Source: Acinetobacter calcoaceticus
GTDB taxonomy: Bacteria; Pseudomonadota; Gammaproteobacteria; Pseudomonadales; Moraxellaceae
NCBI RefSeq assembly: GCF_900520355.1
Contig: NZ_LS999521.1
Span: 1,302,001-1,366,000 of the forward strand
Reading direction: 5' to 3'
DNA length: 64,000 bases
The translations under genes were made by a program, and so were the position numbers. Positions 1 through 64,000 of the stretch are shown here, in pieces; positions within the stretch are counted from its first letter, which is position 1, and every line of letters starts with the position of its first letter. The notes beneath the pieces are model-generated. The model was given only the letters and a program-made list of their open reading frames with translations. It made no database searches and had not been told where the DNA came from.

Positions 1-1
1 T

Positions 2-784
2 TTTAAATTATTTTTAGACCCGTCGTTAATGTATTCGAGCGCCGTTTTTGAAAGTGAAAACATGTCACTCGAAGACGCATCTGATTTTAAAAAAGAGCTC
101 ATCTGTAAAAAGTTAGATTTAAAACCAATGGATCATTTGGTTGAAATTGGAAGCGGTTGGGGCGGTTTTGCCATTTATGCAGCCCAACATTATGGCTGTA
201 GAGTGACCACCATTACCATTTCACAAGCTCAATACGATGAAGCCGTTACTCGTGTAAGTGAAGCTGGGTTGGCACATCGAATTGATGTGCAATTAAAAGA
301 CTATCGCTTGCTCGAAGGAAAGTTCGATAAGTTAGTTTCAATTGAAATGGTTGAGGCCGTTGGCGCGCAATATTTATCAACATATTTTGATCAGTGCAAA
401 GCGCTGTTAAAACCGAAAGGTTTGGCATTTATTCAAGCCATTACCATTGAAGATTTTCGTTATAAAAAAGCATTAAATACAGTCGATTATATTAAGCGTT
501 ATATTTTTCCTGGTAGCTTTATTCCTAGCGTGAGTGTATTGACTCAAACCGCCTCTGAAAGTGGTTTAAGGCTAAAGCATTTAAATGACATCGGTTTAAG
601 TTATGCAAAAACAATTCATCACTGGCGAGCACGGTTTTTAATCGCACGGGAGGAAGTATTGGCTCTGGGTTTCGATGAAAACTTCATTCGCATGTGGGAT
701 TTCTATTTATGTTATTGCGAGGGTGGTTTTAAAGAAGGCGTGATAAGCAATGTTCACTTGTTGTTTGAAAGTAGCAATTACTAA
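2..784 (+). CDS. Cyclopropane-fatty-acyl-phospholipid synthase family methyltransferase (5' end cut off)
   Basis: SAM-dependent enzyme expected to add a methylene or methyl carbon to an unsaturated acyl chain of membrane phospholipids. The reading frame is open from base 2 through the ATG at 29, and the residues before that ATG (LFLDPSLMYSSAVF) match the family's conserved substrate-domain segment, so the gene begins outside the window and 29 is not its start. Visible are SAM motif I (EIGSGWGGF), the SIEMVEAVG motif and the conserved C-terminal block around FKEGVISNVHLLF. It is followed 29 bp later by the DUF1295 gene and then by a second, more distant methyltransferase, as in lipid-modification operons. 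Family assignment is firm; the exact lipid product (cyclopropane, methyl-branched or furan precursor) is not determined. Confidence 0.88.
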   Translation, partial: FKLFLDPSLMYSSAVFESENMSLEDASDFKKELICKKLDLKPMDHLVEIGSGWGGFAIYAAQHYGCRVTTITISQAQYDEAVTRVSEAGLAHRIDVQLKDYRLLEGKFDKLVSIEMVEAVGAQYLSTYFDQCKALLKPKGLAFIQAITIEDFRYKKALNTVDYIKRYIFPGSFIPSVSVLTQTASESGLRLKHLNDIGLSYAKTIHHWRARFLIAREEVLALGFDENFIRMWDFYLCYCEGGFKEGVISNVHLLFESSNY

Positions 785-813
785 CTCGAACACATCAAGC
801 AAGGAGACTGCTC

Positions 814-1593
814 ATGTTTTGGAATTTACTGATTCTAGATTTAATGATCATGTTGCTGAGCTGGCTACTTGCCACTGCAAATGGTCGAGCTGGAATTGTA
901 GATGCCGCATGGAGCTGCTGTCTGGCAGTAAACATTATTGTGTCTTCTTTACTCATTTCAGTAGCTCCAGTTGAAGTGCGACTTTTTGTCGGTATTTTTA
1001 GCAGCTTATGGTTTTTAAGACTATTTTGGCACCTGTTAAGACGTTATCAATCCGAACAAAGAGAAGATGGTCGTTACGCGAACATGCGTCAAGCCATGGG
1101 TAAGTTCCAGCACGTTGGCTTTTTATTATTTTTTATCTTTCAAACCTTTTTGGTGCTTTTGTTCTTTTTTCCGATGTGGACGCTACTCAATGTAGAGGCA
1201 ACTACATGGAGTGGCGGATATAAAATCGCTTTAGTGATTGCTGCTGTCATCATGGTGATTGCCTTTATTGGAGAGCAGCTCTCTGATCAGCAGTTATACC
1301 GATTTAAATTAAATCCAGAACATCATGGCAAAACGATGGATCAGGGTTTATGGCGTTATTCACGTCACCCAAATTATTTTTTTGAATGGTTACACTGGTT
1401 TGCCTATCCAATCATTGGTTTAGCTGCGGGCCAGTATTTATTGTGGATTTATCCGTTACTGATGTGGCTATTTTTATACTACGTCACGGGTATTCCATTT
1501 AGTGAAAAACAAGCAATTAAAAGCCGCGGTCAAAATTATCTTGATTATCAACAAAAAACATCAATGTTTATTCCGCGAAAACCCAAAAAATAG
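814..1593 (+). CDS. DUF1295 / steroid 5-alpha-reductase-like integral membrane protein
   Basis: A 259-residue protein with about six hydrophobic segments and the C-terminal signature of the DUF1295/ICMT-like fold: LWRYSRHPNYFFEW near residues 181-195, then a hydrophobic pair and a basic tail. Relatives reduce or methylate lipid substrates using NADPH or SAM. A ribosome-binding site (AAGGAG) precedes the ATG. It lies between two CFA-synthase-like genes with short gaps (29 bp before, 8 bp after), so it is almost certainly co-transcribed and probably acts on the same acyl chains. In other proteobacteria DUF1295 genes sit with CFA-like enzymes in operons linked to photooxidative stress and unusual fatty acids; that role is inference here. 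Confidence 0.82.
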   Translation: MFWNLLILDLMIMLLSWLLATANGRAGIVDAAWSCCLAVNIIVSSLLISVAPVEVRLFVGIFSSLWFLRLFWHLLRRYQSEQREDGRYANMRQAMGKFQHVGFLLFFIFQTFLVLLFFFPMWTLLNVEATTWSGGYKIALVIAAVIMVIAFIGEQLSDQQLYRFKLNPEHHGKTMDQGLWRYSRHPNYFFEWLHWFAYPIIGLAAGQYLLWIYPLLMWLFLYYVTGIPFSEKQAIKSRGQNYLDYQQKTSMFIPRKPKK

Positions 1594-1601
1594 GTGCGCA
1601 T

Positions 1602-2651
1602 ATGGATTTTATTGTTCATCAGTCTTTAAAAATTGTTGAAAGTGGTGTGATTCCAGATCATGCAATTCGGGCAGCAATCCGTGCTTTAAGCAAAAAGCGC
1701 TTAATTCAAGAAGGGCGTTATGACCCTGAACAAGGGGCACAGCGGTATATGGATGTGCTTAATATGCTGAAACGGAGCGAAATCGCCGTTGAAACGGACA
1801 AGGCAAATGAGCAGCACTATGAATTGCCGACTGAGTTTTTTCAGGCAGTGCTTGGAAAAAGACTCAAATATAGTGCTTGCTATTTTCCGACTAAAACAAC
1901 AACTTTAGATCAAGCAGAAGAGCTCGCACTTCAGCTTTACTGTGAAAGAGCACAACTTAAAAACGGCCAACATATTTTAGAGCTAGGCTGTGGATGGGGT
2001 TCTCTAACATTATGGATGGCAGAAAACTATCCGCGCTCACAGATTACTGCTGTTTCAAACTCTGCAACCCAGAAAAAGCATATTCTTGGGCAAGCAAAGT
2101 TGAAGGGTTTAACGAATCTTGAAGTGCTCACATGTGATGTGAATGTGCTCGAATTAGACCAAGATCAGTTTGATCGGGTTGTATCGGTTGAAATGTTTGA
2201 ACACGTTCGTAACTATCAACGTCTTTTTGAGAAAATTCAGGGATGGTTGAAGGCAGATGGGCTACTTTGGTGTCATATTTTTTGCCATCGCTTTTTACAT
2301 TATCCTTTTGAAGTAAAATCAGATTATGATTGGATGTCCAAGTATTTCTTTACTGGTGGTTTAATGCCTGCGACGTCAACTTTTTTACATTTTCAAGAGC
2401 ATTTAGAATTGGCTCAACAGTGGCAGTGGTCGGGTGAGCACTATATGAGAACCGCAAATGCTTGGCTTGATAATATGGATAATCAAGAAGTTGAATTGAA
2501 GCCTCTGTTTAAAAAAATCTATGGAAAAGATGCCAATATTTGGTGGCAACGTTGGCGTATTTTTTTCATGGCTTGTGCTGAGCTGTTTGGTTTTGAGCAA
2601 GGACAAGAATGGGTCATTGGTCACTTTTTATTTAAAAAGAGAGCATTGTAA
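1602..2651 (+). CDS. Coclaurine N-methyltransferase-like / CFA-synthase-like SAM methyltransferase
   Basis: A 349-residue methyltransferase. SAM motif I is ILELGCGWGS (residues 125-134). The segments HYELPTEFF, LKYSACYFP, LYCERAQLK, SVEMFEHV, YFFTGG and the C-terminal AELFGF...HFLFKK resemble plant coclaurine N-methyltransferases closely in order and spacing, as recalled from memory; these are themselves derived from the CFA-synthase superfamily. In a bacterium the substrate is more likely a lipid than an alkaloid. It starts 8 bp after the DUF1295 gene and closes the lipid operon; the histidine kinase gene follows after 29 bp. Superfamily call is strong, substrate unknown. Confidence 0.85.
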   Translation: MDFIVHQSLKIVESGVIPDHAIRAAIRALSKKRLIQEGRYDPEQGAQRYMDVLNMLKRSEIAVETDKANEQHYELPTEFFQAVLGKRLKYSACYFPTKTTTLDQAEELALQLYCERAQLKNGQHILELGCGWGSLTLWMAENYPRSQITAVSNSATQKKHILGQAKLKGLTNLEVLTCDVNVLELDQDQFDRVVSVEMFEHVRNYQRLFEKIQGWLKADGLLWCHIFCHRFLHYPFEVKSDYDWMSKYFFTGGLMPATSTFLHFQEHLELAQQWQWSGEHYMRTANAWLDNMDNQEVELKPLFKKIYGKDANIWWQRWRIFFMACAELFGFEQGQEWVIGHFLFKKRAL

Positions 2652-2680
2652 TTTCTACAGCCTATCCCGGCGATAAAGAT

Positions 2681-4009
2681 ATGATAAGAACTCGACATGA
2701 TGGCAAATCTAGTCATCCATTAGCCAAAATGTTCAATCGATATTATTGGTTGCAGATTGGTCTGATTGCATTATCGATCGTGGTCGGGTTGGCTTGTAGT
2801 GCATGGGTCATTAAAGGCTCTTTACTTAAAACCGCTTTAGAGCAGGAAATGGAGCATTACTGGTTACGTATAGATCGTGACCCAAATGCAGATTTACCGG
2901 ATACGAAAAATTTATATGGATATCGGTGGAATACAGAGATTGCACCTCAACCATTTCGGGGCATGCATTTAGAGAGTGGGGTACATCGAATCTTTGTTGA
3001 TGGTAAAGAGCGTATGACGGTCTATGGTGAGCGTAATGGTCAGCATGTTCTGTTGGTATTTGGCGAGAGCAATGTCAATAAGCTGATCTGGCTATTTGGG
3101 CTGGCTCCGCTCATGTTTAGTTTGTCTGTGCTATATAGCTTTTTATGGTGGTCAAATCGAAAAGCCAGACGCTATTTTTCCCCAATTACACGCTTGGCAA
3201 ATGCTTTAGAAAATATCGATTGGGCACATCAAGATACCCAAGCATCTCCTTTTAGAGATATTAATACCAATGGCAACATGGAAGCAGAATATCTCAAGCA
3301 AGCCTTAGAAAAATATCATCAAGTTTTAAGTGATTTTATTCGACGCGAAAGGGAATTTACGGGAGATGTGAGCCATGAATTACGCACTCCGCTTACGATT
3401 TTAAAGGGTAATGTGCAACTTTGTCAGGCGAAATATGGAGAGGATAAAGCCTTAGTTCGTCTTCATAATACGATTGAGGATATGCAGTTATTAGTCGATA
3501 CCTTACTGGCGATTGCACGTAATACAGTAAAAAGCTTACCGTCTGAGAAGAATTTTTTATCTAGAATTGTGAAGGATCTAGTCGAAAGTTTACAAGCAGT
3601 GAGTGAGAGTAAGGGAATTCATATTCATATTCAACCCGACCTTTCTGAACAGCCGCGCTGGTTATATCCCTCTATGACTAAAATGGTTTTAAGCAATATT
3701 TTACGTAATGCATTGAACTATTCTCAAGGCTCACAAATCGATATTATTCAACAAAAAAACAGCCTAATTATTGCTGATAATGGAATTGGAATTTCTCTAC
3801 CTAATGATGTGAAAGTACAAGAGCTCAGTGACTCCCAACTTTCTTTAAAAGTTAAAGGCCATGGAATTGGTTTGCAATTGGTGCAAAAGCTTTGCAAACA
3901 ATTAGGATGGCGAGTGGAGTTGTTTGATCGGCAGTACTATTTAGCTACTCATCCTGAGTTGGACTTAGAACAGGCAACAGGTTTAATTGTTGTGGTCTAT
4001 TTGAGCTAA
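2681..4009 (+). CDS. Two-component sensor histidine kinase
   Basis: Inner-membrane kinase of 442 residues. Two transmembrane helices (about 22-44 and 135-155) flank a short periplasmic domain of about 90 residues. The dimerisation/phosphoacceptor motif DVSHELRTP puts the phosphorylated histidine at residue 232. The ATPase domain shows the N box (NILRNALNYS), G1 (ADNGIGIS) and G2 (GHGIGLQLV). The ATG is the first in-frame start after the preceding gene, although its ribosome-binding site is weak. It sits 29 bp after the lipid methyltransferase operon, so it may be co-transcribed with it, and its stop overlaps the stop of the convergent response regulator gene. The signal it senses cannot be told from sequence. 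Confidence 0.9.
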   Translation: MIRTRHDGKSSHPLAKMFNRYYWLQIGLIALSIVVGLACSAWVIKGSLLKTALEQEMEHYWLRIDRDPNADLPDTKNLYGYRWNTEIAPQPFRGMHLESGVHRIFVDGKERMTVYGERNGQHVLLVFGESNVNKLIWLFGLAPLMFSLSVLYSFLWWSNRKARRYFSPITRLANALENIDWAHQDTQASPFRDINTNGNMEAEYLKQALEKYHQVLSDFIRREREFTGDVSHELRTPLTILKGNVQLCQAKYGEDKALVRLHNTIEDMQLLVDTLLAIARNTVKSLPSEKNFLSRIVKDLVESLQAVSESKGIHIHIQPDLSEQPRWLYPSMTKMVLSNILRNALNYSQGSQIDIIQQKNSLIIADNGIGISLPNDVKVQELSDSQLSLKVKGHGIGLQLVQKLCKQLGWRVELFDRQYYLATHPELDLEQATGLIVVVYLS

Positions 4010-4701
4010 CTTACAGAACTGTCTAAAGCAATTTTTAAACCGACGCCTGCCACTGTATGTAATAGCTTAGGGTCAAAAGGTTTATCAACCATTTTTCTTA
4101 AGTTATATATGTGACTGCGTAATGCATCACTTTCAGGTTCTTCATCGCCCCATAACTCCATCATCAGTTCTTGTTTGGTCACCACTTTTGGAGATTGACG
4201 CATCAAAATTTTTAATAATTTAAATTGAATAGGCGGCAATTCGATATTATTTCCGGCACGAATAACTGTTTGGGTTGCGCTATCAAGAATTAAGTCATGA
4301 ATCTGAATTTTATGGTGAGTAACTTCGCCAGCTGCTCTTTTAATTAATGCACGAATCCGCATCACTAATTCATTAAAATCAAAGGGTTTAACCAAATAAT
4401 CATCTGTTCCAGCGGTAAAGCCTTTAAGTTTGTCATCTAAAGTATCTCTTGCTGTCAGCATAAGGACAGGAATATCAACACCTTGTTCGGTGCGGAGCCA
4501 GTTACATAGGTCATAACCTGAGCCGTCCGGTAAGTTTATATCGAGCAGCAAAAGATGATAATGCTGCGATTTGAGAAAAGTCCGTGCAGCATCTAAATTA
4601 CGCGCATGATCGATGATATAACCATGCACTTCAAGAAATTCGCAGACGGTTGCTGCAAGTTCAAAATGGTCCTCAACCATGAGGATAAAATGATTACCCA
4701 T
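4006..4701 (-). CDS. OmpR/PhoB-family response regulator
   Basis: A 231-residue regulator: receiver domain (1-120) with acidic pocket E10/D11, phosphoacceptor D54 (LLLLDINLPDG), T83 and K105 (YLVKPF), then a winged-helix DNA-binding domain of OmpR type ending in RSHIYNLRKMVDKPF and VAGVGLKI. It is the obvious partner of the kinase encoded opposite at 2681-4009. The genes converge, with stop codons overlapping by a few bases, which is unusual because such pairs are normally co-directional. Target genes are unknown; the adjacent lipid operon is a natural candidate. Confidence 0.92.
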   Translation of the reverse strand: MGNHFILMVEDHFELAATVCEFLEVHGYIIDHARNLDAARTFLKSQHYHLLLLDINLPDGSGYDLCNWLRTEQGVDIPVLMLTARDTLDDKLKGFTAGTDDYLVKPFDFNELVMRIRALIKRAAGEVTHHKIQIHDLILDSATQTVIRAGNNIELPPIQFKLLKILMRQSPKVVTKQELMMELWGDEEPESDALRSHIYNLRKMVDKPFDPKLLHTVAGVGLKIALDSSVS

Positions 4702-4718
4702 AAGATTTTATTAAGCCA

Positions 4719-5213
4719 TTAATTTAATAATTGTTGTTTCAATTTAGCATTAAATGGTTCGCTACCAAACCAGATTTTAAAATATTGATTTGCATTCGGA
4801 TTGTTTAAAGAACCGAGTAGCTTCTGGTTTAATTTTAGTTCCAGTTTTTGATTTTCTTGCTGGTAATACAAACTATATAAGTCTCCATTTTTGATGGGTC
4901 TATAAAGTTCATTAATATGATTAAGCGGAGATTTTGCATCAAATCCACTAATATTTTTCTTTAAATAATGGGTTGCTGCGCGCTTAAATGCCCACTCGGG
5001 AATATCGAGGTTATAGCTAAAGTCCATTTTGATGCTTTGACTCTGCCAATTTTTTAAGCAATCTTCAGCAAAGTAACTGACATTTCCCACCTTTTTACTC
5101 GTGACCATTAAAGGTGCTGAACTGCATTTTTTCAGTTCAGCCGCATTCGCTTGAGATACGATCAAGATTCCCAGAAATATTAAGACTCGACTTTTTTGAA
5201 CGGCAATATCCAT
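4719..5213 (-). CDS. Secreted hypothetical protein
   Basis: A 164-residue protein with an N-terminal signal peptide (hydrophobic RVLIFLGILIVSQ, then a likely cleavage after ANA around residue 24). The mature part has two cysteines (C29 in ELKKCSSAP and one in AEDCLKNW) that could form a disulphide. I recognise no enzymatic motif. The start lies inside the 3' end of the NTF2-like lipoprotein gene (34-bp overlap), so the two are probably translationally coupled and act together in the envelope. Confidence 0.6.
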   Translation of the reverse strand: MDIAVQKSRVLIFLGILIVSQANAAELKKCSSAPLMVTSKKVGNVSYFAEDCLKNWQSQSIKMDFSYNLDIPEWAFKRAATHYLKKNISGFDAKSPLNHINELYRPIKNGDLYSLYYQQENQKLELKLNQKLLGSLNNPNANQYFKIWFGSEPFNAKLKQQLLN

Positions 5214-5752
5214 TTATAGACTCCTCCAAAGATTGGTAAAGAACGGTAGAGACCATTCGCCGGATCCCAATAATCTTGCTGGAAAATAATTTTTTGCTGA
5301 TCATTAATCTTAATTTGACTAATTCCATAAGAAGCCATGGTTTTTGAACGACCTAACATTTTAAAGTCATAGGTCATGTACCAATGGATATAGGCTGTAT
5401 CTTGATGGTGAGTTGCACTAATGAGTTTTACAGTGACATTACTTACTCTGGCATTCATGCCTTCAAAATGTTTGATCAGATCTGTTTTCTGAGAGAACTG
5501 CGAGAGTGTGTCGTTAATATAAAGCTGATCAGCATAGAGACTACCTGCATTGTTTACAAAAGAAGGGGTGCCAAGTGTATTAAATGCGGCAACAAAACGA
5601 TTACCGATATCTAACGCCTCTTCGTCATTTAATATTATTCCATTAATTTTTTGTTCAGCTTTGCCGTAGTCACCTGAGTAGCTAGGCACACTTTTACACG
5701 CTGTTAAACCTACCAAGGTAATCAGCCCTAGGGCTGTGGTTATAATTTTCAT
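5180..5752 (-). CDS. NTF2-like (SnoaL-like) lipoprotein
   Basis: A 190-residue protein with a lipoprotein signal: TALGLITLVGLTAC puts the acylated cysteine at residue 19. The rest (about 45-175) has the alpha+beta pattern of the nuclear transport factor 2 fold, with the segments LIKHFEGM and DTAYIHWYMTYDF typical of SnoaL-like proteins. Such domains bind small ligands or act as accessory subunits, and function cannot be predicted further. It is transcribed before the secreted protein at 4719-5213. Confidence 0.7.
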   Translation of the reverse strand: MKIITTALGLITLVGLTACKSVPSYSGDYGKAEQKINGIILNDEEALDIGNRFVAAFNTLGTPSFVNNAGSLYADQLYINDTLSQFSQKTDLIKHFEGMNARVSNVTVKLISATHHQDTAYIHWYMTYDFKMLGRSKTMASYGISQIKINDQQKIIFQQDYWDPANGLYRSLPIFGGVYKWILPFKKVES

Positions 5753-5910
5753 GTCTATATCCGAGCCAACTTTATAAGATTAAATTAAAGAGCTGGTCGT
5801 GAAGTTTGCGTGAATTCTTATGTTTTTAGATTGACGTTTAGAGGCTGGTTTTTTAGAAAGGGTTAGATATCATCTCTCTCAAAATATTTTTGAAATAATG
5901 CTTTAAAAAT

Positions 5911-6405
5911 TTACAGTTCTTTCCTGAAAAAGATAACATCCATATTTAAGAAGTTAGACGAATTCACTTTTATAAAACCGAGTTTATTTAATAGGTTGTG
6001 GGCGGGCAAATTATTTTCTTCTGAGAAAGCGATAACATGCTTAAAGTTTCGATTTTTCATGTCTTCTAGTAACTTAAGTGAAGCTTCAACAATATAGCCT
6101 TTATTTCGTTCACTTTTAATAAGCCTAAAACCTAGTTCAGCTTCCGTTTGACCATTAACTTCACACGTTTCAAAACCACAATAACCAATAATTCTGTGTG
6201 TTTCTTTTAAGATGATAGCCATTTTGCCAAAATTGTAATTTTTATAATGTTCTAAAATTTCTAAAAATCGACGAGTTGCAGCTTCAGTAGACAAAGCACC
6301 GTAAGGCGAAAAGGCCATAAAATCTTTGTTTTGAAACATCTCAATCATGATGGATAAGTCTTTATCGAGGAATGGTTTTAAAATTAAGCGATCTGTCTCT
6401 AACAT
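5911..6405 (-). CDS. GNAT-family N-acetyltransferase (RimJ/RimL type)
   Basis: A 164-residue acetyltransferase beginning LETDRLILKPF, the usual opening of the Acetyltransf_3 family. The acetyl-CoA-binding region is near EAELGFRLIKSERNKGYIVEAS (about residues 88-109), and the C-terminal half has NLPAHNLLNKLGF, matching the conserved N-x-x-S-x-x-x-x-E-K-x-G-F segment. The acceptor may be an amino group of a protein or a small molecule. It is the last gene of a three-gene AT-rich minus-strand unit, 10 bp after the P-loop kinase gene. Confidence 0.8.
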   Translation of the reverse strand: MLETDRLILKPFLDKDLSIMIEMFQNKDFMAFSPYGALSTEAATRRFLEILEHYKNYNFGKMAIILKETHRIIGYCGFETCEVNGQTEAELGFRLIKSERNKGYIVEASLKLLEDMKNRNFKHVIAFSEENNLPAHNLLNKLGFIKVNSSNFLNMDVIFFRKEL

Positions 6406-6415
6406 AGTGTTCTTA

Positions 6416-6976
6416 TTAAATGGTTTGAAAAGTATTTTTATCTATAAAGATTTTTTTGGATAGCTCAAATGCTATTTTTGAAGGTTCTTCATTTGTTAAA
6501 AACCTTTGGCATTTTAAGTTTATATATAAAGGAAATCTGTTTCTAATTTTCTTTTCTTCACTCCATGAAGAGCAATTTAAATATTCTCTTTGTAGTTGTC
6601 TTCTTACAATTTCCTTCACGCAAATTTCAAGCTCGAAAGAAGGTAAAAGTAAAAAGGTCAAAGAACTTTCTTCAATCTGAGCTTTGATCTCATGATAACT
6701 ATCCATAAGTTCATTAGGGTAAGTCATAAATCCTGAGGAACATACAATTATGTTTATAAGATCAGGGTTTATAGTTGTTATTAGACTTCTATATAACTCA
6801 ATGTTTTTAATAGCATATTCTTTATAACTATATTTGGCTATAAATTGAGAAATATCTCCTATTTTAAGCATAAAGTGCTCATCTAAATCATAATAAATAG
6901 CACCGAAATCTATAGCAAATTGTTTAGCAAGACTTGTTTTTCCAGCTCCACCTGGACCAATGAAATGTATAAGCAA
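6416..6976 (-). CDS. P-loop kinase-like protein (shikimate kinase/AAA_18-like)
   Basis: A 186-residue protein opening with a Walker A motif (GPGGAGKTS, residues 7-15) in the position typical of small-molecule kinases. It is followed by YYDLDEHF, which resembles the substrate-binding D-x-D region of shikimate-kinase-like enzymes. It is probably an ATP-dependent kinase of a small metabolite; the substrate is unknown and it is too divergent to call AroK. Base composition is more AT-rich than the flanking core genes. It lies 32 bp after the Nudix gene and 10 bp before the GNAT gene on the same strand, so the three form one unit. Confidence 0.7.
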   Translation of the reverse strand: MLIHFIGPGGAGKTSLAKQFAIDFGAIYYDLDEHFMLKIGDISQFIAKYSYKEYAIKNIELYRSLITTINPDLINIIVCSSGFMTYPNELMDSYHEIKAQIEESSLTFLLLPSFELEICVKEIVRRQLQREYLNCSSWSEEKKIRNRFPLYINLKCQRFLTNEEPSKIAFELSKKIFIDKNTFQTI

Positions 6977-7008
6977 GAGGCAACTTCCTTTATTAATTCA
7001 GCCTTATT

Positions 7009-7662
7009 TCACCAATAAATATAGTTTATGTTTTCACCAGAAATCTGTCTCATAGCAGCGATGAGCAATCTTTCAATTATCTTATCAAGAGCTAGATAAT
7101 TTGGAGGAAAACTCTCTAACGTAATAACATCGGTACTTATTTCCCATAAGTTTTCTTTAACTCTCATACTCTTTTTTATTTGAATAGAATTTGTTTTTTG
7201 TTGAAGTAAATCAATACAATCATTTATTGGAGCTTCTACAAATCCTACTATCTCATTATCTTTCGGCTTGAGCTCGGATAAATCAATATTTAAAGGCAAT
7301 AAAAAGATATGTTGAAATTCATTTGCAATGTAATTTTCTGCTATATGGCAAGCCGTTTGTCGAATTCCAATAGAAATTAATTGATTAAATCTCACATCAA
7401 TTCCTAATTCTTCTTGGCATTCTCTTATGCCATCTTCAATGGTTTCACCTGCCTCGTAATGCCCACCAACAGAGATATCAAGAAAACTTTTTCTGTCGAA
7501 AGTATAGTTATCAGAATTTTTTAGCTGAAAATAAACATATTGAGTTGATGGGTTGTATACAAGGCAAGTAAAAACCCTATGCCATAGTCCCAATTGATGC
7601 GCTAATTTTTTATTAACAACACCCATGTATTCGTAATTATCATTAAATATATCAATATCCAT
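7009..7662 (-). CDS. Nudix hydrolase (Idi/YfcD-like subfamily)
   Basis: Hydrolase of nucleoside-diphosphate-linked compounds. From the chosen ATG the protein has 217 residues and starts MDIDIFNDNYEYMG, the usual opening of this subfamily; an ATG 75 bp upstream (7737) would add a hydrophobic stretch unlike the family and has no clear ribosome-binding site. The Nudix box lies in GGHYEAGE...RECQEELGI. It has six instead of seven residues between the first Glu and the Arg-Glu pair of the canonical GX5EX7REUXEEXGU pattern; the catalytic glutamates are present. It is the first gene of the Nudix-kinase-GNAT cassette and is divergent from the racemase gene. Confidence 0.8.
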   Translation of the reverse strand: MDIDIFNDNYEYMGVVNKKLAHQLGLWHRVFTCLVYNPSTQYVYFQLKNSDNYTFDRKSFLDISVGGHYEAGETIEDGIRECQEELGIDVRFNQLISIGIRQTACHIAENYIANEFQHIFLLPLNIDLSELKPKDNEIVGFVEAPINDCIDLLQQKTNSIQIKKSMRVKENLWEISTDVITLESFPPNYLALDKIIERLLIAAMRQISGENINYIYW

Positions 7663-7805
7663 GTTATTTTTTAATCGACTATAAAGTTTAAGAACATATT
7701 TTATGTGGTTTATAAGATAGAAATTAAAAGAAAGCAATTTTATTCTAGCTGCGCTTTACTCATAAGAGATATAGATAACTTTTGAATAAATAGAAGGATT
7801 CAATA

Positions 7806-8549
7806 ATGAAAACAATTGGTTTATTAGGTGGAATGAGTTGGGAATCTACAGCGCTTTATTATCAACAAATTAATAAAATGGTTCACGGTAAATTAGGAAA
7901 ATTGCACTCTGCTAAGGTCATTATTAATAGTGTGGATTTTGAAGAAATCGCAGCCTTACAAGCGAAGGGTTTATGGCAAGAAGCTGGCGCATATTTAGCT
8001 GAGCAAGCACAAAATTTAGAAAAAGCAGGGGCAGAGTGTATTTTGGTGTGTACGAACACCATGCATAAAATTGCATCGCAGATTGAGGATGCTATTACGG
8101 TTCCTTTCTTACACATCGCTGATGCGACAGCAAAAGAAATTGTGAGTCAAAACATTGGTAAAGTCGCACTGTTGGGAACAGCTTTTACAATGGAGCAAGA
8201 TTTTTATAAGGCTCGACTACAGGAGCATGGAATTGACGTGATGATTCCAAATGAAGCCGACCGAAAGATAGTACATCGTATTATTTATGAAGAACTTTGT
8301 TTAGGTGTAATAAACCCAGATTCAAGGCAAAAATACGAGACTATTGTAGAGGCGCTTATAGCTGAAGGCGCAGAAGGAATTATCTTGGGTTGTACCGAAA
8401 TTTGTATGTTGATTGGTGAGCTTAAATTCTCGGTTCCTTTATTTGATACGACTGCCATTCATGCAAAAGAGGCGGTGAGTTTTAGCTTAAATGAAAATAA
8501 AAACTCTAATGGTACCAATCTACGCATGACTGCTGGGAGTATTCTTTAG
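7806..8549 (+). CDS. Aspartate/glutamate racemase family protein
   Basis: A cofactor-independent two-cysteine racemase of 247 residues. The N-terminus MKTIGLLGGMSWESTALYY is diagnostic for the YgeA/aspartate racemase group. The catalytic cysteines are C82 (VCTNTMH) and C196 (LGCTEIC), at the expected spacing. The likely reaction is interconversion of L- and D-Asp or Glu in the cytoplasm. The gene is divergent from the Nudix gene and is followed by 136 bp holding a regulatory element for the next operon. The last 20 or so residues are less conserved. Confidence 0.88.
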   Translation: MKTIGLLGGMSWESTALYYQQINKMVHGKLGKLHSAKVIINSVDFEEIAALQAKGLWQEAGAYLAEQAQNLEKAGAECILVCTNTMHKIASQIEDAITVPFLHIADATAKEIVSQNIGKVALLGTAFTMEQDFYKARLQEHGIDVMIPNEADRKIVHRIIYEELCLGVINPDSRQKYETIVEALIAEGAEGIILGCTEICMLIGELKFSVPLFDTTAIHAKEAVSFSLNENKNSNGTNLRMTAGSIL

Positions 8550-8587
8550 CAATATTTCAAATATCCTTTGTCATTAATCGTTAAGCC

Positions 8588-8607
8588 TGTGTCGTCAAAT
8601 GTAAAGT
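8588..8607 (+). promoter_or_regulatory. Candidate AraC-type regulator binding site, copy 1
   Basis: The 20 bases beginning TGTGTCGTCAAATG match positions 16401-16420 at 19 of 20 bases. The element ends 78 nt before the start codon of the quinone oxidoreductase gene; the other copy ends 81 nt before the hydrolase start. Same orientation, similar distance and closeness to an AraC-family gene suggest an activator site. Binding by that regulator is inference. Confidence 0.6.
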
Positions 8608-8685
8608 GGCACATATCCTACTTATTGTAGTTTGAGTTATTGCTGTTATAGGCACTTAATAAAAAACCAAAATATGGGATAGGAC

Positions 8686-9672
8686 ATGACGTTGACGAAA
8701 GCTATACGTTTCTATGGAACAGGAACGCCTGAAGTAATGCGCTATGAAGATGTAGAAGTAGGAGACCCAAAAGCTGGAGAAGTACGCCTACGCCATGTGG
8801 CAGTCGGTTTAAATTATGCCGATACATATTTTCGTAATGGAACATATAAAATTCCAATGCCTAATGGCATGGGTGTCGAGGCTTCTGGTGTTGTCGAAGC
8901 TTTAGGTGAAGGGGTCACTCAGCTTAAAGTGGGTGATCGGGTCACTTATACAGGTTTTTTAAATACTTTAGGTGCATATAGCACCAACCGTCTAATTTCA
9001 GCAGATGCGCTGATTAAATTACCCGAAGAAATTTCTTGTGAAACAGCGGCAGCCATGACCATGAGAGGGTTGACCGCTGCTTATCTAATGCGCCGTATTT
9101 ATAACTTTAAAGCTGGCGATTCAATTTTATTGCATGCAGCTGCAGGCGGTGTTGGGTTGATTGTTTCTCAATGGGCTAAATTACTTGGCTTAACAGTTAT
9201 CGGTACCACATCTTCTGAAGAAAAAGCTGCCGTAGCACGAGCTCATGGTTGTGATCATGTCATTAATTATAGCCATGAAAATGTTGCTGAACGTGTACGC
9301 GAGCTAACTGGTGGCGTTGGTGTAAATGTCGTTTTCGATAGTGTCGGTCAAGCCACTTTCATGAGTTCATTAGATTCTCTAAAACGCCGTGGTTTATTAG
9401 TCTGTGTAGGCACTGCATCTGGTCCAATTCCTGCTTTTGATCCGGTATTACTTGCCATAAAAGGTTCACTGTTTGTAACGCGTCCAGCTTTAGCAGATTA
9501 CATTGCAGATCCTGCCGAGAAAAAAGAACTGGCCAATGAATTATTCGATCATGTTCGACATGGACGAATCAAAATTGAAATTAATCAGCGCTATGAGCTA
9601 AAGGATGCCGTGCAAGCTCATCGTGATTTAGAAGCACGTAAAACAATAGGTTCATCAATTTTTGTAATTTGA
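8686..9672 (+). CDS. NADPH:quinone oxidoreductase-like zinc-less MDR protein
   Basis: A 328-residue medium-chain dehydrogenase/reductase of the QOR branch. It has the GroES-like N-domain (VGLNYADTYFRNG) and a Rossmann fold with AAAGGVGLIVSQWAK around residues 146-160. The catalytic zinc cysteines of alcohol dehydrogenases are absent, as in quinone or enone reductases. It is probably the first gene of the seven-gene catabolic operon and would reduce a quinone- or enone-type intermediate with NADPH. The next gene begins 11 bp after its stop. Confidence 0.88.
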   Translation: MTLTKAIRFYGTGTPEVMRYEDVEVGDPKAGEVRLRHVAVGLNYADTYFRNGTYKIPMPNGMGVEASGVVEALGEGVTQLKVGDRVTYTGFLNTLGAYSTNRLISADALIKLPEEISCETAAAMTMRGLTAAYLMRRIYNFKAGDSILLHAAAGGVGLIVSQWAKLLGLTVIGTTSSEEKAAVARAHGCDHVINYSHENVAERVRELTGGVGVNVVFDSVGQATFMSSLDSLKRRGLLVCVGTASGPIPAFDPVLLAIKGSLFVTRPALADYIADPAEKKELANELFDHVRHGRIKIEINQRYELKDAVQAHRDLEARKTIGSSIFVI

Positions 9673-9683
9673 AGGGATTTCTT

Positions 9684-10532
9684 ATGCAAATTGAACAGCT
9701 AACTTGCAATATTGGTGCAGAGTTAAGTGGTATAAAACTGTCTGATGCAATTTACGACGATGGTTTATTTTCTGAAATTCGTACCCAACTGCTTAAACAT
9801 CGTGTTTTGTTTTTACGAGATCAACATTTAACCCGTCAGGATCATGTCGCATTTGCAGAAAAATTCGGGCAATTAGAAGCTCATCCAGCGGTCAGGAGCC
9901 ATCCTGATCATCCTGGTTTATTGCAGATTTATAAAAGCCCCGAAAGTCCAGTTGATCGTTATGAAAATTCTTGGCATAGCGATGCAAGCTGGCGCAAGGC
10001 CCCACCTATGGGATGTGTGCTGCATTGTGTTGAATGTCCATCTGTAGGTGGCGATACAATGTGGACAAATATGGTCATGGCCTATGAGTTTTTACCTGAA
10101 GATATTAAGGATAAGATTGCAGACTTACGTGCGTACCACAGCATAGAAGCGAGTTTTGGCGCTGCGTTGCCACTTGAGAAGCGTTTGGAATTAAAAGAAA
10201 AGTTCCCCGATGCAGAGCATCCAGTGGTACGTACTCATCCTGAAACGGGCGAGAAAATTTTATACGTCAACGCGTTTACCACCCATTTCAGTAACTATCA
10301 CACCAAAGAGCGAGTCAGATTTGGACAAGATGCCAATCCGGGCGCAGCTGAACTACTACGTTACTTAATTTCTCAAGCCTATATTCCAGAGTTTCAAGTA
10401 CGCTGGCGTTGGAAGCCTAACAGTATTGCAATTTGGGATAACCGCAGTACACAACACTATGCCGTGATGGACTATCCGCCATGTCATCGAAAAATGGAAC
10501 GGGCCGGCATTATTGGTGACGCAACCTATTAA
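9684..10532 (+). CDS. TauD/TfdA-family 2-oxoglutarate/Fe(II)-dependent dioxygenase
   Basis: Non-haem iron oxygenase of 282 residues, near the length of E. coli TauD. The iron ligands are H98 and D100 (SWHSDASW) and H258 (TQHYA), with a C-terminal arginine (HRKMER) for 2-oxoglutarate or substrate; EFQVRWRWKPNSIAIWDNR is strongly TauD-like. The ATG at 9684 is chosen over an upstream TTG because GAAGGGA stands 6 bp before it. TauD enzymes hydroxylate sulfonates, releasing sulfite and an aldehyde; others cleave aryloxy acids. By recalled alignment a tyrosine that contacts taurine in E. coli TauD is valine here, so another substrate is likely. Second gene of the operon. Confidence 0.9.
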   Translation: MQIEQLTCNIGAELSGIKLSDAIYDDGLFSEIRTQLLKHRVLFLRDQHLTRQDHVAFAEKFGQLEAHPAVRSHPDHPGLLQIYKSPESPVDRYENSWHSDASWRKAPPMGCVLHCVECPSVGGDTMWTNMVMAYEFLPEDIKDKIADLRAYHSIEASFGAALPLEKRLELKEKFPDAEHPVVRTHPETGEKILYVNAFTTHFSNYHTKERVRFGQDANPGAAELLRYLISQAYIPEFQVRWRWKPNSIAIWDNRSTQHYAVMDYPPCHRKMERAGIIGDATY

Positions 10533-10592
10533 ATCTACAGATTAAAAAATTCTATCTGATTGAAAATTCATAAAATATATAAGGAGATGCAC

Positions 10593-11645
10593 ATGCAATT
10601 CTTTGACGATTCTTTGCACCCAGAAAATATGGAAAAAGTGGTAATCACGGTTGCGCCGTATGGACCGGAATGGATGCCTGAAGACTTTCCCGAAGATATT
10701 CCTGTGACCATGGATGAGCAAATACAAAAAGCGGTCGAGTGTTATGAAGCGGGTGCTACGGTGCTGCATTTACATGTCCGTGAGCTTGATGGCAAAGGCT
10801 CTAAACGTCTCTCAAAATTTAATGAACTCATCGCAGGTGTTCGTGAAGCTGTGCCTGACATGATTATTCAGGTGGGTGGTTCGATTTCATTTGCACCAGA
10901 GAGTGAAGGTGAGGCGGCACTATGGCTAAGTGATGACACTCGACATATGTTAGCCGAACTTACACCAAAACCTGATCAGGTCACGGTAGCTATTAACACC
11001 ACCCAAATGAATATTATGGAATTGCTCTATCCTGAATATTTAGAAGGGACTTCATTGGCACATCCAGCGACTCAGGCAGCCTATGCTGAGATGACCGTGC
11101 CAGCTGGTCCAGCATGGGTAACTGAACATATTAAGCGCTTGTGTAAAAACAATATTCAACCACACTTTCAGTTAACGGGAATGCATGGTCTTGAAACCCT
11201 AGAACGTATGGTGCGTAAAGGGTTGTATATGGGGCCGTTAAACTTAACTTGGATTGGAATTGGTGGTGGTTTTGATGGTCCAAACCCATTTAATTTCTTT
11301 AATTTTATTCATCGCGTACCTGATGGGTGTACTTTGACATCCGAATCTCTGCTCAAAAATGTATTACCTTTTAACACCATGTCGATGGCAATGGGGTTAC
11401 ATGCTCGTGTAGGTAACGAAGATACGATTATTGATCATCACGGACGCCGTTTTTCCTCTGTAGAGCAAATTAAGCAAACCGTTCGGATTGCCCATGAATT
11501 AGGTCGTGAAATTGCATCAGGAAAAGAAGCTCGTGAAATTTACCGCATTGGGGTGCAATACAACAGTATCGAAGAAACCCTAATCGCAAATGGTATGGCA
11601 CCCAACCGTAAAGCAGGGCACAAAGGCGTTCCTCAGCGTAACTAA
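10593..11645 (+). CDS. Beta-keto acid cleavage enzyme (BKACE / Kce-like, DUF849)
   Basis: A 350-residue TIM-barrel zinc enzyme. BKACE proteins condense a beta-keto acid with acetyl-CoA to give acetoacetate and a new acyl-CoA; 3-keto-5-aminohexanoate in lysine fermentation is one known substrate. Visible are the metal-binding H59-x-H61 (VLHLHVREL), QVGGSISF, and the GLHARVGNEDTI block near the C-terminus. The ATG at 10593 has AAGGAG 6 bp upstream; longer starts would place the ribosome-binding site inside the coding region. The N-terminal substrate pocket (VAPYGPEW) differs from classic Kce, so the substrate is open. Confidence 0.87.
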   Translation: MQFFDDSLHPENMEKVVITVAPYGPEWMPEDFPEDIPVTMDEQIQKAVECYEAGATVLHLHVRELDGKGSKRLSKFNELIAGVREAVPDMIIQVGGSISFAPESEGEAALWLSDDTRHMLAELTPKPDQVTVAINTTQMNIMELLYPEYLEGTSLAHPATQAAYAEMTVPAGPAWVTEHIKRLCKNNIQPHFQLTGMHGLETLERMVRKGLYMGPLNLTWIGIGGGFDGPNPFNFFNFIHRVPDGCTLTSESLLKNVLPFNTMSMAMGLHARVGNEDTIIDHHGRRFSSVEQIKQTVRIAHELGREIASGKEAREIYRIGVQYNSIEETLIANGMAPNRKAGHKGVPQRN

Positions 11646-11651
11646 TGTAAC

Positions 11652-11725
11652 AAGGTCTAATGGAATTTAGACCTTAATTGTAGTGCAGCTTATTTGCTTT
11701 GAGTTTAAAGATGTAATGCTGCACT
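11652..11725. repeat. Two inverted repeats between the BKACE and MFS genes
   Basis: A perfect 9-bp stem (AAGGTCTAA, 11652-11660, with TTAGACCTT, 11667-11675) starts 7 bp after the BKACE stop but lacks a T-run. A second pair, AGTGCAGC (11682-11689) and GCTGCACT (11718-11725), is separated by 28 bp. They could be an mRNA processing or stability structure, a partial terminator or an operator. The MFS gene behind them has its own strong AAGGAGG site. Confidence 0.5.
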
Positions 11726-11762
11726 CGCTCAATAGAAATTATAAAAAATACAAGGAGGTCTT

Positions 11763-13112
11763 ATGAATGCGCATCAGTATTCAGATCAGATGAGCGATGT
11801 TGATACGTCAATCAGTATACCTCGTCGTTATGCATGGCTTGTTTTTGCTTTAACTTTTGGTTTACTCATTTCAGATTACATGTCACGGCAAGTATTAAAC
11901 GCAGTCTTTCCGTTGCTCAAAACTGAATGGTTACTCAGTGACAGCCAGCTAGGTTTGCTCAGTGGCATTGTCGCCTTAATGGTAGGTTTATTGACTCTGC
12001 CGTTATCTTTATTAGCAGACCGTTTTGGACGAGTTAAAAGCTTGGCCATTATGGCGGCATTATGGAGTTTAGCGACTTTAGGGTGTGCACTTGCTGAAAA
12101 CTATGAGCAAATGTTTATTGCTCGTTTTATGGTTGGTGTAGGTGAGGCGGCCTATGGCAGTGTTGGTATTGCAGTGGTTGTAGCTGTTTTTCCAAGGGAA
12201 ATGCGTGCAACACTTGCTAGTGCTTTTATGGCTGGCGGTGTATTCGGTTCATTTTTGGGTATGGCCTTAGGTGGTGTTCTCGCTCAGCACTTTGGCTGGC
12301 GTTGGGCTTTTGGCGCTATTGCTTTATTTGGCCTCATTTTGGCTTTTCTATATCCAGTTCTAGTCAAAGAAAAAAGAATAGCTTCTTCACATCAAAATAA
12401 GAATCGTAGCAAAACCAAGCACATTCAAAGTCCTTTAAAAACTTTATATTCAAGTCGTTCAGTCATTGCCACTTACATTGGTAGTGGGTTGCAACTATTT
12501 GTTGGTGGCACGGTGATTGTCTGGATGCCGAGTTATCTCAATCGCTATTACGGCATGAGTACTGACAAAGCAGGTGTAATGGCAGCAGTGATTGTACTCT
12601 GTAGTGCTGTAGGTACAATTCTATGCGGTATGTTATGTGATTATTTGGGCCGTAATTGTCCTGATCGTAAGGTTAGTTTAGCCATTACATACTGCTTGGT
12701 CAGTTGTGTGCTTTTATTAATTGCTTTTGCTGTGCCTGCGGGGCGCAGCCAGTTACTTCTAATTTGCCTTGGAATGTTTATTGCCCTAGGAACCAATGGT
12801 CCATCCAGTGCCATGGTAGCCAATCTCACACATAACTCAGTTCATGGCTCTGCGTTTGCAACGCTCACCTTAGCTAATAATTTTCTGGGTTTAGCGCTTG
12901 GTCCTTTGGTCGTTGGCAAAGTATCTGATGTGATCGGTTTACACAGCGCATTTCAGCTGATGCCATTGGTCAGTATTGCAGCCGCTGCCGTATTTTTTTA
13001 TGCCAAACGCCATTATCACAAAGATATTGCACGCTTTGAACAGCAAGGAATGACTGAACTTAAAAATCATTCAGATAACCAAATACAAAAATGTAGGATG
13101 AATAATAAATGA
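11763..13112 (+). CDS. MFS transporter, organic-acid/aromatic-acid type
   Basis: A 449-residue inner-membrane carrier with twelve predicted helices. The cytoplasmic loop 2-3 signature is LADRFGRVKS, and there is a long basic central loop after helix 6. The sequence suggests the anion:cation or sugar-phosphate-type subgroup; the substrate is presumably the compound degraded by the operon. A strong ribosome-binding site (AAGGAGG) stands 4 bp before the ATG. Its stop overlaps the next start (ATGA), so the downstream gene is translationally coupled. Confidence 0.88.
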   Translation: MNAHQYSDQMSDVDTSISIPRRYAWLVFALTFGLLISDYMSRQVLNAVFPLLKTEWLLSDSQLGLLSGIVALMVGLLTLPLSLLADRFGRVKSLAIMAALWSLATLGCALAENYEQMFIARFMVGVGEAAYGSVGIAVVVAVFPREMRATLASAFMAGGVFGSFLGMALGGVLAQHFGWRWAFGAIALFGLILAFLYPVLVKEKRIASSHQNKNRSKTKHIQSPLKTLYSSRSVIATYIGSGLQLFVGGTVIVWMPSYLNRYYGMSTDKAGVMAAVIVLCSAVGTILCGMLCDYLGRNCPDRKVSLAITYCLVSCVLLLIAFAVPAGRSQLLLICLGMFIALGTNGPSSAMVANLTHNSVHGSAFATLTLANNFLGLALGPLVVGKVSDVIGLHSAFQLMPLVSIAAAAVFFYAKRHYHKDIARFEQQGMTELKNHSDNQIQKCRMNNK

Positions 13113-13765
13113 TGATTCGGCAATTACACATTGATGTATTTTTTGACTTTATTTGTCCTTGGTGTTTGATCGGAAAACGTCAGTTACTGATCGCTATAAA
13201 TAGATTTTATCAGCTTCACCCTAGCGTCAAAGTTGTCGTGCATTGGCGAGGTGTTCAGCTCATACCAGACTTGGCAGTTGAAGGAGTGCCTTTTCAAACA
13301 TTCTATTTGAAAAGATTAGGTAGCTTGACAGCAGTTCACATGAGACAGGAACAAGTCAATAAAGCCGCAAATAAGGTTGGCCTCAAAATCGATTTTGAAC
13401 AGATTAAACGCATGCCAAACACGGCTAAGGCTCATCGCTTATTTGATAAAGCTTTAAAGATCGGTACTCCTGAGCAGTGCAATATGCTGTTAGAACAGCT
13501 CTTTGCTGCATATTTTTATGATGGCTTAGACATTGGAAATACCACCACTTTATACAAAATCGCGAAACGTTGTGGCTTCCCACCTGAGCTAATCAAAAAT
13601 TTACTTATTCAAGATCATCAAGATTTTATCTCTGCAAGTACAGGAGGTAATGGTGTGCCTTACTTTATTTTTGATCGGGCCTCTGCATTAGTTGGAGCGC
13701 AATCAGCAGATGCACTTTATCAAGCGATGCACGAGGCACTTGTTGTTCAGGGAGAATTAATGTGA
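13109..13765 (+). CDS. DsbA-family (FrnE/HCCA isomerase-like) oxidoreductase
   Basis: A 218-residue cytoplasmic thioredoxin-fold protein with no signal peptide. The redox motif CPWC is at residues 16-19 (FDFICPWCLIG), and the C-terminal NGVPYFIFDR is the cis-proline region. FrnE-like proteins of this type are linked to polyketide or aromatic metabolism, and the related 2-hydroxychromene-2-carboxylate isomerases use glutathione. Here it may be a glutathione-dependent isomerase or a thiol oxidoreductase of the pathway. Start and stop both overlap its neighbours by 4 bp. Confidence 0.85.
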   Translation: MMIRQLHIDVFFDFICPWCLIGKRQLLIAINRFYQLHPSVKVVVHWRGVQLIPDLAVEGVPFQTFYLKRLGSLTAVHMRQEQVNKAANKVGLKIDFEQIKRMPNTAKAHRLFDKALKIGTPEQCNMLLEQLFAAYFYDGLDIGNTTTLYKIAKRCGFPPELIKNLLIQDHQDFISASTGGNGVPYFIFDRASALVGAQSADALYQAMHEALVVQGELM

Positions 13766-14088
13766 CTACTCGATTTGAAGTACCTCTAGACAAAATACCG
13801 AATTCAGGCGAACGGGCTTTTTTTAAAGTCGGAGATAAAACTCTTGCGCTATTTAATATTGCGACTCAATTTTATGCAATCGATGACAGTTGTCCTCATC
13901 AGGGCGCATCGCTATTTAGCGGACGTTTAGAAGGACGAGTAATTCAGTGCTGTGCCCATGGTCTACGCTTTGATTTAACAAATGGCTGTTTAGTTAATTC
14001 TTCTCAGCTCAAAGTTGCAACCTATCCCGTAGAAGTGATTGAGGAAAAAGTATTTATTGTGATGGGTTCTGGGGAAAATCATGGCTAG
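13762..14088 (+). CDS. Rieske [2Fe-2S] ferredoxin-type protein
   Basis: A 108-residue protein consisting of one Rieske domain. Cluster ligands are C44 and H46 (SCPHQG) and C63 and H66 (CCAHG). The start is GTG, overlapping the stop of the DsbA-like gene by 4 bp. Such small proteins carry electrons to ring-hydroxylating or other oxygenases, but no terminal Rieske oxygenase subunit is present nearby, so its partner is unclear. The TauD-type enzyme does not need one in its classic mechanism. Confidence 0.88.
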   Translation: MTTRFEVPLDKIPNSGERAFFKVGDKTLALFNIATQFYAIDDSCPHQGASLFSGRLEGRVIQCCAHGLRFDLTNGCLVNSSQLKVATYPVEVIEEKVFIVMGSGENHG

Positions 14089-15091
14089 CTTAGTTTTGAA
14101 AAATTTTACCCAGCGCACACGAGAATTAGCACCGGGTTTTGTGGTCAGTTCAGTCGTTGCTGCGGCTGCCTGTTTTTTATCTGAGCACTATGGTGCCCCA
14201 GTCATGTTATTTGCCTTACTGCTAGGTATGAGTCTAAATTTTTTAGCAGCCGAAAGTAAATGTAAGGCAGGTATTGAATTCACCGCACGTACTGTGCTTC
14301 GAATGGGTATTGCCTTACTCGGCATGCGTATAACTTTAGGACAAATCACTGCACTAGGGTGGCAGCCTGTAGCCTTAGTCATAACTCTGGTTATTGTAAC
14401 AATCGCCGTTTCAGTGATTGCTGCTAAAATTTTAGGTTTCCAAAGACTATTTGGTATGTTGACCGGTGGATCAACCGCAATTTGTGGTGCTTCAGCTGCG
14501 CTAGCATTGTCAGCTGCCTTTCCAAATCATCCCCAAAAAGAAAAAGCGACCTTGTTTACTGTCATTGGGGTCTCTGCACTTTCAACATTAGCAATGATTG
14601 TCTATCCAATGATTGCGAAGTGGTTAGAGCTATCGCCACAAGCTGCGGGTGTCTTTCTCGGAGCTACCATTCATGATGTAGCGCAAGTGGTGGGAGCAGG
14701 TTATAGCATGTCTACCGAAACAGGTGATACTGCGACTGTAGTTAAACTGATGCGTGTAGCAATGTTACTTCCAGTGATTGTTTGTGCGGCAATGATTACC
14801 CGCATGCAAGGTGCAGATACAATGGGGGAGCGTCCACCATTACTGCCTTGGTTTGCAGTTGGCTTTTTAATACTGGCTTGTATTAACAGTACAGGGTGGG
14901 TACCAGTAATGATTCAAAATGGAATAAACGATTTATCACGCTGGTTTTTAGTCATCGCAATTAGTGCTTTGGGTATGAAAACTCAGTTGAAAGAATTGGC
15001 ATCTGTCGGGATTAAACCAATTCTTCTCATGGTCGGTGAAAGCATATTTTTAGTGGTATTAGTTTTAGCCTTAATGCACTTTTGGTTTTAA
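14081..15091 (+). CDS. YeiH/TauZ-type putative sulfate or sulfite exporter (UPF0324)
   Basis: A 336-residue membrane protein with about ten helices. Family motifs include LLGMSLNFLA, GIALLGMRI, GGSTAICGASAA and GATIHDVAQVVGAG. Members of this family are annotated as sulfate/sulfite exporters and occur in desulfonation gene clusters such as those for taurine. The gene overlaps the Rieske gene by 8 bp and ends the operon. Its presence beside a TauD-type oxygenase is the main argument that the pathway releases sulfite. Confidence 0.88.
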   Translation: MASLVLKNFTQRTRELAPGFVVSSVVAAAACFLSEHYGAPVMLFALLLGMSLNFLAAESKCKAGIEFTARTVLRMGIALLGMRITLGQITALGWQPVALVITLVIVTIAVSVIAAKILGFQRLFGMLTGGSTAICGASAALALSAAFPNHPQKEKATLFTVIGVSALSTLAMIVYPMIAKWLELSPQAAGVFLGATIHDVAQVVGAGYSMSTETGDTATVVKLMRVAMLLPVIVCAAMITRMQGADTMGERPPLLPWFAVGFLILACINSTGWVPVMIQNGINDLSRWFLVIAISALGMKTQLKELASVGIKPILLMVGESIFLVVLVLALMHFWF

Positions 15092-15199
15092 GTTAATTTT
15101 AAATCTTTAGAGGAGGTTCTGGGTTATTCACAAAACTTCTTCTTTTATTTAAAGCTGTTTTGAATCAATTCATCTTCTTTACTCTAAATACACCCGTGT

Positions 15200-16210
15200 T
15201 TAATTCAGTAGCGATTTGTTATGACTACGCCACATATTCGGTGACATCCCAAATTGATTAATGAACCAACGCGTAAAAGAGCTCGGCATCGAATAACCTA
15301 AAATATCAGACACTTGAGCGAGTGAATAATTTAGATTTTTTAAATAGCGCAATACGAGGTCTTTACGTACTTCATTGATTAAATCACTAAAACTCGTCTG
15401 TGCTTCTTCTAAGCGACGCTGTAAGGTCCGGACATGAAGACCATGTGTTTGAGCGACTTGATCAATCGTAGCGCGACCCATTGGTAAAAGAAGATAAATA
15501 CTTTTACGAATATCAAAAATCATGGTTGATTCATTACTATTCTGTAAAATATCTAAATAACGCTGTGCATGGTTGGCCATAGCCAGATTTGCTTGAGGAT
15601 TTGTTGTATCAAGTTCGGCCGCGGTACAAACAATACCATTAAAGTCACTTCCAAATTCTAAGGCACAGCCAAAAATCCGCCGATGGAGGGTTAAATCGCT
15701 TGGTGGATTATGGGTGAAGTGAACACTTAATGGTCGCCATTTTTGCATCAGTAACGCTGCACAAAAACGATGGGTAATTCCTAAAGCAAGTTCAGTGGCT
15801 TGACGACTATATCCGCAAGTTGTAGTCACGACTTCTTCTCGAATAACCACCGTATCATCGACTTCCTCAATATAAATCTCAAGTGAGTTATTGAGTAAAT
15901 TCCTATAACGAACAATCGTTTGTAAGGCATCTCGTAAAGTGTGCTGATAATTTAACAAAAGGCTAATTTCACCAAAATCTGCAATTTCGCGTTGCTCTGC
16001 CATATGTAAACCGAAAACATCGCAGCTACTCATTTGGGCTGAGTCTTCAAGCAAGGTAATGGCTTTATCTACAGGAATGCGTTGTTTAAGATCATTTAAT
16101 TGAGTTTGACTAAGCCCAACACGTGATAATAAATGGTAGGGGTTTAGATCTAATTGTTGAGCAACTGCCAAATAATTTTTTAAAGAGGCCGTATGCGCAA
16201 GAGGTACCAT
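15200..16210 (-). CDS. AraC-family transcriptional regulator
   Basis: A 336-residue regulator with an N-terminal ligand-binding domain of the Arabinose_bd (OruR-like) type (about 20-200) and a C-terminal pair of helix-turn-helix motifs (GRATIDQVAQTHGLHVRTLQRRL and the segment with LAQVSDILGYSMPSSFTRWF). It lies 108 bp after the convergent operon and is divergent from the hydrolase gene. The 20-bp element at 16401-16420 in its upstream region recurs before the operon, so it is the likely activator of both. The inducer is unknown. Confidence 0.9.
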   Translation of the reverse strand: MVPLAHTASLKNYLAVAQQLDLNPYHLLSRVGLSQTQLNDLKQRIPVDKAITLLEDSAQMSSCDVFGLHMAEQREIADFGEISLLLNYQHTLRDALQTIVRYRNLLNNSLEIYIEEVDDTVVIREEVVTTTCGYSRQATELALGITHRFCAALLMQKWRPLSVHFTHNPPSDLTLHRRIFGCALEFGSDFNGIVCTAAELDTTNPQANLAMANHAQRYLDILQNSNESTMIFDIRKSIYLLLPMGRATIDQVAQTHGLHVRTLQRRLEEAQTSFSDLINEVRKDLVLRYLKNLNYSLAQVSDILGYSMPSSFTRWFINQFGMSPNMWRSHNKSLLN

Positions 16211-16400
16211 TTTATTATCTCCTTGTTCTTAATCAGCCATATTCCTTACAGCTCATATCTAGTTATAACCAAAATATACACATTACAAAAGCTTTTATTT
16301 AAGAGCTTAATTGTTAAGTACGCTTAATTTGAAACTTCTTCTCTTAAGTTAATTGTAATTACAAAAATTATTTTAATGAATTTAAGAAATTTTAAAAAGA

Positions 16401-16420
16401 TGTGTCGTCAAATGAAAAGT
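16401..16420 (+). promoter_or_regulatory. Candidate AraC-type regulator binding site, copy 2
   Basis: Starts TGTGTCGTCAAATG and differs from 8588-8607 at a single base (A for T at position 15). It lies between the AraC gene and the hydrolase gene, ending 81 nt before the latter's start, and could serve autoregulation as well as activation. The rest of the 291-bp intergenic region is AT-rich with no gene visible. Confidence 0.6.
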
Positions 16421-16501
16421 CCGTGACGCCTTATGTACACCATTAACTGAAATGAGCCTTTATTGTGAATGGAGTTTTATAAAAATTCTTGTGCATCCTA
16501 G

Positions 16502-17107
16502 ATGGCAAAGTTCACAGGCGTCAAAATGGAAAAAATACAAACCAGAGCAACGATTTTAATTATTCCGGGGTTACGCGACCACGTTCCCGAGCATTGGCAA
16601 ACGATCTTAGAAACAAGACTAGCGAAGGTTCGCTCCGTACCACCTGTACAAACCAATAAACTCAATTGTGAAAATAGAGTTGCTGCCATACAAGTACAGC
16701 TCGAACAAATACAAGGTCCTGTCATTTTAGTTGCCCACAGCGCGGGTGTTCTGATGACTATACACTGGGCTGCCAAACATCAAAGACCAATTCAAGGTGC
16801 TCTACTTGTTACCCCACCTGACTTAAACGAAAGTTGGCCTGCAAATTATCCGAGCCCAGTCGTACTTCATCAAGAAGGATGGAACCCTTTACCTCATCAA
16901 AAGTTACCTTTCCCTAGCATTTTGGTTGCAAGCACCAATGACCATTTAGCTCGCTATGAAGCTGTAAGTGATATGGCAGAAAAATGGGGTAGTCAACTCG
17001 TAAATTTAGGTGCGGTGGGACATTTGAACCCTGCATCAGGCTTTGGTTATTGGCCCTTAGCTGAGCAATTTATTCAACAGTTAGATCAGGGGGAACAACC
17101 TGCGTAG
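16502..17107 (+). CDS. RBBP9/YdeN-family serine alpha/beta hydrolase
   Basis: A 201-residue hydrolase of the DUF1234/RBBP9 group. It has the entry motif IPGLRDHVPEHWQ, nucleophile S80 in VAHSAG, a likely acid in ASTNDHLARYE and the histidine in GAVGHLNPASGFG. The usual family beginning corresponds to the ATG at 16526 (MEKIQ), so the first eight residues may not be translated; neither start has a strong ribosome-binding site. It is preceded by the 20-bp element shared with the 8.7 kb operon, so it may hydrolyse an ester or thioester of that pathway. Confidence 0.82.
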   Translation: MAKFTGVKMEKIQTRATILIIPGLRDHVPEHWQTILETRLAKVRSVPPVQTNKLNCENRVAAIQVQLEQIQGPVILVAHSAGVLMTIHWAAKHQRPIQGALLVTPPDLNESWPANYPSPVVLHQEGWNPLPHQKLPFPSILVASTNDHLARYEAVSDMAEKWGSQLVNLGAVGHLNPASGFGYWPLAEQFIQQLDQGEQPA

Positions 17108-17207
17108 TACGAAAAAAATACCTGCTTATGTAAACCATTTAAAAGCCAATGGATGGCTTTGAGTAATAAGCAATAAATAAGAACAATCATATTTACAGGG
17201 AGATAAT

Positions 17208-19040
17208 ATGATGAGGCATTACGTATATTTAAATCAAACAAACCAACATATTTTATATATTCAAAAAATAGGTGTTTCATTAAGTCTGATTTTATTCATG
17301 TCTAAAGCAAATGCAGCTAGTTTTGATGTTGATAAAGACTGGAAGTTCGATACAAAAACGACATTAAGCCTTGGTGCCAGTTGGAGTACACAAGATCCAT
17401 CCGTTTCATTACTTTATCGGCCTGACGCTAATAAAATAGGTAAGCAAGGTTCTAGCATTGATGTGAATGGTGATGATGGGCGCATGAATTTTAGTAAATA
17501 TGATGCCATCTCACAGATCATTAGAGGCATAACTGAAGTCAAATTAAATGGAAAACAGCAGGGTGCGGTCATCAGTACTAAATACTGGTATGACCATGCC
17601 TATGAGACAGGAGAAGGAGACTTTAAACCCTTTAATGATTCAGCGTGGCCAAGGCTCGCAAAGTTCAAAGGAATTGATTTATGGAATGCCTATATATGGA
17701 AAGATTTTGAACTTAACAATGGACGAACTATAAACTTAAAACTGGGTAAACAGACTTTAAGTTGGGGGAAATCTCAGTTTTTCCAAAACGGTTTAAATTC
17801 GGTGAGTGCATTCGATTTTGCTGCAATCAACCGACCAGCTGGTGATGCAAAAGAAAGAATCATTCCAACCGGAATGTTCTCATTTGATACAAGCATTAAT
17901 AAAAATTTGAAAATAGAAGGATTCTATCAATTTAAATTTAGGCCTTCAGTTGTTGATGGCAGCGGGACTTTCTTTGAGATTTCAGACTTTGTTCCCGAAA
18001 ACGCGGGACCAGTTCTGATTGCTGGAGGGGGTGATAAGTTATCTGATACGGCAGTGCGTTTAGGTAGTTATATTCCACGTGCAGAAAGTAGAAAAGCAAA
18101 GGACAATGGCCAATATGGTATTGCTTTAAAACAGACATTACCAAGTTTAAATAATGCTGAGTTAGGTATTTACTATGCGAATTATCATAGCCGTAATGCA
18201 AACTTTGATGGAACGGCAGTAACAGCGCGGGGGCCAGAGCATTTTAATACCGCAAGTTATTTTTCTATCTATCCTGAAAATATAAAAATGTTTGGATTAA
18301 GTCTGACTGGGAAAGTTGGCACCACAACAGTTTTCAGTGAATTAGCACACAAGCCCAATCAACCTTTGCAATTAAACGGTACCGACATTGTGTATGCTCA
18401 AGTGTTATCGGATGGCACACCATTTTCCCCTCCAGGGGAAACTGTTGAATTAGGCCAATATATTCAAGGATATGTACGTTTACCTGTAACACAATTTTCG
18501 GTCGGAGCAACTGACAGCATATTTAATATTTTGGGCGCAAATTCGATGACATGGTCTACAGAGTTTGCCTTAAATCATATCGCAGATATTGGTAATCATC
18601 GAATAGGTCGGACAGGTGCATTTGGCCGTAGTGAGCTTTCAACAGGTGCTTATAATCCCGAAACAGGCGACTTTAAATGTACGCCGTATGGTACAGCTCA
18701 TCTTACAAATGCAGAAATTGACAACTTAAATGAACGTTTTTGTAATAAAAATGGATTTTTTAATGAATGGTCATTTGGTTACCGATTACGTGGCGCATTA
18801 AGCTATCAAGATATTTTACCTTCTACAGTTATTACTCCAAGTCTTAGTTTTAGACATGACGTTCATGGATATAGCCAAAACTTTCAAGAAGGTCAAATGA
18901 GTGTAAGTGCCGCGTTATCTATGACTTACCAACAAAAATATACAACAGAGATTGCCTATAATAACTTTTTTGGTTCTAATGAATTTAGCACCATAGATGA
19001 TCGAGATTTTATATCTTTAACATTTAGAGCTAATTTTTAG
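17208..19040 (+). CDS. DUF1302 family outer-membrane protein
   Basis: A 610-residue protein with an N-terminal export signal (hydrophobic IGVSLSLILFMSKANA, cleavage near ANA at about residue 36), many alternating beta-strand segments and a terminal phenylalanine (LTFRANF), as in beta-barrel outer-membrane proteins. DUF1302 members occur in clusters for uptake or catabolism of hydrophobic compounds, usually next to a DUF1329 gene; no DUF1329 gene is here. A good ribosome-binding site (AGGGAGA) precedes ATGATG. It may be the outer-membrane channel for the substrate of the neighbouring catabolic genes. Confidence 0.82.
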   Translation: MMRHYVYLNQTNQHILYIQKIGVSLSLILFMSKANAASFDVDKDWKFDTKTTLSLGASWSTQDPSVSLLYRPDANKIGKQGSSIDVNGDDGRMNFSKYDAISQIIRGITEVKLNGKQQGAVISTKYWYDHAYETGEGDFKPFNDSAWPRLAKFKGIDLWNAYIWKDFELNNGRTINLKLGKQTLSWGKSQFFQNGLNSVSAFDFAAINRPAGDAKERIIPTGMFSFDTSINKNLKIEGFYQFKFRPSVVDGSGTFFEISDFVPENAGPVLIAGGGDKLSDTAVRLGSYIPRAESRKAKDNGQYGIALKQTLPSLNNAELGIYYANYHSRNANFDGTAVTARGPEHFNTASYFSIYPENIKMFGLSLTGKVGTTTVFSELAHKPNQPLQLNGTDIVYAQVLSDGTPFSPPGETVELGQYIQGYVRLPVTQFSVGATDSIFNILGANSMTWSTEFALNHIADIGNHRIGRTGAFGRSELSTGAYNPETGDFKCTPYGTAHLTNAEIDNLNERFCNKNGFFNEWSFGYRLRGALSYQDILPSTVITPSLSFRHDVHGYSQNFQEGQMSVSAALSMTYQQKYTTEIAYNNFFGSNEFSTIDDRDFISLTFRANF

Positions 19041-19108
19041 TTTAATTGTTTTCTTAAAAATTATAGAAAGCCCCTTTATAAATGAGATTTTAGAATGGAG
19101 AATAACTT

Positions 19109-19519
19109 TTGAAATTTAGATCAAAAATTGATTGGTGGCTTTTATTAATATTTATTGTTACTACTGCCATCATTGTTATGAAAATTTATGAAGCAAATCA
19201 TAATTATTCTTTAGCTTCAAATTTTCCGCATCTCATTATTTATAGTTTAATTATTTTTGTCATTTGGCTTCCAATTTTTAACACTTATTACGTAGTAGAA
19301 AACGACACCTTAATTATTAAGAGCTTGGTATTCCGATGGAAAATTAATATTAATGATATTACTCAAATAGAACCTACTCATAATCCACTTTCATCTCCAG
19401 CGCTCTCATTAGATCGACTCAAAATTTATTATATGAAAAATGGAGAAGTCGCATCAGTGATGATTTCTCCGAAAGATAAAGAAGGTTTTTTTCAAGCGAT
19501 AAACAAAAGACCCAATTAA
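19109..19519 (+). CDS. Small membrane protein with PH-like domain
   Basis: A 136-residue protein starting at TTG with ATGGAG 8 bp upstream. Two hydrophobic helices (about 9-25 and 43-60) are followed by a short beta-rich domain (YYVVENDTLIIKSLVFRWKI) of bacterial PH type. Function unknown. Its AT-rich composition differs from the flanking DUF1302 and PQQ-type genes. Confidence 0.65.
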   Translation: MKFRSKIDWWLLLIFIVTTAIIVMKIYEANHNYSLASNFPHLIIYSLIIFVIWLPIFNTYYVVENDTLIIKSLVFRWKININDITQIEPTHNPLSSPALSLDRLKIYYMKNGEVASVMISPKDKEGFFQAINKRPN

Positions 19520-19589
19520 AGTTTCTTGTTTAATTACCTATATCAATTACGCTATTTCCATGACGACAAAAAATAAATGGAGATAACCC

Positions 19590-20963
19590 ATGCCTACACG
19601 TTTTTTACTGCCAATTTTTGGCACTACGGTTTTAATTATATTAGCTGGATGTGCTTCATCCTCTCAATATTCTATTAACGAGAGCTATGGGCCTGAACCA
19701 AAATTGCCTGAGCCTAAATCAAGTTTATTTCCAACCGTGAATATAGCACCAGCAGAAGGCTGGCCGAGTGGTGTTATGCCAACGCCTGCAGAAGGTCTGA
19801 AGGTAAAAGCATTTGTACAAGGGCTTGAACACCCGCGTTGGCTTTATGTGTTACCAAATGGTGATATATTGGTGGCTGAAACAGATGCTCCGTCTAAACC
19901 AGAAGATGGTAAAGGGATTAAGGGTAAAATTATGACTTTCGTGATGAGACGTGCAGGATCATCTCATCCGAGTGCTAACCGTATTAGTTTACTTCGTGAC
20001 ACCAATGGAGACGGAGTAGCTGATCAAAAAACCGTATTTCTCAAAGATTTGAATTCCCCATTTGGTATGGCACTGGTAGGTAATAACCTGTATGTCGCCA
20101 ATACCGATTCACTTATGCGTTTTCCTTATCAAGAGGGCGAAACTCAAATTACAGCAAGTGGAACTAAAGTATTGGACTTACCGGGCGGTCCTTTAAATCA
20201 CCACTGGACCAAAAATGTGATCGCTAACCCAGCAGGTACAAAGCTTTATATTACCGTCGGTTCTAACAGTAATGTTGCTGAAAATGGTATGGAAAAAGAA
20301 AAAGGTCGAGCACAAATTATGGAGTTTGATATTGCAAGTGGTCAGTCACGTCCATTTGCAACGGGACTGCGTAATCCAAATGGTATGGCTTGGCAACCTC
20401 AAAGCGGAAAACTCTGGACGGTTGTTAATGAGCGTGATGAAATTGGCAGTGATTTAGTCCCTGACTATATGACGTCAGTTCAAGATGGTGCTTTTTATGG
20501 CTGGCCTTATAGCTACTATGGTCAACATGTAGATATACGAGTAAAACCACAAAATCCTGAAATGGTTGCGCGTGCAATTAAACCTGATTATGCACTAGGT
20601 AACCATACTGCTTCTTTAGGCCTTACATTTTACGCAGCCGAACTCATGCCACAATTTCGTGGTGGTGCATTGATTGGTCAGCATGGTTCATGGAACCGTA
20701 AACCGCATAGTGGTTATAAGGTAGTGTATGTGCCATTTAGAAGTGGTCAACCATCTGGGCCGCCTCAAGATATTTTGACTGGATTCCTCAGTGATAAAGG
20801 TAAAGCTTATGGGCGTCCTGTAGGTGTAGCAATAGATTTTTCTGGGGCAGTGTTAGTCGCAGATGATGTGGGCAATACTATTTGGCGAGTTTCGCCAGTT
20901 GCAGAGACGACTTATGAGAGTCCAACCAAACAGCCAGTTAACAGCTCATTAGCTCAACCTTAA
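19590..20963 (+). CDS. PQQ-dependent sugar (sorbosone-type) dehydrogenase, lipoprotein
   Basis: A 457-residue beta-propeller enzyme of the soluble aldose/L-sorbosone dehydrogenase family. The lipobox is ILAGC (cysteine at about residue 21), so it is probably tethered in the periplasm. Family landmarks are [27 protein letters not shown]-like and [10 protein letters not shown] segments, [14 protein letters not shown] and [19 protein letters not shown]. It would oxidise an aldose or another aldehyde or alcohol using pyrroloquinoline quinone; cofactor and substrate are inferred from family. An inverted TGTCGTCA-like core stands about 22 bp before its start. Confidence 0.87.
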
Positions 20964-20994
20964 ACTGAAGATTGATTAAAGATAGGTTTATTTT

Positions 20995-21450
20995 ATGGAA
21001 ATATTACGGTTATCTGACCATCCTAAATATAAAGAAATGGCTGCACATTGGTTTTCCGGAAAGTGGCAAGTACCTGTAGAAGCCTATCTTGACAGTATTC
21101 AGATTTCCATTGATCAAAAGCATATTGTTCCACAGTGGTATGCCGTTTTAGACGAAAATAATCGTTTAATTGCTGGTGCAGGAGTTATTGATAATGACTT
21201 CCATGAGCGCAAAGATTTAACACCAAATTTATGTGCTTTATTTGTAGAAGAAAATTATCGAAATCAAAATATTGCAAAGAAAGTTTTAGATTTTATACGT
21301 CAGGACTTAAGTAATCACGGCATCAAAACACTTTACTTAATAACAGACCATACTGAATTTTATGAAAAATGTGGCTGGCAATTTCTAACTATGGTGAAAG
21401 ATGACGAGGGTGAGATGGTCCGTATGTATGTAGCAGAAACTTTCCAATAG
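20995..21450 (+). CDS. GNAT-family N-acetyltransferase
   Basis: A 151-residue acetyltransferase. The central block DLTPNLCALFVEENYRNQNIAKK (about 75-97) contains the acetyl-CoA loop in a modified R-x-x-x-I-A form, and the C-terminus has FYEKCGWQFL. It begins 31 bp after the PQQ-type gene. Substrate unknown. Confidence 0.8.
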   Translation: MEILRLSDHPKYKEMAAHWFSGKWQVPVEAYLDSIQISIDQKHIVPQWYAVLDENNRLIAGAGVIDNDFHERKDLTPNLCALFVEENYRNQNIAKKVLDFIRQDLSNHGIKTLYLITDHTEFYEKCGWQFLTMVKDDEGEMVRMYVAETFQ

Positions 21451-21762
21451 AATTTCAATACCATCTAAAAGAGAAGTTTTCATATGGAAGGCTTCTCTAT
21501 ATTAAAAAATGCTTTTATTGCTTAATGTTTGAAATGCAGAGAGAGAAATATTATTTGACTTTAATAAGTTGATTTTTAAGAGGAACTATAAAAAATAATT
21601 AAATTTTTAAATATTTGAGGTTTTATAAAAACTATTTATAGCTATTTAAAATTTCATTTTCAGATTTATTGAGTTGATCTGATAAATTAAAGTTCTTTCC
21701 AATTTATTATTAAATTTTGATAGCATTCGCGGTATACACAATAAGAACTGTTGATACGAATT
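21451..21762. other. Intergenic, AT-rich
   Basis: No gene seen. An imperfect hairpin with 7-bp arms (AGAGAAG, 21470-21476, and CTTCTCT, 21492-21498) lies 19 bp after the GNAT stop but has no T-run. The rest is AT-rich and presumably holds the promoter of the sterol-desaturase-like gene. Confidence 0.5.
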
Positions 21763-22914
21763 ATGACCGATCAATTAAGAGCAAAATTTGAAAATTTAGA
21801 ACTTAACGCAGGTTTAGGGAAAATCAGCGCCTTTATTTCAATGTCACTCAGCTTACTTTGTTTATTTGGTGCTTTATGTTTTTTATTTCCCAGTGTATTA
21901 ACCACCCCAGAACTTCGTCCTCTTTACGCAAAGCACTATAATCTTTTCTATTATGGCCTGATCACTGGCATTGTGATTAGTGCAGGTTTTGGTGCATTCA
22001 GTGCAATTGTTCGTCAAAACCGATATGGGTTCTACGGGCTATGTTTTTCACTTCTGGCAGCAGTTTTGGGTTGCGGCGTAATTGAAGCACCCGTTTTACC
22101 AAGTGTACCGTTTTATGCAGGCATCGATTATTTTGTACTAACCCTATTCATTCTAGCGTTTGTTTTTATTCCGCTTGAAGGTTTTTTTGCTAAAAATCCT
22201 GAACAAAAAATATTAAGGGTGGGCTGGGTGACCGATATGAAATATTTCATGGTCAGCCATGTTGGGATTCAATTATTTAGCTTTTTAACGGTTATGCCAA
22301 TTCAATATTGGATTACGCACCTGCCTGATAACCCGATTGTACCTTATGTACAAGCTCAACCGATTTGGCTTCAATTTATTGAGTTACTTATTGTGGTCGA
22401 TTTTACGGTGTATTGGTTGCACCGTGCTATGCATGAAGTTAATTTCTTATGGCGCTTTCATGCGATTCATCATTCGACTGAATATATGGATTGGTTAGCA
22501 TCTTCTCGTTTGCATGTCATAGAAGTACTGATGACTCGCTTTATTGCGACTTTACCGATTTTCCTGTTGGGTTTTCATACTTCAGCTGTTTTTGCTTATT
22601 TAGTTTTTATTTCATTTCACGCTATTTTTATTCATTCCAATGTACGTTTTCGTTTTCCATATTTGCGCTGGATTATTGCAACACCAGAATTCCACCATTG
22701 GCATCACTCTTCAGAAAAACCTGCGATTGATAAAAATTACGCTGCTTTTATTCCACTTTATGATGTTGTTTTCAAAACAGCCTATATGCCTAAACATTTG
22801 GCAAGTGTATATGGAACGGTTGGTTATAAAATCCCAAATAGTTTTGTAAAACAGTTTACTTGGCCCTTTAAAAAGTATGTAAAGCGGTTTTTAAAACCTT
22901 GGCGTGATCAGTAA
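21763..22914 (+). CDS. Sterol desaturase/fatty acid hydroxylase superfamily protein
   Basis: A 383-residue di-iron membrane enzyme with several hydrophobic helices before the catalytic part. The histidine clusters are visible: HRAMHE, HAIHH (in FHAIHHSTEYMDWL), HAIFIH and HHWHH. These coordinate two irons used to hydroxylate or desaturate a lipid. The ATG at 21763 is preferred to an in-frame TTG 12 bp upstream. Bacterial members act on varied substrates, including carotenoids, ether lipids and hydroxylated fatty acids, so the name does not mean sterols. Its terminator is shared with the convergent MFS gene. Confidence 0.87.
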   Translation: MTDQLRAKFENLELNAGLGKISAFISMSLSLLCLFGALCFLFPSVLTTPELRPLYAKHYNLFYYGLITGIVISAGFGAFSAIVRQNRYGFYGLCFSLLAAVLGCGVIEAPVLPSVPFYAGIDYFVLTLFILAFVFIPLEGFFAKNPEQKILRVGWVTDMKYFMVSHVGIQLFSFLTVMPIQYWITHLPDNPIVPYVQAQPIWLQFIELLIVVDFTVYWLHRAMHEVNFLWRFHAIHHSTEYMDWLASSRLHVIEVLMTRFIATLPIFLLGFHTSAVFAYLVFISFHAIFIHSNVRFRFPYLRWIIATPEFHHWHHSSEKPAIDKNYAAFIPLYDVVFKTAYMPKHLASVYGTVGYKIPNSFVKQFTWPFKKYVKRFLKPWRDQ

Positions 22915-22916
22915 AT

Positions 22917-22951
22917 TCCTAAAGTCAGCTTCATTTGAGGCTGACTTTTTA
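22917..22951. terminator. Bidirectional terminator
   Basis: AAAGTCAGC (22921-22929) pairs with GCTGACTTT (22940-22948), with T-runs on both sides. It separates the sterol-desaturase-like gene and the convergent MFS gene. Confidence 0.8.
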
Positions 22952-22959
22952 ACACATCA

Positions 22960-24162
22960 TTATTTGCTTTTTATATTTTTAAAAATCATTACGAGGGCAA
23001 TCAGAGCAAGGCTAATAATTAAACTCATATAAATATTAGCACTGTTCATAAGTCCGATTTTACCCACAAAGTAGCCTGCAAGAATTGCCGGAATACTAAA
23101 AGCCAAATAGCTTTCAACAAAAAATGCAGCCATCAGACCAGCACGTTCTTCTGGTAACGCTAGAGGCATTACTGTGCGAATAGCACCCATAAAAGCGGTA
23201 CCAAAACCCACTCCAGTAATAATAGAACCTAAAAATAAAACTACTGCGTTTGTAAAATTAATCGCTAAAAATAAAACGGTTGCCCCAATAATGATGGATA
23301 AGGTACCCGTCAGCAAAATACGAAAATTTGTAGATTTTCTAAGTGTCAAAATGCCTGCTGCACCTGAGAGTGCAAGCGCCATAAACATAATCCCGTTTAA
23401 CCATGGAGAAGAGGTTTGAAAAATTTTTGCCAGCAAAGAGGGCATAAGTGATAAGAAAAAACCACTGACCATCCAAAGTGCAATGTTAATCGGACTAATA
23501 CTTAATAAAGCACTTCTCGCTTGGTGAGGAATAGCCATGTTGGGTTTTAAAGAAGCAAGTGCGCCCGATCTTTTTTGTGCAGTTTCAGGGTTAAAAAAAC
23601 TTAAAATGAGCTGAAATATAAAGAGGACACATAAAAGCTCAAAAACGAGCTGCAAAGGTTGAGCTGAGAATTGCAAAATAATACAAGTGATAAAGATACC
23701 AGCTGCCATACCGACCATTGGAGCAATACTATTAATCAGAGACCCTTGATGCTTACTGAAATCTAAAATGGCGGCGCCTATAGCAGAAACGGCAAGTCCG
23801 GTCGCGATACCTTGCAGACCACGAGCAATAAATAGCATAGAAACATCTGAGGCAAACAGGAAAAAGCTCATTGAAACAATTTGCAGAAAAATCGCCGAAA
23901 GAATGACAGGCCGACGTCCAATATAATCAGATAAAGAACCAATAATGAGTAAAGAGGCAAGTAAGGTAAATGCGTAGGTTGCAAAAATTAAGGTTAATGT
24001 GACAGGCGAGAATTGCCAAGCTTGCTGATACAAGCGATATAGAGGAGTGGGAGAGCTGGATGCGGCCATAAAGGTCATGAGTGTGACGGTGTTTAAGGTC
24101 AACGCAATTTTTGAATCTAGTCGAAAAACAGATCTAGACACTTTCGAACTTGAATTGTTCAT
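22960..24162 (-). CDS. MFS drug-efflux-type transporter
   Basis: A 400-residue protein with twelve predicted helices. The N-terminal half has the drug:proton antiporter motifs LSDYIGRRPVI (loop 2-3) and SSPTPLYRLYQ before helix 2. It is divergent from a TetR-family gene across 135 bp, the usual arrangement of an efflux pump and its repressor. The exported compound is unknown. Confidence 0.86.
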   Translation of the reverse strand: MNNSSSKVSRSVFRLDSKIALTLNTVTLMTFMAASSSPTPLYRLYQQAWQFSPVTLTLIFATYAFTLLASLLIIGSLSDYIGRRPVILSAIFLQIVSMSFFLFASDVSMLFIARGLQGIATGLAVSAIGAAILDFSKHQGSLINSIAPMVGMAAGIFITCIILQFSAQPLQLVFELLCVLFIFQLILSFFNPETAQKRSGALASLKPNMAIPHQARSALLSISPINIALWMVSGFFLSLMPSLLAKIFQTSSPWLNGIMFMALALSGAAGILTLRKSTNFRILLTGTLSIIIGATVLFLAINFTNAVVLFLGSIITGVGFGTAFMGAIRTVMPLALPEERAGLMAAFFVESYLAFSIPAILAGYFVGKIGLMNSANIYMSLIISLALIALVMIFKNIKSK

Positions 24163-24297
24163 ATAAGATGAATAACATAAAAGCGAATATTTAGCTTTTA
24201 TACATTATTTTTACACTAAAGCAAATCCTTAGCTTTAGTGTATTTTGTATATACAAATAATATTTTAATTATTTTTTTATTGAAGTAGAGCTGATTA

Positions 24298-24870
24298 ATG
24301 GCAAAAGTTGTTACTGGGTTACGACCAGGTGGCCGTAGTGAAAGAATTCAAACTGCGGTACACCAAGCAGTCAAAGAGCTTCAAAAAACATTGGAGCAAA
24401 GCCAAATCACCATACCCATGATCGCTCATGAGGCAGGAGTAACACCTTCAACAATTTATCGCCGTTGGGGAGACATTAATCAGTTATTTTCAGATGTTGC
24501 TCTAAATGAACTCAAACCTGATATGGAGCCAAAAGATTTAGGTTCATTTCAACTTGATGTTACCGCATGGGTCGAACAGTATTTTGAAGAGTATTCTTCT
24601 GAAGTAGGACAGGTCTTACTACGTGATGTGTTATATGCAGCTGAATCTTCGAATGCCCGACAATGCGAAACCTTAATTATTCAACAACTCGATATTATTC
24701 AAGCTCGAGCAAGATTACGTCATGAACCAACCATTTCGAATCAAGAAATTATTGAAGCAGTCATTGCCCCTATGCTATTTCGAATCTTATTCACTGATCG
24801 TGCATTAGGCTTAGATTATGTCCATATTTTATTAGAGCGTTTATTTAAGAACTATCCCAATTTTAATTAA
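24298..24870 (+). CDS. TetR/AcrR-family transcriptional regulator
   Basis: A 190-residue regulator with an N-terminal helix-turn-helix (ITIPMIAHEAGVTPSTIYRRWGD, about 38-60) and an all-helical ligand domain with the TetR_C-type LLRDVLYAAES. It is divergent from the MFS pump gene, which it probably represses; the 135-bp gap between them is AT-rich and should hold the operator. Confidence 0.88.
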   Translation: MAKVVTGLRPGGRSERIQTAVHQAVKELQKTLEQSQITIPMIAHEAGVTPSTIYRRWGDINQLFSDVALNELKPDMEPKDLGSFQLDVTAWVEQYFEEYSSEVGQVLLRDVLYAAESSNARQCETLIIQQLDIIQARARLRHEPTISNQEIIEAVIAPMLFRILFTDRALGLDYVHILLERLFKNYPNFN

Positions 24871-25314
24871 TTTATAGCAACCTACTAGTCTAAATATTTA
24901 ATAAGAAATAGTCGTTTTTCTTATAAAAAACTATATATCAATTTTTCTTATTATTTTTAAAATAAATTTTCATAATTTATAATTCATATGTTTTATATAA
25001 AATCATTTATTTAATAAATGGTTGGCTTGAGGTAGATAAACAAGTACTCATGGCGGGTTTTATCACTTTTTATGGTATGAAATTTTAATATAAATAATGA
25101 CTTATTTAAAAAATTAACTATTTTTTCGATATTTAAAACTTAAAAATAAAAAGTATTCTATACAATTTAACGCATGATTTTTGAATTTGACATTTTTTAA
25201 ATTTATAACACAGGGTGTTTTTTATTCTTTACAATGGCTTTTCCTTGTTAAAGCAGCTTGTGGTGCTTGCTTTATATTTTATTTTTTTATCCCCATCGAA
25301 AAGGTATTTAGATA
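24871..25314. other. Intergenic region upstream of dctA, AT-rich
   Basis: No coding potential seen on either strand; long A/T runs. It should hold the dctA promoter and probably an activator or catabolite-control site, but I cannot point to a specific one. Confidence 0.5.
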
Positions 25315-26613
25315 ATGGATTTCAATACCCTTGACCAAGAAACGGTACAGAAAAAACAGAAATTTCACCAAATTTTGTATGTACAGGTCATTTTTGCAAT
25401 TATTTTGGGCATTTTAATTGGTCATTTTTACCCAGAACTTGGCGAGAGTTTAAAACCACTTGGTGATGCATTCATCAAGATTGTTAAGATGATTATTGCT
25501 CCCGTCATCTTTCTAACTGTTGTTACCGGTATTGCCAGTATGACAAACATGAGCCGAGTTGGCCGTGTGACTGGTAAGGCTATGCTCTATTTTCTGACCT
25601 TCTCAAGCTTGGCTCTTGTAGTTGGTATGATCGTGGCAAATATTATCCAACCAGGTAAAGGCCTTAACATTGATCCAGCTACCTTAGTCAACGACAAAGT
25701 AAATACTTATGTTGAAAAGGCGCATGCAACAAATATTACCGATTTCTTCATGAATATTATCCCGCAAACATTGGTCAGTCCTTTGGCTGGTGGCGAGATT
25801 TTGCAGGTGTTATTTGTAGCGGTACTATTTGGTATTTCGTTGGCTGCTTTGGGTGACCGAGCACGTCCAATTACCGATTTCTTAAATAACTTAACAGCTC
25901 CAGTTTTCTACTTAGTTGGTATGTTAATGAAGCTTGCTCCAATCGGTGCTTTTGGTGCAATGGCTTTCACGATCGGCGCATATGGAATTGAATCAATTGG
26001 TAATCTATTACTGTTAATCATGACGTTCTACATTACTGCTGTGTTATTTATTCTAGTAATTTTAGGTGCAGTAGCTCGTTATAACGGCTTTTCAATTATT
26101 CATTTAATTCGTTATATCAAAGATGAACTTTGGTTGGTTTTGGGAACAAGTTCTTCTGAAGCAGCTTTGCCATCTTTAATGGACAAAATGCAAAAAGCAG
26201 GTTGTGAAAAATCAGTTGTAGGTTTAGTCATTCCAACAGGTTATTCATTTAACCTTGATGGTACAAATATCTATATGACTATGGCGGCTCTATTTATTGC
26301 GCAAGCTTGTAATGTAGATTTATCAATTAGTGAACAAGTTGCGTTACTTTTAGTCGCAATGGTAAGTTCTAAAGGTGCAGCAGGGGTGACTGGTGCAGGT
26401 TTTATTACTCTAGCTGCAACTTTATCGGTTGTACCAGCTGTTCCTGTCGCAGGTATGGCTTTAATTCTTGGTATTGACCGCTTTATGTCTGAGTGCCGTG
26501 CTTTAACAAATTTAGTGGGTAATGCATGTGCAACAATTGTTGTGGCACGTTGGGATAAGGCTTTAGATAAAGATCTTCTTGATAAAGCATTAAAGAACCC
26601 TAAAGCAGATTAA
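25315..26613 (+). CDS. dctA: C4-dicarboxylate:cation symporter DctA
   Basis: A 432-residue secondary transporter of the DAACS family importing succinate, fumarate and malate with protons or sodium. Characteristic blocks are [16 protein letters not shown] (re-entrant loop 1), [23 protein letters not shown] (helix 7) and [25 protein letters not shown] (helix 8), matching DctA rather than the glutamate carriers GltP/GltS. A long AT-rich leader precedes it and a strong terminator follows, so it is a single-gene unit. Confidence 0.87.
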
Positions 26614-26620
26614 CCTCATA

Positions 26621-26675
26621 AAAAAATCTGTAGCTAAGGGCAATTTGGGAGGGTAGCCCTGCTACAGATTTTTTT
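26621..26675 (+). terminator. dctA terminator
   Basis: AAAATCTGTAGC pairs with GCTACAGATTTT across a loop that contains a smaller AGGG/CCCT pair; a T-run follows. It begins 8 bp after the dctA stop. Confidence 0.85.
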
Positions 26676-26777
26676 AATAACTAAAAAATATATTTTAATT
26701 AAGCCATTCTAAAGTTCTACAACATTACTTATCTTTTAAGAAAGACAATATTGTAATTAAAATCAAGTCGTGAAAAA

Positions 26778-26981
26778 TTATGCTTTTAAGTGATCCTCAA
26801 ACTCTTCACCTAATTGCATCGCTAATGAATTACCTGCTAACTCACAGGTTACTAAACCATATTCTTTTTTAAAACTAAAAGTAAAACCTTTCCCGTCAGC
26901 AAGATTTTTAACTGAATACCCTAACTTTTCTAACCAAATGCGAAACGCAATCAAATTTTTAGCTTTAACAACCTTTTTCAC
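26778..26981 (-). CDS. Small hypothetical protein
   Basis: A 67-residue soluble protein with a basic N-terminus (KKVVKAKNLIAFRIWLEKLGYSV) and an acidic C-terminus (GEEFEDHLKA). No known domain recognised. A purine-rich site precedes the ATG and it does not overlap another gene. Probably real but unverified. Confidence 0.55.
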   Translation of the reverse strand: MKKVVKAKNLIAFRIWLEKLGYSVKNLADGKGFTFSFKKEYGLVTCELAGNSLAMQLGEEFEDHLKA

Positions 26982-27337
26982 GTGAGAACTCCTTCTATCC
27001 GTGGCATTACATCTTATTTATTAATAGGGTTTTAATTAGATTTTTTAAAGGGGTAAAACTTTTTTTTATTTTGCAACTTGTAAAAAAAGTAAGATAAAGA
27101 AATAAAAGATTCCATTTTTACAAAATTATGAGTGAGTTATATGATTAAAAAATAATAACTTTTTATTTAAAGAGCTGTTTATGCGATTGTTTTTAAAAAT
27201 TATAAATTCAACGTTGTTTTTAGAATAATGAGCAAATAAAAAACAGAGTAAATGTAAAAAATAATTACAAGCAGCAGGTAATAAGCAAAAAGATACAGTT
27301 CTTAAAATGAAACTGTATCTTCTTTGAAAGCTTAATT
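26982..27337. other. Intergenic, very AT-rich
   Basis: Between the small protein's start and the gloB stop. Apart from the gloB terminator at 27286-27320 I see nothing but A/T-rich sequence with no usable reading frame. Confidence 0.5.
27286..27320 (-). terminator. gloB terminator
   Basis: On the minus strand AGATACAGTT pairs with AACTGTATCT (10 bp, 10-nt loop) and is followed by a run of five T. It lies 18 bp after the gloB stop. Confidence 0.85.
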
Positions 27338-28069
27338 TTAGAAATTATCTTTAAGCGCACGCAGGTGAGCGAAGTCTTCAACACTTTCTGCGCGAAGAAA
27401 GGGGTTGGTTGCTAATTCAAGTTCAATCGTGCTCGGTAATGTGATTAATTTTTGTTTACGTAGCTCACGGACTTCTTCAGCTCGTTCTGATAGGGCATGG
27501 TTGTGAGGTTCTACTGTTAAGGCAAATTCAGCATTTGAAAGCGTGTATTCGTGCGTGCAATAAACTTTTGTGGGGGTTGGTAAAGCTGCCAGACGACTCA
27601 GTGAGTGAAACATTTGTTCGGCTGTGCCTTCAAATAATCGACCACACCCCATTGCAAATAAGGTATCACCACAAAATACAGCCTCTAATTCTTCAATAAA
27701 ATAGACAATGTGCCCTAAGGTATGACCAGGGGTTGCAATAATCTCTACTTTTAAATCATTAAATTTTAGATGATCGTCATGCTGTAAAGGGTGGGTAATT
27801 CCCGGAATTTTGGTGAGCTCATCACGTGGGCCATACACAGTAATATTTTGAGCAGCTGTTAAATCAGCAACACCACCAATATGGTCTTTATGCCAATGAG
27901 TAAGCCAGATTTGTTTTAAATTTAACTGATGATTTTGACAAAATTGAATTACCAGCTGTGCTTCTGTTGGATCGACTGCTACAGCTTCTTGGGTTTCAGT
28001 ATCTTCTAAAATCCAGATATAGTTTTGGAGGGCATTCTGCACATCGATAAAATGAATTCTATAACGCAT
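27338..28069 (-). CDS. gloB: Hydroxyacylglutathione hydrolase (glyoxalase II)
   Basis: A 243-residue metallo-beta-lactamase-fold enzyme that hydrolyses S-D-lactoylglutathione to D-lactate and glutathione, the second step of methylglyoxal detoxification. Binuclear metal site: H58, H60, D62 and H63 (THWHKDHIGG), a histidine in TPGHTLGH, the bridging aspartate in FCGDTLFAMGCGRLFEG and a histidine in CTHEYTLSNAEFA. Length and C-terminal helical part fit GloB. Single gene with its own terminator, downstream of the met operon. Confidence 0.9.
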   Translation of the reverse strand: MRYRIHFIDVQNALQNYIWILEDTETQEAVAVDPTEAQLVIQFCQNHQLNLKQIWLTHWHKDHIGGVADLTAAQNITVYGPRDELTKIPGITHPLQHDDHLKFNDLKVEIIATPGHTLGHIVYFIEELEAVFCGDTLFAMGCGRLFEGTAEQMFHSLSRLAALPTPTKVYCTHEYTLSNAEFALTVEPHNHALSERAEEVRELRKQKLITLPSTIELELATNPFLRAESVEDFAHLRALKDNF

Positions 28070-28186
28070 TGTTTTATCCTGAAACTAAATCCAAAGAGTA
28101 AATGAATAATGACTAATTCTGATCATACCAGAAAATGGAATTGAGCCATGCACTCAACTGTTTTTAATAAAAGGGTTATATAAAAC

Positions 28187-28217
28187 AAAAAAAAGCCCCC
28201 TAAAAGAGAGCTTTTTT
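28187..28217 (-). terminator. metNI terminator
   Basis: On the minus-strand RNA GCUCUC pairs with GGGGGC using G-U pairs, embedded in A-runs and U-runs. It lies 12 bp after the metI stop. Confidence 0.75.
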
Positions 28218-28228
28218 GTATGGAGGAC

Positions 28229-28924
28229 TTAACGGAGCTTAGCGAGCCAGTTCCCTAGCGTTTGTACAATCTGTACTAATAACAGTAGGATAATCACTGT
28301 TAAAATCACAACGCTGGTATCAAAACGTTGATAACCATATGAAATCGCTAAATCACCAATACCACCTGCACCAACTGCGCCAGCCATGGCGGTTGCACCA
28401 ATAAGACTGATTGTCGCTGTGGTAAGGTTTAAAATCAGTGAGCTGCGTGCTTCAGGCAAAATAAAACGAGAGATAATTTGCCAAGGTGTAGCACCCATCG
28501 CTTGAGCGGATTCAATAATTCCTTCATTTACTTCAAGCAATGAAGTTTCAATCAGACGTCCCATATAAGGGCCAACATAAATAGTCAATGGAACAATAGC
28601 TGCCCATGTACCAATTGAAGTACCAACTAATAGCTTAGTGAGAGGAATTACTGCAATGAGTAAAATAATAAAAGGAAGAGAGCGTAAAGCATTTACAATT
28701 GGATTAAGTAAATGATAAATCACTTTATTGGGTAAAATGCCTTCCGGACGGGTAACTAATAAAATAATTCCCTGAATAAAGCCCCAAATGCCACCAAACA
28801 AAAGTGCGAAGAAAACCATATGAAAGGTTTCTTGCAAAGCTGTAACGAACTGATCAATAGAAAGGGAGCTGTGCCAGAAAGGTTGAGTGAGTTCAGTTAA
28901 CCACTGTACGATTAAATCTCTCAT
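28229..28924 (-). CDS. metI: D-/L-methionine ABC transporter permease
   Basis: A 231-residue inner-membrane permease with about five to six helices. The EAA loop that contacts the ATPase reads ESAQAMGATPWQII, followed by the conserved LPEA. It partners MetN and MetQ in importing methionine and overlaps the end of metN by 4 bp. Confidence 0.92.
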   Translation of the reverse strand: MRDLIVQWLTELTQPFWHSSLSIDQFVTALQETFHMVFFALLFGGIWGFIQGIILLVTRPEGILPNKVIYHLLNPIVNALRSLPFIILLIAVIPLTKLLVGTSIGTWAAIVPLTIYVGPYMGRLIETSLLEVNEGIIESAQAMGATPWQIISRFILPEARSSLILNLTTATISLIGATAMAGAVGAGGIGDLAISYGYQRFDTSVVILTVIILLLLVQIVQTLGNWLAKLR

Positions 28925-29946
28925 ACTTGATCTCCTGATTGAACTACACCTACTTCATTTTGTTCTAAAAACTCAATAGCCTGCTTAATGAGCTGAGGAT
29001 CACCTAAAAGCTGCACAAACATTTGACCAATGACTGTGCCATTAATTTCAGTCATGTTGGCAAATAAAATATTTAAGCTAATATCGAATTTTTTAATTAG
29101 TGACTGAATTACAGGTTCTTGAGCAGAACGCCCTAAAAACTGTAAACAGTAAATACTATGATGATGCTGGTTTTCGAGCTGATTTAAAATATTCACAGGC
29201 AACTGTTGATGTAAAACAGTTTGAATGAAGTTTTTAGTGGTTGGATGTTGAGGTTTACTAAAGATATCAATCGTTGAACCTTGTTCAATGACTTTACCTG
29301 CCTCCATCACAGCTACATGATCACAAATAGTTTCAATGACATCCATTTCATGGGTCACCATAACAATCGTGATTTTTTGCTCTTGATTAATTTTTTTGAG
29401 TAGCTCTAAAACTGACTTGGTTGTTTGCGGATCAAGGGCAGAGGTTGCCTCATCACACAAAAGAATTTTTGGATGATTTGCTAAAGCACGGGCAATACCG
29501 ACACGTTGCTTTTGTCCGCCAGAAAGTTCATCTGGATAAGCATCTTTTTTATGCTTAAGATCAATGAACTCCAATAACTCATTTAAGCGCTTTTCACGTT
29601 CTACTTTATTGTAATTCAGTAGACGCATTGGCATTTCAATGTTTTCAGCAACCGTCTTGGTTTGTAGTAGATTGAAGTGCTGAAAAATCATGCCAATACT
29701 GGCACGTTCCTGACGTAATGAGCGTGCATCTAAAGCGGTGAAATCTTTCTGATTAATAATGATTTGACCTTCTGTTGGTCGCTCAAGTAGGTTGATCAGG
29801 CGGATTAAGGTACTTTTACCTGCACCACTATAGCCAATGATGCCAAAAATACTGCCCTCTGGAATCTCTAAATTGATTTGGTCGAGTGCGCGTATGGTTT
29901 GACTTTTGAGCTGATAGTGCTTTGAAATGTTTTTAAATTGAATCAT
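28921..29946 (-). CDS. metN: Methionine ABC transporter ATP-binding protein
   Basis: A 341-residue ATPase. Walker A is GYSGAGKST (38-46), the ABC signature LSGGQKQ (141-147), Walker B ILLCDEATSALDP, and a C-terminal NIL domain senses methionine and inhibits transport. The chosen start MIQFKNI matches MetN of E. coli in length and register. A start at 30003 would add 19 residues encoded by the terminator-like hairpin that follows metQ, so it is rejected; the chosen start has only a weak ribosome-binding site. Confidence 0.9.
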   Translation of the reverse strand: MIQFKNISKHYQLKSQTIRALDQINLEIPEGSIFGIIGYSGAGKSTLIRLINLLERPTEGQIIINQKDFTALDARSLRQERASIGMIFQHFNLLQTKTVAENIEMPMRLLNYNKVEREKRLNELLEFIDLKHKKDAYPDELSGGQKQRVGIARALANHPKILLCDEATSALDPQTTKSVLELLKKINQEQKITIVMVTHEMDVIETICDHVAVMEAGKVIEQGSTIDIFSKPQHPTTKNFIQTVLHQQLPVNILNQLENQHHHSIYCLQFLGRSAQEPVIQSLIKKFDISLNILFANMTEINGTVIGQMFVQLLGDPQLIKQAIEFLEQNEVGVVQSGDQV

Positions 29947-29965
29947 ATCGTCAGAAGCTATGCTG

Positions 29966-30003
29966 GAAAGAAAAAACAGGCAAAGAGAATTTGCCTGTTT
30001 CAC
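29966..30003 (-). terminator. Terminator-like hairpin between metQ and metN
   Basis: On the minus strand AACAGGCAAA and TTTGCCTGTT form a perfect 10-bp stem with a 5-nt loop followed by TTTTTTC. It starts 19 nt after the metQ stop, inside the operon, so it should terminate part of the transcripts and raise metQ over metNI. Confidence 0.8.
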
Positions 30004-30021
30004 GTTTCGGCTATTATATTA

Positions 30022-30894
30022 CTATTTAGCTTCTGAGAGATAGCTGATTGGTTGATCTACGTCAACTTTTGTTCCACCAAAACGCTCTGTTACATACTTT
30101 TTAGCTGCTGCACTATGATATAGCTGTCCAACTTTTTGCAAAACAGCATCATTTTTACGTGAATCAGCAGTTGCAAGAACGTTGACATTAAGTCGTGTGC
30201 TTTGATCAACAGGCTCATAGAAAATAGAATCTTTGAGTGCGTTCAAACCACCTTCCATTGCTAAGGTGTTACCTAATACAACGGCATCAACTTCATCTTT
30301 AATACGTAATGCTGTTGCCATTTGGATTGGTTTGATATCGATCTTTTTACTATTTTCGATGATATCGTTTGGACTGCCTTGAGCCGGGTTAAAATCAGCT
30401 TTAAGTTTGATTAAGCCAGCTGTTTGTAATAAAAGTAAAGCACGAGCTTCGTTGGCAGCATCATTTGGGATTGCAATAATTGCACCCTCTGCGAGCTCAT
30501 CAATTTTTTTGTGTTTACTTGAGTAAATACCCATTGGCTCAAGATATGTGGTAGAAACTGGCGCAATCTTATCTTGGTTTGATTTATTAAATGCAACAAG
30601 ATATGAATAAGATTGGAAAGCATTCAGATCTACTTCTTTGTTTGCAATGGCTGCATTCATAGAAACATAGTCTGTAAAGTTTTTCACTTCTAACTTTAAG
30701 CCAGCAGCTTGGGTTTCAGGTAAAGTTGCGATATAGCGCCAAATATCAGCATCTGAACCTGTAGAGGCAATCACTACCGTTTGTACTTGGGAGCTATCAT
30801 TGTTTTGTTGTGTCTGTGGAGAACCTTCTTGTTTACCACACGCTGCCAATAGTACTACTGACATACTTAAAAAAAGACTGATCAGCTTTTTCAT
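30022..30894 (-). CDS. metQ: Methionine-binding lipoprotein MetQ
   Basis: A 290-residue substrate-binding lipoprotein of the NlpA family. The lipobox LLAAC puts the acylated cysteine at residue 19. The mature protein has the conserved DADIWRYI, FTDYVSMNAAIANKEVDLNAFQ and IPNDAANEARALLLL blocks. It delivers methionine to MetNI. Here it precedes metNI, the reverse of the E. coli metNIQ order, which fits the need for excess binding protein. Confidence 0.92.
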   Translation of the reverse strand: MKKLISLFLSMSVVLLAACGKQEGSPQTQQNNDSSQVQTVVIASTGSDADIWRYIATLPETQAAGLKLEVKNFTDYVSMNAAIANKEVDLNAFQSYSYLVAFNKSNQDKIAPVSTTYLEPMGIYSSKHKKIDELAEGAIIAIPNDAANEARALLLLQTAGLIKLKADFNPAQGSPNDIIENSKKIDIKPIQMATALRIKDEVDAVVLGNTLAMEGGLNALKDSIFYEPVDQSTRLNVNVLATADSRKNDAVLQKVGQLYHSAAAKKYVTERFGGTKVDVDQPISYLSEAK

Positions 30895-31060
30895 TTAAAA
30901 AAGTCCTGATTGAAGAGATATAGAAAAATAAGTATTGATCTATATCTATATGAAATGGGAGGAGTTGGAATTACAACAGGTTTAAACTCTGATATCTTTT
31001 TCAGGGGTTCCATAATTTGCTTGCATACTTTGGTGGTAAGTGAGGGTAATTGTTTTATAA

Positions 31061-31086
31061 ACAAAAAACTGTTTCCCCAAACAGTT
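31061..31086 (-). terminator. Terminator-like hairpin in the metQ leader
   Basis: On the minus strand AACTGTTT, loop GGGG, AAACAGTT, then a T-run ending TTTTTTG. It stands about 170 nt before the metQ start codon with no gene between it and the purD terminator, so it could attenuate metQ or end a short non-coding RNA. Confidence 0.7.
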
Positions 31087-31324
31087 AATCCCAAACAATA
31101 GCCAAATGAGTGTTCATAAATTTAGAACATTAGAAAAACTCTCTACAGTTATAATGTGTAGAGCAAGTCGCTATGAAAATTATTAAAACAGCAGTGTTTA
31201 TTGACAGTTCCAACGGTATGCCAATCATATCAATAAAAGGGTGGTTGATATAGGGTGCTTCTTTTCTATTTGTTGATATCTTTAAAAATATAATAAAGAT
31301 TTATACGATTTTTTATATGGTTTC

Positions 31325-31366
31325 ACATAATAGAAAAGCCTCTATATAGAGACTTTTCTATTAGAA
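31325..31366 (-). terminator. purD terminator
   Basis: AATAGAAAAG (31329-31338) pairs with CTTTTCTATT (31353-31362) and encloses the inner palindrome CTCTATATAGAG. It follows the purD stop by 19 bp. Confidence 0.8.
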
Positions 31367-31384
31367 TTTTAAACTTGAAAGTTT

Positions 31385-32668
31385 TTAAGCTTTTTCACGT
31401 GCAATTGCGCGGTAGCCAATGTCGTTACGATATTGCATACCCGTAAAGGTAACTTGACCACATACTTCTAGTGCATTAATTTGTGCTTCAAGAACGCTAT
31501 CGCCCAATGCCGTTACACAAAGAACTCGACCGCCAGAAGTCACGATATGACCATCTTCACGAGTTGCTGTGCCAGCATGGAAAATTTTAGTATCTTCAGG
31601 TGAGTGTCCGATACCTGAAATTACATCGCCTTTGCGTACGCTATCAGGATAGCCTTCTGCTGCGAGTACAATACCAATTGACTTGCGTTCATCCCATTCA
31701 GCTTCTTTTGGCAAATTACCAGCAATACCAGCTTCTACCAATTCAACAAGAGATGACTTTAAGCGCATCATGATTGGTTGAGTTTCAGGATCGCCAAAAC
31801 GACAGTTAAATTCGATCACACGTGGTTGACCTTGCTCGTCAATCATTAGACCAGCATATAAGAAACCAGTGTAAACATGTCCGTCAGCAGCCATACCTTC
31901 TACAGTTGGGTGCATGATTTCAGACATAACGCGTTCGAAAATATCAGAAGTTACAACTGGAGCAGGAGAGTATGCACCCATACCGCCAGTGTTAGGACCT
32001 TGATCGCCTTCAAAAATACGCTTGTGGTCTTGTGAAGTTGCCATTGGTAAAATATTTTTACCATCAATCATACAAATGAAAGAAGCTTCTTCACCTGCAA
32101 GGAACTGTTCAATCACAACGCGTGAACCAGCATCACCAAATTTGTTGCCTGCAAGCATGTCATCAATTGCTGCAAAAGCTTCTTCGTTGGTCATTGCAAC
32201 GATTACACCTTTACCAGCAGCAAGACCATCAGCTTTAATTACAATTGGTGCGCCATTTTTTTCAACATAAGCTTTAGCTGCATCTACTTCAGTGAAAACA
32301 TCATAGAAAGCAGTTGGAATGTTGTGACGCTTTAAAAAGTGCTTAGCAAATGCTTTTGAACCTTCAAGCTGCGCTGCATATTGAGTAGGTCCCCAAATTT
32401 TTAAACCTGCTTCACGTGCAGCATCAACCACACCATTAACTAATGGTGCTTCTGGACCAACAATAATAAGATCAACATTATTTTCTTTAGCAAAAGCAAT
32501 AATTGCTGAGTTGTCTAAAATATCAAGTTGAACATTAATACATTTATCTTCTGTTGCAGTTCCAGCATTACCTGGTGCAACAAAAACTTGAGTAACATTG
32601 GTATCTTGCGCAATTTTCCATGCTAAAGCATGTTCACGACCACCACTACCTAAAACTAAAATATTCAT
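31385..32668 (-). CDS. purD: Phosphoribosylamine-glycine ligase
   Basis: A 427-residue ATP-grasp enzyme making glycinamide ribonucleotide in purine synthesis. N-terminal MNILVLGSGGREHALAWK, ATP-grasp motifs IKADGLAAGKGV and VIEFNCRFGDPETQ, and GPNTGGMGAYSPAPV are all conserved. Full length. It lies behind purH with a palindromic repeat in the gap between them. Confidence 0.96.
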   Translation of the reverse strand: MNILVLGSGGREHALAWKIAQDTNVTQVFVAPGNAGTATEDKCINVQLDILDNSAIIAFAKENNVDLIIVGPEAPLVNGVVDAAREAGLKIWGPTQYAAQLEGSKAFAKHFLKRHNIPTAFYDVFTEVDAAKAYVEKNGAPIVIKADGLAAGKGVIVAMTNEEAFAAIDDMLAGNKFGDAGSRVVIEQFLAGEEASFICMIDGKNILPMATSQDHKRIFEGDQGPNTGGMGAYSPAPVVTSDIFERVMSEIMHPTVEGMAADGHVYTGFLYAGLMIDEQGQPRVIEFNCRFGDPETQPIMMRLKSSLVELVEAGIAGNLPKEAEWDERKSIGIVLAAEGYPDSVRKGDVISGIGHSPEDTKIFHAGTATREDGHIVTSGGRVLCVTALGDSVLEAQINALEVCGQVTFTGMQYRNDIGYRAIAREKA

Positions 32669-32699
32669 TTTTAATTTGTTCCTTAACTTTAATCCTTTT

Positions 32700-32782
32700 C
32701 ATCCCCCTCTATCCCTCAAGGTGGAGAGTTAGCTCCATTATTGTGGAAAACCCTCCTGAATGAAAGGAGGGTTAGGGAGGAC
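32700..32782. repeat. REP-like intergenic palindrome between purH and purD
   Basis: AACCCTCCT (32749-32757) and AGGAGGGTT (32765-32773) form a perfect 9-bp stem, flanked by CCCCCTCTATCCCTC upstream and TAGGGAGG downstream, which can extend the pairing. C/T- and G/A-rich palindromes of this style recur between genes in Acinetobacter genomes, as far as I recall. It may act as a transcription or mRNA-stability element. Confidence 0.5.
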
Positions 32783-32792
32783 TAAATTTAAA

Positions 32793-34367
32793 TTAGTGGC
32801 GGAAGTGGCGCATACCAGTGAAGACCATTGCAATACCAGCTTCATCAGCTGCTGCGATTACTTCTTCATCACGCATAGAACCACCTGGCTGAATAATGCA
32901 TTTAATGCCAGCTTTAGCCGCATTATCAATTCCGTCACGGAACGGGAAGAATGCATCAGATGCCATTACAGCGCCTTCAACAACCAAACCAGCATGTTCA
33001 GCTTTAATGCCAGCAATACGAGCTGAGTTAACACGGCTCATTTGTCCTGCACCAACACCAATAGTTTGGCGGTTTTTTGCATAAACAATTGCATTTGATT
33101 TTACATATTTCGCAACTTTCCAAGCAAAGATGAGGTCATCAATTTCTTGTTCAGTTGGTGCGCATTTGGTTACTACTTTAAGATCATCTTTAGTAATCAT
33201 ACCTAAATCTTGATCTTGAACTAATAAACCGCCATTAACACGTTTGTAGTCAAGTTGTGGTGCACGCGCGTCTATTGCAGGTAATTCACCACATACTAGA
33301 ACACGTACGTTTTTCTTCGCGCCAGTAATTTCAAGCACGCCATCAGCAATACTTGGAGCAATAATTACTTCAACGAATTGACGCTCTACAATTGCTTGAG
33401 CAGTTGCAACATCTAACTCACGGTTAAACGCAATAATGCCGCCAAAAGCAGATTCTGGGTCAGTCGCATAAGCTAAATCGTAAGCAGCTTTAATGCCGTC
33501 TAAAGAAACAGCAACACCACAAGGGTTAGCATGTTTTACAATTACACAAGCAGGTTTTGCAAATGATTTAACACATTCAAGTGCGGCATCTGTGTCTGCA
33601 ATGTTGTTATAAGACAATTCTTTGCCTTGTAACTGTTTTGCCGTAGAAACTGATGCTTCTTTTGCATTTTCTTCAACGTAAAATGCAGCAGATTGATGTG
33701 GGTTTTCACCGTAACGTAAATCTTGTGCTTTGTTCAATTGAGTATTGAACGTACGAGGGAATAAATCAGCTTCGCCTTCGGTCTTACCAACGCGAGCGCC
33801 TAGGTAAGAAGCGATCATGCCGTCATATTGGGCAGTATGTTCAAATGCTTTAACAGCTAAATCAAAACGTGTTTCATAAGAAAGTGAACCAGCAACTTTT
33901 AATTCAGTAATAACTGTATCGTAATCTGAAGCATTTACAACAATACCGACTGAAGCGTGGTTTTTAGCAGCAGCACGAACCATTGTTGGACCGCCGATGT
34001 CGATATTCTCGATAGCATCAGCAAGTGAACAGTCAGGTTTTGCAACTGTTGCAGCGAATGGATAAAGGTTCACAACAACAAGATCAATCGGATCGATGTT
34101 GTGTTCTTCCATTACTGCTTCGTCTAAACCGCGACGAGCGAGAATACCGCCATGAATTTTTGGATGTAATGTCTTAACACGACCATCCATCATTTCAGGG
34201 AAGCCAGTATGTTCAGATACTTCAACAACAGCGATATTATTATCTTTAAGCAACTTGTATGTGCCGCCTGTAGATAATAGTTCTACCCCTAAAGCTGCAA
34301 GGTTTTGAGCAAATTCGACAATTCCTGTCTTATCAGATACAGAAATCAAAGCACGTTTAATAGTCAT
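32793..34367 (-). CDS. purH: Bifunctional AICAR formyltransferase/IMP cyclohydrolase
   Basis: A 524-residue enzyme for the last two steps of IMP synthesis: an MGS-like cyclohydrolase domain (1-150; [34 protein letters not shown]) and an AICAR transformylase domain ([32 protein letters not shown]). The start at 34367 ([13 protein letters not shown]) matches the family; a longer frame would run into the fis terminator. Confidence 0.96.
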
Positions 34368-34414
34368 GATGTTTAATTCAACAATTTCAAGTCTACGGAT
34401 TAAAACCAATAAGC

Positions 34415-34450
34415 ATAAAAAAATGCCCACGACGTCGTGAGCATTTTATC
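34415..34450 (-). terminator. fis terminator
   Basis: AAAATGC (34420-34426) pairs with GCATTTT (34441-34447), and the inner palindrome CACGACGTCGTG continues the stem. A T-run follows on the minus strand. It lies just after the fis stop and before purH. Confidence 0.8.
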
Positions 34451-34452
34451 AT

Positions 34453-34722
34453 TTATTCACTCATTAAACCGTGAGCTTTTAACTTTTTGCGTAAAGTGCC
34501 ACGGTTGAGTCCAAGAATCTCGGCAGCACGGGTTTGATTACCACGTGTATATTCAAGAACTACAGATAAAAGAGGTTTCTCCATTTCTGCTAGCACCATG
34601 TCATATACCTGAGATGGTTGCTCACCTTGCAATTGTGCAAAATAATGGCGAACTGCGCGATCAACGTGGATGCGAAGAGCAACATCAGATTGTGCAGTAA
34701 AAATAGGAGATTTGCTATTCAT
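34453..34722 (-). CDS. fis: Fis-family nucleoid-associated DNA-binding protein
   Basis: An 89-residue protein whose C-terminal half is the Fis helix-turn-helix ([21 protein letters not shown], preceded by LLSVVLEYT). Fis bends DNA, and regulates rRNA promoters and recombination. The ATG (MNSKSPIF) is preferred to an in-frame TTG 21 bp upstream. Instead of the dusB-fis order of enterics, fis here precedes purH and follows prmA and a DUF3426 gene. Confidence 0.88.
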
Positions 34723-35098
34723 GCGAGTTAATCCGAAAATCAAATACTAGCTTGGATAAAGTAGTATATAAATGTGGTCTAAAAATACGGAGTCCTGTTT
34801 TAGATCCTAAAACAGTGACTCTAAAACATAAGAACAATTAGCTTGCCATATTTCTTCGTATTGAATAAAAAATAAGCGTAACAATAGTTAAATATTTGTT
34901 ACAGCCCCCTCAAAAACAAAAAAAGTTAGGCTATGTGCTTAAAGTAGAAAAGCACACATGCTTAACAGTATTTTTTTTGGATTGAGAGCGAGGAGTATAT
35001 GAGTCAAAGCTTTCGTGGCGCGTATCATACCATTGTCTAGGAAAAAGTGAGCAAATTAACTGCATTTTTTTTTATTTTTTTTTCACTTTTTTTACATT
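34723..35098. other. Intergenic region upstream of fis
   Basis: 376 bp without a supported gene. It contains a strong hairpin at 34790-34821 and T-rich tracts on the plus strand near 35060-35098. The fis promoter must lie here, since the hairpin probably separates fis from the DUF3426 gene. Confidence 0.5.
34790..34821. repeat. Long hairpin upstream of fis
   Basis: GAGTC (34790-34794) and CTGTTTTA (34795-34802) pair with TAAAACAG (34808-34815) and GACTC (34817-34821), a 13-bp stem with a 1-nt bulge and a 5-nt loop. On the minus strand five T follow after four bases. It may end the prmA-DUF3426 transcript or be an operator in front of fis, which begins 68 bp downstream. Confidence 0.6.
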
Positions 35099-35944
35099 TT
35101 AGGGGTGGACAATTTCTAATCGATAATTTAGTAAGCTTTTTTTGCTTCTGTTTAGCTCAAATTGGAATCGGAAAGGGGTGTTAGAGGGAATACGTTGAAT
35201 ACCCCGTAAGTTTTCAACAAGATATTGTTGAGGAGTCAATATAACTTCTTCTGTTTTTTTTGAGTCTGTTGCAAAACTCAACTTTAGGTTGGGAAGTTCA
35301 ATACTTTTATCATTCTGATTAAGCAATATGCCTGAAAATTGCGTATGACTTGTGTCAACTTTGCGGAGTTTTAACTTTTCTATATAAATAAGTTGATATT
35401 GTTCGGCTGACTTATTGCAGTGCAGTGTTTCGCAAACATAATTAAATGCATGGCTGACGGTTGGGCTTGCATGCATGAGCTTAGGGTTAAACCAGAGAAT
35501 TTGAAAAGTAAAAACTAAAATCAAAATAAGGTTAGCAGAGCTCCAGAGCGTGTAGTACAGCCAACTATGCTTTTTATTATTGTCTTGTTCTTGTGCGGAT
35601 GTTTGTTCAGCTAAATTAAGATTGGGTAGTGCGTTAATAGGTTCGTTGTGAAAATAATTTAAATTGTTGAGATAAGTTAAAAGATCAATATTTGAGTTTT
35701 CAACTTTTTGATCAAAGATATCTAACACATGAGAATGCGTCATATATCTTGCTTGCATAGAACCATTGGCTAATGTAGATGAGTTAACCATGACTGGTTG
35801 TTCAATATTAACCAAATGGGTGAGGGCATTAAAATTAAACTCACATTTAGGACAACAAACCATACCCTGAGCAACAGTCAATTGAGTAAGGGATACTTTA
35901 TAAACTGTTAAGCACTTAGGGCAGCGGGTTTGTTTTTCATTCAT
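35099..35944 (-). CDS. Zinc-ribbon / DUF3426 membrane protein
   Basis: A 281-residue protein. The N-terminal MJ0042-type zinc ribbon has cysteines in TRCPKC (8-11) and VCCPKC (about 30-33). A single transmembrane helix lies near 130-150 and is followed by an extracytoplasmic DUF3426 domain ending in the conserved PFRFQFELN. Function unknown; the gene stands next to prmA in many proteobacteria. It starts 14 bp after the prmA stop. Confidence 0.85.
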   Translation of the reverse strand: MNEKQTRCPKCLTVYKVSLTQLTVAQGMVCCPKCEFNFNALTHLVNIEQPVMVNSSTLANGSMQARYMTHSHVLDIFDQKVENSNIDLLTYLNNLNYFHNEPINALPNLNLAEQTSAQEQDNNKKHSWLYYTLWSSANLILILVFTFQILWFNPKLMHASPTVSHAFNYVCETLHCNKSAEQYQLIYIEKLKLRKVDTSHTQFSGILLNQNDKSIELPNLKLSFATDSKKTEEVILTPQQYLVENLRGIQRIPSNTPFRFQFELNRSKKSLLNYRLEIVHP

Positions 35945-35958
35945 GAGTTAAAATATTC

Positions 35959-36864
35959 TCAGTTTATTGTTTTGCGTTTTCCTGAAATGCGACACCAATT
36001 TTCTTCGCGTTTTTCGACATCTAATATATCAAAAAATTCAGAATAAACATCTGAAACATCAGCAACTTGCTCTTCAATCACACCAGCAAGCGCGAATTCA
36101 CCATCAGATTTAAGCAATTTTGCAAACTCTGGTGCAAGTGCCATTAACGGACCTGCTAAAATATTTGCAACCAGAACATCTGCTTGTTGAGATCCGAATT
36201 CTTGATTAAATTCTTCAGGAAGGCCAACATATAGACGATCTAATACGCCATTAAGTTCAGCATTTTGTTTTGTTGCTAAAACAGCCTGAGGGTCAATATC
36301 AGTGGCATATACTTTTTTAGCGCCTAATAATAAAGCTGCTACACCTAAAATGCCTGAACCACAGCCATAATCAATAACGATTTTATCTTTAACGTCAGCT
36401 TTACCTAACCACTGTAAACATAAGAATGTACTTGCATGGTTACCTGTACCAAACGCAAGGCCTGGGTCTAACTTAATATTAGTTGCATCAGCTTCTGGTG
36501 GCTCTAGCCATTCAGGTACGATCCAGAACTTTTCCCCAATTTGAATTGGCTCGTAATAGTCCATCCATGAGCGTTCCCACACTTGATCTTCAAGCTCGGC
36601 ATGGCGCATAGGGACATTTGGTAGCTGAGCTTTTAAGAAAGCTTCTAAAGTGTCGACATCAATAGGGTCTTGTTCGTCTTGTTGATAAATGCCGGTCACA
36701 ATCACTTTATTCCATAAAGGTGTTTCACCTGGTAATGGTTCAAGTAAAGCCTGATCTTCAGCATCATCCAGAGTTACGCTTACCGCACCTAGAGACATTA
36801 AAAGTGTTTCTGTGAACTCAACTTGTGCTTGATCAACGGTAATGTGTATTTGTAACCACTTCAC
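35959..36864 (-). CDS. prmA: Ribosomal protein L11 methyltransferase
   Basis: A 301-residue SAM-dependent enzyme trimethylating L11. It has the N-terminal L11-binding domain ([19 protein letters not shown]) and a Rossmann fold with [12 protein letters not shown], then TGNHAST upstream and [11 protein letters not shown], where the family N-P-P-like motif reads NILAGP. Full length. Confidence 0.95.
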
Positions 36865-36917
36865 GAAAAGGACCTAAAAATTTTATTTAAAGGCGTATTG
36901 TAGCTGACTAGACGATT

Positions 36918-36952
36918 TTAAAAAAGAAAGCGGCCCATCTTTAATGGGCCGA
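36918..36952 (-). terminator. Terminator downstream of the small secreted protein
   Basis: CGGCCCAT (36931-36938) pairs with ATGGGCCG (36944-36951). On the minus strand it is followed by CTTTCTTTTTT. It separates the 76-residue protein gene from prmA. Confidence 0.85.
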
Positions 36953-37019
36953 CTTTAAAAATACTGAGAAGGTATAGCGGAAAATAAATTGCTTCTTCTA
37001 TACCTTATGCCGAAACAAA

Positions 37020-37250
37020 TTAAGGAGCAGGGGCTTTAAATTGTAACTTACCGTTTTCATTCGGTTGGCAAGTACCATTAAAAGTTACGCCATTATGGCT
37101 GTAAGATACCCATTCGCCTTGCTGCTTTTTAGCACATGCTCTAACTTGTTTTTGAGTTTCGGCTTTGCTCATGTCTGCAGCATGTGTAAAAGTTACGCCT
37201 GAAAAACAAAGTAGAGATGCAGTTAAGATTTTTAACATGGTCGATTTCAT
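37020..37250 (-). CDS. Small secreted hypothetical protein
   Basis: A 76-residue protein with a signal peptide (KILTASLLCFSGVTFTHA, cleavage near residue 24) and a 50-residue mature part with two cysteines (VRACAKKQ and GTCQPN), which could form a disulphide. The sequence is typical of small periplasmic proteins in Acinetobacter; function unknown. It has its own terminator. Confidence 0.72.
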   Translation of the reverse strand: MKSTMLKILTASLLCFSGVTFTHAADMSKAETQKQVRACAKKQQGEWVSYSHNGVTFNGTCQPNENGKLQFKAPAP

Positions 37251-37482
37251 TTTGTATTCCTTCTTGTCGCGTTAATTTTAAAGTCATAGAAGTGCTGTAC
37301 ATTTTTTATTCTAAGATGAATTTGTTTTAATAACATTCACTTTGTATTGAATTCATGAAACAAAATGTCAAATCTTGTGGCGTACCGTAAATTATGTGAA
37401 GACGATTTTGTAATTATGTACATCAATAAGCAGATAATTTTGCTATAATGTTCCGTCTTTTTTTTTCTGGTGTTTTGTACTC

Positions 37483-39363
37483 ATGCACTACCCTAAAGTT
37501 TATGATGTTATCGTTATCGGTGGCGGTCACGCAGGTACGGAAGCGGCCCTTGCTGCTGCGCGTATGGGACGACAGACTTTGCTTTTGACCCATAACATTG
37601 AGACTTTGGGTCAAATGAGTTGTAACCCAGCAATCGGTGGTATTGGTAAGTCACATTTAGTACGTGAAATTGATGCACTTGGCGGAGCAATGGCTTTAGC
37701 TGCCGATAAAGGTGGTATTCAGTTCCGTATTTTAAATTCACGTAAAGGTGCGGCAGTACGTGCAACACGTGCTCAAGCTGACCGCGTTCGCTATAAAGCT
37801 GCCATTCGTGAAACATTAGAAAATCAAGCAAATCTTGATATTTTCCAGCAAGCAGCTGATGACCTGATTGTTGAAGGCGATACTGTTAAAGGTGTTGTTA
37901 CTCAAATGGGCGTTCGCTTTGACGCTAAAACAGTGGTGTTGACTACTGGTACATTCTTGGGTGGTGTAATCCACGTTGGTTTAGAAAAATCAAGCGGTGG
38001 TCGTGCGGGTGATCCACCTTCTATTGCACTTGCTCAGCGTTTACGTGAATTAAAATTACCTGTAGGTCGCTTAAAAACTGGTACACCACCACGTATTGAT
38101 GCACGTTCGGTTGATTTTTCAGTCATGATTCCGCAGCCGGGTGATTTCCCATCTCCGGTTATGTCATTCATGGGTGATGCCTCTATGCACCCTGAACAAG
38201 TAAATTGTTATATCACGCATACCAATGAAAAAACTCATGACATTATTCGTGGCGGTTTAGACCGTTCACCAATGTATACCGGTGTTATTGAGGGTGTTGG
38301 TCCGCGTTATTGCCCTTCAATTGAAGACAAGATTCATCGTTTTGCAGATAAAGATTCACATCAGGTGTTTTTGGAACCAGAAGGTTTAGATACACACGAG
38401 CTTTATCCAAATGGTATTTCGACTTCGCTTCCATTTGATGTGCAGTTTGAGCTTGTTCGCTCTATTCGTGGTATGGAAAATGCCCATATTTTGCGTCCAG
38501 GCTACGCGATTGAATACGATTATTTCAATCCACAAGCTTTAAAATTTACTCTCGAAACTAAAGCTATTAGTGGTCTATATTTTGCTGGCCAAATTAATGG
38601 TACGACCGGTTATGAAGAGGCTGGTGCTCAAGGTTTACTTGCTGGTTTAAATGCTGCGCGCCGTGCGTGGGAGCAAGAAGAGTGGACACCTAAGCGTGAC
38701 CAAGCTTATATGGGCGTATTGGTTGATGACCTCATCACTTTAGGTACTAAAGAACCATACCGTATGTTTACCTCACGTGCTGAATACCGTTTAATGTTAC
38801 GTGAAGACAATGCGGATCAACGTTTAACTCCTGTTGGTCGTGAACTTGGGTTGGTTGATGATGTGCGTTGGGCTGCTTATTGTGAAAAAATGGAAGCGGT
38901 TGAGCGTGAAACTTCTCGTTTACAACATTTGTGGGCAGCACCAAATAACCCTATGGGCAAAAAATTCGTTGAGATGACGGGTGCTGACTTAAGTAAAGAA
39001 TGTAGTGCGATTGATTTGCTTAAACGCCCTAATATTAACTTTGGTCAAATTGCCGAACTTACGGGTTCTGAAGTTTCTGAACAAGTTGGTGAGCAAATCG
39101 AGATTGCTGTGAAATACGAAGGTTATATTAACCGTCAGCATGAAGATGTGGCACAGTTAAAGCGTCTTGAAGAAACTAAAATTCCTACCGACTTTAATTA
39201 TGATGTAGTTTCTGGTTTATCACGTGAAATTACCCAGAAATTAAAAACGGTTCTTCCGGAAACATTAGCTCAAGCAAGTCGTATTCCTGGTGTTACACCA
39301 GCAGCTGTTCAGCTTGTAATGATCACAATTCGTAAAAATAATATGATTAAGAAAACAGCTTAA
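37483..39363 (+). CDS. mnmG: tRNA uridine-5-carboxymethylaminomethyl modification enzyme MnmG
   Basis: A 626-residue FAD enzyme that with MnmE installs the cmnm5 group on U34 of certain tRNAs. FAD fold [21 protein letters not shown] (about 10-30), conserved [34 protein letters not shown] and the C-terminal helical domain ([23 protein letters not shown]). Full length. The 232 bp upstream, back to the secreted protein, should hold its promoter. Confidence 0.97.
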
Positions 39364-39375
39364 TCTGTTAAATGC

Positions 39376-39408
39376 AAAAAAGCCCAGCTAAGACTGGGCT
39401 TTTTTATT
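39376..39408 (+). terminator. mnmG terminator
   Basis: AAGCCCAG (39380-39387) pairs with CTGGGCTT (39394-39401), then a T-run. It begins about 12 bp after the mnmG stop. Confidence 0.9.
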
Positions 39409-39575
39409 TTCTGTTCAAAAATATATAAAAACTTCCTAAGGAAGAAAATAGATTTCGCTTCCTTTTTTTCTTATTTCACATATTTCAAGCAGCCAGTTAT
39501 ATTAAATTCACGTTCAAACAAGAGGGCTTTAACCATGACAATGAAATCAATTCGCTACAATAGAGATGAAATGGC

Positions 39576-39698
39576 ATGCCAATGCTCATGTTCAAAATAG
39601 CGAAAAAGAAAGAGCAGATCAGTTTTGTAGGGGGAGAACACATTGATCTGAAAACAAGTATAAATATAAGAGCCAATATAAAATTAAGAAAATTATAA
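39576..39698 (+). CDS. Possible 40-residue basic small protein
   Basis: An ATG-started frame (MPMLMFKIAKKKEQISF...) of 40 residues, rich in Lys, Arg and Ile, ending 13 bp before a strong plus-strand hairpin with a T-run. No recognisable domain and no strong ribosome-binding site. It is the only plus-strand frame that would explain why a terminator stands here. A non-coding RNA or gene remnant is equally possible. Confidence 0.3.
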   Translation: MPMLMFKIAKKKEQISFVGGEHIDLKTSINIRANIKLRKL

Positions 39699-39708
39699 TT
39701 CAAAATCT

Positions 39709-39735
39709 AAAGAGAACCTTATGGTTCTCTTTTTT
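39709..39735. terminator. Hairpin terminator facing the WYL gene end
   Basis: AGAGAACC (39711-39718) and GGTTCTCT (39723-39730) with a TTAT loop, then five T on the plus strand; the minus strand has a weaker T-run. It can end the WYL transcript (stop at 39740) and any plus-strand transcript from 39420-39700. The remaining sequence back to mnmG holds nothing else I recognise. Confidence 0.8.
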
Positions 39736-39739
39736 ATGT

Positions 39740-40747
39740 CTATTTGCTCTCAGATTCAATTTCCCGCACAGCGTTGTGTACCTGCACTGGTTCGATATGC
39801 AGTAATTTCTTACCAAAACTACGTAACCACCACACCAGTTGAGATGTAAAAGGTACGGTTGCTGTAACTTCTACGATATTTTCTGCAAGTGGGATTATGG
39901 TTTGGTCTTTACTTAACTGACTTTCATAGAAAGTTCTAGCAGTTTGCTCTGTCATGGTTAATGTGAGTTGAATTGATTCAGTTGGCTGTTTGTAGTCCAC
40001 TCTAAAACCTAAGGCACCTGAATCGATATAATGATCAATATCAAAATTGACAGGATGCAGTGCTCGACTATCTAAGACTTTTGCTGATTTAAAACGGTGC
40101 AAGGCAAACGTTTGAACTTCAGTTTTATCATGTCGTGTGCAAATTAAATAAATTACCGCACCTTTTTGTACCAAAGCCAAAGGATTTAAAATATAGGTTT
40201 TGTCCTCGCCCTGATTGACTCGTGCTCGATAAATACATTCTATTTGTTTGTCTTGGAGTAGACCTTCATAAATTGCTTGTTGGGCATTTCGGTCCACTAC
40301 AGGAGGAATAAGGGGTTGGCTTGCTGGTACGATGCGTACTCGGTTAATCCATTGCCTAACATTATTTTGTGTAGAGAGACTGCGTTTAGCCAAATCAAAC
40401 CAAGGCCCCATCTCATCAAGCAGACTTGGTGGAAGTAAGTGTTTAAGATGTTCCTCAACCATCATAAATGTTACTGCCTGAGAGCTAGTCATGTGAGGTA
40501 AACTCTGAATAGGCGCATCGGATTGCCACCGCCAGCCTTGAGGTACAGCCTTATTACTTTCTATTGGAAAGCGCTGAGCAATTTGGTTTAAATCACGCTG
40601 AATAGTCCTTAAACTGATATCAATACCTTCACGTTCAAGCATTTCTTGTAATTCCCGTGTCCCGATCCATTTACCGGTAGGGAGGCGAGATAAAATCTGC
40701 CATTGGCGATATAAACTATTTGAAGTTTCTTTTTCTATTACAGACAT
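39740..40747 (-). CDS. WYL-domain transcriptional regulator
   Basis: A 335-residue regulator with an N-terminal winged helix (WIGTRELQEMLEREGIDISLRTIQRDLNQIA, about 28-58) and a WYL domain (about 150-250) followed by the WCX C-terminal extension (VVWWLRSFGKKLLHIEP). WYL proteins bind nucleic acids or small ligands and often control stress or defence genes. It is divergent, across 227 bp, from the ATP-grasp/Anbu operon, which it may regulate. Confidence 0.87.
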   Translation of the reverse strand: MSVIEKETSNSLYRQWQILSRLPTGKWIGTRELQEMLEREGIDISLRTIQRDLNQIAQRFPIESNKAVPQGWRWQSDAPIQSLPHMTSSQAVTFMMVEEHLKHLLPPSLLDEMGPWFDLAKRSLSTQNNVRQWINRVRIVPASQPLIPPVVDRNAQQAIYEGLLQDKQIECIYRARVNQGEDKTYILNPLALVQKGAVIYLICTRHDKTEVQTFALHRFKSAKVLDSRALHPVNFDIDHYIDSGALGFRVDYKQPTESIQLTLTMTEQTARTFYESQLSKDQTIIPLAENIVEVTATVPFTSQLVWWLRSFGKKLLHIEPVQVHNAVREIESESK

Positions 40748-40974
40748 AAGCGTAATACATCTATATCCAACTGCTTTGGTGTCAACACAATAAAAAATCT
40801 TTACACATTTAGCAAGTTTGTCAGATTCGGTTTATAGGTCCTTTTACAATCAATGTTAAGATTTAGAAGAAGAAAGTTATAACAAAGCACCGTAAAAATA
40901 TTAAAGATATATAAATGGCACTGAAATTGCTTATTTAAAAATGAAATATAGATAAATGATAAGACGAGGTGGTT

Positions 40975-42525
40975 ATGTCAGAACAAGAGCATGAATTACA
41001 TATAGATAATGATTTTTTTATACAAGAGCAGACAACTACGGCACTCATTAACCCAACCTCTTTTTTAGAACATATTTCCGTACAAACCAACCTATTTGAG
41101 CAGCTAAAATCACAGTTTTTTAATGAGATGCTTGATGATGTAACATCAAATGGTGCGGCTTCTAAAAAAATTGAGCAATGGTTGAGTATCCGTACTCTAG
41201 ATGAATTAAAAGAATTGAATGCTCAAGCGAAGCAACATTTTCTTTATCACGGCATTACTTTTAACGTATATGGTGATAAAGAAGGTGCAGAGCGAACAAT
41301 TCCTTTTGATTTAATTCCAAGGGTGATTGAAAAAAAACAATGGGAGAAAATAGCTTCGGGCTGTGCGCAGCGTGTTAAGGCATTAAATTACTTTTTAGAT
41401 GATATTTATCACGGACAACATATTTTAAAAGAACAACTCATTCCCGAAGAACAAATTATGGGGAATGATGCTTTTCAGCCACATATGCTTAAACATTCTC
41501 TGAAAGGTAAAATTTATTCACAAATTAGCGGAATTGATATTATCCGTGATGGCGAGGGAGAATTTTTTGTACTTGAGGATAATTTAAGAACACCTTCTGG
41601 TGTCTCTTATATGATCGAAAGCAGAAATATTAGTCAGCAATTGATGCCGGAGCTATGTGCAACCAATAATTTACAAGGAATTGAGCATTATCCCAGACTT
41701 TTAAAAGAAATATTGCAGGAAAATTCACCTGCGGACAGGCCTTTTATTGTGGTGTTAACACCTGGTCGCTTTAACAGTGCTTATTATGAGCATGCTTTTT
41801 TAGCCCGAGAAATGGATGTGCCATTGGTTACAAATCGGGATTTATTTGTAGAAAGTGACCAAGTTTTTGTTAAAACCATTCGTGGACGTCAAAAAGTAGA
41901 TGTAATTTATCGCCGTCTAGATGATGATTTTTTAGATCCTTTGGCATTTCGACCAGATAGTGCTCTTGGAGTAGCAGGTCTGATGTCTGCCTATTTGCAA
42001 AAAAATGTTGTAATTGCGAATGCACCTGGGACAGGGGTGGCTGATGATAAATCTATTTATCCTTATGTTGATCAAATGATCCAATATTATTTGGGTGAAA
42101 CGCCAATTCTAAAAAATGTACCTACTTACCAGTGCCGTAAAGAAGAACATTTAGATTATGTTCTTTCTAATCTTGAGCAATTGGTAGTTAAAGAAGCACA
42201 GGGTTCTGGGGGCTATGGCATGTTAATTGGCCCTAAGGCAAGCTCTTGTGAGATTGATGACTTTAGAAAAAAATTGATTGCTACACCCCACATGTATATT
42301 GCGCAGCCTACATTGGCTTTATCCGTTGCTCCTACGCTAACAACTGGCGGGGTGGCTGAACGACATATCGATTTACGTCCATTTGTATTAAGTTCACCTT
42401 ATCGTACAGAGATAGTGCCGGGTGGCTTAACGCGAGTGGCCATGCAGGCTGGCTCTTTGGTCGTAAATTCTTCCCAAGGTGGCGGCATAAAAGATACATG
42501 GGTTGTCGAAACATTACATTCCTAA
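40975..42525 (+). CDS. Circularly permuted ATP-grasp type 2 protein (DUF404/DUF407)
   Basis: A 516-residue protein of the permuted ATP-grasp group, predicted from family studies to form peptide or amide bonds. Conserved blocks are GQHILKEQLIPEEQI, GIDIIRDGEGEFFVLEDNLRTPSGVSY, VKEAQGSGGYGML and RPFVLSSPYRTEIVPGGLTRVA. The ATG at 40975 has GAGG 6 bp upstream; a GTG two codons earlier is less likely. First gene of a four-gene operon with alpha-E, transglutaminase-like and Anbu genes. Confidence 0.9.
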   Translation: MSEQEHELHIDNDFFIQEQTTTALINPTSFLEHISVQTNLFEQLKSQFFNEMLDDVTSNGAASKKIEQWLSIRTLDELKELNAQAKQHFLYHGITFNVYGDKEGAERTIPFDLIPRVIEKKQWEKIASGCAQRVKALNYFLDDIYHGQHILKEQLIPEEQIMGNDAFQPHMLKHSLKGKIYSQISGIDIIRDGEGEFFVLEDNLRTPSGVSYMIESRNISQQLMPELCATNNLQGIEHYPRLLKEILQENSPADRPFIVVLTPGRFNSAYYEHAFLAREMDVPLVTNRDLFVESDQVFVKTIRGRQKVDVIYRRLDDDFLDPLAFRPDSALGVAGLMSAYLQKNVVIANAPGTGVADDKSIYPYVDQMIQYYLGETPILKNVPTYQCRKEEHLDYVLSNLEQLVVKEAQGSGGYGMLIGPKASSCEIDDFRKKLIATPHMYIAQPTLALSVAPTLTTGGVAERHIDLRPFVLSSPYRTEIVPGGLTRVAMQAGSLVVNSSQGGGIKDTWVVETLHS

Positions 42526-42547
42526 TTGTGGGTTAAAGAGGAACTTT

Positions 42548-43144
42548 ATGGTTTTACTCAATTCGAGTGCGCATCAAATATATTGGTTGGGTCGATATTT
42601 AATGCGAGTTAAATTTGCTGCCTCTCACTTACCCTTTACACAAGATGAGAAAGCAACAAAATTTGCAACAGCATTTGGTTTGGTAATAGAAAATGCTGAA
42701 TTACTAAATCACTATATGTTAGACAAGAAGCAAACATTTTCGTTACTGAACCAGTTCGTTATTGCTAAAGATAATGTTCAGGAACTAAGAGGTATATTGT
42801 CATCAAATGCTTATGCAGAATTAAATAATGTTATTAACACGCTTCAAGCCCAACCTGAGGCTTTGAGAAAAGCTGTTGAACAATGTACTCAAATATTAGA
42901 AGCGGAGAATGAAGATGTTTGTTTATTTCTGCATTCAGGGCAAAAAATAGAGCAATTCGATATAGAGCTACGTTTTGGGCAAGATTTATCAGCCCTTGTA
43001 TCTGAGTTGGATATTGTGGTGCAACGGCTTGCTGGCTTAGATTGGAAAAACATAGATCAAAATTGGCAGGTACTAAAGCATCAGCAAACGTGGGACGCTT
43101 ATTATACTTTTACACAGCAGTTGGAACATATGTTTGAGGTGTGA
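42548..43144 (+). CDS. Alpha-E domain protein (DUF403)
   Basis: A 198-residue, mostly alpha-helical protein. The N-terminus (VLLNSSAHQIYWLGRYLMRVKFAA) has the W-x-G-R-Y-x-x-R signature of the alpha-E family. Genes of this family nearly always follow the permuted ATP-grasp gene, and its role is presumed structural or as a partner. The ATG at 42548 has AGAGGA upstream; an earlier ATG at 42503 overlaps the ATP-grasp gene and lies outside the family start. It overlaps or abuts the next gene. Confidence 0.88.
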   Translation: MVLLNSSAHQIYWLGRYLMRVKFAASHLPFTQDEKATKFATAFGLVIENAELLNHYMLDKKQTFSLLNQFVIAKDNVQELRGILSSNAYAELNNVINTLQAQPEALRKAVEQCTQILEAENEDVCLFLHSGQKIEQFDIELRFGQDLSALVSELDIVVQRLAGLDWKNIDQNWQVLKHQQTWDAYYTFTQQLEHMFEV

Positions 43145-43146
43145 TT

Positions 43147-43926
43147 ATGAAATTGATGGTGAATCATCAAACGCATTATAGCTATACTGAAACTGCTCAG
43201 AACAGTATCCAGTATATTAAAATGATGCCTCAAACATCGCCGCATCAACATGTTATGAACTGGGCAATTAGCGTGCCAGGTGACAAAACGATAAAAAGGG
43301 ACATATTCAACAATGTATGGATGACGGCTAGTCAGCGTTATCAATACCAACATCTTACGTTTATGGCTCAAGGAATCGTTGAACTTCAAAATGTAGAGCT
43401 GGGTTGTGTAAATTTATCTACACCTACAAATTTGTTTTTGCAGATGACAAGTGCAACTCGATGTGATTCAGAAATGTTGGACTTTGCCAAAAATATTGTG
43501 GTGGTCAAAGACCGACAGCATATTGCGTTATTAAGTGAATACATTTTGCAGAAAATACTCTATCAGCCTGAAAGTACTTCGGTTCAGACAACTGCAACTG
43601 AAGCATTTCACGCTGGGCAGGGAGTATGCCAAGATCATGCCCATGTTTTAATTGCGATGTGTCGTGCGCTACAATTACCAGCACGCTATGTCTCTGGTTA
43701 TCTATTTGATCAAAACTATCCGCACCTTGCTAGTCACGCTTGGGCAGAAGTATTTTTAGAAAATCAGTGGTATTGTTTTGATGTAAGCAATCAGTTGTTT
43801 ACACCCAAACATCATATCTACCTTGCAGTTGGACGTGATTATCTCGATGTTGCACCTATTCGTGGTGTAAGAGAGCAAGGAGGAGTTGAGAACATGATGT
43901 CTGTGGTTCAAGTGTTGGCCTGTTGA
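43147..43926 (+). CDS. Transglutaminase-like cysteine peptidase family protein
   Basis: A 259-residue protein with an N-terminal beta-rich domain of bacterial transglutaminase type (MKLMVNHQTHYSYTE) and the catalytic triad: Cys in GQGVCQDHAHVLI, His in ASHAWAEVFLE and Asp in CFDVSNQLF. Such enzymes cleave or form isopeptide bonds. The start overlaps the alpha-E gene end region (gtgattATG). Third gene of the operon. Confidence 0.9.
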   Translation: MKLMVNHQTHYSYTETAQNSIQYIKMMPQTSPHQHVMNWAISVPGDKTIKRDIFNNVWMTASQRYQYQHLTFMAQGIVELQNVELGCVNLSTPTNLFLQMTSATRCDSEMLDFAKNIVVVKDRQHIALLSEYILQKILYQPESTSVQTTATEAFHAGQGVCQDHAHVLIAMCRALQLPARYVSGYLFDQNYPHLASHAWAEVFLENQWYCFDVSNQLFTPKHHIYLAVGRDYLDVAPIRGVREQGGVENMMSVVQVLAC

Positions 43927-43942
43927 ATGTAAAGAGAATGAA

Positions 43943-44677
43943 ATGACCTATTGTTGTGCGCTAAGATTGGAACAAGGTTTAGTGTTTATTAGTGACACTA
44001 GAACTAATGCAGGAGTTGATCATATTTCTGTGTTCCGGAAATTGCATACTTTCGGCGTTACTGGAGAGCGTTTCATGGCCTTACAAACAGCAGGTAATTT
44101 AGCGACGACACAAGCTGTTATAGGTCATTTGCAAAATGCGCTTACTTTGCAGCAAGAGCCTAATTTATATAGTGTTAATACTATGTTTGAGGCAGCTGAA
44201 TTAATTGGTAAAACCTTGAAAACTGTTCTAGAAGATATTAGTACAGATACTCAAGAACAAATGAATTATGCCTGTAGTATTTTGGTGGGTGGACAGATTA
44301 AAGGTGGCGACATGCAGCTTTATAATGTCTACCCGCAAGGTAATTTTATTTGCGCAACTACAGATACACCTTACTTTCAAATAGGTGAGAGTAAATATGG
44401 CAAACCTATTTTGGACCGTGCTTTATATTATGCAATGCCATTAGATGATGCATTACGTTGTAGCCTAATTTCTTTTGACTCAACCTTGCGCTCAAATGTT
44501 TCTGTGGGCTTGCCGCTCGATGCATTAGTTTATAATAAAGATAGTTTTGTTATTCCGGTGGGTAAACGAATTACTGAAGATGATCCGTATTTTTCACAGA
44601 TTAGTAAACAATGGTCAGATACTTTGCGTCGCGGTTTACAGGAAATGCCAAAACCCACTGATGATTACTGGCGATAA
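43943..44677 (+). CDS. Anbu, HslV/proteasome-like N-terminal nucleophile protein
   Basis: A 244-residue Ntn-hydrolase-fold protein of the Anbu family (ancestral beta subunit, COG3484). It begins MTYCCALRL; removal of the initiator methionine exposes Thr as the N-terminal nucleophile. D18 (ISDTRTN) and K33 (VFRKLHTF) take the places of the Asp17 and Lys33 proteasome residues, and GERFMALQTAGNLATTQAV is strongly conserved. Last gene of the operon; a terminator follows. No ATPase partner is in the window, and the activity is uncertain even in studied homologues. Confidence 0.9.
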   Translation: MTYCCALRLEQGLVFISDTRTNAGVDHISVFRKLHTFGVTGERFMALQTAGNLATTQAVIGHLQNALTLQQEPNLYSVNTMFEAAELIGKTLKTVLEDISTDTQEQMNYACSILVGGQIKGGDMQLYNVYPQGNFICATTDTPYFQIGESKYGKPILDRALYYAMPLDDALRCSLISFDSTLRSNVSVGLPLDALVYNKDSFVIPVGKRITEDDPYFSQISKQWSDTLRRGLQEMPKPTDDYWR

Positions 44678-44694
44678 AATTATTAAAAGTTAAT

Positions 44695-44725
44695 AAAAAA
44701 ATCCAAGCATGCTTGGATTTTTTTA
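44695..44725. terminator. Bidirectional terminator
   Basis: AATCCAAGCATGCTTGGATT (44700-44719) is a perfect palindrome between A-runs and T-runs, ending the Anbu operon and the convergent alr gene. Confidence 0.85.
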
Positions 44726-44737
44726 TATTTTTTTTCT

Positions 44738-45814
44738 TTAACTGTTTTTTCGAGTGGGGCGATTACTTAAGCGGCAGAGCAATTCATATCCTATTGTTCC
44801 ATTTGCATCAGCAACTTCATCCACTAGGCGGTGCTCACCCCAAAGTTCTACTTGGGTGCCTAATTTCACCTGCTTACCTGTAACATCAATTGCAAGCATG
44901 TCCATACTAACTCGGCCTACAACTGCACAGAGCTGTTTATTAATAGCGACATAGTTTTGTTTAATATAAGCTCGTGGATAACCATCGCCATAGCCAATAG
45001 AAACTATTGCAATATCCATTTTTTGTTGTGCGCAGAAGGTTGAACCATAACCTACATGTTCTCCAGCTTGAATATGATTCACTGCAATCACTTCTGCTGT
45101 AAAGGACATGACTGGTTTTAGGTCAAGATCATGGACTGTTTTATCTGCAAAAGGCGAAGCGCCGTAAAGCATAATGCCGGGACGAACATAGTCAAAATGT
45201 AAATCTGGCCATTTATAAATAGCAGCCGAATTACAGCAAGACGCTAAAACTGGATCACAAGCTTGCTTAATCTGTAAAAATTGTTGTTTTTGTTGCTCAT
45301 TGAGTGGATGGTCTACATCTGCATTTGCGAAATGCATCGCCAGTACACAGCTAAAGCCTTCAGCTTTTAAAGTTTTAATAACTTCAATAATTTCAGGAAC
45401 TTTAAAACCTAAACGGTTCATACCACTATTGAGCTTAACCCAGACTTTTAAACCTTGAGCGATGTATTCTTGCTTATGTTTAATTAGCCATTCAAACTGC
45501 TGTTGATGGTGAATTACACATTCAAATTTTTGTTCAATTGCAATAGGCATTTCATCTTCAGAAAATGCCCCTTCAATTAAAGTAACAGGTTGCTGAAATC
45601 CAAGTTCACGAATTTCTAAGCCTTCTTGTAGGCAGGCGACACCAAAGGCATCTGAGGCATTTAAGGCTGCTAAACAGTCTTTGATTCCATGTCCGTAAGC
45701 ATTAGCTTTCACCATACTTACAATTTTTGAATTTGCTGCGAGTTGTTTGACACGGTTTAAATTATATTGAAGCGCATGGCGATCAATATAAACTGTTGCT
45801 TGGCGCACCCTCAT
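44738..45814 (-). CDS. alr: Alanine racemase
   Basis: A 358-residue PLP enzyme interconverting L- and D-alanine for peptidoglycan. The PLP lysine is K36 in VKANAYGHG, and the second catalytic base is the tyrosine in HVGYGST. The RPGIMLYGASPF and RVSMDMLAIDV blocks are conserved. It is downstream of dnaB and may share its transcript; the gap is 26 bp. Confidence 0.95.
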   Translation of the reverse strand: MRVRQATVYIDRHALQYNLNRVKQLAANSKIVSMVKANAYGHGIKDCLAALNASDAFGVACLQEGLEIRELGFQQPVTLIEGAFSEDEMPIAIEQKFECVIHHQQQFEWLIKHKQEYIAQGLKVWVKLNSGMNRLGFKVPEIIEVIKTLKAEGFSCVLAMHFANADVDHPLNEQQKQQFLQIKQACDPVLASCCNSAAIYKWPDLHFDYVRPGIMLYGASPFADKTVHDLDLKPVMSFTAEVIAVNHIQAGEHVGYGSTFCAQQKMDIAIVSIGYGDGYPRAYIKQNYVAINKQLCAVVGRVSMDMLAIDVTGKQVKLGTQVELWGEHRLVDEVADANGTIGYELLCRLSNRPTRKNS

Positions 45815-45840
45815 TTACTCCTTTGGGCTAGAGATAGAGT

Positions 45841-47286
45841 TTATTCATCATCATCGTATTGGCTGTAATACTCAGGAGAGAGATTACTAAATCGGGTATA
45901 TTGACCTTCAAAGGCAAGGCGAACTGAACCAATTGGACCGTTACGCTGTTTACCAATAATAATTTCTGCGGTACCGGCTTCTTTCGACTCTTTGTTATAA
46001 ACCTCATCACGGTAAATAAACATAATCAAGTCGGCATCCTGCTCGATCGCACCAGATTCACGTAAGTCTGACATTACGGGGCGTTTATTTGGTCGGTTTT
46101 CCAGACTTCGGTTGAGCTGGGAAAGTGCGATAACAGGGCAGTGCATTTCTTTTGCTAATGCTTTCAAGCTACGTGAAATTTCTGAAATCTCGCCTACACG
46201 GTTATCACCCATACCTGGAACTTTCATGAGTTGTAAATAATCGACCATGATACAGCCGATTTTACCATCATGCATTTTGGCAATGCGTCGAGCACGGGCA
46301 CGAAGTTCCGTTGGAGGTAGGGCAGATGAGTCATCAATATACAAATGCATTTGTTGAAGCTGCAAAATTGTGCCAGTAACTTTGGTCCATTCATCAGCAT
46401 CTAAGTTCCCCGAGCGTAAATGTCCTTGGTGAACTTTACCCATTGCAGAAATAAGACGCATCGCAATTGAGTCCGCTGGCATCTCCATTGAAAATACCAG
46501 AGCGGGTAGCTTGTTATATTGTAGAACGCTTTCAACCAAATTCATGGCAAAAGTGGTTTTACCCATAGATGGACGTGCAGCAACAATAATTAAGTCACCA
46601 GCTTGCATACCTGATGTTTTATTATCAAGCTCTAAGAAACCTGTGGTTAAACCTGTAATATTGCCATCTAGTTTTGATAATTCATCAAGTTTACTAATTA
46701 CATCTGCGGTGACAGAGCTAATAGATTTAGGACCTGCATCTTTTTTATTGTTATTGTGCTGTTCGGCTAGAGAGAAAATATTAGTTTCTGCTAGATCTAG
46801 AATTTCACTAACACCTCGACCTTTTGTGTCATAAGCATTTTGTAAAATTTCAGTACTAACTTTAATCATACTACGAAGCGTAGAGAACTCTTTAATTTTA
46901 GTGGCATACGTTTCTAAGTTGTAGAAACTTGATGGGGAATCAGCCATAAGCTGCATTAAATATTCTTCGCCACCAATAGCATCAAGTAAATTTTGTTTTA
47001 AAAGCCAATCATTCACCAAGACAGCATCATAAGGTGAATTTTCTTGCGCTAATTTTTCGATTGCACGGTAAATATATTTATGACGGGTCGCATAAAAATC
47101 ATTTTCTTTTAACATATCACTAACTTGCTCGAACGATTCGGCAACTGTCATTAGTGCAGCAAGTACAGCTTGCTCAATGGCTAAATTGTGAGGGGGAGTG
47201 CGAAACTCTTTAAGTTGCCCTGATTCACTCGTTTTATTTTCTGTTCGAGATGAAAGAGTTAAAGAAGTGGCATTCGCCTGAGACAT
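45841..47286 (-). CDS. dnaB: Replicative DNA helicase
   Basis: A 481-residue hexameric helicase with the N-terminal DnaB/primase-binding domain (NLAIEQAVLAALM) and a RecA-like core: Walker A ARPSMGKT, Walker B GCIMVDYLQLM, and the conserved DLRESGAIEQDAD. It unwinds DNA at the fork and loads primase. It lies between rplI and alr with a terminator hairpin upstream. Confidence 0.97.
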   Translation of the reverse strand: MSQANATSLTLSSRTENKTSESGQLKEFRTPPHNLAIEQAVLAALMTVAESFEQVSDMLKENDFYATRHKYIYRAIEKLAQENSPYDAVLVNDWLLKQNLLDAIGGEEYLMQLMADSPSSFYNLETYATKIKEFSTLRSMIKVSTEILQNAYDTKGRGVSEILDLAETNIFSLAEQHNNNKKDAGPKSISSVTADVISKLDELSKLDGNITGLTTGFLELDNKTSGMQAGDLIIVAARPSMGKTTFAMNLVESVLQYNKLPALVFSMEMPADSIAMRLISAMGKVHQGHLRSGNLDADEWTKVTGTILQLQQMHLYIDDSSALPPTELRARARRIAKMHDGKIGCIMVDYLQLMKVPGMGDNRVGEISEISRSLKALAKEMHCPVIALSQLNRSLENRPNKRPVMSDLRESGAIEQDADLIMFIYRDEVYNKESKEAGTAEIIIGKQRNGPIGSVRLAFEGQYTRFSNLSPEYYSQYDDDE

Positions 47287-47441
47287 AATTAGACCTGATG
47301 ATAAAGAAAGGTGTATGCAAATAGCCTGTAAGGCCGAAGACTATCTTAAAACAAAACTAAATAAACTACCTAATTAAAAAACCAATTAAACTAAAGAACT
47401 GATCAGGAATTAATATATCTTATTTTAAAAATAGGGCACAT

Positions 47442-47476
47442 AAAAAAAGAGCATGCAAAAGCATGCTCTTTTTTTA
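47442..47476 (-). terminator. Terminator after rplI
   Basis: AAGAGCATGC pairs with GCATGCTCTT across a 4-A loop, with T-runs on both sides. It begins 8 bp after the rplI stop and separates the ribosomal operon from dnaB. Confidence 0.88.
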
Positions 47477-47483
47477 TGAGAAA

Positions 47484-47930
47484 TTACTCAGATACGATAG
47501 TAACGAGAACTTCTGCAACAACATCATGATGCAATTGGATTGCGATGTTGAATTCACCAGTGTGACGAAGCGCGCCATTCGGTAAACGAACTTCTGCACG
47601 GTCAACTGTAAGACCAGCATTCGTTAAAGCGTCAGCGATGTCACGAGTACCGATAGAACCGAAGAGTTTACCTTCGTCACCAGCTTTAGCAGTGATAACG
47701 ATGTTAACTTCATTCAATTGTTCAGCACGTGCTTGAGCAGCAGCTAAAATTTCAGCTTCTTGCTTTTCAAGTTCAGCGCGACGAGCTTCAAAAGCGGCAG
47801 TGTTAGCTTCAGTAGCTGCAACTGCTTTACCTTGAGGGATAAGGAAGTTACGGCCGTAACCAGCTTTAACTGATACTTTATCGCCTAATTTACCAAGGTT
47901 CTTAATGCGTTGTAATAAGATAACGTCCAC
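47484..47930 (-). CDS. rplI: 50S ribosomal protein L9
   Basis: 148 residues. N-terminal 23S rRNA-binding domain ([33 protein letters not shown], conserved), a connecting helix rich in Glu and Ala ([18 protein letters not shown]) and a C-terminal domain. Follows rpsR by 8 bp in the usual rpsF-rpsR-rplI order. Confidence 0.97.
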
Positions 47931-47938
47931 AGATCACC

Positions 47939-48166
47939 TCACTTATGGTTGTCAGTGTACGGAATCAAAGACAAATAGCGAGCTTGTTTGATAGCAAGTG
48001 CTAATTGACGTTGATAACGAGCTTTAGTACCAGTGATACGGCTAGGAACAATCTTGCCGTTTTCAGTGATGTACTGTTTTAAAGTATCGATATCTTTGTA
48101 GTCGATGTACACAACATTCTCAGCTGTAAAGCGGCAGAACTTGCGACGACGGTAAAAACGTGCCAT
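47939..48166 (-). CDS. rpsR: 30S ribosomal protein S18
   Basis: 75 residues; [23 protein letters not shown] and [22 protein letters not shown] are diagnostic. It binds S6 on the small subunit. It starts 11 bp after rpsF; the priB gene found between them in enterics is absent. Confidence 0.97.
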
Positions 48167-48177
48167 TGATGTTCTCC

Positions 48178-48561
48178 TTATTCAGCTTCTTGAGCAACTT
48201 GCTGTGCTTCTTCACGTTGAGCTTTACGCGCACGCTTTTCTTCAGCACTTTTAGCAAGCAATGACTCTTCAGTGATTGCGTGTTCACGACGGATGATAAG
48301 GCTACGAATGATCGCGTCATTATAACGGAATAATTCTTCTAGCTCATCAAGCGTAGTTTGACCACATTCAACATTCATAAGAATGTAGTGTGCTTTATGA
48401 ATTTTGTTAATTGGGTAAGCCAATTGACGACGGCCCCAATCTTCTAAACGGTGAATTTGACCTTCAGCTTCTTTGATCTGAGAGATATAGCGTTCAACCA
48501 TACCTACAACTTGATCGCTTTGATCTGGGTGTACTAAAAGTACGATTTCGTAATGACGCAT
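48178..48561 (-). CDS. rpsF: 30S ribosomal protein S6
   Basis: 127 residues; [31 protein letters not shown] and HYILMNVEC are conserved. The C-terminal tail (residues 100-127) is a charged Glu/Ala/Lys extension. It is the first gene of the operon; its ribosome-binding site sits in a folded leader resembling the S6:S18 autoregulatory element. Confidence 0.97.
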
Positions 48562-48567
48562 TGTCAG

Positions 48568-48618
48568 CTCCTTACGGTTTAAACAGCCCCTAATAAATAA
48601 AAAATTAGAAGCAAGGAG
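48568..48618 (-). promoter_or_regulatory. Candidate S6:S18-binding leader of rpsF
   Basis: On the minus strand CUCCUU (48618-48613) can pair with AAGGAG (48573-48568), the ribosome-binding site of rpsF, with ACCGU just 5' of it and an inner CTAAT/ATTAG stem. A CCG near a ribosome-binding-site stem is the hallmark of the S6:S18 complex-binding mRNA motif, by which excess S6:S18 blocks translation. Pairing is seen; the assignment is inference from the known motif. Confidence 0.6.
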
Positions 48619-48728
48619 TCATAACTTAAAAGTTATGTCGCAAAATTTGCGAAGGCTGAATTATAGGTAAAAGTTCGACTAAAAACAAATCTTTTGATGA
48701 GAAAAGTAAAATTTCTTTACTATAAGAG

Positions 48729-48759
48729 AAAATCCTCCCTTATTTAAAAGAGAGGAAGA
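48729..48759 (-). terminator. Possible cyo operon terminator overlapping the cyoE end
   Basis: On the minus strand AATCTTCCT and GGGAGGATT pair over 9 bp using two G-U pairs, followed by TTTTC. The stem spans the cyoE stop codon. Confidence 0.5.
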
Positions 48760-49622
48760 TTTGGAGCAGGGGATTGATAGGTAAAGCTAAAGCTCAAACT
48801 TAACAGGGTAATTAATATGACCGAGTAGAGGAAAAAACTTTTAGCCCAAAGTTGGTCATTTTCAGCTTTAAATCCAATAATTGATAAATAGAACCAATAT
48901 GCTGTTAATGCATTAAAGGTTACTAGAAAGAATATATTGGTATAGCCAAAACAATACAAACCATTCAATACGGCTGCAAACAACAAGATATAAATGACAC
49001 ACTCTACTTTCGTGCGATAAATAGAACGTGCAACTGGCAGAATGGGGATTCCCGCATTTTTGTAATCGTCAAAACGATAAATAGCAATTGCCCATGAATG
49101 TGGCATTTGCCATAGCGCATAAGCCAAAAACAAAAGTAAGGCGGCTACATCAAAATGATGAGTTACTGCTGTATAACCAATAACAGGAGGACTCGCTCCA
49201 GAAATACTACCAATTACGGTTTGATGGATTGAGGTACGTTTTGTCCACAAACTATAAAAACCGACATAGACAATAAAACCAATTATTGCAAACAAAAAAG
49301 CGTAAGCATTTACACCGAACCACAAAATACTAAAACCGATAAGTCCCAGAACAAATGCATATATAAGTGCAACAGTGGGAGAGATAGTTTTTGTGACCAA
49401 CGCACGATTTTGTGTACGCTGCATTTTGATATCGATGTCTTGGTCTATAACATTATTTACAACACAACCAGAAGCTACAACTAAAGTTGTTCCAATTAAG
49501 GTGAGTAGTAATAATAAGATGTCTATAGAGCCTTGGGCGGCTAAGAAAAAGCCGCCCAAGGTGGTAATGAAATTACCGAAGAGAATTCCTGGTTTAGTCA
49601 GGAATAGATATTTTTTCAACAT
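48744..49622 (-). CDS. cyoE: Protohaem IX farnesyltransferase
   Basis: A 292-residue prenyltransferase with about nine helices that makes haem O for cytochrome bo3. Prenyl-diphosphate-binding motifs: NNVIDQDIDIKMQRTQNR (first Asp-rich motif) and YRFDDYKNAGIPILP (second). Last gene of the cyo operon, 10 bp after cyoD. Confidence 0.95.
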   Translation of the reverse strand: MLKKYLFLTKPGILFGNFITTLGGFFLAAQGSIDILLLLLTLIGTTLVVASGCVVNNVIDQDIDIKMQRTQNRALVTKTISPTVALIYAFVLGLIGFSILWFGVNAYAFLFAIIGFIVYVGFYSLWTKRTSIHQTVIGSISGASPPVIGYTAVTHHFDVAALLLFLAYALWQMPHSWAIAIYRFDDYKNAGIPILPVARSIYRTKVECVIYILLFAAVLNGLYCFGYTNIFFLVTFNALTAYWFYLSIIGFKAENDQLWAKSFFLYSVILITLLSLSFSFTYQSPAPNLPLF

Positions 49623-49632
49623 GACAATCAGT

Positions 49633-49962
49633 TTAGATCATCATATTGTAGTGAAGGTAATTCATAATCCACACAGAACCGATTAAAAGCACCGCGATAC
49701 ATAAGATTGTGTAGATAAATGCGATCATATTCCAGCGTTGTTCAGATGATGTATTCATGTGTAGGAAGTACACAAGTTGTACAAGAACCTGAGCAACAGC
49801 AGTGATGGCAATTACTGTAACTAAGATGCCACGACTGAAACCACCCGCCATCACCATCCCGAACGGGATGATGGTGAGGATAACAGACAGGACAAATCCA
49901 ACAGTGTATTGCTTAAAGTTACCGTGTGACGCACCTGCAGCATTATGGTCATGACTACTCAT
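49633..49962 (-). CDS. cyoD: Cytochrome bo3 ubiquinol oxidase subunit IV
   Basis: 109 residues, three helices; GFVLSVILTIIPF and VQLVYFLHMNTSSEQRWN are typical. The start at 49962 ([10 protein letters not shown]) overlaps the cyoC stop as TAATG; a frame 45 bp longer would lie wholly inside cyoC. Small subunit that stabilises the copper site and assembly. Confidence 0.93.
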   Translation of the reverse strand: MSSHDHNAAGASHGNFKQYTVGFVLSVILTIIPFGMVMAGGFSRGILVTVIAITAVAQVLVQLVYFLHMNTSSEQRWNMIAFIYTILCIAVLLIGSVWIMNYLHYNMMI

Positions 49963-50582
49963 TAGAGAACTCCCATTAAGTAAACGACGCTGAATACACA
50001 GATCCAAACGATGTCAAGGAAGTGCCAGAACAAGCTTAAGCAAGCTAGACGACGTGTATTCGGTAATGTCAAACCTTTAGTTTTGATTTGATACATCAAC
50101 ACCAACATCCACACTAAACCAGAAGTTACGTGGATACCGTGTGTACCAACCAAAGTAAAGAACGATGATAAGAATGCACTGTGAGTTGGACCATGGCCTT
50201 CATGTACAAGGTGATGGAACTCATAGATTTCCATCCCGATGAACGTTGCACCAAAAAGGAATGTAATGAATAACCAAGTGATCACTTGATTTACATTCTT
50301 TTTATAAGATGCAAGTACAGCAAAACCAAAAGTTACCGATGAAATCAATAAGGCAAATGTTTCAGTTAACACATAGCCTAATGAGTCATGGAATAGGTCA
50401 TATGCACTTGGAGTTCCTGGTGGAATATGACTGCTTAATACAGCGAACGCAATGAAGAGTGATCCGAAAAGAATCAAGTCACTCATCAAGTATGTCCAGA
50501 AACCAAAGACCGTTAAATCAGTGTCATCATGTTCATGATGACCATCGTGGCCGTGGTTGTCGTGATGAAGTACTTCAGCCAT
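49962..50582 (-). CDS. cyoC: Cytochrome bo3 ubiquinol oxidase subunit III
   Basis: 206 residues, five helices. A histidine-rich N-terminus ([15 protein letters not shown]) precedes the haem-copper subunit III fold with [31 protein letters not shown] and VGTHGIHV. Lies 4 bp after cyoB and overlaps cyoD. Confidence 0.95.
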
Positions 50583-50586
50583 TTCC

Positions 50587-52578
50587 TTAGTCCTTCTTCA
50601 AGTGTTTTTCAAGTAAAGCATAGCGTTCGTTTTCAATACGCTCAACTTCAGCAGCTGGAACGTAGTAATCAACATTCTTAGTGAATGAGCTTACGATTAA
50701 GCTAACAACAGCTGAAACGAATGAAACGACAACAAGCCACCAAATATGCCAGATGAGAGCAAAGCCAAGGATCGTAATGAACATTGCAATGACAAAACCA
50801 GCAGCACGATCAGTCGGCATGTGGATGTCTTCATATTTAGTGTTGCGTGCGTATGCTACGCCATTTTCTTTGTCAGTCCAGAAACGGTCAATACCGCTTG
50901 CATCTGGTTCATGCGCAAAGTTATAGAACGGAGCAGGGGAAGAGGTTGCCCATTCAAGCGTACGACCATCCCATGGATCACCTGTAAGGTCCATGTTGTC
51001 TTTACGTTGTAAGAAACCAACAATGATTTGCATTAAGAAACATGCAATACCAATCGCAACAAGAACAGCACCAAATAATGCAATTGCAAGGTAAGGATCC
51101 CATTCAGGGTTGTCATACGTATTCAAACGACGAGTCATACCCATGAAACCAAGGATATAAAGTGGCATGAATGCAAAATAGAAACCGAAGAACCAGAACC
51201 AGAACGCAGCTTTACCCCATGCTTCATTGAGCTTCCAACCAAACATTTTTGGCCAGTAGTAAATGATGCCGGCAAACATACCAAACACCACACCACCGAT
51301 AATTACGTTATGGAAGTGAGCGATCAAGAATAATGAGTTGTGTACCAAGAAGTCCGCAGGTGGAACAGCCATAAGTACACCAGTTAAACCACCGATACCG
51401 AATGTTACAAGGAAGCCAAGAGTCCATAACATTGGAGTAGTAAAGGTGATGCGACCTTTATACATGGTGAATAACCAAGAGAAGATTTTCACACCAGTAG
51501 GAATCGCAATAACCATGGTCATGATACCGAAGAACGCGTTAACGTTCGCACCAGCACCCATGGTAAAGAAGTGGTGAAGCCATACAACGAACGCAAGAAC
51601 AGTAATCGCGATAGTTGCATACACCATAGACTTATAACCGAACAACGCTTTACGAGAGAAGGTTGCAACGATTTCTGAGTATAGACCAAATGCTGGTAAT
51701 ACCAAGATGTATACTTCAGGGTGACCCCATGTCCAGATCAAGTTCACATAAAGCATTGGGCTACCGCCAAGCTCATTTGTGAAGAAATGGAAGCCGAAGT
51801 AACGGTCTAGAGTTAACATTGCAAGTGTGCCTGTTAATACAGGGAACGAAGCAATGATTAATACAGCCGTACAAAGTGAAGTCCACGTAAAAATAGGCAT
51901 ATCCATCAGTTTCATGCCAGGTGCACGCATTTTGATGATGGTAACGAAGAAGTTAACACCAGATAAAAGCGTACCTAGACCAGAAACCTGAAGTGCCCAG
52001 ATATAGTAGTCAACACCCACACCAGGAGAATATTGAATGCCAGACAGAGGAGGGTAAGCCATCCAGCCAGTCGCAGCAAATTCACCTAATACAAGTGAAA
52101 GCATCATCAAACCAGCAGCACCAGCGAATAACCAGAAACTTAAAGAGTTCAATAATGGGAATGCAACGTCACGAGCACCAATCTGTAAAGGTACAGAGAT
52201 GTTCATCATACCAACAACGAGACCCATTGCTACGAAGAAGATCATAATTACACCGTGTGCGGTGAAGATCTGGTCGTAATGGTCTGGATGTAGATAACCT
52301 TCGCCGCCGCCTTTAGCGAGGAAAAGTTGTAGACGCATCATAATTGCATCGGCGAAACCACGCAAAAGCATGACCACAGATACAAGAATGTACATGATAC
52401 CAATTTTTTTATGGTCTACCGTAATAAACCACTCATTCCACAAATATCCCCATTTTTTGAAATAGGTGATACCGCCAAGCACAACAATTGCACCAAGTGC
52501 CATAAGGACCATGGTGACAAGCACGATTGGCTCTGTCGGGATAGAGTCCCAACCCAGTTTACCAAAAATCATATCCAT
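50587..52578 (-). CDS. cyoB: Cytochrome bo3 ubiquinol oxidase subunit I
   Basis: 663 residues, about fifteen helices. Haem-copper centre: [15 protein letters not shown] (CuB histidine and cross-linked tyrosine), HHFFTMG (two CuB histidines) and the haem ligands in [19 protein letters not shown] carries the low-spin haem ligand. It reduces oxygen to water with ubiquinol and pumps protons. Confidence 0.97.
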
Positions 52579-52581
52579 GTC

Positions 52582-53616
52582 TTATTCCCCTTGAGCAGCG
52601 TGTTCAGCTGTTGCATGCGCAGCAGAGTGGTCAACACCATGATAGTTACTCATATAATGGTTGATAATTGTTTCAAACAATTTTGGTTCAACTGAAGAGT
52701 AATAAGTCACAGGGTGTGGCTTAGTCGGGAACGGTTTCATAGCTTCAGCTTTAGCAAACGCTTCTTCATCACCAGCAGCTTTAGCACGATTTGCTAAATG
52801 CTCGATCTGATGCTTAGAGCGGTTACCATCACGTAAGGTTGCTAATTCAGCTTGGTCAAGCGTAGTTTTTTGAACTGCTTCTGGATTAATAGTAGAACCA
52901 TTACCTGCTTTTACAGCTGCTACCCATTCGTTGAACTGTTGCTCTGTAACACTATGCGCCTTGAAACGCATTTGAGAGAAACCGTAACCTGAGTAGTTAG
53001 AAGAGAAACCACGATATACGCCAGTTTCATTTGCTAACAAATGAAGGTGAGTTTGCATACCTGCCATTGCATAAATCTGCCCGCCTAACTGTGGAATGAA
53101 GAATGAGTTCATTGTAAAGTTAGAGGTGATTTTAAAGCTTAACGGAGTTTTTTCAGGGAAACGTACTTCGTTAACAGTTGCAATGTTTTGTTCAGGATAA
53201 ATGAAGATCCACTTAAACTGTTCTGCAACAACTTGAATAGTTAAAGGAGCTTTATCTGATTCTAAAGGACGGTATGGGTCATACTTGTGGGAACCCCACC
53301 AAGTTAACCAAGCTAAAATACCAATAATAATGACAGGGATACCCCATACTACAACTTCAATTGTAGTTGAGTGTGCCCATGTAGGTTTATAGTCTGCATC
53401 TTTATTTGACGCGCGATATTTCCAACCAAACCATAATGCCATGATGATTGAAGGAATCACCACAAGTAACATTAAATAGATCGCAGTCATCATAAGGTCA
53501 CTTTGACCTTGACCAACTGGACCTTTAGAGTTTAGAAGTACCATATCACCACCACACCCAGTCAAAAGTGCGGCAAGCGTTGATAAAGACAATACAGCTA
53601 AAATCGTTTGTCTCAT
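52582..53616 (-). CDS. cyoA: Cytochrome bo3 ubiquinol oxidase subunit II
   Basis: 344 residues, a lipoprotein with cysteine at residue 21 (LAALLTGC), two helices and a periplasmic cupredoxin domain (EQFKWIFIYPEQNIATVNEV, NSFFIPQLGGQIYAMAGM) that lacks the CuA cysteines, as expected for quinol oxidases. The C-terminus is extended by a charged stretch and a His/Ala-rich tail. First gene of the operon; an AT-rich region of 316 bp precedes it. Confidence 0.95.
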   Translation of the reverse strand: MRQTILAVLSLSTLAALLTGCGGDMVLLNSKGPVGQGQSDLMMTAIYLMLLVVIPSIIMALWFGWKYRASNKDADYKPTWAHSTTIEVVVWGIPVIIIGILAWLTWWGSHKYDPYRPLESDKAPLTIQVVAEQFKWIFIYPEQNIATVNEVRFPEKTPLSFKITSNFTMNSFFIPQLGGQIYAMAGMQTHLHLLANETGVYRGFSSNYSGYGFSQMRFKAHSVTEQQFNEWVAAVKAGNGSTINPEAVQKTTLDQAELATLRDGNRSKHQIEHLANRAKAAGDEEAFAKAEAMKPFPTKPHPVTYYSSVEPKLFETIINHYMSNYHGVDHSAAHATAEHAAQGE

Positions 53617-53932
53617 TTTACAACCTCGGTGAAGAGTCCCATTCCCTAATTAAATATGGGATAGCGATTAAAGTGTCGCATGATTGAGAACGCTAATCCT
53701 TAAATTTAGACTTCTCAATTATATGACACCGCTACGTTGTAGGGCATTATGCCTCATATCGACAAACTAAGCTATACATAAAGCAGGCTGAAATAATTGT
53801 TTTAAAACCCGATTTTTTTTGTAGGGTATCTATTTTATATAAAGCTTTTATTTAAATATCAACTCTCTATAGAAAAAAGGAGGCGGGGTGCCTCCTTTTT
53901 TTTTAGACCTTAAATGAATGAGTCATTCGCTA
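53617..53932. other. Upstream region of cyoA, with RDD-gene terminator
   Basis: No gene. It contains the promoter region of cyoA on the minus strand, which I cannot place precisely, and the terminator at 53872-53904. Confidence 0.5.
53872..53904 (-). terminator. Terminator of the RDD/GYF gene
   Basis: AAAAAGGAGGC (53874-53884) pairs with GCCTCCTTTTT (53890-53900), flanked by T-runs on both strands. Confidence 0.88.
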
Positions 53933-54688
53933 TCATTTGATCACTTTTGTTCTTGCAATTTTGTCATGTAGCGCTTGTCGCTTTTGCCCTAATGCAAAAG
54001 CATAGTCAATAATTGTACTAATAGGCATAAACAGCAAGTTTAGTATGATGAAAACAATGCTTCTTAATAAGAAGATGCGAGTTAGATTAACTTTACCATT
54101 GCTCTCGGCATCTACAATTTTAATTCCAACAATTTTCTTACCTATACTCTGCCCAAACTTTGTTAAAAGAAAGGCTTGAATTGCAAGCATGATTACTACG
54201 TAAATAAGCATAGAATGCCAAGCTTCTATAGGAATTAAAGTGAAAAGCTGGTGTTGTAGTTCTGCTGCTTTAGTTGAAGCAACTTCAGTTGATTGCATTT
54301 GTTTTTGCAATTCAAATAATTGCTTATATTGAGATTCATTAAAGAAAAAAGAAGGAATTGCAGCTATTGGTAACCAAAGCAATAAATCAATAATTTTTGC
54401 CAAAGCTCGAGATGGAATAGAGGCAAGTTCGTGAATCTTAGGCTCTACACGAATTTGACGAATAGTTTCATTAGGGGAGCTGTTCGTGTTTATGACAGGT
54501 GCAGAATAACCGATAGGTTGATATACAAGTTTACCTTGGGTTAATTCTCCTAAAGCTTTCCACTCTGTCATGCCTTCATGCCAAGCTAAATCAGTTAACA
54601 AAATTTGTTGGCTAGCCAACATTTGATTTACTTGTTCTAAGGTGTAAGGCCCAGCTTGTTGATTATTACGTGCCAAGTAAATTTGCAT
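53933..54688 (-). CDS. RDD-family membrane protein with N-terminal GYF_2 domain
   Basis: 251 residues. The N-terminal GYF_2 domain (1-50: YLARNNQQAGPYTLEQVNQML, LAWHEGMTEWKAL) binds proline-rich or other partners. The RDD membrane domain (about 85-251) has RALAKIIDLLLWLP, GQSIGKKIVGIKIV and the terminal ALHDKIARTKVI. Function of such fusions is unknown; RDD proteins have been linked to transport. Upstream is ppsA, with its own terminator. Confidence 0.87.
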   Translation of the reverse strand: MQIYLARNNQQAGPYTLEQVNQMLASQQILLTDLAWHEGMTEWKALGELTQGKLVYQPIGYSAPVINTNSSPNETIRQIRVEPKIHELASIPSRALAKIIDLLLWLPIAAIPSFFFNESQYKQLFELQKQMQSTEVASTKAAELQHQLFTLIPIEAWHSMLIYVVIMLAIQAFLLTKFGQSIGKKIVGIKIVDAESNGKVNLTRIFLLRSIVFIILNLLFMPISTIIDYAFALGQKRQALHDKIARTKVIK

Positions 54689-54713
54689 AAATAAAAATTC
54701 TCTGTTCTAAAGA

Positions 54714-54745
54714 TGAAAAAAGACCCACGGATGGGCCTTTTTTTA
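54714..54745 (-). terminator. ppsA terminator
   Basis: AAAAAGACCCA pairs with TGGGCCTTTTT (one G-U type mismatch), flanked by T-runs. It lies 8 bp after the ppsA stop. Confidence 0.85.
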
Positions 54746-54752
54746 TAACATA

Positions 54753-57140
54753 TTAGATTTGCTTGATTTTTTCTTCAGCAAGGAAGAACCATGTATCTAA
54801 AACTGAGTCAGGGTTAAGAGAGACAGACTCAATACCTTGTTCCATTAACCATTTTGCAAGATCGGGATGGTCTGAAGGACCTTGACCACAGATACCTACA
54901 TATTTACCCGCTTTACGGCAGGCATGGATCGCCATTGAAAGAAGCGCTTTAACTGCTGCATCACGTTCATCAAATAGGTGTGAAACAATACCTGAGTCAC
55001 GGTCAAGACCGAGTGTTAACTGAGTTAAATCATTCGAACCGATAGAGAAACCATCGAAATGCTCGAGGAATTGTTCAGCTAATAGGGCATTAGTTGGTAA
55101 TTCACACATCATGATTACTTTTAAGCCATTCTCACCGCGTCTTAAACCATTTTGTGCTAGTAACTCAATAACGCGTTTTGCTTCAGATACAGTACGTACA
55201 AAAGGAATCATGATTTGAATATTGGTTAGACCCATTTCATCACGAGCTTTCTTAAGCGCACGGCATTCTAATTCGAAACAGTCACGGAAGTTCTCAGATA
55301 CATAACGGCTTGCACCACGGAAACCGAGCATTGGGTTTTCTTCTTCAGGCTCGTATAACTTACCGCCAATCAAGTTTGCATATTCATTTGATTTGAAGTC
55401 AGACATACGAACAATAACAGGCTTGTCACCGAATGCAGCAGCAAGAGTCGCAATACCTTCAACCAATTTTTCAACATAGAAATCTACAGGTGAAGCATAA
55501 CCCGCAGTACGAGTCAGAACCGCAGCACGAGTTTCACGAGGTAGACTATCAATATTGAGCAGGGCTTTAGGGTGCACGCCGATCATACGGTTAATAATGA
55601 ACTCAAGACGAGCAAGACCAATACCTTCATTTGGAATTTGAGCAAAGTCAAACGCGCGGTCCGGGTTACCTACGTTCATCATAATTTTGAACGAAAGCTT
55701 AGGCATAGATTCAATTGAGTTACGTTGAACTTCAAAATCTAAAGCACCTTCGTAAATGAAGCCAGTGTCACCTTCAGCACAAGAAACAGTTACTTCTTGA
55801 CCATCAGTCAATACTTCTGTTGCGTTACCACAGCCTACAATAGCGGGTACACCAAGTTCACGTGCGATAATTGCCGCGTGACATGTACGACCACCACGGT
55901 TAGTAATAATTGCTGCAGCACGCTTCATTACCGGTTCCCAATCAGGGTCGGTCATATCTGATACAAGAACGTCGCCTTCTTGAACTTTGTCCATTTCTTT
56001 AATTGAGCTAATAATGCGGACTTTACCAGAACCAATACGTTGACCAATTGAACGACCTTCACAAAGAACAGTACCTCTTTGTTTAAGAAGATAGCGTTCC
56101 ATTGTGCCTACATTTTGACGGCTTTTTACCGTTTCAGGACGAGCTTGAACAATATAGATTTGACCATCATCGCCATCTTTTGCCCATTCGATATCCATTG
56201 GCGCACCGTAGTGCTGCTCAATAATAAGCGCTTGTTTAGCTAGCTCTTGTAACTCATGATCATTTAAAGCAAATTGTTGACGCTCTTGTTTTTCAACATC
56301 AACAACGACAACCGATTTACCAGCAGAACCTTCTTCGCCATAAATCATTTTCTGGTGTTTTGATCCAAGGTTACGGCGTAAAACTGAATGTCTACCCGCA
56401 TTTAATAATGGTTTAGATAAGTAAAATTCATCTGGGTTCACGGCACCCTGCACAACCATTTCACCTAAACCATAAGATGCTGTAATAAATACAACTTCAC
56501 GGAAACCAGACTCGGTATCAAGGGTAAACATTACACCCGCAGCGCCAGTTTCAGAACGAACCATACGCTGAACGCCTGCAGAAAGTGCAACGACGTCATG
56601 GTCAAAACCTTGATGTACACGGTAAGAAATCGCACGGTCATTATATAAAGAAGCAAATACTTCTTTAATCGCAATAAGAACGTTATCAATACCGCGAATA
56701 TTCAAGAAAGTTTCTTGCTGACCTGCGAATGAAGCATCTGGTAAATCTTCAGCAGTTGCAGATGAACGAACGGCAACCGCGATTTCTGGGTTGCCGTTAG
56801 AAAGTGTTGTAAAAGCGGCGCGAATTTCTTGTTCTAGGGTTGCAGTGAGTGGAGTCTCTACAATCCATTGACGAATTTTAGCGCCTGTTTCTGCAAGTGC
56901 ATTTACATCATCAACATTGAGTTGAGCAAGTTCTGCTTGAATTCGAGCGTTAAGACCGCTTTGATCTAAGAACTCACGATAGGCATCAGCAGTAGTTGCA
57001 AAACCGCCAGGTACCGATACACCAGCATTTGATAAATGGCTGATCATTTCACCCAAAGATGAGTTTTTCCCACCTACGAGTTCGACATCGTGTTTCCCTA
57101 ATTTTTCTAGACCGATTACGCGCGCTTCCAAAGTTTTCAC
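54753..57140 (-). CDS. ppsA: Phosphoenolpyruvate synthase
   Basis: 795 residues. It converts pyruvate and ATP to PEP, AMP and phosphate in gluconeogenesis. N-terminal ATP-binding domain ([36 protein letters not shown] in part), phosphohistidine domain [23 protein letters not shown], and the C-terminal PEP barrel ([29 protein letters not shown]). Divergent from its regulator ppsR. Confidence 0.96.
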
Positions 57141-57287
57141 TCCACTTTTGCAGTATTAATGTCTATCTTGGCATGAAATTATAAAAATAAAGTGCTTAGT
57201 TGAGAATTATACTAAGCGACAGTCATGTAAGATCAGTTTACTATAAAGATTATATAGTACTAAGACAAATGTTTAAGGAGAATTTTA

Positions 57288-58124
57288 ATGTCAGAAAGTA
57301 AACAATTTAAGCGAAGCGTTTTTTTTATTTCTGATGGAACTGCAATTACTGCAGAGACTCTTGGACATTCGTTATTAGCACAATTTCCCAATGTAGATTT
57401 TGATATCCATATCATGCCGTATATTGCAACCGAAGAGGCGGCAATGGAGATTGTGGTTGAGATTAATCGATGCCAAACCAAAGATGGTTGTTTGCCTTTA
57501 GTATTTGATACTTTAGTTGATCCGCATGTACGAGAAATCATTAATACGGCTAAAGCAGTTAATCTTGATGTATTTGAAGGGCTAATCAGTAAGCTTGAGC
57601 AAGAGTTAGGAATCCCGCCGACAACTTTGGTTGGACAGACTCATGCGGTAACCGATTCTGAATCTTATAAAGCCCGTATTGATGCTGTTCATTTTGCGCT
57701 TGATAATGATGATGGAGCACGTACTCGTCATTATGATAAGGCGGATTTAATCTTAATTGGAGTTTCTCGTTCGGGTAAAACGCCGACCTCTATTTACTTA
57801 TCGCTTCAATTCGGTATTCGTGTTGCAAACTATCCATTAACAGAAGAAGATTTGGACGATAACCGTTTGCCAGCAGTACTAAGACCACATCGTAGTAAAT
57901 TGTTTGGTTTAATGATTGATGCTGAGCGATTAGTTGCGATTCGTAGTGAGCGTAAAGCTAATAGTCGTTATGCAAGTTTTAGCCAATGCCAAATGGAACT
58001 TAGAGCAATTGAAGGAATCTATATTTCAGAAGGCATTAAATATTTAAACGTGACTGAAATGTCAATTGAAGAAATTTCAACACGTGTTTTACAAATGACA
58101 GGATTAAAACGTCGTATTGGTTAA
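57288..58124 (+). CDS. ppsR: PEP synthase regulatory protein (kinase/pyrophosphorylase)
   Basis: 278 residues, DUF299 family. It inactivates PpsA by ADP-dependent phosphorylation of a threonine and reactivates it by phosphate-dependent dephosphorylation. The P-loop GVSRSGKT is at 158-165; FFISDGTAITAETLGHSLL and RYASFSQCQMELRAIE are conserved. Its position opposite ppsA supports the call. Confidence 0.94.
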   Translation: MSESKQFKRSVFFISDGTAITAETLGHSLLAQFPNVDFDIHIMPYIATEEAAMEIVVEINRCQTKDGCLPLVFDTLVDPHVREIINTAKAVNLDVFEGLISKLEQELGIPPTTLVGQTHAVTDSESYKARIDAVHFALDNDDGARTRHYDKADLILIGVSRSGKTPTSIYLSLQFGIRVANYPLTEEDLDDNRLPAVLRPHRSKLFGLMIDAERLVAIRSERKANSRYASFSQCQMELRAIEGIYISEGIKYLNVTEMSIEEISTRVLQMTGLKRRIG

Positions 58125-58512
58125 TTTAATCAATTGCTTATTTTAACCATTCAATTTGTGTATATTAGTTTATAAATAAGTTGAATGGTTTTTTAAATAT
58201 AAAATACAATAAAAATAAAAGTTTTAAATATAAAACTAAACATTATTAAATGTTTTTTATTGGTTATAAACCTGTAGTTCTTTTGCAACTCATTTGTAAA
58301 TTTAAATAACACTATTGAAAAGAAGTGTATGTATTTTATTGTGCTGAAAAATAGTAATTATTTAATTTTACTAAATATTTTAAAAAAACAATCAAAAAAA
58401 ATCCACATTTCAAAAAATGTTAACTAGGTCACACTATTTTACTGTTGTGTGATTATTTATTTATTTTTAATTATACTTTCCCACCTCGATATGGGACTAT
58501 CCGATTATCAAA
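58125..58512. other. Intergenic region before pgaA
   Basis: 388 bp: the ppsR terminator (58145-58195) and then an AT-rich stretch before pgaA. A TATACT (58472-58477) may be the -10 element of the pga promoter, but no -35 at normal spacing is clear. No gene seen. Confidence 0.5.
58145..58195 (+). terminator. ppsR terminator
   Basis: AACCATTCAA (58145-58154) pairs with TTGAATGGTT (58181-58190), with a 26-nt AT-rich loop and a following TTTT. Confidence 0.7.
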
Positions 58513-60954
58513 ATGCTAAAAAAATGTGTTTTTTCATTGGTATACATCTTACCTCTCAATTTATATGCTGCTCAAGTGGACGAATTGAGAGAGCAGGCTA
58601 TTCACACTTATAAAGCTGGACAAACTCACCAAGCAATATTTCAACTGGACCAATTGCTAAAAACTTATCCGCATGATCAAAAGTTGTTAGCTGATTATTT
58701 AGTTGTAATGTCAAATGAAAAAAAAGATCTATTAACTTTTTCTCAGCATTTAGCCAATATTAATTCGGTTACTTTTCCAGAATATGGACAGTTACCTTTA
58801 ATACGTAATTTTCGTGATTTTAAACACTTTAAAAATGCGATTGATTGGTCGAATAAATTTAATATTCAAAAAACACTTGATGGGCAGATTTTGTTAGCAG
58901 TTTTATATGCTGAAGCTCAAGATATTGTAAATGCCAAAGCACAGTTAGCAAAAATTAATAGTAAAAATCTGAAGACTGATCAACTTGTACAAATAGCCTA
59001 TGCATATCGTCTTATCAATTTACCTGTAGATGCTTTATCTGCAATTGAGCAAGCATATAAGCAGCAGCCCCAGTCTTTTGCAGTTTTACAAGAATACAGT
59101 TATGACTTAGCGGCTGTGGGGGCTTATAACAAGGCTCAGCAGTTATTGCTTACCAGTGATAAAAATACACAAATAGAATCGTTACAGCACTGGCTACAAG
59201 TTAGTGAGTATTCTCAACGTGTAAATAACGCTATTGCTCGTTATAAATATTTGAATCGGGAAGGAATGTCGGATAGTGAAGGCTTTGCTGAGCTTGATGC
59301 TGTGTTGAAGCAAGGTGAGCAAATGCAACCTTTGATTCAACCGTCAGACCCTAATTATTTAAGATTCCATTATGACTATATATATGCGTTAGATTTCCGT
59401 GGGCGTACTCGTACAGTACTGGATCAATTTACTAAACTAAATGTACCTTTAGAAAAACTACCTGCCTATATTCGTCATGCCATAGCTGATAGTTATTTGG
59501 CTGAAAGACAGCCACAACAAGCTGAGCTTGCTTTTAAAACCTTGTTTACTGAAAAAAACTATCCAGATATGACGGTATACACTGGACTGTACTATTCATA
59601 TATTGAACAAGAAAAATATAAAGAAGCTGAACAATTTTTGGGTGAAGTTGATCGACTTGTTCCGATGTATAAATATAGTCAGGCAAAAGGGGTAGACAAA
59701 ACAAGTCATCCCGACCGTGATGACTATATTACTTTACAAGGCATGCATTTAGCTTATGCAAATCATCTTGATCAAGCAGAAAAGCATTTTCAGAAACAAG
59801 TAGATTTGGCTCCTGCCAATGAGGGTTTAATTAATAATTTAGCTCGTGTCGAGCGTTGGAGAGATAAGCCTCTAGAGTCTAAGCAAACTATTTCTCGTTT
59901 AAATGGTTTAACACCAGTTTCCAAAGATACTCGAATTAATCAGATGCAAAATGCTCAGACTTTAGGGGATATTCCAGAGTGGCGTAAAAATACTGAAAGT
60001 CTTTTGGAATATTATCCTGAAGATGGCGGGGTAATTAAAAGTCGAAAAGAGTTAGATGACCGCAATAGACCGACAATTTCTCACTCAACCACTTGGGGCC
60101 AAAGTAAGGCAGCCGATAGTAGCGATTCTGTGAGTGGGCAAAATGGTTTAAAAGACCGAGAAATGGAAACTCGTCTTAATAGCCCATGGATTAAAGATAA
60201 TTATCGTTTATTTGCTTGGCATCAAGATCGTTTCGGAGAGTACCGTTTTGGCGATGTACATGACCAACGTTATGGTGTTGGGGCTGAGTGGCAAGCGAAC
60301 CGTAAGGCGTTGTCAGCGATTTTATCGCAAAGTACAGATGGCGGGCAAGCAGGTGTTCGTCTTGATTGGTCTCAATGGTTAAACGACCACTGGCAATACC
60401 AATTGCAATATGACAGCCAAGCTAATATTCCATTACAAGCAATTGATGCTGGTGAGGATGGGCAAGCTTACCGTGCTGCTTTGACATGGCAAAAAGATGA
60501 GTCACGCCAAATTGGGGCGAGTTATGGCTTAACCGATATAAGCGATGGTAATACACAACAAGAATTTTCAACTTTTTGGCGTGAACGATTATTTGATGCG
60601 CCGCATCATATTACTTACGGGACCGTTCGTGGATTTTATGGCAGCAATAGTCAAGATCAGACCGCTTACTTTAGTCCCAGCAATCATTACAGTGCTGAGT
60701 TGAATTTAAGCCATGACTGGGTAACTTGGCGAGAATATGAACGCTCATTTAAGCAGCATTTTGAGGCTGGAGTCGGACTTTATAAACAAGCAGATTATTC
60801 AGCTAGACCAACATACTCTTTGCAATATCAACATCAATGGCAGCTCTCACGGACTTGGCAGCTCAATTATGGAATTGGTTGGCAATACCATCCATATGAT
60901 GGTCATGATGAACAACATACCTACGGTATTTTCGGATTTGAAGGGCGTTTTTAA
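58513..60954 (+). CDS. pgaA: Poly-beta-1,6-N-acetylglucosamine export porin
   Basis: 813 residues: signal peptide (MLKKCVFSLVYILPLNLYA), a periplasmic superhelix of TPR repeats (about 25-500) that binds the deacetylated polymer, and a C-terminal beta-barrel of about 300 residues ending in GIFGFEGRF. It exports PNAG across the outer membrane. The C-terminal part has the conserved GVGAEWQ and YGIGWQYHPYDG regions. First of pgaABC(D); its stop overlaps the pgaB start (TAATG). Confidence 0.94.
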   Translation: MLKKCVFSLVYILPLNLYAAQVDELREQAIHTYKAGQTHQAIFQLDQLLKTYPHDQKLLADYLVVMSNEKKDLLTFSQHLANINSVTFPEYGQLPLIRNFRDFKHFKNAIDWSNKFNIQKTLDGQILLAVLYAEAQDIVNAKAQLAKINSKNLKTDQLVQIAYAYRLINLPVDALSAIEQAYKQQPQSFAVLQEYSYDLAAVGAYNKAQQLLLTSDKNTQIESLQHWLQVSEYSQRVNNAIARYKYLNREGMSDSEGFAELDAVLKQGEQMQPLIQPSDPNYLRFHYDYIYALDFRGRTRTVLDQFTKLNVPLEKLPAYIRHAIADSYLAERQPQQAELAFKTLFTEKNYPDMTVYTGLYYSYIEQEKYKEAEQFLGEVDRLVPMYKYSQAKGVDKTSHPDRDDYITLQGMHLAYANHLDQAEKHFQKQVDLAPANEGLINNLARVERWRDKPLESKQTISRLNGLTPVSKDTRINQMQNAQTLGDIPEWRKNTESLLEYYPEDGGVIKSRKELDDRNRPTISHSTTWGQSKAADSSDSVSGQNGLKDREMETRLNSPWIKDNYRLFAWHQDRFGEYRFGDVHDQRYGVGAEWQANRKALSAILSQSTDGGQAGVRLDWSQWLNDHWQYQLQYDSQANIPLQAIDAGEDGQAYRAALTWQKDESRQIGASYGLTDISDGNTQQEFSTFWRERLFDAPHHITYGTVRGFYGSNSQDQTAYFSPSNHYSAELNLSHDWVTWREYERSFKQHFEAGVGLYKQADYSARPTYSLQYQHQWQLSRTWQLNYGIGWQYHPYDGHDEQHTYGIFGFEGRF

Positions 60955-62780
60955 TGAATAATATGATGTCAAAAATGTTGAGCTGTGTGTTTGCTTCAAC
61001 ATTATTACCCGTACAATTTTCTCATGCCCGAATTGAAACTGAATTACCAAAAAATCATACGGTTTCTTTAACTTTTCATGACGTACGAGATGATGTACTA
61101 AAGGAAGGTGACCGTGATGTTTATGCGATTCAGACCAATAATCTGGCACAGTTTTTAGATTGGCTGAGTCAATCTGACTGGAAGCCGATTCGTTTAAAAG
61201 ATATTGAGGAGGCCCGCCGACAAGGTAAGGAGTTGCCGCATAACTCTATTCTACTTACTTTCGATGATGGGGCCTTGAGTAGTTATAGCCGAGTATTTCC
61301 ATTACTTAAGCAATATGATATTCCGGCAGTTTTTGCTCTTCCAACCAGTTGGATGAATGGCAATACGCAGGCAGGTTATGAAGCCTATGGTCAAGGTAAC
61401 TTGGTGAACTGGGCTCAAGTTCGTGAAATGCAAGCATCAGGGTTAGCTGAGTTTGCAAGCCATAGTGACGATTTGCATCATGGCATATTAGCCAATCCTC
61501 AAGGTAATGAGCAGCCCGCTGCGACTTCGTATGCATATTTAAAATCTCAATCACGTTATGAAACAGATGCAGAATATCAACAACGTATTTTGCAAGATTT
61601 GAAGAAATCCTATGCCGTTTTGAAAAAAGAAGTCGGTGTTAATCCCAAAGCAATTATTTGGCCTTATGGCGCTGTAAATGAGCAACTGGAAAAACTAGCG
61701 CAGCAAGCAGGCTTTGAGTTTTCTTTCAGTTTGGGTCGTGACGGTATGAATCGGGTGGGTGATTCAACATTTAAACGAAGCTTGGTAATAAATAACCCTA
61801 CAGCTGAACAGCTCACTGAAGGCATGTTAAATATTTTGAACTTTGAAGAGTCTGATTTATTTAAAGAACCTCGTCATTTTGTGAGTATGGATTTAAAGCA
61901 GTTAGCAGCTGCACAAAATACTCAAACAGATGAAAAATTAGGACAGTTATTATCAAAACTGTATAGCTTAAAAAACAATGCCTTAATTTTAAAACCTTTG
62001 GAAGATAAAAATGCCGATGGGAAATATGATGTTGCTTATTTCTCTACAGATAAAATGCCTGTGCAACAAGATATTTTAAACCGTAGTTTATGGCAGGCTC
62101 AAACTCGTGCAGGCCAAGCGGTAATATTAGAGTTGCCGGCTTACCCTCAGAAAGATAAGCCATTTTTAGCAGTAGATTTGGCAAAAGATATTGCACGCTT
62201 AAATAGTAATTTAAGTGGTATTCAGCTTAATGCGGGAACAGCTTTAAATTGCGAAATGCAAAAAGTAACTGTGCAAGAGGGTAGTTGTATTGAACAATCA
62301 AAACATCTAGCACAACTTAGCCAACTTACCAAAAATGCTGTAAAGCCGTATTTAAATATGAGTAACCAAGGGCAATTTATTTTATTGCTTACTCCTGATT
62401 TAGATCATGTAGAAAACTTACCAGCGCTTTTAAAAACACTTTTATCGCAACATGATTTGGTCAATTTAAAGTTCAATATGATTGGCAAGAAAAAACAATT
62501 TAATCAATTGTTAGCCCTATTAAATACGCTTAATGGAAAAGATAAGCAAAGAATAATGATGACTTTAGTATTGCCGGAAAACTCTCAAAAGACCAGTTGG
62601 GAAGAAGTACAGCAAGGGCTCTTTTCGATTCAGCGTATAGGAATTCAGAAATTCGGTATTGATGGCTATAATTTTGAAAAATCAAAAGATGTACATCAAT
62701 ATTTATATAATCCACTTAGCTTGAATTATAGCCCTGTTATGTATCAGCCTTTTGCTGGATTAGTAGAGGGGAAAAAGTAA
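60954..62780 (+). CDS. pgaB: Poly-beta-1,6-N-acetylglucosamine N-deacetylase
   Basis: 608 residues: signal peptide, an N-terminal CE4 deacetylase domain (LLTFDDGALSSYSRVFP with the catalytic Asp pair, FASHSDDLHHG with the metal histidines, and IIWPYGAVN) and a C-terminal glycoside-hydrolase-like domain. It partly deacetylates PNAG for export. Unlike E. coli PgaB the signal peptide shows no proper lipobox (the only early cysteine is residue 11), so it may be soluble in the periplasm. Coupled to both neighbours by TAATG. Confidence 0.94.
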   Translation: MNNMMSKMLSCVFASTLLPVQFSHARIETELPKNHTVSLTFHDVRDDVLKEGDRDVYAIQTNNLAQFLDWLSQSDWKPIRLKDIEEARRQGKELPHNSILLTFDDGALSSYSRVFPLLKQYDIPAVFALPTSWMNGNTQAGYEAYGQGNLVNWAQVREMQASGLAEFASHSDDLHHGILANPQGNEQPAATSYAYLKSQSRYETDAEYQQRILQDLKKSYAVLKKEVGVNPKAIIWPYGAVNEQLEKLAQQAGFEFSFSLGRDGMNRVGDSTFKRSLVINNPTAEQLTEGMLNILNFEESDLFKEPRHFVSMDLKQLAAAQNTQTDEKLGQLLSKLYSLKNNALILKPLEDKNADGKYDVAYFSTDKMPVQQDILNRSLWQAQTRAGQAVILELPAYPQKDKPFLAVDLAKDIARLNSNLSGIQLNAGTALNCEMQKVTVQEGSCIEQSKHLAQLSQLTKNAVKPYLNMSNQGQFILLLTPDLDHVENLPALLKTLLSQHDLVNLKFNMIGKKKQFNQLLALLNTLNGKDKQRIMMTLVLPENSQKTSWEEVQQGLFSIQRIGIQKFGIDGYNFEKSKDVHQYLYNPLSLNYSPVMYQPFAGLVEGKK

Positions 62781-64000
62781 TGAGAGTATTACTCGATATT
62801 CTATTTGCTTTTGCCTTTTTATATCCTTTACTCATGGCTTGGACATGGATGGTAGGGGGGCTTTGGTTTTTCTTTAAAAGGGAATACCGTGAACAAACAC
62901 TCCCTGAGCCAACCAGTGAAGGGTGCAGTATTATTATTCCGTGTTTTAACGAAGAAGCCCAAGTGCGACAAACAATTCGTTATGCACTGCAAACAAAATA
63001 TCCTAATTTTGAAGTGATCGCTGTCAATGATGGAAGTAGTGACAGGACCGCCGAAATCCTTGATGAATTGTCAGCGCAAGATTCACGACTTCGGGTTGTA
63101 CACTTAGCAGAAAATCAGGGTAAGGCTGTAGCTTTAAGATCGGGGGTGCTGGTCAGTAAATACGAATATCTTGTTTGTATTGATGGGGATGCATTGTTAC
63201 ATCCACATGCAGTACTTTGGTTAATGCAGCCATTTATTAATTTCCCGCGAATTGGTGCTGTAACGGGTAATCCACGAATTTTAAACCGATCTAGTATTTT
63301 AGGGAAATTACAGGTTGGTGAGTTTTCTTCGATTATTGGTTTAATTAAACGTGCACAGCGTACATATGGTCGTATTTTTACAGTATCTGGTGTGATTGCA
63401 GCGTTTCGTAAAACAGCGCTCGTTCGAGTTGGGTTTTGGTCAGACGATAAAATTACCGAAGATATTGATATTTCTTGGAAGCTACAGCTGGACCATTGGG
63501 ATATTCAGTATATTCCACAAGCGCTTTGCTATATCTATATGCCCGAGACATTTACAGGTCTATGGAAACAGCGCCTTCGCTGGGCACAAGGTGGGGTAGA
63601 GGTTCTTTTAGAATATATCCCGCAAATGTTTAAGCTACGCGTACGCCGTATGTGGCCAGTGATGATTGAAGCTCTAGTTAGCATTATTTGGTCTTATGTG
63701 ATGATTCTGATATTCATTCTGTTTTTTACAGGGTTATTTATTGAATTACCTTTGCAATGGCAGATCAAAACACTGATGCCACAGTGGTATGGCGTGATAT
63801 TAGGCGGCACATGTCTGATACAGTTTTTGGTGAGTTTGTGGATTGACCAGCGTTATGACCGTGGTCGCTTCTTTAGAAACTATTTCTGGGTTATTTGGTA
63901 CCCGTTATTTTTCTGGTTACTTACTTTATTTACAAGCGTTGTTGCCGTACCAAAAACTTTATTTAACACTAAAAAACGTGCTCGCTGGGTCAGCCCAGAC
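62780..64000 (+). CDS. pgaC: Poly-beta-1,6-N-acetylglucosamine synthase (3' end beyond window)
   Basis: 407 codons are present and the frame is open at the window edge. N-terminal helix, then a family-2 glycosyltransferase domain: IIIPCFNEEAQV, VIAVNDGSSDRTAEIL, the D-x-D-like CIDGDALLHP, base TEDIDISW and QRLRWAQGG (the QxxRW motif), followed by at least four membrane helices. It polymerises UDP-GlcNAc into PNAG in the inner membrane. The start overlaps the pgaB stop as TAATG. Confidence 0.95.
   Translation, partial: MRVLLDILFAFAFLYPLLMAWTWMVGGLWFFFKREYREQTLPEPTSEGCSIIIPCFNEEAQVRQTIRYALQTKYPNFEVIAVNDGSSDRTAEILDELSAQDSRLRVVHLAENQGKAVALRSGVLVSKYEYLVCIDGDALLHPHAVLWLMQPFINFPRIGAVTGNPRILNRSSILGKLQVGEFSSIIGLIKRAQRTYGRIFTVSGVIAAFRKTALVRVGFWSDDKITEDIDISWKLQLDHWDIQYIPQALCYIYMPETFTGLWKQRLRWAQGGVEVLLEYIPQMFKLRVRRMWPVMIEALVSIIWSYVMILIFILFFTGLFIELPLQWQIKTLMPQWYGVILGGTCLIQFLVSLWIDQRYDRGRFFRNYFWVIWYPLFFWLLTLFTSVVAVPKTLFNTKKRARWVSPD

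Follow-up and report, generated by a model that had tools for sequence, protein, structure and literature searches.

The window analysed here is a stretch of 64,000 nucleotides of Acinetobacter calcoaceticus (contig NZ_LS999521.1, positions 1,302,001 to 1,366,000), and an operon within it raises the question of what a TauD-type dioxygenase, a DUF849 (BKACE-fold) enzyme and a YeiH-type membrane protein could act on together. The original prediction put possible sulfite release and export at the core of the pathway. On balance, we favour an inducible catabolism of a small organic anion other than taurine, which would probably end in acetoacetate. The sequences themselves show the gene set, its occurrence in two phyla, a shared operator-like word, an altered DUF849 active site, and many clusters with no sulfite exporter nearby.

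Gene content and spread of the cluster

All seven operon genes are plus-strand ORFs and match Pfam families above cut-off (Table 1). The overlaps of 4, 4 and 8 bp that had been described among the last four genes are exact. Regarding start codons, ATG at 9684 is more likely than TTG at 9669 in the case of TauD, and ATG at 10593 more likely than TTG at 10560 in the case of the DUF849 gene. The predicted unit keeps its seven genes but not its end at 15091, which left out the AraC, hydrolase and DUF1302 genes. The AraC and hydrolase genes belong to the same unit, because the same 18-bp word precedes both the quinone oxidoreductase (QOR) gene and the hydrolase gene in Acinetobacter and Pseudomonas. 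The hydrolase presumably resembles human RBBP9, and the DUF1302 protein is, we assume, an outer-membrane channel. The DUF1302 gene is linked to the cluster in 25 of 25 Acinetobacter loci by tblastn; its membership in the unit is possible, with a weaker case than that of the hydrolase.

Table 1. Features of the cluster, in window positions.
Feature	Position	Strand	Basis
Weaker second site resembling the operator, TGTCATTAATCGTTAAGC, 21 bp upstream of the strong site	8569..8586	+	Direct reading
Operator-like site TGTCGTCAAATGTAAAGT before QOR	8590..8607	+	
QOR, quinone oxidoreductase, MDR type	8686-9672	+	Pfam; NF008024 357 bits vs cut-off 348
TauD/TfdA-type Fe(II)/2-oxoglutarate dioxygenase, probably not a taurine enzyme	9684-10532	+	Pfam, relative 5vn6
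Long-form DUF849/BKACE-fold enzyme, altered active site (FQLTG for FECYD)	10593-11645	+	Pfam, alignment
MFS carrier, putative organic-anion substrate	11763-13112	+	Pfam, NCBIfam
FrnE/DsbA-like protein, CPWC motif	13109-13765	+	Pfam; FrnE 58 bits
Rieske [2Fe-2S] ferredoxin, GTG start	13762-14088	+	Pfam, NCBIfam
YeiH/PF03601 membrane protein, absent from some lineages of the cluster	14081-15091	+	
AraC-type regulator with Arabinose_bd domain, probably acting on both promoters	15200-16210	-	
Operator-like site TGTCGTCAAATGAAAAGT between AraC and hydrolase genes	16403..16420	+	
Alpha/beta hydrolase, Ser_hydrolase family PF06821	16502-17107	+	
DUF1302 protein, possible second gene of hydrolase unit	17208-19040	+	PF06980 466 bits

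The same gene order was sought in other genomes, and the seven genes were intact in order and strand in 80 of 80 loci (25/25 Acinetobacter, 55/55 Pseudomonas). These loci rank highest among 425 confirmed relatives, so that the 80 are close kin and not independent samples. None of nine cluster genes gave a tblastn match at the script's thresholds in the 369,738 bp lying more than 5 kb upstream of DUF849 in the same loci. The original view that the genes form one set is thus borne out, since the membership is conserved and the operator-like word is shared. As first suggested, the pathway is also probably catabolic.

In more distant groups (Burkholderiaceae, Novosphingobium, Rhodococcus, Streptomyces), the QOR, TauD, DUF849, carrier, hydrolase and AraC genes recur in reshuffled order. 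Cluster genes were counted by tblastn, since a simple gene caller overlooks some of them where GC content is high. In 40 Burkholderiaceae loci, picked from the DUF849-type matches of a 249-genome family set, this gave QOR near DUF849 in 33, TauD in 35, MFS in 33, hydrolase in 30 and AraC in 24. The corresponding counts were 10, 11, 11, 10 and 10 in 14 plasmid loci, which were used out of 24 plasmid matches and include Novosphingobium, Rhodococcus, Tsukamurella and Streptomyces. Against the favoured reading, six loci (L113, L116, L117, L126, L131 and L134) have no TauD, QOR or hydrolase gene nearby and carry a carboxymuconolactone-decarboxylase-like gene. Within the window's genus, 40 of 175 genomes have this DUF849 type, as do 95 of 249 of the Burkholderiaceae-type family, and the cluster is also present in several further groups. 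The pathway would give common bacteria one more carbon source. Our literature search, mostly outside subscription papers, found no description of the cluster. Genes for uptake (MFS, porin, TonB receptor, TTT receptor) and for acyl-CoA ligases adjoin many clusters; among unlabelled neighbour proteins, the first 60 of 114 groups were examined.

An operator-like word at two promoters

The 18-bp pattern has three exact matches in the 3.93 Mb chromosome, the site at 8590 among them. Since the third has a different AraC gene on one side and a desaturase fusion on the other, the word does not belong to the window's AraC alone. In several other loci, the best 18-mer and the best 22-mer before QOR are about 20 bp apart. 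In 24 of the 25 Acinetobacter loci, held-out sites at the hydrolase promoter outscored every one of 1000 control segments, segments overlapping real sites being left out of the controls. Acinetobacter QOR promoters were weak against the Pseudomonas matrix, with 7 of 25 scoring higher than the best control. Two sites in the window at two mismatches are not unusual, being reached in 17 of 100 shuffles; the argument for an operator is that both sites are exact and conserved. A first scan of the two promoter regions for direct repeats found none, and Rfam gave no match at the gathering threshold between 7000 and 20000. The promoter/terminator scan was uninformative because its counts were near or below shuffled values (promoter-like sites 12 vs 21.8, terminator-like sites 9 vs 7.4).

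Judged from these sites, the AraC protein is a probable regulator of both promoters. It would bind the TGTCRTNAAATGNMAAGY copies and turn on QOR-TauD-DUF849-MFS-DsbA-Rieske-YeiH from one promoter and hydrolase-DUF1302 from the other. The word offers a ready-made inducer screen.

Active sites of the two central enzymes and the place of sulfur

Like taurine dioxygenase, the window TauD belongs to the same Pfam family and keeps the iron ligands, the 2-oxoglutarate residues and the anion-binding His/Arg. Among 146 distinct sequences, the residues we take to be the Fe(II) facial triad (H98 in 146, D100 in 146, H258 in 145 with one gap) and the 2-oxoglutarate Arg/Thr (R269 in 145, T125 in 146) are kept. 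The same holds for the equivalents of TauD His70 and Arg270, presumably the sulfonate/anion-binding pair (H67 146/146; R273 145/146, one gap). The amine side of taurine dioxygenase, for which we assume Tyr73, Asp94 and Asn95, is different: the Tyr73 position holds Ala in 104, Val in 38, Thr in 2 and Leu in 2 sequences, the Asn95 position reads as Arg or as Glu according to where the gap is placed, and Asp94 is ambiguous. Against NF007104 (cut-off 313 bits), the window TauD scored 244.3, below the cut-off, and the resident TauD 478.2. A solved relative, PDB 5vn6, is of the same subfamily (510 bits over 281 residues) and was deposited as a taurine dioxygenase. The AlphaFold model of TauD (pLDDT 64.6) was not used.

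The resident TauD is 35% identical to the window TauD and belongs to a separate tauABCD elsewhere in the same chromosome, where two genes exceed the NCBIfam cut-offs for TauA and TauC and a third matches TauB best, though below cut-off. It sits with tauABC, whereas no ABC transporter adjoins the window TauD and no tauABC transporter was found among the genes around it. Because of this separate tauABCD, taurine was struck out as a candidate and is an unlikely substrate of the window operon.

Catabolism of a sulfonate or of a sulfate ester, in which TauD would free sulfite or sulfate and YeiH export it, appears unlikely to us. The conserved anion-binding pair would suit it, as would the position of YeiH as the final operon gene in 80 of 80 gamma loci and its presence in Novosphingobium and Rhodococcus clusters. 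However, the corresponding Arg also serves carboxylate-binding relatives, the real tauABCD lies separately, and the exporter accompanies the oxygenase in the gamma, Novosphingobium and Rhodococcus loci but not across Burkholderiaceae. By tblastn, YeiH is present in 25/25 Acinetobacter, 55/55 Pseudomonas, 6/17 phylum-sample, 1/14 plasmid and 0/40 chosen Burkholderiaceae loci; the plasmid count becomes 2/14 with the Rhodococcus gene of L107 (Pfam 236 bits), which the tblastn script missed. In 20 of the genomes with these Burkholderiaceae loci, neither PF03601 (YeiH) nor PF01925 (TauE) gave a match less than 40 kb from the cluster on its contig, some contigs ending sooner, and each of the 20 has both families elsewhere. 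The window protein itself reaches 240 bits for PF03601 (cut-off 24.5) and 165.7 for TIGR00698, under the 232.6 of that model. Sulfur is probably not the core of the pathway, and a central role of sulfite release and export is not supported. The original prediction also allowed a different heteroatom or an aromatic substrate, and another anionic substrate fits better.

In the case of the DUF849 enzyme, which matches PF05853 above cut-off and has the TIM-barrel fold, residues were counted over 159 distinct sequences. The zinc ligands and the Arg/Asp pair are kept (H59, H61, E276 and R272 159/159; D277 158/159). Position 195, that of the catalytic Tyr (Kce Tyr145), is Thr in 128 sequences, the window included, and Tyr in 12, a rarity that counts against the favoured reading; a relative in L113 keeps the Tyr. 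Position 193 is Gln in 153, again including the window; it aligns to Kce Glu143, which we take to be the canonical active-site residue neighbouring the catalytic Tyr. The BKACE step proposed for this protein stands as to fold, zinc ligands and Arg/Asp, but it is doubtful in detail because two canonical residues are replaced (Tyr by Thr, Glu by Gln). The window enzyme also falls below the cut-off of every NCBIfam BKACE model returned. It differs from BKACE/Kce and from the triacetate lyase of the phloroglucinol pathway (PMC10470551), with 31% identity in the structural alignment, FQLTG for FECYD and an extra insertion. Flavophos BsfD is likewise a DUF849 enzyme without the canonical Tyr, with chemistry unlike BKACE; it has Phe and makes a phosphonate (PMC12871164), in contrast to the Thr and presumed catabolic setting of the window enzyme. 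A DUF849 protein with a changed active site is an enzyme for testing, and many proteins now labelled 'taurine dioxygenase', '3-keto-5-aminohexanoate cleavage' or even 'transposase', for example, would need correcting.

A possible pathway and its alternatives

For the favoured catabolism of an organic anion, we infer regulator binding, transport direction, the order of steps and every substrate and product. Uptake of the substrate would be by way of the channel in the outer membrane and of the MFS carrier, and TauD, with O2 and 2-oxoglutarate, would hydroxylate the carbon beside an anionic or heteroatom group. With NADPH, QOR could reduce an intermediate that has a conjugated carbonyl or resembles a quinone. 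C-C or ester bonds may be opened by the hydrolase and by the DUF849 enzyme to give acetoacetate and an acyl-CoA, and acetoacetate would be reactivated by a CoA-transferase or ligase. A CoA-transferase pair adjoins 6 of 25 Acinetobacter and 4 of 55 Pseudomonas loci, and an acetoacetate-CoA ligase gene lies directly 3' of the Streptomyces cluster. Acetoacetate is the probable end product, but this link to it is suggestive only, because a CoA-transferase is near just 10 of the 80 gamma loci and genome G000 has four PF01144 pairs elsewhere. A more specific version is possible but tentative: an undescribed aerobic pathway of Pseudomonadota and Actinomycetota under one AraC operator code, in which TauD would break a non-sulfur carbon-heteroatom bond and the DUF849 enzyme, lacking the canonical Glu and Tyr, would act on the product in a new step, either a retro-Claisen reaction or one that forms acetoacetate.

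A pathway that cleaves an aryl ether, or an aromatic acid related to one, by oxidation (compare TfdA and RdpA), with QOR handling a quinone side product, is unlikely. It could account for the matches of TauD to RdpA and TfdA PDB chains at 80-141 bits, for the QOR gene that usually adjoins TauD and for the carboxymuconolactone-decarboxylase-like genes of some clusters; the Rieske ferredoxin also matches aromatic-dioxygenase ferredoxins best, below cut-off. Still, E. coli TauD scores higher than RdpA, at 190 bits, and the annotations of the plasmid stretches name no oxygenase that hydroxylates or cleaves rings, although L116 has a glyoxalase/dioxygenase superfamily gene after DUF849. A substrate that is cationic or an amino compound, for which gamma-butyrobetaine, carnitine and 3-keto-5-aminohexanoate would be the models, seems very unlikely to us. 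According to PMC10470551, Glu14 of Kce binds the substrate amine, and 145 of the 159 distinct DUF849 sequences have Glu at the aligned position. Glu26 and Thr195 occur together in 116 of 137 distinct sequences with TauD within 5 kb, and TauD Glu94, near the taurine-amine position, is invariant (146/146). However, the alignment near TauD 91-95 is gapped and ambiguous, other Kce active-site residues are changed, most sequences are close kin, and the annotated plasmid stretches include no gene labelled for betaine or carnitine. It is also very unlikely that the cluster detoxifies or modifies a toxic plant or microbial compound instead of serving growth, with MFS and YeiH as exporters: universal-stress-protein genes adjoin some clusters, but the CoA-transferase, acetoacetate-CoA ligase, acyl-CoA ligase and porin genes nearby suit carbon recovery.

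Compared with the catabolism of an organic anion favoured here, the oxidative deoxyribonate pathway of Pseudomonas simiae uses an SDR dehydrogenase, and the accessible part of PMC6365646 names neither TauD nor QOR among its genes. Propionyl-CoA was dropped as a product. The prpB-prpC-acnD-prpF genes lie 3' of the cluster in Caballeronia L109; among the 40 Burkholderiaceae loci, a 97% identical prpB lies 3' of it in L174 alone, so that this link is probably one lineage. A phloroglucinol/triacetate pathway was set aside and kept as a lead: no second DUF849 gene was found in G000, whose one PF05853 match is the sole one. L113 has a second DUF849 gene that matches the triacetate-lyase model NF053538 at 547 bits (cut-off 430), and in both L147 and L157 a relative of it, 85-86% identical, adjoins the long DUF849 gene.

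Gene set and its distribution

All seven genes that the original prediction had described are present, and their families were matched by Pfam for 7/7. The host replicon is a complete chromosome of 3.93 Mb. The proposed comparison of gene order in other genomes was carried out, and order and strand of the seven genes were identical in 80/80 named loci (25 Acinetobacter, 55 Pseudomonas). These were the best-matching 80 among the 425 relatives that were confirmed, and so demonstrate stability among close kin. The closest named loci belong to Acinetobacter nosocomialis, seifertii, calcoaceticus and lactucae, and the source of the window is taken to fall within this group. Judged from the neighbourhoods, the unit is larger than seven genes, as an AraC gene on the opposite strand (25/25 Acinetobacter, 48/55 Pseudomonas) and an alpha/beta hydrolase within 9 kb (25/25 and 41/55, some Pseudomonas loci ending sooner) recur beside it.

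In distant bacteria (Novosphingobium, Rhodococcus, Azoarcus, Caballeronia, Streptomyces, Tsukamurella) the order is often broken and the gene set still stays together. It is mainly because the set is retained while the order is reshuffled that we read it as one pathway. In 40 Burkholderiaceae loci, hand-picked from DUF849 matches in the Burkholderiaceae-type family, QOR was near in 33, TauD in 35, the MFS carrier in 33, the hydrolase in 30 and AraC in 24. The family name rests on one match whose coordinates coincide with those of the hit on the Caballeronia SBC1 plasmid. At E 1e-90, the DUF849 gene was found in 18/397 phylum-wide genomes and 40/175 genomes of the genus (the window's genome counted in both), and in 95/249 of the Burkholderiaceae-type family. 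We read the cluster as a widely spread, AraC-linked and probably catabolic module that is apparently uncharacterised.

Six relatives (L113, L116, L117, L126, L131, L134) carry a carboxymuconolactone-decarboxylase-like gene nearby, and TauD, QOR and hydrolase are all absent from their vicinity. A racemase-like gene just upstream in the window, seen by gene calling in 5/80 loci, is probably outside the module. Two stem-loops lacking a T run are a possible processing or attenuation point. Near-identical prpB, as in the methylcitrate-cycle genes of L109, was found at L174 only among the remaining loci scanned.

Coordinates of features (window, or the locus's own numbering)
Feature	Locus	Position	Remark
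Aspartate/glutamate-racemase-like gene	window	7806-8549	same strand as cluster
Operator-like word, QOR	window	8590-8607	exact match
TauD start	window	9684	probable; later than longest ORF; ribosome-binding-like sequence precedes, read by eye
DUF849 start	window	10593	probable; as for TauD
Stem-loops, DUF849-MFS gap	window	11640-11763	-28.3 kcal/mol, z -2.05
Operator-like word, hydrolase	window	16403-16420	exact match
Second TauD-DUF849 pair	L058	5713-7666	5' of QOR
Second TauD-DUF849 pair	L061	5888-7834	5' of QOR
Second TauD-DUF849 pair	L082	5869-7816	5' of QOR
PhaC-type polymerase gene and CoA-transferase pair	L058	14616-16409	both 3' of YeiH; PhaC family confirmed
Methylcitrate-cycle genes	L109 (Caballeronia grimmiae)	6038-11998	immediately 3' of cluster
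Variant cluster	L113	10001-14446	also L147, L157
Hydrolase-cupin fusion	L133	5831-7276	one gene, alpha/beta hydrolase domain and ChrR-type cupin; adjoins TauD
AraC and desaturase-reductase fusion	L212	5856-9223	divergent; third exact operator copy

A shared operator-like word

A motif search in the DNA 5' of QOR and of the hydrolase returned, for Acinetobacter as for Pseudomonas, 18-bp words that closely resemble one another, with TGTCRT..AATG.AAAGY as the joint form across both promoters. The pattern TGTCRTNAAATGNMAAGY matched exactly at both window promoters; under two-mismatch matching, two sites in the window are unsurprising (17/100 shuffles). Across the chromosome, 3 sites match the pattern exactly and 36 match with two mismatches; the reversed control pattern gives 22 in all, its mismatch classes not being separated. 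The third exact site is flanked by a different AraC gene of the Arabinose_bd type and by a desaturase fusion, so that the word is common to related regulators.

A matrix was built from Pseudomonas QOR promoters alone, real sites being excluded from the control segments. Among held-out promoters, 24/25 Acinetobacter hydrolase promoters exceeded the maximum of 1000 control segments, all 43 Pseudomonas hydrolase promoters lay above the 99.9% point (minimum 21.9 vs 19.8) and 11/43 above the maximum of 2200 control segments, although these loci are related to each other and are not independent trials. The Acinetobacter QOR promoters scored lower (7/25 above the control maximum). Altogether 202 sites of at least 16 bits were detected in the 80 loci, 184 of them 5' of QOR or hydrolase; the remainder include sites 5' of a second TauD-DUF849 pair (L058, L061, L082) and of DUF1302 (L033, L064). 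In Novosphingobium, and at several Burkholderiaceae loci, QOR is likewise preceded by related words; here 12/54 were above the 99% point of contaminated controls.

TauD and the sulfur reading

The window TauD (solved relative 5vn6, 510 bits) has the residues for iron and 2-oxoglutarate together with the anion-binding pair, and across 146 distinct relatives these vary little or not at all. Glu94, Asn95, His201 and Asn204 are likewise invariant and His206 nearly so; the residue roles are those of E. coli TauD, transferred by alignment. At the position of the taurine-binding Tyr73, 104 of these relatives have Ala and 38 have Val. A complete tauABCD lies elsewhere in the same chromosome, its TauA and TauC above their own cut-offs and its TauB a best match below cut-off. 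The resident TauD reaches 478 bits against a taurine-dioxygenase cut-off of 313, whereas the window TauD, 35% identical to it, reaches 244. Taurine is therefore an unlikely substrate.

The original prediction allowed that sulfite may be produced and exported; as the core of the pathway this was not supported. YeiH, the sole PF03601 protein found in the window's chromosome, is constant in 80/80 gamma loci and occurs in Novosphingobium and Rhodococcus clusters, but it is missing from all 40 Burkholderiaceae loci. Twenty of those genomes each encode PF03601 as well as PF01925 proteins, yet on the contig that carries the cluster none lies closer to it than 40 kb, the nearest being ~44 kb off and some contigs being shorter than that. 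If TauD released sulfite universally, an exporter should have turned up more often than it did. The sulfur reading is weak, though a sulfur chemistry confined to some lineages is conceivable.

The second TauD-DUF849 pairs of three Pseudomonas loci are 71-72% and 62-63% identical, and each pair is preceded, at a distance of 116-164 bp, by an operator-like site.

DUF849 and acetoacetate

In the case of the predicted BKACE step on a keto acid, the family assignment stood and the canonical catalytic strand did not, as the window DUF849 reads FQLTG where FECYD is canonical. According to PMC12871164, the catalytic Tyr of this strand is Tyr145 in Kce and Tyr173 in the Paracoccus enzyme, and the flavophos enzyme BsfD has lost it and carries out different chemistry; the canonical Tyr is absent from BsfD and the window protein alike. 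Of 159 distinct sequences, 128 have Thr and 12 have Tyr at position 195, and 153 have Gln at position 193. A published grouping (PMC4922564) contains DUF849 groups without BKACE activity. For these reasons the acetoacetate-forming step rests on the neighbouring genes, from which it is plausible, and is not proven by the DUF849 gene.

These neighbours suggest that the module probably ends in acetoacetate. A CoA-transferase pair adjoins 6/25 Acinetobacter and 4/55 Pseudomonas clusters (family confirmed for L011), and in the Streptomyces cluster an acetoacetate-CoA ligase gene is next in line. The window's genome has four PF01144 pairs away from the cluster, so the enzyme need not be local. In three Pseudomonas loci (L058, L061, L068), YeiH and the CoA-transferase pair are separated by a PhaC-type gene, an arrangement as if acetoacetate were led into a storage polymer.

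In the variant clusters the long DUF849 gene is accompanied by an SDR and by another DUF849 gene; in L113 the latter is above the triacetate-lyase model cut-off. Another large clade of long DUF849 proteins (P0241-P0360, ~46-51% identical) is mostly metagenomic.
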